Positions 1 through 64,000 of a stretch of 64,000 bases of DNA are shown here, one piece after another. The notes below the pieces were generated by a model, which saw only the letters and a program-made list of their open reading frames with translations, ran no database searches and was not told the origin of the DNA. Where the stretch lies: the NCBI RefSeq assembly GCF_024713945.1, contig NC_134677.1, positions 3,227,001 to 3,291,000 of the forward strand, read 5' to 3'. The first letter of the stretch is position 1, and every line of letters starts with the position of its first letter. The DNA comes from Dermatophagoides farinae. Taxonomy: Eukaryota; Arthropoda; Arachnida; Sarcoptiformes; Pyroglyphidae. The translations under genes and the position numbers were made by a program.

Positions 1-363
1 AACATATCGCCATCATCATCTTGGCTGATTGTCATCTTCGTCATCCATATTACAATTATACAAGCAAATGGCACATTATACTATACTTGACAGAATACGT
101 GTTTAACATGATAATTCTACAATACATAAAACACATACGTTGTTCGGTCATGGTGATATTGATTTGAATTGTATGAAATAATTTCTACTTCATGTGATAC
201 AATATACGCCCGTGGTCTATGACTTTTTGTTATGGATCAACGGTTTGAAATCACTGATATAGACTAGCATTATGTCAATCAAGAGGAATGGTTTTGATGT
301 ATGTGTCTTTTAGTTGTTGCTGATGACCAGTAACCGGGCAACAGATATGGTGTATATACTTAC
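1..363 (-). other. Start of gene B intron 3
   Basis: AT-rich sequence after the gene B exon 3 donor. No further exon is recognisable, which fits the 2.4 kb length of the equivalent intron in gene A. Confidence 0.6.
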
Positions 364-598
364 AAATTCTCCATATGAATTGCTCCAACGAGTCCACTTG
401 ATACCATCACGAGAATAGTTGAGCCAGAATACTTCGGCAAATTCAACTCCCATACCGTTACCAAATCTTCCTTGTGTGGCTATCTTGGTAATCACAAACG
501 GTTCAGTTAAATTGATTTGAATCCATTCGTGACCGGAATTGGTTTGGTTAATTTGACTGGATGGACACCATGCTCCACCATTTAATTCACGATTCAGT
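364..598 (-). CDS. Gene B exon 3: discoidin domain core
   Basis: Encodes LNREL, GGAWCPSSQ, EWIQINL and IATQGRFGNGMGVEFAE, then YSRDG and GEF. It has the same extent as gene A exon 3, one codon shorter near YSRD. Acceptor TTATATACAG, donor GAATTT|GTAAGT (phase 0). The next exon (end of the discoidin domain) is outside the window. Confidence 0.92.
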
Positions 599-3500
599 CT
601 GTATATAATGACAATGGTTTAATCAAGGCAAACAAACACACACATATTACAATTACAAACCTGGCGTTTTGTGGTCCAACACTTTGTTCATTGTAGCTAG
701 ATGAAGCACTGAGTGCTGAATCGGGTATAACACCGGATTCCATACCGAGAGCATTGATTCCATTCGGCTCACATATGGATGTAAACGTTTGTTCTAACAC
801 AAAAAATCAACAACAATGAAAAATATTAAACAGTGTGAATTTGGGAATAACAATCCAATTAACAATGAGCCAAGTGTGAATATTGTTTTGCTGCTGTTGG
901 CAATAAAATCAATTATATTGATTATAATAATAGCTTCAAGCCAATAATAGTCAACTCTAATGATGATGGCATACTATCTTTCACGGTAACATCACTTCTT
1001 TTGTAGGTTTTATCACATACTACTTGGCATTTTCGAAATTCAGATATTTAAATTAAATTAGCATCCATTCACAATTACAACCTAGTCAACCCATGCAGTT
1101 AGCCAGCCGGGAGCCATATTTTATGTACATTATTATTATACTTTGATCTAGCTATTGCCAATCAAAATTTTACTGTCGCACAAATTTGACGATATAATGG
1201 ATCCAATGAAAAAAATGAAAAAAAAATCGATTCAAATCAGCTAAATGAATGAATACTACCCGGGATTTATTGCATTCAATCATTGCCCAACAGGGCCCAA
1301 AGCAATACAAGTGAAGAAAAAGCAATGCAAGCTATATGCAATCTGTGACAAAATATTGATAGTTATTAAAACCGGATATGGCAGATAGATAGGTTCACGG
1401 GAGCCATATAATATCATGTCGTTAACGGTGTTTTAATTGTATACAAAGCCATTAGTGTAACATGTTAAAGGACGAGTTGAACATGAAATTTTAAATCTTA
1501 GAGAATAAATGGCTAGATTCGTTTAGTGAAATCTTTTTAAACAGTAACATACACAAACAAACAAAACACACCGTTAATGTTCCCATTTTTTTTGTGTACA
1601 ATTCACAACATTAAATGCCATTCATTAGATGCACGATTCAAAAACGATCTAAAAAGTAGAAAAATGAACAATTTTAATCGGCAATAGAATGAATCGATGT
1701 AAAATTTTTTTTGTCAACGACAACTTTGGCTCACACATATAAAAACACAAACACACACACGCAAACAGGATCGATAAAAGTTTTTTTAAATTGATATTTG
1801 AACAAAAAACGAATGAAACGAAAAGAAAAGCCCCCTTCCTAGATGAAAGTAAGAATGGAGCTAGAAAATTAAATTTTATTCTTTTGCAATGTCAAACAAT
1901 TTATTTTGTTTTGACACACACACACACACACGTTTGTACATATAGATTCTAAACGATTTTCGAATATGCTGGAACAATGGACAGACACAGTGTTCACGAT
2001 TCATTGCCAAACAATTAACTCAATAGTGGATGTGATGATCAATCATCAAACAATGGGCTCATCACTATTTTATCATTTATGTCGATGGTAGGGTTACAAT
2101 GTATGTATGGCGTAGGTACCCGGGTATTGGAATCTGGCCATTGTTTTTAGGCCTGATAAATCTATCATTAGGATCTATCTATCTACTGGTTGAAAAAGCA
2201 ATATACTATCATGATTCATCAACAATGGCTGTAATTAAAATATTTCCCCACTCGAATTAATAATTAGAATTTTTTTTTTGATGGGACCATTTGATATTCG
2301 GCCAATCGGACTAGTAACTTGATACTACACACACATTGGCATCCGTTGACATTATCTGCTGCTGCTACTCATTTTGATCATGTAATCGAGAGAAGTTTTT
2401 TTTGTTGGCGGTGGTATATGTTCGATAAGTGTCAAGTTCAGTGAGCTGTATTGTCGTTACATTTGCATACGTTTGGAAATCCACAATTTTTTTTCTGGCC
2501 TGTCATCAAGCCATAGTTGACATTTTGTTTGAATGGAAACATAGAATGTATAAAGAGACAGACAAAAAAGAAGAGAATGAGAATCACTTCACTTGACATA
2601 CACATGAATGACAGCCAAGCCGGTGATCATCGTAGCTACCGTCGTCTTATGATGTTGGATGCTTTGCTTCTATTATGAACTCTGGTACACTTGTCTGTCA
2701 AATAGGATTTCTGATCTCTCAACAACAACTATAAATAAAAAAAAGATGGCCTAGACCAGAACATGGAAGACTTACAAATATAAGACATCGACAATACAAA
2801 CATTGATGATCAAAGAGAGAATTGTGTATAAATTTTGTTTACATTTAGCTTATTATTGAGTATGGTATAGAATGTCCAGCAAGAATATAGCTATCGAGCC
2901 CAGTCAATAGCAAAGGGAAAAACCAAATATTTACATTGGCATTGACCAAATAAAGATCCATACTAAACATTTAACCGAATCTAGACGATTCAAGAATCGA
3001 AGAATGATCATCTATGCATGCTCTGCTATTTTGATGTTGCGATTGAAAAATGACTTTAATTTTCAAAGATTTCCGTGCCAATTGCATCGGATACATTTAA
3101 ATCGACTATGAAAAAGAAAGAGAACGTGCCAAATCAATTACATAGGCAGCCAATTGGGCCGAACGGCAATAAAAAGAAAACTCAACCCATAGTTTGGCAT
3201 TTGATAGAATTGGAGTTGCAAGATGGTTGGATATGGCGAATTCAGGATATGTTTTTATGCGGATAGTTATTCAAATTGGCTAGAATTGGCGAATGGAGAA
3301 AGAGATCCTAGGCGGATGCTAATTATATAAATTGATGATTATATTTCATAGGCAAACGAGTCAGTTAGTTTTTGAGCTTGAATGAATGCTAACATAACGG
3401 AACGGGAGAAGCAGATGTTCAGGCAATTAGTTACAGGAGCTATTCTTTCTATTTTACAACATTCATAGCTATTATGACCGATTTATGGATCAATCAACTA

Positions 3501-3856
3501 AACCACAGTTAAAAACTGTGTTCAATAGGTGAATGAATGTTATAATGCATACTATTTTACATACCGAGATCATTGAAGGATTCGAAACATTCAATGTGGC
3601 CAACATTTGCCAAAAAACATACGGTCAAAAGCGCGCACCATATCCAGATCAGGAAAATTGAATTGCAGCTGACAATAAGTCGGTTCCAATATTGATGATG
3701 ATGAACATCTATGAAATCATCTTGATCATGACAATAAAGCTTTTTGACCGTTGTTTTTGTTGTTTTTGATAATAATGATGATGTATAAGACAATTCATTG
3801 ACCCGACCGATCGATAGCCGTAGGTCATCTGATTGACGTTTGAAAGATGATGCCAT
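364..3856 (-). CDS. Gene B: second discoidin-receptor-like gene, 5' part only
   Basis: Exons 3856-3565, 793-661 and 598-364 are in the window; the rest lies beyond position 1. The deduced N-terminal part has 220 residues: a 97-residue leader with a hydrophobic segment, then the first two-thirds of a discoidin domain (CEPNG, LGMESG, ASSSYN, GGAWCPS, TQGRFGNGMGVEF). Intron phases (1, 2, 0) equal those of gene A exons 1-3, and most of the discoidin sequence is identical between the two, so B is a tandem paralogue lying downstream of A in the same orientation. Intron 2 is only 62 bp here, against 2.35 kb in gene A. Whether B encodes a full receptor, a kinase-less receptor or a secreted discoidin protein cannot be seen from this window. 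Confidence 0.85.
661..793 (-). CDS. Gene B exon 2: start of discoidin domain
   Basis: Encodes CEPNGINALGMESG and ASSSYNEQSVGPQNAR, almost identical to gene A exon 2 from LGMESG onward. Acceptor TTTTTTGTGTTAG, donor GCCAG|GTTTGT (phase 2). Confidence 0.9.
794..3564 (-). other. Gene B intron 1
   Basis: A 2.8 kb AT-rich interval between the leader and discoidin exons of gene B. It holds an (AC)9 tract at 1914-1931 and scattered A/T runs. A 63-codon plus-strand open frame at 3075-3266 shows no similarity I recognise. Confidence 0.6.
3565..3856 (-). CDS. Gene B exon 1: leader with hydrophobic segment
   Basis: The ATG at 3856 sits in a strong context (AACATGG). Residues 1-57 are polar (two KTT repeats, His-rich before the membrane segment). 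Residues 60-83 are hydrophobic (SIFLIWIWCALLTVCFLANV), ending in GHIEC. The donor CTCG|GTATGT leaves phase 1, and exon 2 resumes with two bases completing a Glu codon. An n-region of almost 60 residues is unusual for a cleaved signal peptide. It could be a long signal sequence or a signal anchor, or the true first Met may lie in another exon. The paralogy and phase match make the exon likely. Confidence 0.65.
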
Positions 3857-6828
3857 GTTTTGGATAAAACAATCATGTCACACACACAAAGATACAGCAC
3901 CAAATTTAACAATAAAGGTGCCAAAATTTTTTTTAGCTCAAGTGTAGCACAAATAACAATTGCACATTGTTTACAAAATTGGGTACACCAGTTTAGGAAT
4001 AAAATCACAAAATGGAGAGATGAAAAAAATTATCCTCTAACTGAGATGAAACAGAAAGAATGAAGATGTGATGAAAAACGGTGGTGTGATAAATCGAATT
4101 GTCAACTATGGATACAGAATTGTAAGAATCCTATAAAATTATCGATGATGCTCAACAATAATCGCGTGACCATGTGTCTGTTCGACCCGTTGCATCGTCT
4201 TAATTATAATTAATATATCGAGTTCAAATTGTGCTGAAAATGGCGTCAAATAATACCAGACTGAAAAAAAAATGAAATTCGATATGACAATAACTTTGTT
4301 CTCGATGCTTGAATCAATGAAATCAAATCCTTCGTTGATAAGATGGGCTGGTTAACTATGAGTGTTGATGGATGAATGAATGGATGGCCGATTGCAAATC
4401 ATATCATTCGAACCATCAAGGATGTTCATAGTTGGCTTAAATGATGGCCTGTAAAAAAATGACAAAGAAAAAATAAATAAATTGATCAATAATAAAGAAA
4501 TGAAAATGAAAATATGATATTGAGTTTATTTGGATCAAAGTCCTAAAGTCAAATGACTGAAAATAAAAATTTTGGCCACCTAAAAAAACAAACGACCGAT
4601 GGTCATCTGTAGCTAGTGATAGGTTATGGTCAAAGCATACCAAAAACACACATGATGGTGTTATACGGTTGATTATTTTTTCATATGGCCTCTTAACCAA
4701 ATGCTTTAAAATTTAACTAAAGCAATCGGAGCAAAACGAACAAATTGTATTGCTCAAATGACTTAATGTCACCAATGAATGTATGTAGGCGTGTATGAAA
4801 ACAAAAAGGACCTTTCAATCAATCAAATAAGAAAAAAAATAAGCATTCATACATTACGCTCTTCTCAATCATTGAAAACTGACATCTCTACCATAGTCTA
4901 CAGTTGACCCGTGTCAATGGTGGATAGACTAGCAATAATCTGGTCATTGCCAATCATAAATCGCGTATGGTGTATACATCTCATCATCTACATATGGCAT
5001 ATTCTCGTTTTGGATATGGTTAGATGACGACAATCCAAGAATGGAAACGTTTCTAAAAAACGTTGCCTGGATGCCTGTTGCCGTTTTTCACTAATATTTT
5101 TGTGTGTGTGTGTGTGTATGTAGCACTTGCATTTAAAATAATTTTTTGTCAAGTGTATATTTGTCAATCAAATACAATATATATGGAATCAAATTAGGTA
5201 TCACAAGAGTTGTGATTAAATCAACAAGTCAAATATTTCTTTTTTTTTAAGTAAACCAAACTAGACCATTTTTTTGATTGCTAGGTTCTTATTTTTTTTT
5301 GTTGGTAATTTTGGTCTGATATTTTATATTATAAACAAAGAACATATGCACCACCCTATCATTTATGAATCAATGAACATTTGTTCATTTCGGTCTGTTT
5401 TTATGTATTGGTGTATAAACAATGTGTTGTTTATGTCAACATTCCATTGTATGCAGCAATTGTATACACACTCTCATCAAATTCTCAAACAAGTGGATAA
5501 ATAAATTATTTCACAAATGAAAAACGCTTTTGTTGTATGTGTGTGTTCCGTTTTAGAATGGCAATATATAATAATAAAGCAAATCGGTTCCAATATACAA
5601 TTTAACAAACAACTAAACAGACTGACTAACAAACAAACAAACAAACAAACAAAAAATCAGCCATGACAGCCATTTAAAACAGAGAGAATGGATAATGAAT
5701 CAAACAAACTTTTCTTTCATTTTGTTTGTTTGTTTGTTGTCTAATCGATTTGTTTCGACACATTTACAACCTAATCAATTCCACTAAACGGATTGAATCG
5801 AATCGACCGGAATCGATAAAAACAGATAGTTGTTTACAAACAAGTTGAAAAAAATTGGTCATTCTAGCAATATTCACTATATATAAGAAATGGTAAAACA
5901 TTTCTAACAATGTTATCAAATATAAATGGCAATTTTGAAATTCTACCCGTCTTTTTTTCTCTAATGTTTTCAAACATATGCAGAAGCAAATGGATCGAAC
6001 AAAATAAAAGAGAATCGGAATGAATGATGGCCCTCGGGCTTATTTTATTATTATTATTATTTGCTTATTTCATTCATGCCGGTTATATGGCCATAAACCA
6101 AAGTAGATGAAAAACGAATCATATATATTGTTTATTGATAGTAAAACTGAGATTTGAACAAGAAAAAAATAAAAAAAAAATACCGATAACAAAAAAAAAT
6201 GAAGCTATCATCATCATATTTGTATTGTACAAAGATATTAGTAAAGTGGAAATAAAAACAAATTCACATTGTACCGAGTGTGCACACCAATATTTTTGGG
6301 TGATGAGTGATTCCATCACCCAGAAGCAATATTTCTAATGATGGAACCTATACATACATAACAAAAAAAGTGAATGGCCCATTAACAGTCTTACTATCTT
6401 TCTAATGAAAATAGCAGTTTTACTCATATGAATGAAAGCTATATTGATAGTAGAATGGCGATGATAGTGGAATAAAATCACATCGATAGATTCATGAAAA
6501 TAGCCTCGAGATTTGTAAAGAAAAAAAATCATTTGGATTCATTCTTTGCAAATATTGAAACTATGATTATTTGAATGTACAAAATAGAATTTCTCGTTCG
6601 ACAATTCAACTTCAATAGTGGACATTGGAATTTCCGTTGAAAAGTTAAGATTTTGGGTATTATGTTCATTGCTACTGAATGTGTGTATGTATGTTTATGA
6701 ATTAAGTAGTGATCGAATACTCTATCTAGATAAAATGGACAGTGCTCGACAGATGCTGTTATTTATGTTAAGATCAAATATATTTTCGCTCAATTGGCTA
6801 TTGTAGTCGTCCACTCTTGTTGTGTGTT

Positions 6829-6830
<2 letters not shown>

Positions 6831-6864
<34 letters not shown>
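6831..6864. repeat. (TG)17 microsatellite
   Basis: Uninterrupted TG dinucleotides in intergenic DNA, preceded by a shorter TGTGTG stretch a few bases upstream. Confidence 0.95.
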
Positions 6865-6865
<1 letters not shown>

Positions 6866-7963
6866 TCTTTGTTTTGTGTTGAATTTATCCATTCATTCTG
6901 ATCACGATGAGTTATGTTTCACATTTATATTGGGGTTTGCAATCGAAAAAAAAACTGGTCATTCAAAACAATTTTTTCCCTCTTCAAATTCAAACTAAAA
7001 ACAATTGAACTTGGTGAATACTGTCAGGTAAGTGTAAAATGATGATGATGACGGTGAAAGCATCAAATCATTTGGAATTAGAGAAAAAACCAGATTTTTA
7101 TTCCATTTGAATGGGCACACAGACACAAACATATACTTCAAATTGGATTAGTGGAAAACATTCACACAAAAACGACTGAGGATTCGCATGTAAAATCACA
7201 TTATTTATCTCATTAACAAAATATAAATGTCTATTTGGCTATTTGGAACGAGGAACTGATATGAGGACAATCAATTCATCAATGTCAGATTAATCAATTA
7301 GTTGTATATAGAGAAAAAAGACAATGTGGATAAATTAATTTTGTTTCAGCCTGTAGAATTTAATCTGTTTATATGAGTGGAATTCAATACAAAATAAAGG
7401 GCAAAAACATTGCTAGTAACATTAGATGGTCACATCGGGTATTGATCTCATAATTTCAAGAAAAAAAAGGAACGAAACGTGACAAATGATTTTAATGTTG
7501 GTGCTAATTCTTTAGAATCAAAATGATAGATACACCATTCAAAATAGGCCAAACTCTTTGTGTGTGTGTGTGTGTGTATGGCACATAATATTTCAGCCAA
7601 TTAACAGTTTTGATCGAGAACAAAAAAAATCATCATAAATATAATAAGAATAGACAAGTAAAGAAAAAAAAATGGCCATAACCATTTGTCATGGACCATG
7701 TTTTTCATTCATTATATTCGTGATTCTCATCATATCACATAGAAGAAAAAAAACGATAAAAACGAAATAAACTTTTGAAAAACCTAAAATTAGAACTTAC
7801 TGCCAATACCAAAAATCTTGTTTTCATGAAAGAGGGGAAACTGATTGTATCCAAATCATCATCATCATCATCATGTATTTTGGTTGTGTAAATTGCTATA
7901 GATTATTATCTTATACTTTACACAACATTGACGGGCAATACATAGAAGAACATTTTATCACAA

Positions 7964-7988
7964 ACACACACACACACACACACACACA
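7964..7988. repeat. (AC)12 microsatellite
   Basis: Pure AC dinucleotide run between genes B and A. Confidence 0.9.
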
Positions 7989-8371
7989 TAGAAAATTCAG
8001 ACGAAGAAATGGTTGAGTTGTTTTTCCAAAAGAAAAAATGAATGAATCAAGATGCTTGCATTCAATAGAATCAATGCCGACAGATTTTCATAAATAAAAC
8101 AAGAGGATATCAAATATGATAAACAATCTAGATATGAAAAAACGAAAAATTGATTCTAATTAAATGAACAATAACTAGAAAAAAAGGTCAGATCAGTCAC
8201 AATTGATAAAATAAGAACAAGGAATGTGATGCATTCCATTCCATTCATTTGATTTGATTTGATTGGTGGAATATAAAAAAAATTTTTGAAAAAAAACATA
8301 ATGAAATCAAAAACGGGGTATCATTCATAACCATGACAAGTTGATTCATATGATTTAATCATCCACCAACT

Positions 8372-8399
8372 ATCATCATCATCATCATCATCATCATCA
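8372..8399. repeat. (ATC)9 trinucleotide repeat
   Basis: Pure ATC triplets in intergenic DNA. The same motif recurs many times in the window. Confidence 0.9.
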
Positions 8400-10060
8400 G
8401 TGAATGAAACAATTTTAATGTGTGTGTGAACTGAATTAATAGCGAATAGATTGCATTATATGATATGATTATGGTTATCGGTGTGTGTGTGTGTGTTTGT
8501 GGTTCTATTAATTGAACCATTTATTGATATAACGAGTACATTACTAAATTCGATTGAATTGCCGATTTCACTGATGATGATGATGATTATGGTGACAACA
8601 ATGGATATATTATAAGATGAAAATGTGTGTGTATGTGTGTTAATTTGACAATCACAACCAAAATAGTGATGGTGGCCATACACACACACATATATTACCC
8701 ATCCCTAACATATCAGTTTAAAAGTAAAAGTTTGTTTGTTTGCTTGTTTCGATTCAATTAATTTCTAAAATGAATTCTCAAACAACATAAAACTATCTAA
8801 TAATAAGGCCAAGTGAACCAGGAAAAATCGATTAGCTTCAATTATTGTAGAGTTACAAAAATGATGATGATCAACTGAATCAAATGGAATGCCAAACTAC
8901 AATCGAATTGTGATGATCGATATAAATCGTGTGTCGAATCAAACCAACGGAACCATATATACACAAACACATACATATACTAAAGTAGAGTTTTCTGCTT
9001 ATTGTGCAAAAGTTTTTCCTTTTATTTTCTTTCAATCATTCATTACCAACAAAAATAATACACACACGCAAGAATAGAACATTAACACTATACTTTTTTT
9101 GGATTCTTGTTGTCGTCAACACAATAGACAAGGTAGATTTTTTTCTTGTACAATAACAAGATCAGCAGAAAAAAATGGCCACTAACAAGCATTGATCCAC
9201 AATATAATGAACACACAATTCAAGAAAAAGAAAATTGGTTCCATCTGAGACAGTGGTACAAAGAGGTAGCATCAATGCTATTAGTGATTAACTATCGAAA
9301 ATGTTGGAAATGGTGAAAACAAAGCGATTGTTGTTTTTGTTGTTGTTGTTGTCAATGTGAGTGTATATGGACAACAAACGATGTGGCCCATTAATTACTA
9401 TTGTCCTAATGTCGTATGGAACTATTCTCACACACACACCACCACCACCACCACCACCACAACCGGACAAATGCCGATTGAAGAAAGTTCAACAATAACA
9501 ACATTGTTCCAAAATATTTTGAATCATGAAGTGTTAGAATGAAAATTCTGCTTTGAGAAAATGTCGAAAATTCGAATCATGACTATGAGAGGAGCCAGAA
9601 AAAAAGACGCTATTTTTATGCCAATATCAAAATATAAAAACTTTTTTTTTTCTTTCACAAGAAATTCCTAAAAACATCGATGCATGATGCTTTAGACCAT
9701 CATCAGTTGCCAATGAACGATAAAAATAATTTAAATTTATTATCTCAAAAGCATTGGAAAAAAAATTTTGGGTTACAGATAGATGTGAGCTAGACACGAA
9801 GATGTCCAATGAGATTCTCACTATCCATTCTCACTATTGGTTTATTTGGCAATCGCAGTCTAAAATGTATAGAACTAACATACATTTATAGTAGACATAT
9901 ATGAAAACAGACATACGGTTGGGCTTGCAACATCAATCCTAATTTATTTTTCACTCTCTTTTCACAAACATACATACACATATCCCCATAATTCAATTCC
10001 GGTGTATCATATCATTCAATATTGGTTATGGAATAATTAAGCTAATAGTCATCGATTGCA

Positions 10061-10079
10061 AGAGAGAGAGAGAGAGAGA
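10061..10079. repeat. (AG)9 microsatellite
   Basis: Pure AG run followed by an imperfect purine tract. A CTCTCTC stretch lies about 35 bases further on. Confidence 0.85.
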
Positions 10080-13000
10080 AAGAAAAAGAGAGAGTTGATT
10101 AAAATTGATTAAATCGACTCTCTCATGCTGTGTGCTTGTTAATGTGTGTGTTTGGTGTGGTGTGTGTGAATAAGCGAAAATATTGAATCATTGAATCATT
10201 TTGGCAAATTTGATTTTCAAGTGTTGTTCATTGTGATGATTGCCTAGATTCATATAATGATTAAAATTAAAGGCACAACCGATATAATCAAATATTATGA
10301 CAGATTGATGATAAATGCAACGGATGTTGTCGTCGAATGAGCCAGTGGCAGATTTTTTTTTAGCTGAAAATAATTCAAGGCGATGAAAGCTTGAAATAGT
10401 CACAAAAAAAAATCTATCGTCCATTTAATCGACTCCTGTATGGAATCTCAATAGTTGATCGATGTTTGGATAAGGTCATCATCACATCAGATGGTGATGA
10501 TTTGATGGTGAAAAAGGCGGTCAAGCTGATCATAAATCATTTCATTCTGCAAGATTTGATCTTCATACATCTACGCAAATAAATTTTTCAAGATTCCACA
10601 TAGACTGTATTACTTGATTATTATTGAAGCTTATCAAACAATTGGCAAGGAGGTCACCATCGTCAATCTTTTCATGCACAAACAAGCAGTCAATTTGAAC
10701 ATCATTAAACTATGGTCAACTAACAAACAAGATTTAAAGATTTAATAAAATCTAACTTAAGATAAACAAGCTGATGTCTAGTATATATTGAGATTAAAGA
10801 GTAAATCTACTACAAAGATGATGCATGGTAATAATGAGGTAGGCTACTGAATCTAGTTTATTTTAATCACGCAATATCTGGTCATAATCGATCAATCAAA
10901 ATCGAATTGATTAGATAATTTAATCATTTTAATGACCAATATACATAGCCTAATCATATGCATGTTATTTTCAAGCAACCATACAATAGACAAACCACAA
11001 GATAAAACGACAAGGAGTTGAAAGGAAAAAATCAACAATACCAAACAAACTCAATAATAGACCAGATTGTTATTCAAGGCTTTTGTTTTGATTATGATTG
11101 TCGTAAATTATGTCTGACAAGTTAGAGACCACATTTTTCACAAACACATATGCCAATGCAATGTAATATAATGGATGCAATGTTATGGTTATATAGTTCT
11201 ATAAATCAATATTCTGACATGTGATGGCTGCCTGCATGCATTGTGTGTTGTACAATCACAATCGAGTGTCGAATAATTGCCCAACTAGACATAATTATGA
11301 CATTATTGAGGCAATCGAACTTCCCACATCCGATTCCATGAATCAAATTACCATTTGGGTGTTGAATGCTCATATATAGTACTCATTCAAGGCAATCGAT
11401 TCATCGATGAATTACGACCGTTATCATTAGCAACGACATTTGCATTGATTGAATCGGAAAAAAATTGGCTAAAGAAGAATCAAATAGATCTGGATCTGAT
11501 CAGACAGGACAGCCAATCGATATGAATCAATCGACAAATGCCAAAGGTTGAACTCCAAATCCAATAATAAATACAAAAAAAAAATTTCAACAAAACAATC
11601 AAAGACAAACCTAAAATGACAATGGGTTTACTTCAAGATCCAACCATATTAACAAGCAAGCTAGTCAATTGCTTATGTTGTTTTCGATTATTTGTTTAGT
11701 TGACTATAGAGCTCAAAAACCAGATATGCCATCGGTATTCGCCTGTTTACTTTCACATCGACAAACTCAATATCTATATCAAAAGGATGCCTATCCAAAT
11801 GAGCTATTTAGATCGGTTTGTGAACAACATAAAATGAGCTACACTCATTAAATGAGTTGCACAGCAATTGAACATGACGCCATAACATGCATAACATGAC
11901 CACGATCGATTGATTGACCACAATAGAGAAAAACGAATATGACCGAATAAGTGGGAATTATTGGCAAGTTAAACTAAAAAACGGCAATTATTATTAAACA
12001 AAGATTATAAATTCGGTTATGGCTAGTTCCTTCCATTTTATTCAAGCTAATTATGACGACCATTAAAAGCTATAGTTGAACGGAAAAACATTGCAAAATG
12101 TAACCATCATAAATGAATTGAAACAAAGTTGGCAAAAAAATAAAATAATGTATAGATATGGTCAGTGTATAATGTTCGAAACAAAGATTCTTTTGTTGTT
12201 TTTTTTACTATAGCTATTACTACTAAAGTAACTAATTAAAAAAACCAAGATTTGGACATTGGTGAAGGCAATGGCCAATCAGTCATCGCCCTTTTTTTTC
12301 ATCACACACACAAACACACACAAGCTTTGATATTGATCAATCGAAAGGTCATGATGACCGAATGAAAATAAAAATGTGAATACATTATCGAATAACAGAT
12401 TGATAACCGGTAAAATTAGTAATAGCTTAATATCTCTCAACTATAATTTAAAAATGGATTCAGGAATTCATGATGTGCCGATGTTGAATAGAGCTGTAAA
12501 TCTGTTTTGATGCCAACTTTATCAATTGTTTTTCCAAACATAGGCCAAATGTTTGTTTATATTTCATTTTGGCTTACCATTCATATTATATTAACTTCAT
12601 TTATTTGTTTTCGGTTTGTCCACACATACAAACATCGAATAACCTTACCAACTAGTCTATGTACACAAATATAAAAAAGAGAGAAAAAAAAGGAAACCAT
12701 TAATGGTAGTACAATTGATTCAAATGTGAACGAACGATCCAAGCAACCGAAAGCAAGTAACCAAGTTTTTGGGCGTCCTAACACTATGAATGGCTATGGC
12801 TGCTGTTTGGAGTGAATAAATGCGAAACAACATATGAAATATGAGATTATTAACAATAGAGTTTATTATAACTAGCCATATATACACAAAATGACAGAAT
12901 CATATTCGAATTGTCGTCGTTGTTGTTGGCAGCCAGTCATTCACTGTAAATGGTATGTATCATTAGTCAGAATGATTCTTGCCTAGTTACGCGACCCCAA

Positions 13001-15225
13001 ACACACAAAATGTACGTCATCATCATTATTATCATCATCGATAATTTGGTAACAAACTTTCTAAAAACCAAAGGCCCTGAAAGAATCATTTACAGATGAC
13101 ATAATTCGTAAGGCACAATACACTATACAATTGGTCCAAAAACAGTGCATTTGACAATCAAAGGCAGCCACATTTTTCATAAACACACACACACACACAC
13201 ACCAGAAAATTATCCAAGAATCTTGGGTCCAATTTTAATTCATTCAAGTATTTCGGCCATCGATGATGATGTCCGATGCAATGACCGATGATTGGAAATT
13301 TGATTCTATTCGAATGTATAAAATTGGATTCTGATTGACTGGATACTCTTATAATAATAATGTATTGTATGGTTACCAAACCATATCATGATCAATTCAA
13401 ACGGATGAATCCAAGGTGTGTTTGTGTGTGTGTGTGCAGAGAATCCTCAAATTGCAAAATAAGTATAATAGAAAGGTCGGTAACACACAACAAAGTTTAT
13501 TATTAGTCGATCCGTTTCAGATAGAATGAAATGATTGTTCCATCATCATCAATAGATATGAATCGAACAATGTTGAAATTGGATCACAGAAAACAGATAT
13601 CAAACAAACATTTAGGAAAAAGCCAAAATCGAATCTAATTATAACAACGAATAGAAGAAAACCAATTCATTCATTCAGAAAGCGTCGAGTGGAAATTGAA
13701 TTCTCTTGGTAAAGCTAACAAGATAATATGTCTGGCCATCATTTGGATGAATCTCAAATAAAAGTGGCGTTGGTCAAAAGCGATATAGACCATCTGAGTC
13801 CCCGAATCAATAGTAGTGAGCTGGCCAAGAAGAAAAAAAACGATTCGATTAACTTGGACCATCCATCCATCCATCCCCAATGATAGTATTGTGGTCGATC
13901 CTGTGTGTTTGGTTATCTAATATCCACGCAAACACACACGAACATTGAGATAAATTGATTGAATTTCCTTGAAATTATTATCCACACACTTGGCATCCAA
14001 AAAATATAGATATAGAGATGAACACACAAACATCTAGAGTCTATTGATGTGTTAATCAAACAATCGACAATGGTTTTCATCCTTGCTATGATATGTCTGT
14101 CCATCACAAACACAAACAAAAGTATATACTATGAAAACACAAAAAAAAGCAAGAGCAACAGTCATCAACCATAATAGAATTCTGATAGAAAATTAATCGA
14201 AGCGTATTAGATCTAAAAATAATTAAAAATCAAATTCAGATAAAATGTTCCAATGTGTAAAAAATTTATAAGCAAAATATATTGACTATATATATGGGTT
14301 TTCTTATGGTTTCCATCAAAAATTGCTAAATTCACTTAGAATGATGGATTCCCGGATAAACACACACATGTACATTGTAACGACATACACACACACACAC
14401 ACACATACAGAAAATAAAGACAATGTCAATGAGAAACAATTGTCTTATCGGGTAGAACAATGAAAAAAAAGAGAGACTGAATTGACATTATGTTATGAGG
14501 AAATCCAATGATAATAGTAATAGTAACTAGAGATAAATACAACCGAGGTGCGAAAAAAAAATCAAATCAAAATCAAACTAAAACAAACCTATGTTTTAAC
14601 AGAAACTTACAATAACATTTACTAATTTTTTTTATTATTAAATGATAGTTAATCAAAATCAAATCAAAAATTGGTTTTATCTGATGATGATTCGATTGGA
14701 AAAAAAATTGGGAAAAACAATCAGTGCAACCGTAAAGAAGTGTAGATTTTCGGGGGCATCGAAAATAAAAACCGAGTAGGATGAAGCCAAAGCTTGAATT
14801 AAATGCGAAGAAAGCAAATATAGAGATGAAGCGATTTTAGTTAATGAAGACAAACGTTGTTTGAATTTGTCAGATTTGTTAAACTGTAAGCGAATGCCAT
14901 TAACAGCTTCTTTTTGCCTTATTTCTGATCATAATATATACTTTGACAGGCTACAGCTTGATGATTATAAATTTGTTTGAATGAATTAAATTAGATACAC
15001 ATGGATAGAATGAGCCATTAAAATACATGCTCACTATTGAATATTTAATACTGAACGACTTTTTTTTTAACAAAGCATCGACTGAATAAAACCGACAATT
15101 ATCCTCCCCCCCCCCACAAACACAAAAAAACAACAACAACAAAAATGGATCTAGAAAGTATTAGATAGATAGTTCTGACATAGCAACTCAGCTGTTCACC
15201 AAATTTTTTTTTTTTTTTTTACAAG

Positions 15226-15339
15226 ATGGAAATTCGACAGCCGTTATTGAATTTTAAAATTCTTATTATTACTGTTTTGAGCTCGTTCGGTTGGTTAGTT
15301 TGTGGCTCAAAAACACCATTGACATGGTCGAGGACAACG
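15226..15339 (+). CDS. Possible signal-peptide exon, plus strand, intergenic
   Basis: The ATG has A at -3 and G at +4 (ACAAGATGG). The 38 codons read MEIRQPLLNFKILIITVLSS, then FGWLVCGSKTPLTW: a short basic n-region, an h-region and a plausible cleavage after VCG. The frame then meets ACG|GTTAGT, a usable donor, directly followed by a (TG)n tract. No convincing downstream exon was found. Confidence 0.2.
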
Positions 15340-18300
15340 GTTAGTGTGTGTGTGTGTGTGTATTATGATTGACGACGACTCGTTGAGTTTTGCATGGATA
15401 CACAAACCAAATACAACTGTCAGTCAATCTACCTATGATTAGTATGAATCCAAAAATGTTGAAAGTGGGTGATGTAAAAAAAATTGGATAGAAGACTCAT
15501 TCAATCCAGATGACAGCTCTACAAACAATGCACAAACACGTAAAAATGCACGGTGGTTGTCATGGTTATAGTTAGTCAGAAAAAAAACCGATACATTTGT
15601 TAGTTATAGTAATATTGTTGGCATTTTGCATTTGCAACTATAGAAAAAAAACAAGAACAACCAAGAATATACAGCATTAATCAGCTTACGATTCACCGTA
15701 TACATACAACAACAACAACAACAACATGGCGTCACAATCATTGGATAGTCATATTCAAATAGCAATGATGAGAGAAAAATGATGGGTTCCCTAATTATAA
15801 TATGAAGCTTCCAGTAGAATTTTACATCACAACAAACTCGTTTCTCGTGTTCCGGACCAGATAATTCGGGTCCCTGACAGATACTTTTTTTGTGTTTATA
15901 TTTTTCATATTCAATCTATTATTACACTACTACTACTACTACTAGATTTGTAATATTGCAAACTTGTCAATGTAAAGAGATAAAAAAAAATATATAATGC
16001 ATTCAATTCAATGACATGACATGCATCATAACTTGAATGGTTATGGCCAATTAAGGCATGATTATTCAATGGTATCAAGTCAATTCTCTATGTGTGTGTG
16101 TGTGTGTGTAGCTAACTTGCAAGGAAAAAAAAGAATTTGAATCGGATGAGCAGCTAATTATTATTTTGAGTTATATTTAATTAATTTTCTTTCTATTCCT
16201 ACTATTCATTCCAACCCATTCAAGAGATCAGTACATAACTAACCGCGCAAATAATAAACAGTAGGAGGTAGACATTTTTCTATTGACAAACTTTTTTTTT
16301 AGATATTCTACAATCAAAAAATGATGTCATTGTTTCAATCACTGTGTTTTGGTCGCCAAACGCACACACACACAAGTGTCATTCAAAACTCTTGCCATAC
16401 AATCTGCTCTTTTATCAATCAAAGGATAATTTTAATTAAACCAAATATTGCATTATCATATGGATCATGTGCAATGAAAAGATCAAATTTTTTCCTGATC
16501 TTTTGGAAGCTATAAATCTACGAGATATTAGTAAAATATCAACATTCTATGAATACTCGAATCTTCGGAAAAGTAAATCGAAAAAAAAATTTCAATTCAC
16601 TACAGTTATTTAAACAATTTTTTTGAAAAATTTTAGCCTAGCAAAAAATTGACATTAATCATAACAGTACAATAGCCGATAGTTATCTTCAAGGTGTAAC
16701 ATACATAACTAATTGTCTTGTTTATGAATTATGTATCATAGATACCTGTTTTACCGAGGGAAATTCAAAGTTAGAAGGCAATGATTTATACCAACAGAAA
16801 TATATAAATTGCCAACAATTGGCCAGCAATTTATCATCACAAAGAAAACGTTGTAAAATGAGGATTGTTGAATAAAATCAATGTTCACATTCATTGAAAT
16901 TTCTGAAACACATTCACCATAAGATTCAATCGATCATTTTGAACATTTTTAGCTAATAATAATGATCGTTATTGTTTTTTCTTATAGTTGTCACCGTTAA
17001 ATCTGATTCACATATTACACACATAAGAAAATTTGATTGTTCACAAGTTGACAAGTGGCTGATAATTGAAAGCAACATCATTCTTCTAAGGCGGGTGTGT
17101 CACTGGGTTTAGGAAATCGTCTTATCGAATACAAATTCGTTTTGGGTTGTCATGAATTGTACGATGTATTCATCATCTCAATGAAATTGAAAATTCAAAC
17201 AATTTTAAACATGGATTCAAATATCATCATTGGCCTCACAAAGAAACGTTATACATACGTACAGTTCAACGTGATGGCCAAACGTCGACTGGCGCTATAC
17301 ACAAAATGTGCAACTTTTGAATGCAGTGTTTCCCGGCAATCATTTTTGGTGTGTGTGTGAGGATACAGTGATCCCGGTAACAATCAGCATTGCTTCTACT
17401 CGGGACAAAATACTACCACCACTGTGTTTAGCAACATAAGCAGCAGATCATTATTACGTTGGCCGATCAGGATCCAATATTTTCGATATCGATAATTTTG
17501 ATTCATCACTAAAAATTGAAAATGGTAGTCAAATAAACGACCGATATTTTCCAAGCGTGGCTATACGATCGATTGATGGCCAATTGTAGTCTAAAAAAAT
17601 AAAAAAGAAATCCATGAGAACCAAATAAACATAAGCAATGTAATCTATACAAAACTTGGTGAAGAGGAATGAAGATTGTGTGTGTGTGTGTATATTATAA
17701 TAGGATGGTTAGTAACGTTCACGTAACCTGATCTGCTTATAATGGATACGAATCCGTAAATCCCGATCCATCGATCCTATTGAATAGTTGTCGTATCATT
17801 ATGTTGATTTTGATCATGATGATGATGGGAAACAGTCCATTTGGCGTGTGTGTGTTTTTTTTCTTTACAATACACACCTCCATGCAAGGAAAACAGATGA
17901 GAGTGTGTAAGGTGTGACTGCGGGTGTATGTGTGTGTGGCATCCGAAATGGCCTTGTTTTACAATTGATGGCATTGCTTGCTGACAGCACCAAAACCACA
18001 AATTCCCATCCATTATTCTTCAACAAATTCCAAATGGGAAAAAACATGTGAATATTGATAATGGATTGCTACGAGTTTTCGAATATGAATCTAAACAAAA
18101 CAAAAAGAATAGAAAGAAAAAATTTAGAAATGAAAACCAAAATTGATTATATTCGACAATGAATGTTATAGATTATCATTTAACAAACACACTTTAATCG
18201 ATTCGCCTCTGCTTATCCACATATAGACAAACATACATCCTAATTTTGTAGATAACAAAACCTAGAAACAAACACAAACACAGACATATACACGATAACG

Positions 18301-21220
18301 ATAAACTATTGACTAGACAAGTTGATTCTGTTTTGGTTGAAATTGAATCTCAATGAAGCCATAGCTATGATCAACTTGATTGGGGCCAGTTGCATATATG
18401 AAGAGCTTGTCAACACACAAACACAACAAGGTAACCTTTGTTTGGAACAAAATTTGTGTTTGAAAACAATAAGAAACATTGGATATCAATTCACAACAAT
18501 ATTGGTCGAATGGGCAAATATAATTGCTCAACAACGGATGTATTGTTGTAACAATCGATCAAATCGACATTGACATTGGCCATCGTGGAATCGATTGCAT
18601 TTAGATTCAAATAATAGTAACATGACAACGTAGTTTATTCACTACGAGTTATCACGTGTCGAATTTCCACAGTGACAAACAAAAACGATCGACATGATCG
18701 CGATTATGTCAATTCAGGAGAATTGAGTTTGGAATCGATGCAAAAAGCATCCAATAATATAACAACATGAATACATCGAAATGCAATTAAGTGAATCCAA
18801 AATGGAAAAAATGATTCCAGAACCTGGTATACAATATACAGGGAAGCTTGGTTACTTTGTTTGTTTGTTTATTTCGATTTCTATATGGTTGGTTATATAT
18901 ATATAGATCCGATTGTAATGAATAAATAATCAAACGGACGGAAATTTTTGGTTTCTGAAATGTTTGTATTCGGGTTTTTTACAACTTTTTACGTTGAAAT
19001 GGAATCGTTCCAAGTCGTGTTTGTACGATTCAACCTACTACAGAACAAACCAACGGTAACATTGTGTTTCTCTCTCTCTCTCTCTCGAGTGGCCTCTATA
19101 ATAGGCTGAAGCTATTTTTAAATATTGATGATCTAGCTTTATTTTTCGACAAGAAAAATTTATCCAACAGATGCGAACAAAAATCAACCAACGAAAAAAA
19201 AAGAAAAATACTCAGCATCTGAGAATTTTTTTAGTTCAAATAAATTATGCATCTTATGAATGAACAACTATTTATGCTCGAATGGTCGCTCTGTAATTCG
19301 CTGAACTGGCTTGACCAAATTACGAATGTCCAATAGTCTGGACCACCGTATAGTCATAACCTAGAAATGTTGTTTGATTCAATAGACTGGTCAATGGTGT
19401 GTGTGTGCGCGAGACTTCATGCAGATTTATGCAGCCAAAAGCAAATCCAGACCCGGGAATGCGACGGGTTATTAATGAATTCAAACTTAGGTGGTCAAAT
19501 ATAAAATGTGGTTTTCATAAGTCTGATGAGTCAGCCACAGTGAAAAATCTGTTCACACACACACACCAAATGTAAATGTGTGCATTCCAACAACTAATTA
19601 AAGACTGACAGAATCAAGACAGTCTATGACAGCAGTATGTTTGGTTTTGATCAACCAAATATGGAAAATGTTCCAGACTTAAAAGTGAATCAACAACAGA
19701 TTCATCCCAGAAATGTTTGGATGATCCTCACTGTTGGATTTTCCAATTTAATCACTAGAATAATGAAAGAAGATAGGCTAACATTTTAAACAAAGCTCAG
19801 AATCGATGAAGCATTTTACGAGTCAGTTGAGACACAAGCCAAATACGGATTATACCCTTGCGGCATGTTCTATTTCGAATATTTGAAGCTAGATTCTGAT
19901 CTGATCATAGAATCTACCAATGATGAATGATGGATCAGGCCACGTTTGTTCTGTTTATTAATGAAACAAGGGCCAACAATTTTCGATAACATTGAAACTG
20001 CTATTGTTATATACAAATTATTCGCCAGTTTTTTTTTGTTGACTAGTTACATGTTCTCACACCGATTCAAAACTATGGAAAAAAAGTGAAAACATAATAA
20101 TCAAATTCGGGTGTTAGTCAATCGTGAGTAGTAAATTCTAATAACAAAACACGTGCGCTTCGAAAATTTTCGTGTCATTCACATTCTTTATGGAATGGAA
20201 CAAAATATAAATGATCATCATCATCATCATCATAAAATATAATAATGTAACAATTCAACATTTACCAAAGGCAAACGGCCACTTCATCTAAAACATAATA
20301 ATAATTGTAACGACATTGATAATTGCTAATGTCTCCCCCTCCCATATTTTTTTTTGTCATGTACATCATGCCATTATCGGACACATAGACATTATGGTTT
20401 TTGAGTGTTGATCATATAGAATCATAGTTGATGCTACAAAACAATGATATGCATAGCTTGTGATCAGGCAAGCATAGAAAATATGTCACTACTGATTCTT
20501 ATCTCACTTTAGTTGGGGGGGCATTCATTTCAAATTTTCAAGTTAGTTCAGTCGGTGTGTGTGTGTGGCATCCAACCAACCGAATCAATTCAACCATGTC
20601 AATTCCTATTAAAAATATGCTCAAATTTTTTGAAAATGCATCAAATGTATGCAATCTTTTTTTTTCTCCACCATAATACTACTCGAAAATCTCTTGTAAA
20701 TATGGCGCTTGTTTGAATTATTTTTTTTTATACACTAAACCGCTATAATATGTCGATCCATTGTCGTCAACAACAACAACAATAATAAAAAAATAACAAA
20801 AGCCAAAAGCGCCCACACACACAAGCAAAGAATTGCAAAGTAAATTCGTAGATTCTTTCACACAGACACACTCAGTGAGTGAATACCTCAATACAATTGT
20901 CGATGATGATGAGGAAAATCTACGATATAATGGGCAAAAAAAGGCAAGCCATAAAGACAGACAGAATCCTATTTTTTTATAGATTCAAAAGATTCTTTCA
21001 AAATTCTATACGTTAGCTAGGTAGGTAGTTAGGTGGATAGTGAAAATATTCTTTTTTTAATTTTAATCTCATTCATCGATTGCATCTTATATAAGCATAC
21101 AACCGTATATTTTGGTAGCTGCCACCATATTGGCAATTAAATTTCCCTTTTTTATATGAAAAAAAAATGAAAAACGAAATTCTATGCCATCGACATTGTT
21201 TCCTGTATCATACACATGCT

Positions 21221-21250
21221 ATCATCATCATCATCATCATCATCATCATC
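21221..21250. repeat. (ATC)10 trinucleotide repeat
   Basis: Ten perfect ATC units in intergenic DNA. Confidence 0.9.
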
Positions 21251-22559
21251 TATAGTCATCATGATTTAATCAAAAATGAAAAAAAAACACAAGAGCTATG
21301 AGTTAAATTTTGGCTGCTGCTATCGAAGAAAGAATCAAACGAAAAAAAAACCTTGTGAATAAAAAGTACAATTTTATAAATGAAAATGAAGAGATGAAAA
21401 TCATAATAACCATTCGCTTATTGGATCCAAGGGAGAGGAAAAAAACGAAACCCATTTCAATACAAAATATTATAGAATGCATTCATTCAATGATGGAGCC
21501 CAAAAGGGAAATCAGCCAGCCAACCAGCCAACCAGCAACCAAGTCTGTTATGATGAATTGAATAAATGTGAATATATCGATAACGAAAAGAAAAAAAAAT
21601 GAAAAAAATCGTAACGATATGATTTTTGCTCTGAACTATTCTTTGAATAGCGATTCTTTGAATGTCATCATCATTTCCTTGATTTTTGATTCGGTTCAAC
21701 TTTTAATTTCTTTTTTTTTCTTCTTCTATTTCTATTTTTCCTGTAAATAAACCGAAACACAATATATGTGGAATTCATGCACATTTGTACATTTCATTGG
21801 GGAGTTGTGATTCCAAAATATATTGAAAACTTGTGAATAAAGTTTACATAAGAACATTCATGCATGCATGAACTCTTAGTCAATCAATTCTTTCGAAAAA
21901 AAATGTAACTATAGAACCATATATATATATATTTAAATGACATGATTGGATTCTGAATAAGCATGACCATAAATTGTCACCATATAATAATTATCGAGAT
22001 CATTATAGACTGAGTGTGTGTGTATTATGTTATTTTAGAAATGATTATTCTTGTTGTTTTTTGTTGTTGTTGTTGATCAATCACGGACAAACATGCAATG
22101 TAATCATTATTCATAGTAATCAATTTTGAACCGATTTATATTCACTATTATATATATACTATTGTTGTATACACATAATGACCACATGTAGCGGAGTCAT
22201 TTTAATTAATTATTATATACTGTTATCATCATGCAAATAAGGTGTGATTGTTACAACAACAGAAACAATATGTATGTATGTATGTATATAATAAACAATA
22301 ATAACTGATTTCAATTTTTATTCAGCACAATCAACGATTCAATGATCAATGATATTTTCAATTGTGATTGATCATAAAACAAAATGGCACATATGTGTAT
22401 ACAAGTAAAATTGTCCATTTTAGCAAGCCATTTACACAGCCATCATAGGCTCGAGCCTTTCTTAGAATAGAGAATTATCAGTCACTATTTATTCGTTGAA
22501 AAAAAACTTATTGTAGCAAGTCATTAACCATAAGCCTCTTTAATGCTATGGGACACAAC

Positions 22560-22586
22560 AAAACAGAATTCATAGAATTCTGTTTT
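22560..22586. repeat. Perfect 12-bp inverted repeat with 3-base loop
   Basis: AAAACAGAATTC, loop ATA, then GAATTCTGTTTT. A perfect hairpin or cruciform with an EcoRI site in each arm and T-rich sequence after it. It is intergenic and no terminal-repeat element is visible around it. Confidence 0.7.
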
Positions 22587-25500
22587 TCGGGTCATAATTC
22601 CGGATCTTGCACTCATCATCATCATCATCATCACAGTCATTGTCGTTAATCTTGCCAACAAAGCTTACGTGTGTATGACTACATCGAAGAAATAGGAAAC
22701 ACAAGCACATCATCATCGTGTGGCTCGGATTATTATTTGCTGTACCATCATTGGTTATTCGACAATACCTACATCAATATCGAATGGGTCAGCCGTCATC
22801 AGACAACAGTGGGTACACTTGACATCTCGGCAAGGTTATAGTCGAAATTAGTTTTTGCTAGGCTAGCAATCCCAGAAAAACTATTCATTCGACAGGATAA
22901 TAAAGACCAAATTCAATTTCCTATCACAAAATCCAACCGAAATAATGTCACGTGTTTGTGCATCACATAAGCCCGACCCGATGTCTCCCGATTCTAATTC
23001 TAGCCATTCGAATGTATCGTATATTATATTTTTGTTACATTGCAATGGACACTAAAATCGCGGCATCTTTTGTCATTTGGTTCGATATCGATAATTTCAT
23101 TGATCGAAATATATTGGGATATTATTATGTCAAATCCAATGAATGACAAAAACTACAAATCACATACCAGTATGAGCATGTGTATGTAATAGGGAAACAA
23201 ACATTTCCGATTGACACTCTTATTCTAGGTGTAATGACAGCAATACAAGACATTGTTTACGATTTGTTCTTTTCTTTGTCAAGTTGCGACAACGATGACG
23301 ATGACGATGACGACGACAATCAAATAAAAACAAAACCAAATCTTAGTATATATATACAAGTCGGTAAAGAAACAAAGTAGCCGATAAGAAATTGTTTGCT
23401 TCATTATTAAATTGTTGCTCATTCAGCTTTGGATTGGGTCGATGTTCCGATATAAACTTGGCGACAAGGATAGCAAAAAGAGAAAAAAAATATTCATTAT
23501 AATCATTTTTGCTATGTCAAGTAACAGACAAGCAAGTCGGGTAGTTGGAAAAGCATCACTTTATCTGGCCATTCAGATAATTTATGGCTGTCAACAAAAA
23601 AAAAACAAACAAGCAAGAATGCAATGACATATAACAGGCAACCACCACCAGAAGCAAAAGGTAAGCTAAATAAGAAAATTAAATTCCTGATGATGTGTAT
23701 GTGTATTATATGGAATTAATCTCCAAACATGGCCAATATATAAAACATCAATCTAAATTTGAATTGTCTGAATCGGCAATGTTCAAGATGGAGTGATAAA
23801 GCACGGCTATATTAGCCACAAGACATATCAACTCTTTCGTTCTAGTCACATCAAATCTTTTTTATTCTATTGCAATTTATCCAATGAGATCAATGGTTCG
23901 ACTGTCAGTCAACAACACACACGCACACAAACACAAATATGCAATAGTAAGCGTACCAAACACATGGACATAAATCACGGAAAAAAACTATCAATGAATA
24001 CCATTAGGCAAATAGAATGGGGCTCTATGTATATGTATAGTAAAATCGAAATCAAATGTTAACAAAAAATCAAATTGATATTTGAACAGTACGCCCAGAC
24101 ATATAAAAAAAAGGAAAAAAGAATCACTTATCCATGGAAAACGATTTACATCCAATCATCGTTCCATAATGGCCGGGCCAATGTTTACAATCTGCCAACG
24201 TGCTGCTGCTGCTGATGTTACGAATGGATCCAATCCAGTCATCACAGTTATACATTTGGCATGCAATCCCATGAGAATCGATCCAGTTTCTTATTCGTTT
24301 GGCCAAAACACATACATAACATCATCAATTTTGATGATGATGATGTTCGAATGCAGCATCACATGCATCATTACGACTGTTTCATGCATACTATGACGGA
24401 TAAGACACTGCTGCCATCTATTGTTTAATGCAAAGTTTTCAAGGATTTTTTTGTATTCTTAATACGAGATGGCGTAGCTATCGCGACATATTCATTTCTG
24501 GTATGTTTTTTTTTTATTTCAATGATCATTTTGATGGTAAATCATAAATAAAAATATACTACGTCATCATAGATGATGATAATTTAAATGTCGAATATTT
24601 CGAGTGTAAATGGACCTTATCGATATCAAACTATATATCTAATGATGATCGGTTTGCGAGGAAGAAATCGAAGTTTCTAAAACCATTCCATAAACGGTAC
24701 ATTGGAGAATTGAAATGGAAAAAAACTTTTGTTGACAAGATTGTCATGTAGTATCTCGGTCATGGATTGAATGGTCGGCTGAAAAATAAATTCTTCGTCA
24801 TAAACGATTTGGTTTTGGTTTGTCAATACATAAAGACACATATGGGGAACATATTCCAATATGAATGGAAAAAAATAGAATCGCTAAACAATGCTATCCG
24901 TTTGTAAGTAAATATACACACGAGAGGAAAGATTAAAATTTTGAATTTTTCAATTCCAAAATCCTCAGTTCACAAGCAACTTACCGTTTTTTTTTGTTTT
25001 GTTTTGTTGAAGGGGCTGTCATTTCCAGTCGTTCTCATCGCTTCATTGATCGGATGGTGTTGGCGTTCTTTACAATTCTCGTTCCATTTTTTCATGCCAT
25101 TTTCTCTAGAGGCATTCTAAGCCGTCTGGTAGTCATCGTCATCATCATCATCATCATCGACAACAAACAATGCAAAGATTTGCCTCTAATAATAACCATA
25201 AGCTTAGCCTTATGTTCGGTTCCATTTGAGCAGTAGTCGGTCTCTATCTGTTTGTGAATGTGTATGATGCAAATAATATAAAAAATATGAGTTATGCGAA
25301 CATAACAATATCGAATAGTTTTGGACGAATTTGTTTCCAATTTTCTATTCTCAACAACAAAAAATGAATAGATGGATGGATTTTGTTTTCAATTTCAACA
25401 TTGCATATATGATGCTATGGTTGTTTCATTATGATATAAAGATTTTTTTTTCGTTTCTCGAAAATATCCATTCTATTTGGGTCTCGAAGGAGAATGATAA

Positions 25501-26635
25501 AGGCATATAAAATAAAAACCATAATTAATATGGTTACCATGCAGACCATCTGAATGATCATTGGTCATATACGAATGAACCGATACATTCTTATTCGATA
25601 ATTGATGCATACCATTCTTTCGTTGTCGTTGTCACAGATTCCAAAAAAAAGTGACAGATATCTGATGGTTTTACATACATATGCTGGACAATGAGTGAGT
25701 CATACAAGACACACAAGAGATACCAAAAGTGTTCTGCTCTCCTGATTCTATGATGGATTCAGATTGTGTTCAATCATAGAATAAGCGTGCAATGTCTAAA
25801 TGGATTAATGTCCACATTTATCAAAAATGAAAACTTTATGTTGTTAAAACATTCATGGATCAATCAAATCGACTATGATTATTAGGTAAAATTGCATTAT
25901 TAACCATACAGGTAAGCTAAATTTTTGTTTCTCATGTCATTGACCAAGATAGTTTGCTGTCTAAATTCAAGTGAATTGGTTGATTCTTGTTTACAGACCA
26001 CCACCGTCATAACACAGAAGCCCATTATCGTGTATAGTTTGATATGATGCTTCATGACACGTGACCAAAATGGTTATGGTTTGCACTTGAAATTCGATGG
26101 TCTTCATCATTGTGTGATCCAGATCAAATTGACGGTCGTCGTCTCCATCATAATCATAATGAGACTTGATAAGTCAGAATGAACTATATTCGACAATATT
26201 ATGTCTATCGTATTGGCCCATTGCATGCATGCAATTCAAACACTTTAGAATTGAGTGCATTTCAATCATGAAAAAAAAACTCAAAATTTTTTTTTCTATC
26301 CGATTCGAATGGTGTGGCCACCACTTTAATGGGCAAATATATACATCATTTTAATTTGATTGTCAGTTTATCTGGCTTTTGGAACCAATTTGGCAAATAG
26401 CCTGCAGGATAGGCAAACAGTTTAGAAATGTAAATAATCTTCACGGTTACGGTTATTTCGAATATGGAATTCTAATATATTATAGTTCAATAGAAACGGA
26501 TTCAAATGTGAACACCATTTCCGTTGATCATAAACATTTTATGAATGATTAGAAATGAAATGACTTGGTGAACTTTTTTTTATTGTAATTGAATAAATAA
26601 ATTTTTTTTACAAACATCATATTTACATCATATTA

Positions 26636-26641
26636 TTTATT
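26636..26641 (-). terminator. Probable polyadenylation signal of gene A
   Basis: AATAAA on the minus strand, about 270 bases past the gene A stop codon. It is the first canonical hexamer I find in that interval, implying a 3' UTR of roughly 290 bases. Confidence 0.5.
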
Positions 26642-26912
26642 TTGTAGATCTGGATGATCAGAATTATATTCTGTACAAAAAAAAGATGAGATTCGAACAT
26701 TGACAATTGAATGAATGAAGAAATTTTGATGAGCATCAAACACTTATTTGAAAATATCGAATATTTACATAAAGTAATTAAAAGAAAAAAACAGAATTTA
26801 ATATTAAATCCTTTATACATAGAGCTGATAGGTCAGCATTTAGGCAAATGACTAATTGCTTCTTGAGCATCTTTGGCATGATCAATTATTATTAATAGAA
26901 AGGGAATGGCAA

Positions 26913-27359
26913 TCACAGTGTAATGGCAAACAAAAATTGACTTGTTTTTAGTCCAGAACTTAAGATAACTGGATTAAGCCGATGTGGCTGGTTGTTGTTG
27001 TTGTTGTTGATGATGTGATGCTGTACTGATTGCTGTTGTTGTTGTGGTTGTTTCGGTCCTATGCCATTGATATGATTGTTTCGAGCAATGAGAAATTGTG
27101 TAATATCTCTGAATGATGGCCTTATCTGTTCGTTGAGTTGCCAACATTCCAACATGAGATCATAGATTTCTGAAGGGCATGTTGTAGGTCTTGGTAAAGC
27201 CAATCGATATGATATTCTAGTCGTACCGCTTCGTTTTCCTTGATTTGCACCTGATTGCTGATCCATATTCGTTCCATCCAATGATTCATTCACGGTATTA
27301 TGAATCATGTTGCCACTGGCATAAGTGGCCTGATAATATACTGAACTGCTTGAGCAATC
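26913..27359 (-). CDS. Ddr: Gene A exon 9: end of kinase and polyQ/polyN tail
   Basis: Residues 1010-1157. An inserted Ser/Asn/Gln-rich stretch (1010-1055) is followed by the standard kinase end CPSEIYDLMLECW and RPSFRDI (CPxxLYELMLRCW and RPPFSQL in DDR1). After about residue 1105 comes a tail with QPQQQQQ and six Asn in a row that vertebrate DDRs lack, then a hydrophobic end (SQFLFAITL) and TGA at 26915-26913. Acceptor CATAATACAG. Confidence 0.93.
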   Translation of the reverse strand, partial: DCSSSSVYYQATYASGNMIHNTVNESLDGTNMDQQSGANQGKRSGTTRISYRLALPRPTTCPSEIYDLMLECWQLNEQIRPSFRDITQFLIARNNHINGIGPKQPQQQQQSVQHHIINNNNNNQPHRLNPVILSSGLKTSQFLFAITL

Positions 27360-30300
27360 CTGTATTATGGCAATCAAAATGAAAGATCAAGTTTTATTAG
27401 GACATTCATTCAAGCACAACATTAAACTTATGGATTGAGAATATAAAACTTACGTTATTGAGATCACTAACATAGCTTTCATAGGCTGTGAACAATTTCT
27501 GTAAGAATGCATCATCATCCATTTCATGGTGTGGTCTTATCAATGCATAGGTCAAGATCTCCCAGAATGTAACGCCAAAACTATATACATCACTTTTAGT
27601 TGTAAAAGCACCATTGATTAATGCCTCGGGTGCAATCCATCGAAGTGCCACTCCATTACAATATTCATGTGAATTCGAGTTAAGCAAAGCGGCAAAATCC
27701 GTAATCTTTACTCGTAGACTATAGCCATAGATGAGACAATTTTTTGCAGATAGATCCCGATGTACATAGCCCAATGATTCTAGATATTTCATACCGGCTG
27801 CCACTTCACTTCCAATATGTAACAATGATTGTATTCTAGACAAAACAAAACAAGAGAAAAAAATGAATTCATATTCAATACACGATATGAATGGACAACA
27901 ACAACAACAACAACAACAGTAGATTGATGACAAGCATTCGGATTCATTCGATTGTCATCATCATCATCATAATCCGAGCTATATTCAATGCATTTATTGT
28001 AGCGTAAGAAATTGACAAATGACGGGCTGATGGGCAATCATCATCATCATCATAACGCAAAAGTTGTTTCCCATTCTCAAGAACCGCAACACAAACGTCA
28101 TTACTCATCACACACACACACACACACACACACAAACATCTGAACAACAAATAGCGCGAAATTCTGCAATAAATTTTAAGGAAAATCATTTGACAACAAA
28201 AACAACATCAACGATCAACTGTCAAGGGAACAAACAATTGCCTATTTATTAGCTACAAAAGAAAAGCTACTATTCTATTAAATTCTGATTCCTACAGCTA
28301 GCTACAACTGAACTTTTTTATTTTTATTTTTATTTTGCTCTAATGTTGTTGATAGCACATCAGAATAGTGAAATCGATCCGAGACGGCGGAAGAAAATCC
28401 TAAACATTAAGGGACAAGATTTGTTGGTTTGCTGGCGCCAACATGCTCATCATCACAATCATTATCAACACCAAAAATGATAATGGTTTCATGACTGCCT
28501 CCAAATCGGTTCGATTCAAGTCTATCAGAATCGGAACTGACCTAAAAAATAATTGATTAATTTAGCTATCTGGTTGCATTGTTGCAATGAAGTTGTTTGG
28601 TTGTCATCATCATCATCATCATTTGTTGTTTGTCATTAGGAATTGAACAACAATGTTTTCTAAACCAGATTGTTTTTCTCTTTTTTTAAATAATACATAC
28701 CCAATAGATTTTTTATCACAATTACGAAGAAAATGAGCAAGATCATATTCACCACATTCGACAATCATTGCGGTTAAATGAGACGAAGGCGATGATAAAA
28801 ATCCGATCAATTTGGCAATCCGTTCACTTTTTGCCGATATAAACCATTTTGATTTCATTTCATGTAGAAAATCACTTAGTTTATCGTTTTCAAGTGTCTT
28901 TAGTAGAACTAGCGTTTCATTACCGTTATCCTTATCGTCGTTGTTCTTTCCTGTTTCACGATTCATAGCATCCGTTTCCGGTGACAAGTCATTAGCGTAG
29001 CCATTTCTACTACTATTCATCAATAGCTGATGAGATTCATTATGCAATCTAGCCAACATGATTTGGCCATATTGTGAACAGCCCAACTGTTTTTGTATGA
29101 TATCGATTTGTTTTTCACCGATTTCAGGTATGCATTTCATACTTTCCTCGATGAATTCATTACTATTTATCATACCATTTGAACTATACTTTAGTTTCAA
29201 TGTATTGCTACTACTTGTCATAAGATCATCGTTCACTGTAGTCAATTTTCTTTTACTATAAAGATTAAAAATTAAATGAAATTTTTTTAAATGAATTAAA
29301 TCTTTTCAGAGAAAACACTTACTTGTAGATAGTGTTGCATGTCATTCGACCATTAACCGACTGATCGATTGTTGAAGTCGGCTGTATTAAGGTAGATTTG
29401 GTAGCTAACTTTGGAGATTTTGGTATCAAATCGGCCGAAACATAGAATTGTCGTTGAATTAGGCCACCATTGCTGGTTAAAGTTTTTGAATTGATTGCAT
29501 GTTGATGATTAGCGTGTACATTACTGGCCGGAATCTGTTTGGCAAGATTGTAGCAACTGCCATTATCATTCGTTTGTAATTTAGGTTGCGATGAATAAAC
29601 TACGTTAGCAGTGATGTTTGTAGAAGGGGCTGATGATGTTGGCGTCGATTTTCCATTGTTCACATCTTTGGCTGGTTGATGATGACCTCCCATCAGGATA
29701 CGAGTGAATCCTGCACCGAACATGTTGAGATTATTACCCAAATGTCCGACATTTGATGTGTTTTTATTACCAACGTTATGTTGATGTGGTAGAATAGAGC
29801 CATTGGATAAAGCTGACATTATATGATGATAGTTTTGATGTTGTTGCTGTTGTAGATGATGATGATTTGAAATGGCAACATCCGGTACAGCATATTCAGG
29901 ATCGGCTATCGTATTCGAAATCGTACTTGATGTTGAGCTGAAATCTTTTGGCTCACAATATAGAGGTGTTGTGGCCAAATCCTTTGTCAAACAGATAGAC
30001 ATTTCATTCATATCAAATGATGAGAAAAAGCGAAGAGCAGATATATATATTCAGATCAGAACAGACAGCAATAAAGGATTTGTTAGGGAAAAAACAAAAC
30101 AAAAAAGAGAAGCCGATTAGAGCAAAAGGAAAAATAAACCAATCAATCAATCAATAAGGTTAGTTTTTGTAAAAGCTAGCATGAATACCAAAATCCCAAA
30201 GACCCAAAATTGAAAGAGAAACAAAAAAAAACCTAGCACAAAGAACAATTTCGCCATGTCTGGAACACAATAGTTGATCAAAATCAAGAATATTAAATGG

Positions 30301-31215
30301 TCAATTGATGAAAAACCATATCATTTTATTCATAAAACAATGATCAAACAATTGTAACAGATAATTAGATAACATAACATTGGAAAAGGGGTTATAACAA
30401 ATAATACATCATTAATGGGTGGGTGGGTGTGTGTGTGTCAATGTCTGTAGTTTTGATCTTATATTGGATTTCACAATTTAGAATTAAGAGGCTATGACTA
30501 CATTTTAGGAGATAGCAAGGAGAAAGTGTTGACCCATGTAATGATCGCTGACAACAAGAATTTAATCATTGGTCGGCTGAATTATAATTGTGAATTATTG
30601 ATCATTGATTTAAGCTCAACATTGAATTTATGATTATTTGCTGACAAGCAATCGGTTTTCTTTCCATGTCAACACAAATATAGAATGCAACTAAGCGTAT
30701 AATTTACAATCGACCAATTGACGCTCAATCCTTTGGCCAATGATCAAGCCGGCCAAACTCGACTTGGCGTCAATCATAAGCATAGAATTATAATTGAATT
30801 TAACAATGACAATAAACTTGAATGATATGGTCACAATAACGAAAAAAGATATCCATAGACGATACATGTTTTTTAGAATGAGAAAACATAAAAACAAATG
30901 CTCATAGTCTAATAGTAAACATGAAGCTCTGGTTTCTTTTTTTTCTTGCTATTTGATGACCGAAAAGCATAAAAATAGTCTACTTGATTGGTCTTGCTTT
31001 GCTCTAATTAAATTAAATCGATTGCCATCCTATCCATCGGAAGAGATGGGTCAATCTCTTTTTGGATTGGACAACACCAGGCCTTGTTTTTTCCTAATGT
31101 TTGAATTGTACGATGATTATGCGAAAAAAAGAGAGAGCTGCCATTATGGATTGCATCCAAAAAAAACAATGATTAATCATAATTACCAGGCCTAGCTATT
31201 GACTAGTTTGGCGTT

Positions 31216-31253
<38 letters not shown>

Positions 31254-34097
31254 AATAAAACAAAATGATTGCCAAAACAAGCCTTTTTTGGCCATATGGC
31301 ACATGATGTTTGGTCCATTACGATTATTAGAATTTTTTTTTGTTTGGGCAATTTTTCTGATTACATTTTCCAGGTGAGAACAGACAGTTAAACAGTTAAT
31401 GGTGTCGGAAGTTATTCGATCCAGGTATAGACCTTGTTTCGACAACTAGATTATTATGTGTGAATTGTATTGACAGTAGTAGTAATATGTATGAATACCC
31501 CTTGGAACTTGACGGGTTTATAGAATATTGATTTGGATTGCCAGCTAGCTAAGAGACCCACTAACGATGTACACTACAGACATAGACATACCTTCATGCA
31601 GACAACAATATGACCGGCTTTCTCCTTGCGTCTCAAATGTAATCGAAGTAATACTATGACCACTGAACAGATGACAGCAAACAATACGCCAAATACGATC
31701 AAGAAGGTAGTTTGAGGAAATAATGTTCGATCATTGTTGATAGCTGTACTGAATGGTATTAAATTATCATCGTATGACCAATCTAATTGTTCATACGATA
31801 ATGTTGTATTCTCATCGATTGGATTCGTATTGAAAGCCACTTCTGACATCAGTATCCATTTGCTTCCGAATTGAAAATCAAATTTAACGAAACGTGCAGC
31901 TTTGAAATGAAGGTGTACGTCAACATCGCGTGGATTTTCCAGTACCAAATCGGGCATATATTCAAATTCAATCGGCCTTTTTGACCAAATTTGACCATCA
32001 TAGCTGAACCATACTTTGGCACCGGCAAACACCTTAAAAAAGAAAAAAGAATAATTAGATATGGATATCACACGATATGACCCACCTATCTAACGTACCT
32101 GAATCTGTTTTGTGAAAAGATTATGACAATAGAATGTAGCTGAAGTAAAATTGACAATCGAATTGAATTCAAACACCATGGATAGATCCGCATTTTCCGA
32201 TTTCCAACCAATCCATTCATAGCCATAGTTGACTTTATAATTATCATCACCTTTGATACCATCAATCAATTGTCCAAGGCCTCCGTGTAGATAGCCATAA
32301 AAATCCATACGGCCATCGTATGTTAAATCACGTAAATCACCAAAAGAACTGTCTTTATATCCATCCGGAATCGAATAACTAATAGGTACATTATTGTCAT
32401 GTCTACATCCATATAGCTCGAAACGAAGACAAGTTGTTCGTTGATAACTTGCAAATGGTACGATACGAATAAGGCTGATGGCTACCAATGGATGTGGAAT
32501 AATATTCTTATGAGGCGTATAGGTGTCATGATTTCCAATCAATTTCTAAAAAGAGAAAAAAAAGAAATCAGTTAGTATTATAGTGGTTAATGCAAACATG
32601 ATTCACATCGAAACATACGGAAACTTCATTGTTTGATTATGCAAATATCAAAAAATAAAGATAGACAGACATCAAATTTTAACACCCAATACTATGATAT
32701 ACCAGAATCCATATTGGACAAAGGATGTGCCATATAAACACAAACACATCAATGACATGAAGCCAATGTCAATATTTAGTTTACAGAATCAAAAAAAAAA
32801 TTGTGGATATTTCATTTGTAAAGAAAGAGAAAGAAGAAAACCCACAAACCGACGAGAAAAAAAAATTTGCCGAATGCATTGATCATCAAAATGAATGAAT
32901 GATGAATCAGAACAAAATGATCGTACGAAATACAAACAACAACAACAACAACATATAATGAATCGCAACATCAGCAAAGTAATGGGAAAAATTATAGCAA
33001 ACTAGCATATAGGTTAGGTGAGAGCCATATTCAGTTCGAGTGTCTGTGTGCAAGAGAAAATGAATTCCATAGATTAAAGATGAATTATTAAAATCAACTA
33101 CAAACCACATCACCATCAACAACAACAACAACAAACATTATGGTATAGTCAACCAAATAATAGTAATAATGTATTATATGGTCGATGAAATGCAACGGGG
33201 AAAAAAATGTTGAATTCCATTGTAATTTACACCAAAGTGAATTCAAGAACCCGAAAAAAAAAACGATGAAAGAAATAAATAAATAATTGCTTTTGCTGTT
33301 TTGTGGTTACTAATTTTTGACATGTCTTGTATATTCTAACCATTTGATCATAATAATAATAATAATAAACACTGAATAACCACTGAACAAAATACACACA
33401 CACATTGTACATAGGAGAATTGTTTCGGCCAGGCGAAGAAACATTTTTTCGCCCATTTAAAACATCATACAGACACACACAAACACGAACATTGAACATG
33501 CAAGAATTGAATTGAATAAACTAAACTAAACTAAACTGAATTAAGTTTCGTGAGAATAATGTTTTCAACTATAGAATGAAAAGAAAAAAAAAGAATGAAA
33601 ATTTTGAAAAGAAAAAAAATTATAGATTCTTATTATTCTAGTCTATGGCTGCTGTGTTTGATTCTTGTGCGTGTGTGTGTGTGTGTGGTGTTTTCAAAAG
33701 GCGCCAAATATGTCGAGAGTCAAAAACAACCCATCCATCCATATGTAGGTCCTTATTGTGTTTGCTTAATGTCCTTTTAAAGTTTTTCTTTTCAACTATT
33801 ATATGCTACTGTTATGCTTACTTTATAATTGGCGATGAAAATTCGTGCGTGTAAGTGTATGGTTGAAATTGGAATATAATATGCATCACAAACAACAACA
33901 ACAACAACAGAAAATTGGCGACGAGAAAGGCATTAAAATTTAGGCTCAAAAAAAACATCATTAATTACCGAATCCTTTGTTGAATTTTTTTTTGAATCGA
34001 AAATAAATTTTCAGCTGGAAAAAAACTGATCCAACTAAGAAGCTTCTGTTCTGTCATATGAATTATTGTAGAATTTTGTTTCAATAAAGAATCGATG

Positions 34098-34128
<31 letters not shown>

Positions 34129-37100
34129 GGACGACGACAGGTTTAATTAAGAAATACAATTGTTGTTACCAATTGACAGGCCAAAGTGAACTAGAAATTG
34201 AGCATCCTGTACAATACAATATATGACATGTCTAATTGTTTCAGTTATTTGCTGTCGAATTCTGTTGTCTTTTTGTCTAATTACAAGTTGGGATTATATT
34301 GGGATTAGGTTAATATGCTTACACCGACACATACACACACACACACAGAGCAACAAACGCATAGAAATAGATGAAAAATAAAAAAAAAGACACACCAAGA
34401 ATTCATCCTGATGAGAATATTTACAGCTGTAAAAAAAAGCTTTACAGCCCATTTTTTTGATGCAATAGTTGCGTGTGTGAGTAATGATACAAAATTGGAG
34501 ACAGTCATAAAATAACAGCGATTCAGATGAATCCATCTGGTCTGTATGTTGAGAAAAAAAAACGGGAATCAATTTCGTCATTTTTTTTCTCGATAGCAGA
34601 TTGAGGCCGGGCATTAAATCTAATCGAAAATGAATTGAGAAATAAAACAGACATGTAAAACCAAGTTCGTTATTCACAGTGCACGGAATATCATCAATCC
34701 GCGCGTTCTAATTGATTTTTTACTACGTGTCCAATACAATTAGGCAATGGGTGAATTTTTTGTTTTGTTTTTGTTCGAATTGAAATGATTCAATCAGACT
34801 TATTATAGTTCATAATAATAAGCATTCAGTCATTTGATCATGATGATGACATGCAATGTGCCCATAAATGAATCAGTGCTTAGCAGAATTGAAATAAGAT
34901 CAAATGTCATGTCATATAAGTTGAAACTTACATAATCTCCATTCATATCAGTCCACTTATTCCAAGTGGTACCATTATCACGAGAGTACTCGATCCAATA
35001 TTCTTCAGCAAATTCGACGCCCATACCGTTGCCGAATCGACCTTGTGTAGCGATAGCTGTAATTGTATAAAGTTCTTCTAAATCAACTTGGATCCATTCT
35101 TGGCCTGAATATGATGCGCTCAATTGTTTGGATGGACACCAAGCACCACCAGATATTTCACGATTCAATCTATAGAAAAAAAAGTAGACAAAACATTTAG
35201 TTAGTCGTCGTAATAATGATATAAACAACAAAATATTGTATAATTCTAGAACAATTCTATGATTGGCATGGAATTTTTTTTTTGAGTCCAATTTAGAAAA
35301 AGAGTTTCTCATTAGTAAACTTCTTCCATAAGTATCAAGCTCATTATTATTATAATAACAAAAAAAAATTTTACGTACACATACAAACTCATCACAACAA
35401 ATTGGCCACTCACAGATTATCATTATTCATAAAAATATATGAGAGAGATTCATAGTGACACTTGGAAAATCTTAGACAATTGAAATTTTTTGCTCATACT
35501 ATATATTCGCTGTGAAATGTTTATTAATTAATTGCAATACGGAAAAAAGAATTCTGGGTCGATATCTACCACCTTCATTTTCAATAGGATTCAGAATCTG
35601 TAATTCGCGAATAGAATTGCTGATTCTAGCCAGTAATTTTCTTTTTTCATAACTATAATGAGAATATATATGGCGACCATATGGCTTGAATCTCATCGTA
35701 AAACTGCCATTTAATCTAGTAGAAATCGGCCTCTTTTTTTGTCTATGTTCCAACAACAGTAAAAAATTAAACCTGGATCCGAAAATGGAAAATTTCATTA
35801 AAATAATGGTTGCTTGTAGACAATATTCGATTATAACCAACATACATAGAGACAATGGTAGTCGTAAATCAGCACATTGACATTGGAATCATATACGAAA
35901 ATGTATATTCCTTAGGTAAACTTTTATAAGATTACCAACCATTCAAGACACGTGGCTCGTGAAAAAAAAATAAATAAATAAATATTTTTATTGTCATCAA
36001 AGAAAACAAGATACATTACTATCAGACACGAAACAATTCGTCCAGAACCAAAATAATATACATACTATGACATATGGAAACGAACAAAAGAAAAATGAAA
36101 AATGCAGCATATAATACCTATCAAATCGATATTCATGCAAATTAGATTGGTTCGAATTATAGAAGTGCGTGAAAATAGGATCCAAACATCACCGGTAGCA
36201 ATAGTCGTCTACGTATCGGATAATAGCAAGAGGTTGCCTTGTTTTTTTTTTGTTGTCATTGCTCATATCAACGATCGAACAGACACATGCAAAAACACAG
36301 AAATTGGAATGATGTAAACAAAAAAAAAGTAAAACTGAAAACTTCTAAATTTTCCATCATCATGAGTATTCAGGTGCACTTAAATAGATTAAATTGGTTG
36401 CAAATGACATAAAAATAAAAATGAAAACAAAAAAAACAAACTCAACACTCTTGTGGTTTACACCCATATGGTACCAGAAAAAAAGTGATGCCTAACATTT
36501 TTTTCTTTGCTGAAAAGCAGGAAAATAAAAAAAACAAAATTAAATCAGATTCAGAAACAGAAACAGAAAAATACAAATTAAATATCTGTTTGTTATCAGG
36601 AATGATCCGAATCGATTACCAGAAAAAAAATATAAGCAATGAGAAAATGTGGCATCTGGAAATCAAAGTTTCAAAGACTGAATGAGAGAAAAAAATTCAT
36701 GCCCGTTGGCCATAGACTAGCAAAAAAAAAATTTCTAGATGCAATCAAATCCATAAATGGTATACATTAGGTAAACCAACAAAATTTAGATTCATTAGAC
36801 AATGAATTTCGTTCTCATGGCCATTTGTTGCGACCTTTTTTTTGTTTATATTCCCATTATCATAAGGTCAATCGTATTGATGACAGTAGTTTGGTCGGTT
36901 AGTTTGGTTTGATCGTCGACCATTGTGTGTGTGTCTGTGTGTGTGTATGTGCCAGCCGGCAATTAATTACAAACAAACATTGTTGTTACCAAGCTTGTTA
37001 TTAAACAAATTTTCACTTTCCTGTTGTTTTAAAGTCAAAATCAACGATGATGATGAAGATGACGATAGCGGTAGCTAATGATGGTCAGCAATTTGTGCGT

Positions 37101-39225
37101 GTGTTGACTACCGTATGTGGTTTTTGCTTTGGTCTAATGTAGCTAGATCGATTCCATAGTAATTATTAGATAACAATTTCTCATTATAATAGACTATATT
37201 ATCATCATCATCATCATCACGGAAGAATCAATGCTACAATGATTTTGATCATTATATCAGATCAGGAATAGTAAAATTATGTATGACATGGCTAAACAAA
37301 ACAAACCATACATAACCGATTGTATTGTGTTGAGACAACAATATCATAATAATGATGAAAACAGTAGTCATCTTTATAAAACAACAAGGTAGATATAAAG
37401 TTAATTATTTAGATTGAAACAAATCGGACCCGAAAAAAAGACCAATGGCCAATTAAGTCATTGGTATAAAAACAAACAAATATTGAGAGTCAAATAAATT
37501 CACCATGAATGAATGAATTACCTGGCGTTCTGTGGTCCAACCGATTGAAGATTATATGACGAGGATGCTGCTATTTGATGATCACGAATCTCACCCGATT
37601 CCATTCCAAGTGGATATGATTGTCCATTACATAATGATGATGGTATTCGTATCCTATTGCCATCGTCATGTTCATCTATGTACAAATCAAACAAACAAAA
37701 CAAAATTAAAAAAAGCCAATGTATTATTCATTAAAAAGTCAACGATGCGCCCATTATAATAATTACTCTATGCTTCATAATCAAAGCGAACAATGCAAAC
37801 AAACAAACAGAAAAAAAACACTAAAAATGCTATACCATTTACTCATTTGCAATTCTCTAATTATCATTTGTACGCTTGGATGCAACAAGCGGACATTCAA
37901 TGCCATTAACAGTGAATGGTTCCGGTATTGGAATATATGAATATGACATATACCAATATGAATTTTCTTTTTTTTTCTCTTTCTCTCTCTCTCTCTTCCA
38001 TGAATGATGAATGGAACATCCGTCATAATTGTCGAATAGACTAAGAATAACGAATGAATAGCTCGTTTGGAATGGAATGAATATAATGAGATGTGAGAAT
38101 TATTTATTACAATTGATACCATTAATGACATAACAAATGAATTGACCTAGTCGACCTGATCAAAGTCGAGCTATGGCGAATGACCTGGTCGAATGGACCA
38201 CATGGTTCATTATCATCAAATCGACAATGTACATTCGGCCATATGTATGGAGGTGCACGGAAAGTATATAAATGGGAGCAAGTGTCTAAATAGCAATCAG
38301 GCTAAATGATGATTGATCGGTGATCGGTGCTTGCAGCTACATTTACCTTTATTATCTATCTATCGTTTGCTGGTTTTTTTGTGGTCGATTCAATCTGCTT
38401 GATGTGAAGGACAATTGCCAGCCATTATTAGCTAACATCATTGGCCCCCTCAAAGCAAGATTTTGTTTGAATAGAGAGTAAACACCATAGCCATCAGTCT
38501 TGGGCATCATCCAATCATCGAACGAATGCATCCCATCATAAACACATATACATAAACAGAAAGAAAGAAAAAAAGATGGTGATTGCCTCAAGTGTGATTG
38601 AGTAATTATGCCGACAATACATTTTTCATGGTGGAACAAAAAATGTATGAGAATTCATGTGTGCACACATGTATGAGATTGTAATGTCAAATGATAAATA
38701 TGACATTGGCCAACAATGAATGTGGTCGATTCGATTGATTGTGAATCGATGAAGAATTGAATTGAGATAATAAGGTAAAAAAAATAACATCAATCAATGT
38801 TGATCATCAACAAATACCAGTATGAAAAAGAGAGAGAGAGAGAGAAAATGAAGGCAAATAATCTCATTTGAAACAAATTAACTCTGACCAAACCACTGTG
38901 TGTGAGATAGAGAGAGAATGAGAGATAGAGAATCGTTCATCGTTTTGTTCAGATAATCATTCAAAACAGTGGACAGGTTTAAATTGAATAAAGATTTTTT
39001 AATTAAAACACAGTCACACAAAATACACAATGGCCATGGCCATGACGAATCAAAAACATCATACATACAATGTGGCCAGGTGAGAGAGAGAGAGAGAAAA
39101 AAAAGACTATTGTTAATGGAAAAAAAAGAAAAAGAAAAACCAGACAATTGTAATACAATTTGAACAAACAGGACAAATTGGATATGGTCACTTATGCAGA
39201 AGCAAAAATATCGGTTTGAAATTAC

Positions 39226-39258
<33 letters not shown>

Positions 39259-42200
39259 CTTTCATATAAAATGAATTTGTTTCCTTTTTTCATATAACGG
39301 ATACAGACATTGTTACAAACATCCAACATATGGAATCGTAACTTATTTCCAATTCAATGGAATCTAACTTTGTTTGGGGTAAATTAAATGAAAATTTAAA
39401 TGCATAATCACAGACATAAGTGAAAAAGAAGAAGAAAAAGAAAAAGCCTATGAGAAATGGATGGCAATGACAACCAACAATGCCAAGAATCTACGAAAGA
39501 TCTGAAAAACCGAACCACACACACACACACAAAGACACAATGGACACAAATACTTTTACAAAATATTCTCTGTCAGGCATCTTCTATGTGTATTGTTGAA
39601 AATGATGATCATCATACACACAAGGAATTTAAATTAAGTTTTCTCCTCATTCAAAAGAGAAAAAATAGAGTTCTCTTTGTAGTTATGGATTCACTCGACG
39701 GGAATTCAATTCTACGGTACAAATTCAATAACTATTCAAAATAGACAGAAGGACAACAATAACAACAGAGATATAGGAATCCTTGCATTATATGCTAAAA
39801 TGGAAAACAAAATTCTATTCAAATTCCAGAGATTTGAAATCATATTAGCCAATGAATGAGAGAGATATAGGAAACTAACCGATTATGATCTAAAGTGAAT
39901 TTTTTCTTGTTATTCAAAAAAAAAATTTTTAATCATTCAAAACTTTGACTGATGAAAATCGGGCCAACTTTGGGCGGAAAAGAGTATGTTTTCATGTGTG
40001 TGTGTGTGTGTGTGTGTGTATGACATGTGCCTATCATAACACTGTTTGTGTGTATATGATGTTTGAAATGTCAAACTTTTTTTTCATGACCATTCATATA
40101 TCTTCATAGCATGAGATTTTTTTTCCGTTTATGATTTCATTTTTTGATGGCAAACTTGATGGCTACATTAATCGCGCGTCGGTGTATGTGTATATGTCAG
40201 TTGGCATACAAAGTGAATAAACAACAATCATTAACAATCAACAAAAAGTCAACAACCAGAAAAAAAATTCACTAAGCCTATAGGGTCAAATAAATACTGA
40301 CATTGATGATGTGTGTGTGTGTGTGTGATAGACTCCTTTTTTTCTTGAAATAATTTACTCAGCACAATATCACCTGTTCCAAATTGTTTTTGCGTGTTTT
40401 CAACATAATCATCATCATCATCATCATAAGATTCTCTCACTTACATTAAACCCTAACAATGTCTATTTCATTTGTAAGGAGCAATCAAAAATAAGCATCA
40501 AGCAAAAAATCAAAGGCAAACAAAAAAGTTTGTTAGGAGCCAAAAATCCATGAATCACATAAACACACAAAAAAATAGATATAAAAGGAATCTGACAGCC
40601 TGGGAGTGAAGATGAGTAGTCAATGGACAAGAATGTTTGGTTATTAGATTGAACACGGATATACATACACACACATAGGATTCTCAAATGTTTTATGCCT
40701 TCAACTTGTCATCAACATCTAAGGGGATATAATAACTTGAATTGAAATGAGCAACTAAAAATTTTTTTTTATTTATGCCTTGTTTGTTCGAATCCCATTA
40801 TAATTAGTACAAAATGATGATGAACAAGAAATCTTACTCTGTTGGATGATTAGTATTAGTTACCATTTGATAATAAATAAGCTCAATAGAAGTATGAATG
40901 TCCATTGGTGTGATTTGTTGTTGATAATCAACATTTCTATACAGCTAACTAAATGACAAATCAAATTAGTGTATAGACAAAAACATGGACACATTAATCC
41001 AAATGGACAAAGACAGAAAAACATTTTCAATTGCATCGGTGTATCATGTCAATGTGATTAAATCGATGATCAAACTTGTACATGGGTTTGTGATCATTCA
41101 TTTTAAATATGACGTATATGTATGGCGAATCACGTAGAATTAATAAATCCAAATGGCAATTCCATATAAAAAATGATTTTTCATGAATAGAAATAGAAAT
41201 CAAAAGTGTCATGTCGAATGTCATTCATGTCAACAACAGAAATCAACATTATCAATCTATCTATAGCCATAAAGTAATAAAAATATAAGGTAGAACCGAA
41301 TCTGTATGTTTTTGTGTGGTGGCATAATTGTCACCAATCACAGAAACATTCAAATGCAATTCACCAAAAGTCAATGATATCGTTGATTGGCTGATCAATT
41401 TTTCAAATTTTATTTTTTTCAATTTACCAAAATTGAATATATCCTGTTTGAAGCTCAAACATCATTATTTTGTTCAAATGACAAACTGGCATCGAATTTA
41501 ATTGGTAAACTTTATTGATGACAAGCAAAGTTTCAATGATAAAGTGACTATGGCATAGTTGATCCGGCTAAATACTAAGAGAAATAAACGATCAAAGCGT
41601 TGGGAAAGTAAATGTGTCATACAGCAGTCTGTATTTGTGTGTGTGTGTGTGTGTGTACATAGTCTATATAATCGCATCGGCAAATATTTGTTTCTTGACC
41701 TAGGTCAAATGACAAAAAAAACCAAAACGGTCTTTATTGAAAGAACTACAAAACGGAGGTGAACTTATCCATTATGAAAGAAGAATTAAATGTCAAGGTG
41801 TACGATGTTTGGACACATTAGTGACAAATATGTAATTTATGGCCCATTGAGACAAATTTATCTAAATTTTTTTTCTGGGCAATTCCTAAGAACGGTTTGT
41901 TTGTTCGTTTTGAACATATTTTGTTTGAATATTCAATGAAAAAGATAGATAGAAACCCAAATGTATGGTCCAACTAATGAACACAGTAGCATTCGGTGAT
42001 ACCGATGATGATGGAGAATGATGATGGAGAATGAATGCAAACAAAAACAAAAAACAAAAAACAAAAACATTGGTTTATTGTATGCACGCAAACCGGAATC
42101 ATGGACCAACAAAATAGTATATATTATTGGCACGATATTCGGATATCGTGATAAACTCGTGTTCATAGGAATTGTATTCGAATAACACATCCATAGAAAT

Positions 42201-45200
42201 ATTAATTGTTGAAATAATAGTTAAATGTCTTTGAATCACGCCAACACGATTACTATTGCGACGGTAATTATATAGCAATGTCGATTGATTAATTAGTTAG
42301 AATGACTATCAATAATGTGTGTTAGAATGATGTAACTGGATACCAAAGCACAATGTTTATGTGCTCGAAGGTGTCATCTTTCGACAAAGACAACTTTAAA
42401 TTATAGTGCCATTATTGACAATCCATAAATGCAATTTATTGTATTCAAACTTCGGGCCACACACACACACCGACACATACATCGTTGTTGTGGAGGTGTC
42501 GGCCGAAATGACATAAAACACGAAATTTAAAAAAAAAGAGGAATCAATCCGATCCATACGCGTGGGATTAGAATTCGGATCAACCATTCCAATGTATGAT
42601 ATATCAGAATGGTGCAGAGGCGATTAAATCCGTTTTATAGGAAGCCTATAGTGATTGAGCTATAGGCAATTACTATATGGATAATGTTACGGGTAGATAA
42701 TTATAACCTTGCCAAGATGGGACCAGTATCTATAGTATGTGTTTTTTGTGTGTGGTGATGATATATCTCATCATCATAATGGCCATAATGGATGATTATG
42801 CTTTCGTCGATGATAGTAATGAGCAGCTGTGTAAATGAATAAATGGCTCTATGGATTAATATATTCAATATCCACGTATCCACACACATACATACTCATC
42901 GAATCACAAGGGCCAATCTCTTGATGAGCTCTTCATAAAAAAAACAAAATTGGAACAATTTTGGTGATGAGTGTTCATTGTGAACAGTGAAATGCAGCAA
43001 TAGTGTTGCCACATATTTGCATCATTACTAAGAGGATAGGTATGCGAAACAATTCTTCTATTAGATCGTCTAGTGGCCCTTTAATTGATTGCAAAACTTA
43101 GTCCCTTGTGTTTAGGTCCTAGCCGGGAAAAAAAAAGACCCAGGATATCTCAACAATTATGGATGAATTGTATCAAGTTGGATTGGATGATGAGAATATA
43201 AGAGAAAGAATGTGGCATCGGAATCGCAAATGAAAATTTCATGAATGGCATGACCCTGCTATAATGGTCGAGTAGAAAACATACGCAAATTGGTGATGAA
43301 TGAATTCAATTTAAAAAAATTTTATACAACAACAATATGTAACGAACTAAAAATAAAAACGAATATGGTTGAATAGAAAATTGTCACGTGAAAAATGACT
43401 CGCAAATTGGATGCACTTGAACATGCACATTTAGATGGGGAGAGAGAGCTAACAACAATATGGTTTGATCCATAATGAGATATTCAGAGTATTGTTGATT
43501 ATTAAGGCCGATTGGCATCATAGTTTATCGATTTCGTCATCGCAAATTATTATCTCGTAAAGTGTTTAATCGGTCGAAACAATATCAACAACAAATCTGG
43601 CAAGTGAAACTTTACAATATATTCATTCAGAAATAGGTGGGAATAATTCTACTGGAAAATCGGCCATCACCCACGGCCAGATGTCTGATTGAATTGAATT
43701 TTCATTTCAAACACAAGAAAAATACATGAATATTTCAGCCAAATGATGATGATGATGATGATGATCAGGCTATAGAATCACACCTAAACTTTGAATTCGA
43801 TAGATAGATTTATGATGTTCAAGTATATATTGTGGTGATGTTTGGTCGGTGAATGAACAGGGTAGTCAAATGAATGGGAATAAAAAAAAATAGAAATCAG
43901 AGAGCACGTGTTTTTTGCACATTTTTTTTGCTGCACAAAGCCAATTAATTGCCACGTTTTTTTTTTTTTTTTGATTTCTGGCAACATTAATATTATTACG
44001 ATTATTGTTGCCAAGTTCTGTTTTTTTTTATTATTTGAAAATGGATGTAGCAAAGATCCACCACACACACACACACACACGCACACACACCTCTGAATCT
44101 ATCTATTGCTAAAAATAACAGGACCACAACAACTTAAACTGGGTCAAAAATGCCATTTGGATCGATTGCCAACAACGAAAAAAAACAACAACAACAACAA
44201 TAATAACAATGACTTGACTTTAGAATCTAATTTAATTATCTGATAATGGCAACATTCTATTCGATTAGTTTCATCATCATCATCATCCTCGTTTTTTTTC
44301 GGTATACCACCGTGTCATAACCAGATCATCTGTTATATCAATGACTCAGTGAGAAACTATTTTTTTTTTTTTTTTGTTTTGGGAGACATTACAAACGCGT
44401 GTATCAATAAATGAAAATCGGTTTGATAACAAGATTTGTAAACCGTGCAAAAAAAAAACTCGTGGTATTTGGATGGTATGCATACGAAAACAAAAACTTG
44501 GATCTGACCATCTGATCAGTATGATATGATCAGTAGAAAATTTATGCCATTAAACAACAATAACAAAAAAAAACAGATTGAAATGAAAAATTATTTTGGA
44601 AATCCTAGCTTATGTCAACAAATCTAAACTATAAAAAAACTGAACAGATCTAAGCCATTTATTTGAATGATGATGATGATGATGATGGAAATGGTCAACG
44701 GTCATTTCACAAATAGCATTGATCAAATATTGATTTAATCTTTTCAACATGTGAAAAAAAGGGAATCCGTTTCACATATACGATATATTGATATAATTGT
44801 CGATTGTATTTTGAATATTGTGAATTAGATTAATCACCAAACAAAAGATTGTCTACACACACACACACATACACATAGGCGCGGACAAACATTTCATAAT
44901 GCTAAATGGCCAAGGGAACAATTTCAATTGCTATGATAACCAAATTGTCAACACCACTACTACCATTCCCTTAACTATTTGGCAAAAATAAATCGAAATG
45001 TAGGATTTAATCCAAAATCTTTGAACGAAACTAGTCGGACCTAATTTCCGATGTGAAAACAAACATGTCGATATGACCGAATCAAAAACAACAACAACAA
45101 CAACAAAAAACTAGTGAATTAAATTTGAATTTACATTTTCAAAAAAACGAGACCATTCTCTCTTTTTCCCGAAAACATAATCCCGTCAAACAAATTAATA

Positions 45201-48200
45201 AAAATTCAAATTATCCATTTCATTCATTCAATTGATTGAAATGGCCCCGATTGTTATGACAAACGAATGATATTTTTTTTTTTTGAATTACTGCCTACTA
45301 ATTCTATCAAAATGATATCGATATATATTTAAGATTTGATGATAAGAAACAATAAAAAAAAGAAGAAAATTTTACATCACAAACAAATAAGAACAAACAA
45401 ACAAACAAACAAACATAACCGATAGACAAGCTCCGGGTACATTGTTTCCAACAATGACAAGTCGTGATGAATTTCCTTCTGTGTGTGTGTGTGTGTATGT
45501 CAGAACATGTCATATCACTGACTTAGAAATTGGCCAGATTTAGTCCAAGAAGAAAAACAAAACAAAAAAAACCATCGATATATTTTATATCAGGAGTTTG
45601 AATCTTATTGTTTTGTCAATATGTTATTCGTCGTCACCACCACCACCACCATCATCATTATCATTGTGAATTCAATACACATACAAACAAACAAAAATAC
45701 ATTTTATTCAGACAGTTGTCATTCATTCGAAAAAATCTTAGCGACAAATTTAGATTTACATCAAATTGAAAAAAAGAGAAACAGTCTTAGAATAAAAAAA
45801 AAAATACAGGCAGGCAGGCAGGCAGGAAAATATAATTCAAATGAATGAATGAAGATTGTGTAATTAAAAAAAAAATCCTCCTACCAACCAGTTGTTGCAT
45901 ACATTCAGTGTATTGAATAGAGAAAAAAAAAGAGAAAAGGCGACATAATTTGTCATTCGTCGTCAACATTTTAGCGGCGGGATTGAATGTATGTATTCAA
46001 TTCAATGTGTATTTAAAGTTGAATAAGTATAATTTGTGACGCCTTCTTGTTTTGCATCAAGGAAACTTAAAATGATTTGATCTGTTAATGGTCAGGGCAT
46101 CATTATTTATGGTATATTCAATGTGTTAGAATTCATGGGACAAATGTTTGTGAAAACACGTAGAACAACAACAAAACATGTGAAAAAAAAGGAATCCGTT
46201 TCGTATGTGATACGTGCTCATACATTCATTCAAAATGTTGATAGTCGTGGCTATTATAATATATAAAGAGTTATGTTTACTGTCATTATTTTTTTTTATT
46301 ATAGGCATAATTATCTGTAATTGAATGTAACAATTTTTTGATGATAATGGTGAATTTTTCTATCCAATTTTTTTTGGGCACCAAAATCAAAGATGTCCAG
46401 CCGATTGTCGGCATTTTTTTCAATTTGCCTTTTTTTTTTGCTCTCACGAGCTTCAAAATGTCGAAATAAATAAATTTTTTTCGAATTTTTGTTATTAATT
46501 GAAAATCAAACCAAAGACGTGGCTGGGGATATTAATCGTTTTTTCTTTCATTTATTAGTTAAATATGGAGAATTGAGTTCACAATTGACAAGCGTGTCCA
46601 AATACATACATACATACATACAGTGAAATGGCTTCGTCATGCAGACCAAAGACGAAAACCAAAGTCAACTCTATCACACCTTGTAATACAACAAAACAAG
46701 GGTTGTTCCAACAACATTTATTAGTTCGACAAATTGAATGAGTGTGACGGACATTTTTTTTTTGACCGCAAGAAAAAAATTAATTAATTACCAAAAAGAA
46801 AAATTTCTTCACACACACAAGAACAAGAAAGAAAGCCAAGACAAACGTGTCAAAAAATTGACTAACAGTCAAAGACCCTAGAAGAAAATGGCAGTGTAGA
46901 CAAGTTAAACTTTTTTTTGATTTGTTTGTTGGTTTCAGTTCTAGGCCCACCAATATAGGTATGGGAAGATGACCGAACCACGGGAATGAAAAAAAAAAAT
47001 TTTTTTAAATGAAATTCAATTGTATGACAATGAACAATAGAACAATTTGGATGCAGTAATGTGTGAACCAGGTGTCCAAATTCAAATTGTGATTGCAATT
47101 CCAAACAACAACAACAACAACAAAAATGAAAAAATGTGATGGGGGGAGGAAGAATAATGTGCTATTGTCGGGATGTTCAACTTATTAATTATGTTATTAG
47201 CCACATTCTGAAATGATGAAAATCGTATATATTTGAGAAACAATCAAATGACTAGTTTATGAAAAAAAAAATAAAAAAATAAAATAAAGTCAATGTATGG
47301 AACTAATTCCCATTGTTCATGTTCGTGTGTTTTTGAATTGAAAATCGTGAATCGTCATAATTCCATCATCATCATCATCATATACCTTTCAAATGATAAT
47401 GATGATCATTATATACAATCATCATTATCATTATATACATTACATATACAACTGATAATAATAATAATAATAAAAAAGAAAACCTGAATCGTAATGGCCA
47501 GTTGAATATTGATTGGATAGAATGGCATTTATTAATTGCATCATCGAGATTTGAGCATCAAAAATCATCGACACGAACAAACGATGATGAACAGGAAAGC
47601 GAAAAAACAACAACAACAACAACAAAACAACATATTCGATATATGATTGCTTTAATTAAACGATTGAAATGATGGTGAATCCTATCCGATGCAATCATCA
47701 ACATCATGATGTAACTTGTTCAATTTCTAAAACTTGTCATTAGCACTGTTGCATTATTGAACATAATAACACAACATACATACATACGGCACAAACATAA
47801 ATGAATAAGAAAAACAAGATATTTGTGAAATTTGTATGTGTGTGCTCAGGTTACATTTGATTTTATATAATAGTGAATTGGATAGGTAGAATCAAATATA
47901 CATGGTTTTCAAATCAATGACGATTGAATGAATGAATGAATGAAAGAAGGCTATTAGTGGGCCATAGTGATGTGCTATGGTACAACAACAACAAAAGACA
48001 GTCCGGCAAATAGAATGATAATGATTAGCAACGCCAATGAATTGAGATTCACACATAAATAACAAATCCGGAGAGTGAGCAAATTGCAAAATTGAACTTC
48101 AACTCTAATTGCTTCTAAAGAGAGCTTTAAGTTAAATATATAAAAAAAATACACCAAACTTATTTCATTTTCATGGCTAAAATGGCAAAATATTATTATG

Positions 48201-51200
48201 TTTTTTTGGCTCGAATACTACAACTGAATAATAACGAATCCGACCATTTTGTTGTCTTGGACGACAGACAACTATAGAGAGAAAGAGAGAGAAAAAAAAT
48301 GTGTGAGTCTTTATCATTTCCAATGTTATTCTACGGAAAAAAAGAAAAGACTAAGCAAATGAATTATTGTAATCGAAACAGGTTGGCTAACAGTCGTTGA
48401 AAGTGAACCAAAAAAAAAAAAAAAAAAAAACGAACAAGCTCTAAGCCAACTATTAAATGTTAATATACTTCCATCATACATACGAAGAGAAGTTGGTGGT
48501 CAAAAGTCATAATAATTATACAACAATCATCATGTCATGTTTGCCTTTTTTCCGATTCGATGCTTCAAACATAAATATATACAGACCAAACATCAACTAA
48601 ATAAAATATTCGTATTTTAACATGGAAATGTTTGGCCATCTAATAGAAGAAATGAATTTAGCCGAGAACAACAACAACAACAAAAGGTAATCAAATGGCA
48701 ACAAAGGTTGTGCCTTTCAAAATGACACAAAATGTCTAATTGAAAAGGCAACACCATATGAATGGATATATAAATGTACATGCCGCATCCATATCAGGAT
48801 ATTCATACATTTCAATGATGATTTAAATATGAATGTGTACACAGGCATCATGTTACCATGTACAATTCGACAACAATCTAGAAAGTGTTAAGTGAATTTT
48901 TCATTTTTTTTTGGGCATTTACAAATCATACCAAAAATGAACAAGAGAAAGAGAGATAGGCAATCTAGGTAGTAAAAAAAATAGTGAATTCTTCCAGGTT
49001 ATAATCGGTTTAGCATCATTATGATGTTAAGCCATTGTAATGAACGGAGGAAAACTATATGGCAATGACCAACCAGATTGATGAACTCTGTCTCTGTCGA
49101 TAATAAACGAGCAAGCAACAGGTCACATGGATTTATTGTTCAATAATCGAACAATCAAAAATCATCAACAACAATAACCGAAGCGAGAGAAAAAAATGCA
49201 AGAAAATTGCCCAATACAATCGAATAAGAAAATTGAAAAAGGGGACACATTGATGCTATTACCTATTGACGTGATCATGATGATGGTCATTGGAAAATAT
49301 ATATAGCCCGCTCATATATTGAAAAATCAACATGATGGCTATTGAAATTGATTGAGATTCACCATTATGATGGTTGAAGAATCAAAAAAACCTCTCTATC
49401 TCTCTCTCTTGTTCTCTTGAATCTGACAAGATCAAGTGTTCGACAATCTTCAAACAATCATCGAGGTGTCAAGAGAAGCTTTTGTTCATTCTTGCATGAT
49501 GACATGCAAGCAACACATAGTATGAATCAACAAATTGAACATGAATGAAATCAAACTCTCTCTCTCTCTTTTGTTTTTTCTGAATCTCCAAATTGATTCC
49601 AATCAAAGTTTTTCCCAAAGTTAAACGGTTTCTGATCAAAATTGGCCAGGATAAATGGCATTTTTTCCCATTTATTCTAATACACTATTGGATTGCTGAG
49701 GAAAATAAATAAAGTAGATCCTCCTTTTCAAAAAAAACGTGAATCGGTTGAATGTCGTGTTTCAAATAGTAATCATAATCGTTCATTTTTTTTCTTTGGT
49801 CCACATAAAAGATCACGAATTTCCAATTGAATAGAAATGTAAGGTTTCAACTTTGCCGAGATAAAGAAAAAAAAATTGATGATATCTAGACCAAGACCTA
49901 GCTTCGTTTTTTAATAAAAAAAAAACATAGGTATAGGTTTCGGTTTCAGACAATCAAATGAAAAAAAGAAACAACAAACAACCAAAAAATCTAATTTAAT
50001 TAGTAGGCGTTGAGAATCGGTTGTTGTCTTTTTTCATCATTTTTCAGGTCAGTTTTTCTTTCTTTTTTTGGGGGGGTTGGCTAGCAAAATGAAAAAATCT
50101 GTTGCCGCTCGAATGATGATGGTGATGATCGTTATATGAACAATTTCTTTTTTTTTTGCCAAGAAAAAAAGGAGACATTAGTTGTACAAATAAATGGCTA
50201 CAACAATCTGTAAACAGCCGTAGCTAGTCAGTAAGTCAGTCAGTGCCAAAAAAGAGAGTAAATTGTATGTTTCAATTCTTCAAAATTCATTTCGACCTGT
50301 TCATTGGGCCATCAACAGCAACAAAAACTAAAGAAGAAAAGTCAATCCAAAATGGATCATCATTATCATCGTCATCATCATCATCATCATCTACGACCCA
50401 TACATTTATGAATTGATTCAAATAGACATTGAACTAAATGCATACATAGATCAGACAGACATAAAGAAATCATCATAATACAAGTTTTCATCTTGTTGTT
50501 CTTGTTGTTGTTATTTGGTCAAATATGTGTGTCAGATCAAATCAACGTATTGAATACATACGAATGTACATAGAGCAGTTACATTTATATTGAACAGTAC
50601 CGAAAATAATGTATTTTTTTTGTTGAAAATGGTCAAGAGTGAGTGTATAAAATGTTGGTAAAAGTGTGGGAGAGGGAAAACAACAACAACAAGTGTCTAT
50701 ATGTGCTCATGATGATGATGATGATGATGATGATGATGGCAAGCTCTCGACAGGTAGCAATTAAAATCCAAAATGGAAGAAAAAAACTTTTAGATCTTCA
50801 AGATCAGAAAGAGAGAGAGAGAAAAAAAATTGGTCTACCTTTTTTTCTAAAGATGATAGAATATGAAGCTTATCGTGTCATTGTTGTTGTTGTTATTATT
50901 ATTATGATTATTTAGAGCAATGATCAACCAAGCGCATAGATCAATCATTCTTGTTTTATTTTTGCTTGCTGAATATTTTTTTTCGAATATTTTCAGATCT
51001 TTATTTTTTTTTTCGCTGAAGAGCACCAAGCAGCTAATGCCTTATGTATGTATTTAAATTGTCAACACTTAATATGCACAACATATATAGAAGAAAAAGA
51101 ATTAATCCATCTTTTAAAAAATCCGGACAGGCCCTATGAAAAATATTTATTGAATGATTGAACGATTCCGTTTTAAGAGTATGTTTGTAGGGGTGTGTGT

Positions 51201-52369
51201 GGTGGGGGTTAATTCCTTGTTGTTGTTGCTGCTGTTATGTTGTCCACTTTTTGAATGTTAAGGTAAAAAGAGAGGATTAAAAAAAAATTTTCTTCCTTTA
51301 GCCTTTGGTCTAACTCATTTCAATTCAATGTAACTCTTAACGGTGTGTAAATGTTTCGAATGAGAAAAAAAAAGAAAATTCAAATCTCACAATATAATCG
51401 CATTTAGCAATAGATCGTAAAGATTATATTAAAGCTAAACGTAAATGATATAATAATCGGGCAAACATATATAATTCCATAAAATGAATGGATTGTTGTT
51501 CAAATGTTCAATCACCACCACCAGCTAGCTAACCATCCACACACAAATAGTACTTGCGTGGCTGCAGCATATGGTTCTCGAAAAAAAAATTTGGCCCACT
51601 TCAAAATACCATTCTACTGTTTGTCCAATATTGACCATGATGGGTTTAAGGTATGCAAAAGAAAAAAAAGGGGAACATATTACACAATACAATTGATTGG
51701 TGTATATTTTTTTTTCTCGTAAGAATAAAATCCCATTTGATTGACGCATTTCAATAATAATTTTTTTTCCATTTTGTTTCCAACAACTGTCACAATGTAT
51801 TGAATTTTGAATTCAATGACAACCGGTGCAAGAATAAGAATCGATTATAATCATTTATCCAAAGTCCTTGTCGGATAAATAAAATCGACAATGTATGAAT
51901 GATTAAAAAGGAAATGCAATTTTTTTTATGAATGCAAATTTTCAAATACATAGAGATTGCCTGCTGGTGGTGCGCGTATGACAAGAAGTTAATAGAAATT
52001 TCAAAATTTTTTTTTCTAAAAAATAATTTTTTTTCCATTTTTGTACATGGATATCAAGGAAAATTATGACTTTGAATTTTTTTTTCCATTTTTCATTCAT
52101 TCATTTATTCATTATAAAGAATTTTTTTTTCATTTTTTTTGTTTCAGTATAGTGCGAATGTAATTAGCAAACACTGATGAATTTTTTTTTTGTTTTTTGG
52201 AAAGAAAACAAAGAGAGCAAATGAAATTCTCTCTCTGTGTGTATGTATGTATGTATACGACAACAAGCCACAAAAAAAACTAAAAACCATCAACAGCAGC
52301 TGAAGCTCATTAGATTTTTTTTTTTTTTTTTTGATAGTTTTAGCGTGACTTGAGATTCGGTATGGACAT

Positions 52370-52410
<41 letters not shown>

Positions 52411-52683
52411 ACAAAACAGAACGCTCCAATTTATTTTTTTTTTATATTATTATTTCGTTAAACAACGTTCTGGCTACCATCGAATCAATGATGGTGAGCT
52501 CTATAGCCAGATGATGATCATCACATAATGATGGCCAATGATGATTTCAATGTTCAGCTGCATCGTTGTATATAATTAAAGTTTAATTAATTTGGTCATC
52601 ATCAACATTATCATCAAATAATCATAGCTATGGTCTGTTTATTCCGAATTTATTCATTTCTTGTCATTTGGGTTGTATGTTTG

Positions 52684-52714
<31 letters not shown>

Positions 52715-55090
52715 TTTTTTTTTGATATATTACATATATACAAATCTGAAAACAAAACAATTCATCGAATCCAGATTGAATTGTTGGAAAAAAAATAATA
52801 AAAACACTATCGATTTATGGATTATTTAGAAATTTTTTTTTTAAATTTGAAATAACGATCATCACAATCTAATAACAGAAACGAATTGTGAGAAACATGT
52901 GGACACAATACTGTTGTTGATAATTAACGAATAATAAACACAGAACGAAAATCTAACATTTTCCGTTCAATAGATTTCATGTTATTGAGTTCATGTTACC
53001 CAAAATTTGATTCAAGAAAAAAAAGAAAAGAAAAACATTATCCTTATGCAACAACAACAACAACAGCAAACGACAATGATGAAAATGAAATCCGATATAG
53101 TTTTTTTTATAATACGAAAAATAAACGCATAATAGCATACCAATACAATACAAACATGGAGCTGTTTTTTTTACCAGTTATACGATACAATTCTTTAAAG
53201 ACAGACTTTTAGTCGCTAGATAGCTCATTAAAAAACGACAAAAAAACCTTTAAAAAAAACTTCATGATGACTTGAACAAAATGAAGGAAAGAAAAAAAAA
53301 TGAAACTTCAGACCATACACGAAATATATAATGGGCAACAACAACAATAATAATAATAATGATAAAATAGAATCGAACTAAAGGTTCGAAAGGAAATAAA
53401 ACGAAACAAATGTCAACCAAACACGAGATGATGATGATGATGACAAAAGTCACATACCAACAAAAATAACATGAAAAATACCCGGTTATATAATATCCGT
53501 TATCATGGAATAGCAATCGCTATTGTTACAATATATAACTACAACAAGAGAGCGTCAATCAAAACATCAAATCTAGATGAGAAGTTACCATCATCATCAT
53601 ATATCAGTATTCAATTATTCAGAATTGGCACATCGTATATCAAGGAAAGAGAGAGAGAGAATTTGAAAAAATGGCCGGCAACTATACACAGAGCATATGA
53701 TAAATGTCTGTCTGTCAATGACATATTGTTATGATGAAAATAAAAAAAAACATCATTTCTTCTTGTGTGTGTGTGTATGTGACAAGTCAGTGAACCTATC
53801 AGAGACCCCTCTAAGACAAATCAAGTGATGGTGGTCGATATATCTAGGTATCATTTTGATTTGAATTCGGCCATATCATCCTTTCCAATTCAATATTTTT
53901 GAATTTTATAATTAAAAAATTTTTTCTTTTTTTTTGAAAAAAAAAGTTTTGGTCATTGAATTTTTCATTAGAAACATATATAATAAAGGCAAACACACGC
54001 ACACACACAGACAGAAACAGCAGCAAATAGTTTTTTTTCAAATTCATTTGAATTATAAATGGAATGAAATTGAAAAAAAACTTGTTGAATTCACACACAC
54101 AAAAATGTTCACCATATGGACGGTATTTCTGTGTGTGTGTGTTTATGTAATAAATTATGGTGCTCAATAGATGGAGAGCGAGATGTTTTTTGGTGATAAC
54201 AAAATGAAAGATATATAATTTTAATGATGAAAGCAACAGGCAATATTTGATTTCGATTTTCTTTTTTTTCAAATTTTTACCATGTCAAACGATAATGAAT
54301 CTACTATGCTTCTACGATTCGGATCATTGAAAGATGTTGAATTTAGTTTATTGATGGTTGAATATGCGGCGTAATGAATAGTTGATTTTCACCATCGATT
54401 TAGTCATATTGAACAATTTACAGAAATGTCGTTGAATGCTAAAACCACACACACACACACATATATACAACCATTATGATGATCATAATTGACCATTCCG
54501 ACTCTTGTGAAACGAAAGTAATGAGATGGAAAGAATCAAAAAATGATCGAAAATAATTTATTTCATTAATTAATTTGATGATTATCTTGAATGTGAATAA
54601 ACAAGAAGCCATAAAAAAAAATTTTTGTTTATCATGGTCACAACACACAAGCAATATATAAAAGTAATCATTTAAATTTTTTTTTTAAGGAATATCGATA
54701 TCAAAATAAATAATCATCATTATATTCCAGTTCCCAGACATTTGCCAAAGAGAATTAGCATATTATTATTATTATTATTTCGATTTAGGAATTTGATAAT
54801 ATTCATATTAGATCGTAAATATACGATCAAAGTTAAGAATAGAATTGATATCATTTATGACACAAGATAAGCAATCAGATCAACATAATAGAAAGTGGTT
54901 CACTGTTACACTGAAACAAAAACAAAACAATAAACTTACCTGTAATGGGGGATTGTCTTTTATTCAATCGATTATGATGATAATGATAATGGCCATTGAA
55001 TGGACGGCCATTGGCCATATAATCAAACATGATTATTATGACAATGATGATCAACAATTGATCAATAGAAATCCTGAATGAATATAGCAT
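26913..55090 (-). CDS. Ddr: Gene A: discoidin domain receptor tyrosine kinase, nine coding exons
   Basis: Collagen-binding receptor tyrosine kinase of the plasma membrane. Coding exons, 5' to 3' on the minus strand: 55090-54940, 37675-37522, 35169-34932, 32545-32099, 32032-31592, 29981-29323, 29255-28701, 27835-27454, 27359-26913. All junctions are GT-AG, phases agree throughout, and the sum is 3,474 nt or 1,157 residues plus stop. Order in the protein: signal peptide (1-28), discoidin domain (about 66-228), discoidin-like domain (about 235-400), transmembrane helix (438-459), YAVP motif (507-510), low-complexity juxtamembrane region, kinase domain (about 745-1105), polyQ/polyN tail. Human DDR1 and DDR2 are 913 and 855 residues. 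The extra length lies in the juxtamembrane region, the kinase inserts and the tail. The kinase is divergent (GCSQYG loop, DFA for DFG). The family call is secure. Least certain are the exon 6 acceptor and whether an extra exon lies in intron 5. Confidence 0.9.
27454..27835 (-). CDS. Ddr: Gene A exon 8: kinase C-lobe catalytic core
   Basis: Residues 882-1009. Shows AAGMKYLESLGYVHRDLSAKN with Asp 909 and Asn 914 of the catalytic loop; human DDR has ASGMKYL...FVHRDLATRN. It then has ITDFA (928-930) where DFG is expected, and an activation loop of only 19 residues to APE (950-952) with one Tyr (940). SDVYSFGVTFWE is the conserved helix F. Acceptor TTTTGTCTAG, donor AATAAC|GTAAGT, phase 0. Confidence 0.94.
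27836..28700 (-). other. Gene A intron 7
   Basis: An 865-bp intron between the kinase N-lobe and the catalytic core. It contains (CA)13 at 28109-28134 and CAT/CAA triplet tracts. The exons on either side join without loss of conserved kinase sequence, so no coding exon is missing here. Confidence 0.75.
28109..28134. repeat. (CA)13 microsatellite in gene A intron 7
   Basis: Pure CA run inside the intron that separates the two kinase lobes. Confidence 0.9.
28701..29255 (-). CDS. Ddr: Gene A exon 7: kinase N-lobe
   Basis: Residues 697-882. The glycine loop reads LGCSQYGQI (755-762), where DDR1 has LGEGQFGEV, so the central Gly of GxGxxG is Ser. An Asn/Asp-rich insertion of about 40 residues precedes beta-3, LVLLK (Lys 816; usual VAVK). 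The alpha-C segment FLHEMK (Glu 829) aligns with FLKEVK, then KLIGF and the hinge MIVECGEYDLAHFL. Acceptor CTTTATAG, donor TTGG|GTATGT, phase 2. Intron 6 before it is 67 bp. Confidence 0.92.
29323..29981 (-). CDS. Ddr: Gene A exon 6: cytoplasmic juxtamembrane region
   Basis: Residues 478-697. Begins with TTPLYCEPKDF and ADPEYAVPDV, matching PHYAEADIV and NTYAVPAL of vertebrate DDRs. YAVP is a candidate SH2 docking tyrosine of the YxxP (Crk-like) class. About 180 residues rich in Ser, Asn, His and Gln (for example HHHLQQQQHQN) follow, with no domain I recognise. The acceptor chosen is TTTGACAAAG|GAT. It is the first AG after an in-frame stop, is phase 0, and joins exon 5 cleanly, but its pyrimidine tract is weak. 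The donor is TACAA|GTAAGT, phase 2. Confidence 0.85.
29982..31591 (-). other. Gene A intron 5
   Basis: A 1.6 kb intron between the transmembrane exon and the juxtamembrane exon, with (CA)17 at 31218-31251. Vertebrate DDRs have a longer juxtamembrane region before the HYAEAD motif, so a small extra exon could hide here. I found none with matching phase and convincing splice sites. Confidence 0.65.
31218..31251. repeat. (CA)17 microsatellite in gene A intron 5
   Basis: Pure CA run; one of the longest dinucleotide tracts in the window. Confidence 0.95.
31592..32032 (-). CDS. Ddr: Gene A exon 5: discoidin-like domain and transmembrane helix
   Basis: Residues 331-477. Finishes the discoidin-like domain (ARFVKFDFQF...WILMSEVAF, matching human ARFLQCRF...WLLFSEISF). 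A short Ser/Asp/Asn-rich stalk with an N-glycosylation sequon (NTT, 405) follows, then a hydrophobic helix 438-459 and a basic stop-transfer RLHLRRK. The acceptor TTTTTTAAG and donor GAAG|GTATGT are both phase 0. Confidence 0.94.
32099..32545 (-). CDS. Ddr: Gene A exon 4: end of discoidin and start of discoidin-like domain
   Basis: Residues 182-330. The end of the discoidin domain reads LRFELYGC (Cys 228; human LRVELYGC). It is followed by the DDR-specific second domain with YDG, GGLGQL.DG and YEWIGW, matching STYDGH, GGLGQLADG and YDYVGW of DDR1. Acceptor CTCTTTTTAG, donor TTCAG|GTACGT. Intron 4 after it is only 66 bp. Confidence 0.95.
32546..34931 (-). other. Gene A intron 3
   Basis: A 2.4 kb intron inside the discoidin domain. 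It contains (CA)n at 34097-34121, CAA triplet runs near 32936 and 33118, and a short CTAAA repeat near 33520. No other gene is seen. Confidence 0.7.
34932..35169 (-). CDS. Ddr: Gene A exon 3: discoidin domain core
   Basis: Residues 102-181. Contains GGAWCPS, EWIQVDL and TQGRFGNGMGVEF, all hallmarks of the DDR discoidin domain. The Arg of TQGR and the Glu before Phe correspond to the collagen-contacting Arg105 and Glu113 of human DDR2. Acceptor CTATAG, donor TTAT|GTAAGT, leaving phase 0. Confidence 0.94.
35170..37521 (-). other. Gene A intron 2
   Basis: A 2.35 kb intron. It holds the unusual basic open frame at 35499-35855 (see its own entry), an AATA-type run near 35970 and a (TG)n stretch near 36925. 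Confidence 0.7.
35499..35855 (-). CDS. Unidentified open frame inside gene A intron 2
   Basis: 118 codons from the first Met, or 98 from the Met at about 35795, on the same strand as gene A. The central part (NGSFTMRFKPYGRHIYSHY, EKRKLLARISNSIRELQIL, GGRYRPRI) is rich in Arg, Lys and Tyr, has no low-complexity run and no Cys, and looks more protein-like than other intronic frames here. A possible acceptor (TTTCTACTAG) and donor (GAAG|GTGGTA) bracket it, but the end phase (1) does not fit gene A exon 3, so it is not a simple cassette exon. It may be a nested small gene, a relic, or chance. I recognise no family. Confidence 0.2.
   Translation of the reverse strand: MSLCMLVIIEYCLQATIILMKFSIFGSRFNFLLLLEHRQKKRPISTRLNGSFTMRFKPYGRHIYSHYSYEKRKLLARISNSIRELQILNPIENEGGRYRPRILFSVLQLINKHFTANI
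37522..37675 (-). CDS. Ddr: Gene A exon 2: start of discoidin domain
   Basis: Encodes residues 51-102 with the first discoidin Cys (66), LGMESG and ASSSYN, the N-terminal strands of a DDR-type F5/8C domain. Human DDR1 has LGM...ISASSSW in the same place. The acceptor is TTTGTACATAG and the donor is CCAG|GTAATT. It enters in phase 1 and leaves in phase 2, exactly like gene B exon 2. Confidence 0.92.
39228..39257. repeat. (CA)15 microsatellite in gene A intron 1
   Basis: Pure CA run. Two AG-rich stretches lie 120-400 bases to its left. Confidence 0.95.
39995..40019. repeat. (TG)12 microsatellite in gene A intron 1
   Basis: Pure TG run about 740 bases from the (CA)15 tract, in the opposite sense. 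Confidence 0.9.
48410..48430. repeat. A21 homopolymer
   Basis: Run of 21 adenines in gene A intron 1. No flanking target-site duplication or retroelement body is evident. Confidence 0.9.
50709..50738. repeat. (ATG)10 trinucleotide repeat
   Basis: Ten perfect ATG units in gene A intron 1. They generate a spurious poly-Met open frame on the plus strand. Confidence 0.9.
52372..52408. repeat. (AC)18 microsatellite
   Basis: Longest pure dinucleotide run in the window, in gene A intron 1. Confidence 0.95.
52682..52723. repeat. (TG)8 followed by T26
   Basis: A TG run at 52682-52697 runs directly into 26 thymines (52698-52723), the longest homopolymer in the window. Confidence 0.92.
54940..55090 (-). 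CDS. Ddr: Gene A exon 1: signal peptide
   Basis: The ATG at 55090 has A at -3 and opens MLYSFRISIDQLLIIIVIII, a classic signal-peptide core, with likely cleavage near residue 28 (MANG|RPF). A His/Asn-rich stretch ending SPIT follows. The donor is near-perfect (ACAG|GTAAGT) and leaves phase 1. Exon 2 begins by supplying the two bases of an Asp codon, so the frames match exactly. The frame stays open upstream to a Met at 55294. I prefer 55090 because it places the hydrophobic core at the N-terminus. The exon is 17.3 kb from exon 2, so an intermediate or alternative first exon cannot be ruled out. Confidence 0.72.
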
Positions 55091-58000
55091 TTTTGCGGTT
55101 GTGTTGTTGATGTTTTTTTTTTGGTATAGATGTATTGATGTATCAAAGTAATTGAATGTGTAAAAAATGAGAGCGATGACAAAATTCTGTATTGATCGAT
55201 CGCTCGTTTTAGTTGAATTTGATCGATAAAAATCGAATCGTATGCTAATCAAAAAAAAGGAAAAATTACACAAGGTGCACATGGACACAAACACAGAACA
55301 TTATAATGGATGTCATGGCTATATGATCATTGATGTAAGGATATGATCATCATAATACACAGGAAAAAATCAAATTGATCGATGATTTGCCATTCGATAT
55401 TATATTATTAAATGATGGATACGTAAAGTGGTCAAATTTATTGTCAACACTTGTAGACCATTAGATTATCATGAAGGAGGAGAAAGAAAATGATGGTCTG
55501 CTCCAGACTGCAAAAATCGACAAAGATAAACAAGAATACAAACACACACAACCGATACGAACAACGTTTCAAATGAGACTGATTCGATTCAAAAAAAAAA
55601 CTGACTGGAATAGCAGCATTACCATCTCCAAAAACTAAAGAAGAGTTTATGTGTGTGTGGCCAGCATTGTAACAAATATAGCAGATGCACTAGCTGATGA
55701 ATGTATATATTGTTCCGTTTCGGACATGACCATGGTAGTGGTACAAATAGTAAAGACAGACTTCATATATATATATCGACCGGCCAGGTAATTCAAAAAT
55801 CGATCGTGTCAATTTTTTTTGTTTTTGTTTTTTTGTTACCTTTGATCAGCAAGCTATTTGTGAAACATATTGGAATCAATCCAATCATACTATCAACAGC
55901 AAGCAATTACAATTTGCTTATGTCATTTTACTTAAATCAAATGAAAACGGATGCCATTATATAATGATGAAAAGCAATCCATTGTGTGAGTGTAGAAAAA
56001 CTAAAGTAACGACGGCAAATAAAAAAAAATAAGTTTAAGGCGAGAAAATGAAAAGTGAAACAAAACAAAAAAAAATGCCAATTCATGTTTATATTTTCTT
56101 GGGATAGGAATATTCAACCATAACACCGTTGTGTGTGTGTGTCATCAATGAAAGACATACAATGGCATACCATTGTCCATGAAATTTTTTTTTTTTGATA
56201 AATTCATTTCGAATCAACAAACAATCACATTCATCAAAGAAGTTCTATCACACTGACAAGTTCTATTACATCATCATCATCATCATCAAGTGTGAATATG
56301 GAAAATGAACATGTTATTTGTTTTTTAAAAAAAAAGAAGAAAAAATGTTATTAAAAAAAGTTCAAACGAGTGTGACAATTCCTAGTTTTCTCAACTGTTG
56401 AACTTGAATGATGATGATGATGATCAGATGTGAATCGTAGAAAAATGAAGAGGCACACAATGAGAAATCATTGGTATTTTTTTTGGACCATAAATGAAGC
56501 AAATCTAATCAACTATACAACTTTTGAACATAATATTGTTAAGCTAATGACCAAGTTGTTGCCGGCACATATGTATCAAGTATACTAGATATAAAGTATA
56601 CTTTCACCATGAGAAATGATTTAAAATTATCCAATTTTGTAGATAATAATAAACAGAGGCTACAATGCACAAGCCACAGTAAACAGGTAGCCAAAAACAT
56701 TGAGTCTTAAAAAAATAAATTCAAGTATACCATTGATTACATACAGGTATCAATGATTTTCTGGATTCTCACAGAATTGATAATGATTTTATAGCAATAT
56801 TAATTGCTATGTGAATTTTTTTTCTCGAACGATCGAATATAAGATTTGGCCGAATCAATTGCCTTTACCAAGGGAAAAAAATAAAACATTGAACCATTTT
56901 AATTAAAAATGAACAACTAGAACTGATGATGCATTAGATGCATTCATAAATCGTGCGAATCGAAATTAAACACTATGCATTTATGAACCAGTTGTCATTG
57001 TCGATCGATACAAATATTTCAGACTAAGAGAAATGAAAAAAATTGGGCGGCATTTTCATCTACATGTGATCCGATGGTCATTATAATATAAATAATATAA
57101 TTAACTAATTAATTACGGCTCCATTCATCCGCGAGGATTGTTGGATACCAAAAAAAAAGATGTGTGTGCGTGTTCAATTCAAATCACAATGGTAACAACG
57201 ATTCTGTTGTTCGGGTCATCGTCACTATCGTTCATCATTGATGATCTATCCTTTTCTATTAATGTCTATGACAGAGAAACTTCCGAGTCGATCGAATGAA
57301 CACACACATGTATTGGGCGTCACTCGGATATTGAGATATTAACCTTGGTTAATATATTTCAATTCAAAAAAAAACAATTCGATACATATGTTTGGTGTGA
57401 AAAAACACAATAGCATCATACAAACACAAACACACAAGATTGTCAAGTTTGATTGGTAAACGATAAGCAGAGATGAGCAATAAATGTGAATAGATAGACT
57501 AGTGTGTATTCATCATCTGGTTAGAAATATCTAGTGTCTACAAAATGTATGACAACTTAATTTGAAGAATAGGATAAAATGTGAAACACAATTGGCATCA
57601 TTTTCTTCAATTCATGAATTTTGTTCCGGCCACCAACAACAACAAAAAAAACCGAATTGTCAATCGTTGAATTTGGCCATCGACCAATTGACAATCGATG
57701 TCTGTTTTTGTGGATGAGCAAACATGCATAGCATCGAGATACAAACAATGAATTCGGATCAAGCCATCCATGCTTTTTACTATGCCATGCCCTGAACTTT
57801 TCCTATTTAGAAATAAATTTTATCGGCGTCAATCTGTTTTCCAAATACATTCGGTCCAATGAATTACAATTGCCTCAAGGCTCATACTATTACTGATTCA
57901 CAATCATGATCATGATGATGACAATCGACCAAACGACCGCCCATAGACCAGGTTCTTTTCTGTTTTTCTTTAATTCAATTCTAATAGAAAATGTAATTTC

Positions 58001-61000
58001 CTGGTGAAACAAACAAACAAACAAACAGACAAAATAGACAGACAAAACAGACAGATTGACACATACACATAGTGACAAAGGGCCCGAATTTGTGTGATTT
58101 AATTAAAAAAAAACTACACATACACACAAAATGTTGACATTCATTCATGGTTATAGTTTATGGGCAAATAACCGGATGATATGACAAGCTAACGAAAAAA
58201 AAAGTATTTAATTAACAAACAACATGAAATGAATACCATCGATATTTAAATAAAATGAAAAATCACAACAAAATAAAATGTAAATGACAATGGTCAACAA
58301 TATTTCTCAATATCTATCAAAATAGTGTAGGTGTTTGTGTGTTTCAAAAAACAAATCGATCAGCAAGCTTATTACAACAATGTGCGCAGCTGGAACACAA
58401 ACACACACACACACACACACCATCAAAACATGAAATATTATAACGTAGAATATTCTATGATTTTGTGTAATATGTGAGTATGGATAACTTTTTTTAGCTG
58501 TCGCCAAACTTAATTATTTGCCCATTATTATTGACGATTGAATTCTGTACTATATACAGAACAAGTGTCACACGCATACGCAGGTTTTTGGATGACTGCT
58601 TTCAATATTGTATGATGATGATTGGCGACACTTGTAACTTTTAATTCGATTTATTCGTCAACTAAACTAAAAAAAAAAGACTAAACTCAATTCAGCTACA
58701 GAATATTGACACACTATTTGTTTGTCATAGACTATGGTTACGGTTTCAATAAAAAAAACCGCAACGATTTTTTTTTCTTTTGAATGACGAGATGGTCACA
58801 GATGTCGGCTTTAAATGTAATGGAAATAATCTGGTAGCTCGCATCGATGATTACGACAAACCACACAGTTAAAAAAACACACACATACACATGGATGCAT
58901 TGGAGTTTTGAGTGATGAGAGCATCATCATCAACCAAAACCATTACCATCAAGTAGTTGTCGATGATATTCGATCGGAAATTGACTAACGGAACAGGATT
59001 ATTTAGAAAAATATTAACCCATAGTTGAAAAACATTTCATGATGATATAACAAGATCAAGATTAATATAATTTTCATGTAACTGATGCATGAATAAATGA
59101 ATGAATCAAAAAAAAAAAAAAAAAGATTTACATATACTCATAAGTGCCGATCAGAATTCGTGTGGCGTTGTTTAGTAGTTTAAGTGTAGAACGTGAGCTT
59201 TTAATAAGAGAGGCGGCTTGTGATGAACACATGTGTGTGTGTGTGTGTGTGGGAGGAGGCGAAGGAATTTCTTTTTCATTTTTTTTTTTTTTACTGAGAT
59301 TCTGTTTTGATTGCTCCATTGCCATCAGTTTATATTCTATTTATATGAACTTGTTCATTTGCTATCAATCGTCATCATCAAAATGATGATGATGATGATG
59401 ATGAGAATGGCTCGTTTTATTTGACAGTATCTTCAACAAATACCCAATTTGTTAGTCTCTTGTCGCTTTTATATATTTGATGCTATGAATTTCACCACTC
59501 TGCCTATTTTTTTTCTTGTTGAGAAGTCGGCTGAAATTCATCATTTCATTTGGATAGAGTACAACACACATTGATTAGGCAAGAAAAATAAAAATGGTAG
59601 AATTCCCCGGATTCTCATAACACATGCATATATAATATATATAGATGATCATGATCATCATTCGAATATGTGAAAGTCTGGTTATGTTTAGATTTCAATT
59701 GTAAACAATTGCTACGGGCATCAACATTACACGAGCTTAATGATCAATACGAATACGAACCACACACACAAACAGACGATGATGTAGTATATGATTCTGT
59801 CAATGTGAATGGCAACTAAATTAATGACAGTAAATTCTATTGGGATTTTCCAATGAAAACAACAAAATGTTTGGCCATGTCCGAAAGTCAAACCTTGTGA
59901 ATGTGTGTGGGCCCCGGCTAAAATAAATTTTGTCGAAATGGTATTGTGTGTGTGTGTGTAAATGTTTTGTTAGTGTTTTTATAACCGAAATAAAATTCAC
60001 TGATTCACACCAATTGTTGTTTGGAAAAAATACCGGACGTTACTGACAAGCGAATGAATTAATCTTTTAATTATTGATATGATGATTATGTTTTTTTTTC
60101 TCTCGTTTGTTTGTTAGTGGTATGTATGTGAATATGCAATGTGTTCATGGTGGAATATTTATTGAATAAATGAAACCAGATTGCAATTTTATTTTCGATC
60201 GACCGGACCAAACATTTATTCAATCTACACATGGTCTGCCTTAACAATGGTTTGTTCATGTCAGAATCGATGATAATAAACAGAAACAATATTCAACTTT
60301 TCTACACCTGATTCATAGGTTCAATATGGTTGTTGTTGTTATTGATATAAGCTGATCACAGCTTACCTAATTAAACTCATCACTAAAGATGAATAAACGC
60401 CTACTTCAAGTGGATTACCATTTTTTTTTGTTTTCAAAATCATTAAACTAGTAAAATGAGAGAATGTTTGGCAAGTTTTTTTTTCTCAATTCATCTTGTA
60501 TATCGATCAAATTAAGAAGGAAGGAAAAGAATCTATTTTAATAACATTTTAAGTGAAAAAAAGAAGATGCGCTCGCGCTTTTTTCATTGCAACATCACAC
60601 AGCTTGACGTCTTTTTAATAATATGAAATATTTTATACTAAATTAGATGTGTGAATAATCCACTGCACACGAACACACACACATCACACTGATCCTATAT
60701 ATCAATCGGCTACCGAATCGATCTCAATCACTAAGAATTGAATAATAACCGGTATGAATAGTGAGAATTTTTCATTTCTTTACTTTGATTGAAAATTCAG
60801 AATCTGATTCAAATGCTGTGAAAATTTAATTAAAAAAAACCAAATCAAACAACCTTCAACCGTATTGGAAATATTCAAATAACTACCCATGTTTGTGTCT
60901 AGTGTATCTTTTTCAATTTGATTCAATTGAATATTGATATTTATATTCATAAAAAGGCCAATTAATTTGGAATGAAAAAACAGTGACATTATTCACACTG

Positions 61001-61858
61001 GGGTGTATAGGTTTTGATTGCAAATTTCATGCTGCGTGTGTGTGTGTGTCGTTTCATCGGATGTAAATGAAATATAAATATACGAGGCGCGAATTCAATA
61101 ATTGAATTTGACGCCAGCAATGATACAAAGTCTATCACCTTATGCAATGTGTAGATGGCGAATGTCAAATGTAATTGTTCCTACGACGAATAGCCACATT
61201 GATAATTCGTTTATTTCACACGAGTATTAATGAAATAAATAGCAAAAAAAAAATACGCAACACACATGTAATGGCCACGTGCAAACGAATGGCTCGGCAA
61301 ATAAATGCTGTAAATTGTATCAACAATAATGGCCCATAGATCCTGGTCAACAACAACAGCAAAAACGGTCATTATCACAATTTTTCGCTCAACAAACTTT
61401 CTAAAATATAACCAAAAAAAAAAAAAAAATTCAAATTAATGTCATAAGAATGTATGAATAATTTGCCATAATCATTATCAAGATTGAAAATATGAATAAT
61501 GGTCATTAGTGAATATGCATCTAAGATGATGATGATGATTATGATGATGGAACCATAACAGCTTTGAATAACTTCCTATTATTTTTTCAAATGAATGAAT
61601 CACCGGTTTGTAAATGCAACGAATAACAACAACAACAACAACGAAAACAAACGGAAAAAACAAACTAAACAATTACCAATTATTACGGTTGTGAGCTTTT
61701 TTTTAGAAATAAAGCAAAAAACAAAAAAAAATATATGCGTAACGACATCAAAGTTAAAGAATGTAGAATGTTCAAAATCAGAGGAGCCAATTATAAATTG
61801 TTGTTGTAGTTGAATGAAGAAATATTTGGTTCAAATTACCTTACCCTGCATTTGCTAT

Positions 61859-61861
<3 letters not shown>

Positions 61862-61892
<31 letters not shown>
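61862..61892. repeat. (TG)15 microsatellite
   Basis: Pure TG run in the upstream flank of gene A. Confidence 0.95.
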
Positions 61893-61896
<4 letters not shown>

Positions 61897-62568
61897 TGGC
61901 TGTCTGGAATTCAACTATAGTGTTAACTAGATAACTTTTTTCTTTCTCTTTTCCATAAATACAATCTTTTTTCCAATGTGAAACGAAAAGAAACAAAAAA
62001 AAATTGTAAGCCGATTATGAGCTAAAGTTTTTTCTTTCATTCTTCTTTTTCATTTCATTTCATTTCATTTTGAGTAAAAAAAAAGAAATAATTTTGCAGG
62101 CCTCATACGCCAGTTGGTTGATCCAACCTGTATCCGATTTTCATTTTTACTTCATTCATAGCATTTTTTTTTCATTTCATTTCATTACAAACAACTATGA
62201 TGATGCATATATATACAACAGCATAGACTGTGCATACGGACGTGCTCTGTATTCTATTCATTTAATTAACAATTACCACAAGCTACAAATAATCATAATA
62301 ATAACACCAACCAAAAAAAAATATTTTAGATCAACATCGACTAAACAGAATATTGCTGAATAGTTTAACAAACAGAAAAAAAAAGTTTATAAGGCCTATT
62401 AATTATTTTTTTCCAAACATAAAACACACACACACACAGAAATATACAAACAGAGCGTTGAGAGAAAGAAAAATATTTAGCATATATGAAAAAAAAATGA
62501 TGGCCAAGACGATTAAAAATAAAAATAAAACCAAAAATGATTGAATGAATGCTTGAACGAGGTGTTGC

Positions 62569-62600
<32 letters not shown>

Positions 62601-62708
62601 TATAATTAATATTTGGACTATATATGTACATTAGACAGAAAGAATTCATTGGTAGAAAAAAAAATCATCATCAAACGTAAATATTCAGATATTTGATTCA
62701 TTCATGGA

Positions 62709-62749
62709 GTTAGTTAGTTAGTTAGTTGTTGTTGTTGTTGTTGTTGTTG
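62709..62749. repeat. (GTTA)4 then (GTT)8 compound repeat
   Basis: A tetranucleotide run merges into a trinucleotide run, suggesting one repeat grew from the other by loss of the A. It lies just ahead of the candidate plus-strand exon at 62805. Confidence 0.85.
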
Positions 62750-62804
62750 CTATTGTCAGGCCAAGGTGCAACATTTATCGGTCGATAGGATCATTAATTT
62801 TTTC

Positions 62805-62861
62805 ATGATGAATACACAAATAGAAAAAACCATCTTGCTACTCTTTCTATGGCCATTTTCG
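62805..62861 (+). CDS. Possible signal-peptide exon, plus strand
   Basis: ATGATG start followed by NTQIEKTILLLFLWPFS, then TTTTCG|GTATGT, a good donor in phase 0. The peptide has the charge-hydrophobic pattern of a signal sequence. The next candidate exon (63630) begins after an AG in phase 0, so the two could join. Only 19 codons, so chance is a real alternative. Confidence 0.2.
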
Positions 62862-63629
62862 GTATGTGGTTTTCTTTTTTGGATGAGAAAATCAAAAAAA
62901 AAAGTTGGTAGCTCGATCATACAATTCTCTTCGAAACACAGGTATACTATAGCCCAATATAATAATAAAATTGGCGATGAAATTTTACATTTTTGCTGTT
63001 TTGTTTGTTTGTTCCTGATTATAAACATTATAGACAAAGAAGAAATCTGTTTGATACATGGATAAATGTCAGTTTTTGGCCGACAAACACACACACACAC
63101 ACACAAAGTCGGTAATTGATATATGACTTCAATATACATTTCGAGTGAATGATTCAATGAAAAGTATCGGACATAGTGCATTGAAAAAGTTAAATCACGA
63201 TTAATATACGATTTATATTCGATAAATCGATTCAATTGAATTTCGAATTTTCAAATGAATCAAAGAAAAAAAAATGGAGAAAAAAACCAATGATCCACTT
63301 GTCCATAATGAGCTAATTTAGCATTAATAATGACAATTTATTCACACCTAACTAAACAAGCCATATAGGGGCCAAATCATAGAAAATATAAAAGGACAAA
63401 GAAAATACAAAATCTTGGCGGTTACCTGTATGTGTGTGACCTAGCCTAGTTTTTTTTCTGTTATTTTCAATTGTGTGTGTGTGTGTGTGTCTGGCAAACA
63501 AATGTATCGGTTCAAACATGTCGTACAGGCTAGGATCCGATAGATAGATTGAGGAATGAGAAATATTTTTTTGATTTTTGTTGTTCAAATAAATTTACAT
63601 TCGCTGAACTTTTCATTGGTACATCATAG

Positions 63630-63833
63630 TACCGCTTTCACTATTTTCCCTACCAACAAGTTGCCGCGATCTGGCCACTTTTGGTCGTGGTCATGGTACT
63701 TAATCCCAGGTTGGCCTGCAATCGCTTTGGACCAATCTCAGAAAAAAAAACAGTACAGAAACCTGACCAACAACAAGATCAACTATATTATGATGGAACA
63801 GAACAAGGACCAACTGTGAATGTCAATATATGA
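63630..63833 (+). CDS. Possible terminal exon of a small plus-strand gene
   Basis: Sixty-seven codons open after the splice-acceptor-like CATCATAG, ending in TGA at 63831-63833. The product has a hydrophobic segment (VAAIWPLLVVVMVL), a Cys, and a hydrophilic tail (QKPDQQQDQLYYDG, then TVNVNI). Codon use in the tail (CAA, GAT, TAT, GGA) resembles gene A's. Two AATAAA signals follow at 63897 and 63976. A second acceptor (CTACCAACAAG, preceded by a pyrimidine-rich stretch) lies inside it. A competing 87-codon frame with an ATG (63556-63819) covers the same bases in another phase; I prefer this one for its codon use. Family not recognised. Confidence 0.25.
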   Translation, partial: YRFHYFPYQQVAAIWPLLVVVMVLNPRLACNRFGPISEKKTVQKPDQQQDQLYYDGTEQGPTVNVNI

Positions 63834-63896
63834 TGGTTATGTCTTGAAGAATGAAGAGAAAAAAAATTCAATGTGTTCACTGAAGTTGAAATCCCA

Positions 63897-63981
63897 AATA
63901 AATAGCTACAGTTGGATGATTCACAATAGGATTATCATCATCAAGGCCATTGTTATTGTCGTTATTGGCATATGAAATAAA
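63897..63981 (+). terminator. Two AATAAA hexamers near the right edge
   Basis: AATAAA at 63897-63902 and 63976-63981 on the plus strand, 64 and 143 bases after the stop codon of the candidate exon ending at 63833. The hexamer is common in AT-rich DNA, so this is only supporting evidence. Confidence 0.2.
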
Positions 63982-64000
63982 ACTTCTGGCATTCGATCAA

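Follow-up and report, generated by a model that had tools for sequence, protein, structure and literature searches.

The gene that we call A encodes a DDR-type receptor whose kinase domain keeps the Lys-Glu-HRD-Asn-Asp frame around a degraded ATP site, and its two tandem paralogues, C and D, are degraded as well. From these sequences we read the receptors, with a probability of roughly two in three, as docking scaffolds in the manner of PTK7 and ROR that would be phosphorylated by other kinases, in gene A and across the cluster. The initial annotation had dealt with gene A; A is not a single odd gene, for all of the DDRs found in the assembly (62.4 Mb, 22 contigs) turn out to be altered. With three matches to Blo t 5, an allergen family known from mites, the genome resembles that of an astigmatid mite.

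The modelled part of gene A lies on the minus strand, from 37.6 to 26.9 kb of the window (the whole 64,000-nucleotide stretch analysed, C1:3227001-3291000). In its product, a discoidin and a DS-like domain are followed by a transmembrane stretch and, after a long juxtamembrane region, by a tyrosine-kinase domain. The discoidin domain begins at 37521..37613 (in tblastn an exon of gene C aligns here across 30 residues with 77% identity), continues at 34929..35171 with the stretch TQGR...GVEFAE (PF00754, E 7.5e-13; tblastn) and ends at 32093..32536, where the DS-like domain starts (PF21114, E 1.8e-23; tblastn). The DS-like end and the transmembrane helix lie at approximately 31574..32041 (PF21114, E 3.2e-17, at C1:3258829-3259041). 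The juxtamembrane exon at 29323..30018, whose 5' border is approximate, carries the tyrosine motifs described below. Next come the exon at 28701..29255, with the juxtamembrane end and the kinase N-lobe including G-loop, beta3 Lys, alphaC Glu and hinge (splice model, AG acceptor, GTATGT donor), the exon at 27454..27835, with the C-lobe carrying HRDLSAKN, DFA and APE (PF07714, E 3.1e-31; splice sites, GTAAGT donor), and the last exon at 26913..27359, with the C-lobe end and C-terminal tail (PF07714, E 2.2e-8; AG acceptor).

This is the make-up of a DDR: PF00754 is followed by PF21114 above cut-off in A, as in C and D, and in A a hydrophobic stretch (recognized by eye) and the long juxtamembrane region precede a kinase domain that matches PF07714 and in profile is nearest to DDR2/DDR1. 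The joined ectodomain exons have the human DDR1 ectodomain as their best PDB match (4ag4, E 1.1e-38), human DDR1 is also the best non-tandem match of the C-lobe exon, and human DDR1/DDR2, which share the architecture just described, are the best PDB matches of gene A apart from an EGFR tandem chain. A GTDB scan returned four bacterial loci with 25–31% identity over part of the C-lobe, and a scan of viral contigs returned none.

The unusual kinase motifs reported for gene A in the initial annotation are real features of the DNA, and the interval given there, 27454..29255, spans the N-lobe and C-lobe exons. GCSQYG (29083-29066) aligns to LGEGQFG of DDR1/DDR2 and carries Ser at the middle Gly site; DFG is replaced by DFA (GAT TTT GCC, 27699-27691). 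These two motifs, VLLK (28898..28909) and the intact catalytic loop HRDLSAKN (27739..27762), all on the minus strand, each occur once at the DNA level. An independent splice model anchored at Gly755 reproduced exactly the spacing of the residues said to be kept (Lys 816, Glu 829, Asp 909, Asn 914 and Asp 928), and the activation loop, from DFA to APE, indeed has 19 residues and 1 Tyr, compared with 24 and 3 in human DDR1/DDR2.

The N-lobe requires more care. Searched by itself, its exon hits neither a Pfam family nor a PDB kinase, so that the N-lobe of gene A must be strongly diverged, and its identity rests on the reading frame, on the two paralogues C and D, to which it was aligned, and on profiles, through which it was aligned to human DDR2/DDR1. 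A long polar insert separates the G-loop from the beta3 Lys (28700-29100), and a second insert (27000-27360) precedes the stretch RLALPRP, close to where the kinase domain ends. The missing kinase match, together with gene models that rest on genomic sequence, could be taken to mean that the losses are an artefact, produced by a badly chosen exon, by a fault in the assembly or by genes decaying into pseudogenes. We find this highly implausible, as splice sites and frame fit across the kinase exons (29255-28701 is continued in frame by 27835-27454 across consensus splice sites), and two paralogues have parallel losses, with no in-frame stops in their kinase exons as modelled. The idea that another exon supplies a canonical loop or DFG was checked by a motif scan of 26000-64000 on the minus strand, which gave no GxGxxGxV, no DFG in kinase context and three [VIL]A[VIL]K matches, all in frames of 19–37 aa; the scan read single frames only, so an intron-split motif would escape it.

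A genome search with the C-lobe exon of gene A found, after the exon itself, C1:3310415-3310759 and C1:3222826-3223179, which share its contig and strand. The first is part of a DDR gene named D and the second of one named C, each with discoidin, DS-like and juxtamembrane parts of its own (a transmembrane stretch was seen for C). Gene C starts within the first 800 bases of the window, where two of its discoidin exons lie (361..776, minus strand; tblastn, with a PF00754 match at C1:3227379-3227579); the kinase of gene C is encoded at C1:3222.5-3223.5 kb, just beyond the edge of the window. The stretch C1:3310232-3312732 (locus L018, 4232-6732), likewise outside, belongs to gene D. The DDR-specific DS-like domain PF21114 has at least five stretches in the 62.4-Mb assembly, those found all being in A, C and D; these counts are lower bounds, and the search scores best candidates only. 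Beside gene C, at C1:3219002-3221396 (L016, 1002-3396), there are frames that by eye resemble acid sphingomyelinase, with saposin-like and metallophosphatase parts.

All three genes depart from human DDR1 and DDR2, which have GEGQFG, VAVK, DFG and three Tyr among the 24 residues of the activation loop. In A, C and D, respectively, the middle Gly of the G-loop is S, N and S (GCSQYG, GYNKYG, GKSKFG), the beta2 Val is I, C and I, and the beta3 motif is VLLK, VILK and VIVR, with the Ala of VAxK replaced by L, I and I. Further along the domain, the DFG motif reads DFA, DTG and DGA, the hinge stretch is 14 residues instead of 15 in each, and the activation loop is shortened from 24 to 19, 20 and 19 residues. 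Other positions vary among the three genes: the alphaC Glu is E, E and S, the catalytic loop HRDLSAKN, HRDLAARN and HQDLATRN, and the APE Glu E, E and Q (SPQ in gene D), such that gene D additionally lacks the beta3 Lys, alphaC Glu and HRD Arg. In none of the three are GxGxxG, VAxK and DFG, the motifs by which we defined an active RTK, all intact. The loop tyrosines number 1, 3 and 3, so the reduction of paired tyrosines described for gene A is a feature of A and not of the family. Gene D, the most degraded of the three, yet keeps three activation-loop and three juxtamembrane tyrosines. Placement of its beta3 strand by HMM, which gave 'A' and 'T', was rejected in favour of VIVR given the alphaC spacing and the match to A and C, and the regulatory-spine residue RS3 was left out because its alignment column is ambiguous.

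These losses stand out against the other kinases of the genome. As a control we drew 30 loci from 155 PF07714 matches and kept 20 tyrosine kinases, using one profile for all (11 of the 20 had also been used to build it); seven loci with a Ser/Thr-type catalytic loop (L041, L044, L047, L050, L052, L053 and L058) and three without a match to the classification pattern (L054, L056 and L057) were dropped. Among the readable control loci, the middle Gly and beta2 Val are each present in 19 of 19, the beta3 Ala, Lys, Glu and DFG each in 20 of 20, and the HRD Arg in 19 of 20. Hence assembly, organism and method do not yield such losses elsewhere in the sample, and further degraded kinases may occur among the rest of the 155 PF07714 matches. 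One control tyrosine-kinase locus, L034 (C3:1783763-1784548), has HGD instead of HRD; we take it to be a Lemur-type kinase.

What does this damage mean for catalysis? The initial annotation had considered the G-loop and DFA. Gene A is also damaged in the adenine pocket, with Leu for the beta3 Ala and Ile for the beta2 Val, and beside these changes DFA alone is weak evidence for lost activity. The purine pocket is bordered by the beta2 Val and the beta3 Ala, which make up the N-lobe portion of the catalytic spine (partial texts of PMC4718504 and PMC12721161). The middle G-loop Gly is named first among the residues critical to the binding of nucleotide, and of past predictors of activity the best were an intact G-loop together with VAIK; nucleotide binding itself is not reliably predictable from sequence (partial text of PMC4718504). 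Engineered catalytic-spine mutants of KSR1, PKC and Akt likewise have the beta3 Ala or the beta2 Val of the adenine pocket exchanged for a bulky residue (partial text of PMC12721161). They differ in that the residue is Phe, as opposed to the natural Leu/Ile of A, C and D: at the beta3 Ala of KSR1, Phe blocked ATP and Val did not, and the same partial text says of the catalytic-spine sites that Phe alone works. The Leu/Ile at the beta3 Ala in A, C and D may thus not block ATP.

Under the strict definition, a pseudokinase has lost the beta3 Lys, HRD Asp or DFG Asp (partial text of PMC4718504). Gene D qualifies through its Lys-to-Arg change, while A and C keep all three residues, so that gene A is not a strict pseudokinase; what stands of the earlier description is a DDR-type receptor with a pseudokinase-like domain. 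Since the catalytic triad is wholly kept in A and C, gene A (and C) could instead encode a tyrosine kinase that still works, slowly or under certain conditions, its rate merely lowered by the Ser in the G-loop and the Ala of DFA, particularly as nucleotide-binding domains with altered motifs have been described and WNK and CASK are active despite missing canonical residues (partial texts of PMC4718504 and PMC13259870). We consider this unlikely, because four ATP-site positions are changed jointly in A, C and D that are invariant in the readable control loci, and because the G-loop and beta3 pair is the same as in PTK7, which is listed as occluded (PMC13259870). Judging from its residues, gene A is quite probably inactive or of negligible activity.

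Known receptor pseudokinases offer the closest comparisons. Gene A shares with PTK7 the pair of GXSXXG and VLxK (VLVK in PTK7, whose ATP site is listed as occluded), with ROR1/ROR2, also listed as occluded, a full set of beta3 Lys, Asp of the catalytic loop and Asp of DFG, and with RYK a DFG motif that ends in Ala (DNA); the VILK of gene C is found at beta3 in STYK1 (all PMC13259870, Table 2). In its sequence, gene A is a PTK7 G-loop/beta3 signature on a ROR1/2-like, triad-keeping domain. PTK7, ROR and RYK are Wnt co-receptors with other ectodomains and an HKD loop, whereas A and C have HRD. No DDR is among the eight human receptor tyrosine pseudokinases that one review lists (PMC13259870).

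The kinase tree places A, C and D in one group (support 100/99). The kinase-only tree joins C and D (83/71), and does not resolve the order among A, C and D or their link to the human DDRs, so that loss before duplication rests on shared states and not on the tree. The changes common to A, C and D at three pocket positions, in the hinge and in the loop suggest that their common ancestor was already altered, and that DFG, and in gene D the Lys, Glu and HRD, drifted later. Alternatively, the three genes may have undergone parallel loss. In the kinase part, pN/pS is 0.41/0.81 for A-C, 0.44/0.70 for A-D and 0.44/0.78 for C-D, with synonymous sites saturated in two of the three pairs.

Upstream of these degraded domains, A, C and D each have a long juxtamembrane region, and these regions differ from one another for the most part. 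Against this background three tyrosine motifs recur: in A, C and D, respectively, (i) LYCEP, IYCEP and LYCCP, (ii) EYAVPD, EYAVPD and EYAIPD and (iii) FYVSAD, YYASTD and FYASSD, at 29960-29950, 29897-29880 and 29447-29430 on the minus strand in gene A. They are collinear in the three genes, with a chain score of 318 (including 34 from a fourth, weak triple) that was reached by 0 of 5000 composition shuffles (best 133, mean 54). As A, C and D share ancestry, the shuffle test shows homology of the motifs and not phosphorylation; the case for their function comes from the contrast, judged by eye, with the rest of the juxtamembrane region. Motifs 1 and 2 contain YxxP, a Crk/Nck-type SH2 motif, and by our own reading HYAEADIV and NTYAVPAL in the same region of human DDR1 resemble motifs 2 and 3.

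The motifs also bear on whether tyrosine phosphorylation is needed at all. With a well-preserved ectodomain and, in gene D, a heavily degraded kinase, the three proteins could be adhesion or collagen-trafficking receptors or ligand traps in which the kinase fold survives as a relic or as a purely structural scaffold. Against this stand the juxtamembrane tyrosine motifs that all three genes retain, the three activation-loop tyrosines of C and D, and a pN below pS in the kinase part, and we hold it to be quite improbable. With key parts of the ATP pocket lost and the docking tyrosines intact, A, C and D probably signal without kinase activity of their own.

We propose the following course of events. 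The common ancestor of A, C and D would already have been without efficient use of ATP. Its descendants would still sense collagen via the discoidin domain, and clustering on collagen would allow phosphorylation of the YCEP, EYAVPD and YxSxD motifs of the juxtamembrane region by other tyrosine kinases, be it a member of the Src family or a different receptor kinase that an adaptor brings in. These motifs in turn would recruit SH2/PTB proteins. The kinase fold would have been retained for a scaffold role, with the heaviest degradation in D and the lightest in A and C.

Phosphorylation of a catalytically silent DDR has precedent. Work on DDR1 divides the receptors into 'donors' and 'receivers', of which the receiver needs no catalysis: kinase-dead DDR1 is phosphorylated in trans on its juxtamembrane region and activation loop, for which the activity of the donor, and not its own, is needed (partial text of PMC5489314). 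The donor there is an active DDR; no canonical DDR that could serve as partner was found in this assembly, and we propose a kinase of another family in its place. Of the suggestion that gene A may signal through docking tyrosines or a partner kinase, the tyrosines gain direct support from their collinearity in A, C and D. The genome does contain a Src-family kinase (locus L032, whose best matches are Fyn and Src), and a requirement for Src in the activation of DDR2 in vitro has been reported; against our reading, the same report describes no resulting SHP-2 phosphorylation for kinase-dead human DDR2 (partial text of PMC3893797).

An invertebrate comparison is C. elegans DDR-2, which acts with collagen IV and binds SHC-1 independently of its kinase, SHC-1 linking it to a Met-like receptor (partial text of PMC5161311). 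DDR-2 is catalytically active, and the need for this activity in axon regeneration (partial text of PMC5161311) is evidence against easy loss. A partial deletion of a worm DDR kinase also gave defects (n=5/21 compared with 0/26; partial text of PMC10328527).

As for the ligand, binding of collagen is predicted only, from the TQGR motif that A, C and D all keep. Its Arg is presumably the counterpart of Arg-100 of worm DDR-2. That residue is reported as essential in the collagen site of the worm receptor (partial text of PMC5161311). Where DDR1 has the Trp of SSSWS, A has Tyr; judged by eye, C has Tyr as well and D has Phe. Candidate ligands are two collagen IV genes, recognized by NC1 domains that lie about 67 kb apart on opposite strands (C3:6806581-6807305 and C3:6874048-6874782); a genome search for the fibrillar-collagen domain gave no match and is uninformative on absence.

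Receptor pseudokinases are a known kind, and the degraded trio of mite DDRs is probably new within it. We regard A, C and D as new because no paper listed in searches of an open-access library reports a degraded mite DDR in its title or the start of its abstract; neither DDR nor discoidin is mentioned in two pseudokinase reviews (PMC13259870 and one more text). We tentatively suggest that the DDRs of the mite lineage are a family of pseudokinase-only receptors that lost the use of ATP before their tandem triplication and now sense collagen by way of conserved juxtamembrane tyrosines, phosphorylated by kinases of other families. If true, a collagen-binding group of pseudokinases would stand beside the Wnt-binding PTK7, ROR and RYK. 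A genome in which all DDRs are receiver-like would be a natural experiment on collagen receptors without catalysis, and with the graded series of A, C and D one could ask what portions of the kinase fold a scaffold role preserves.
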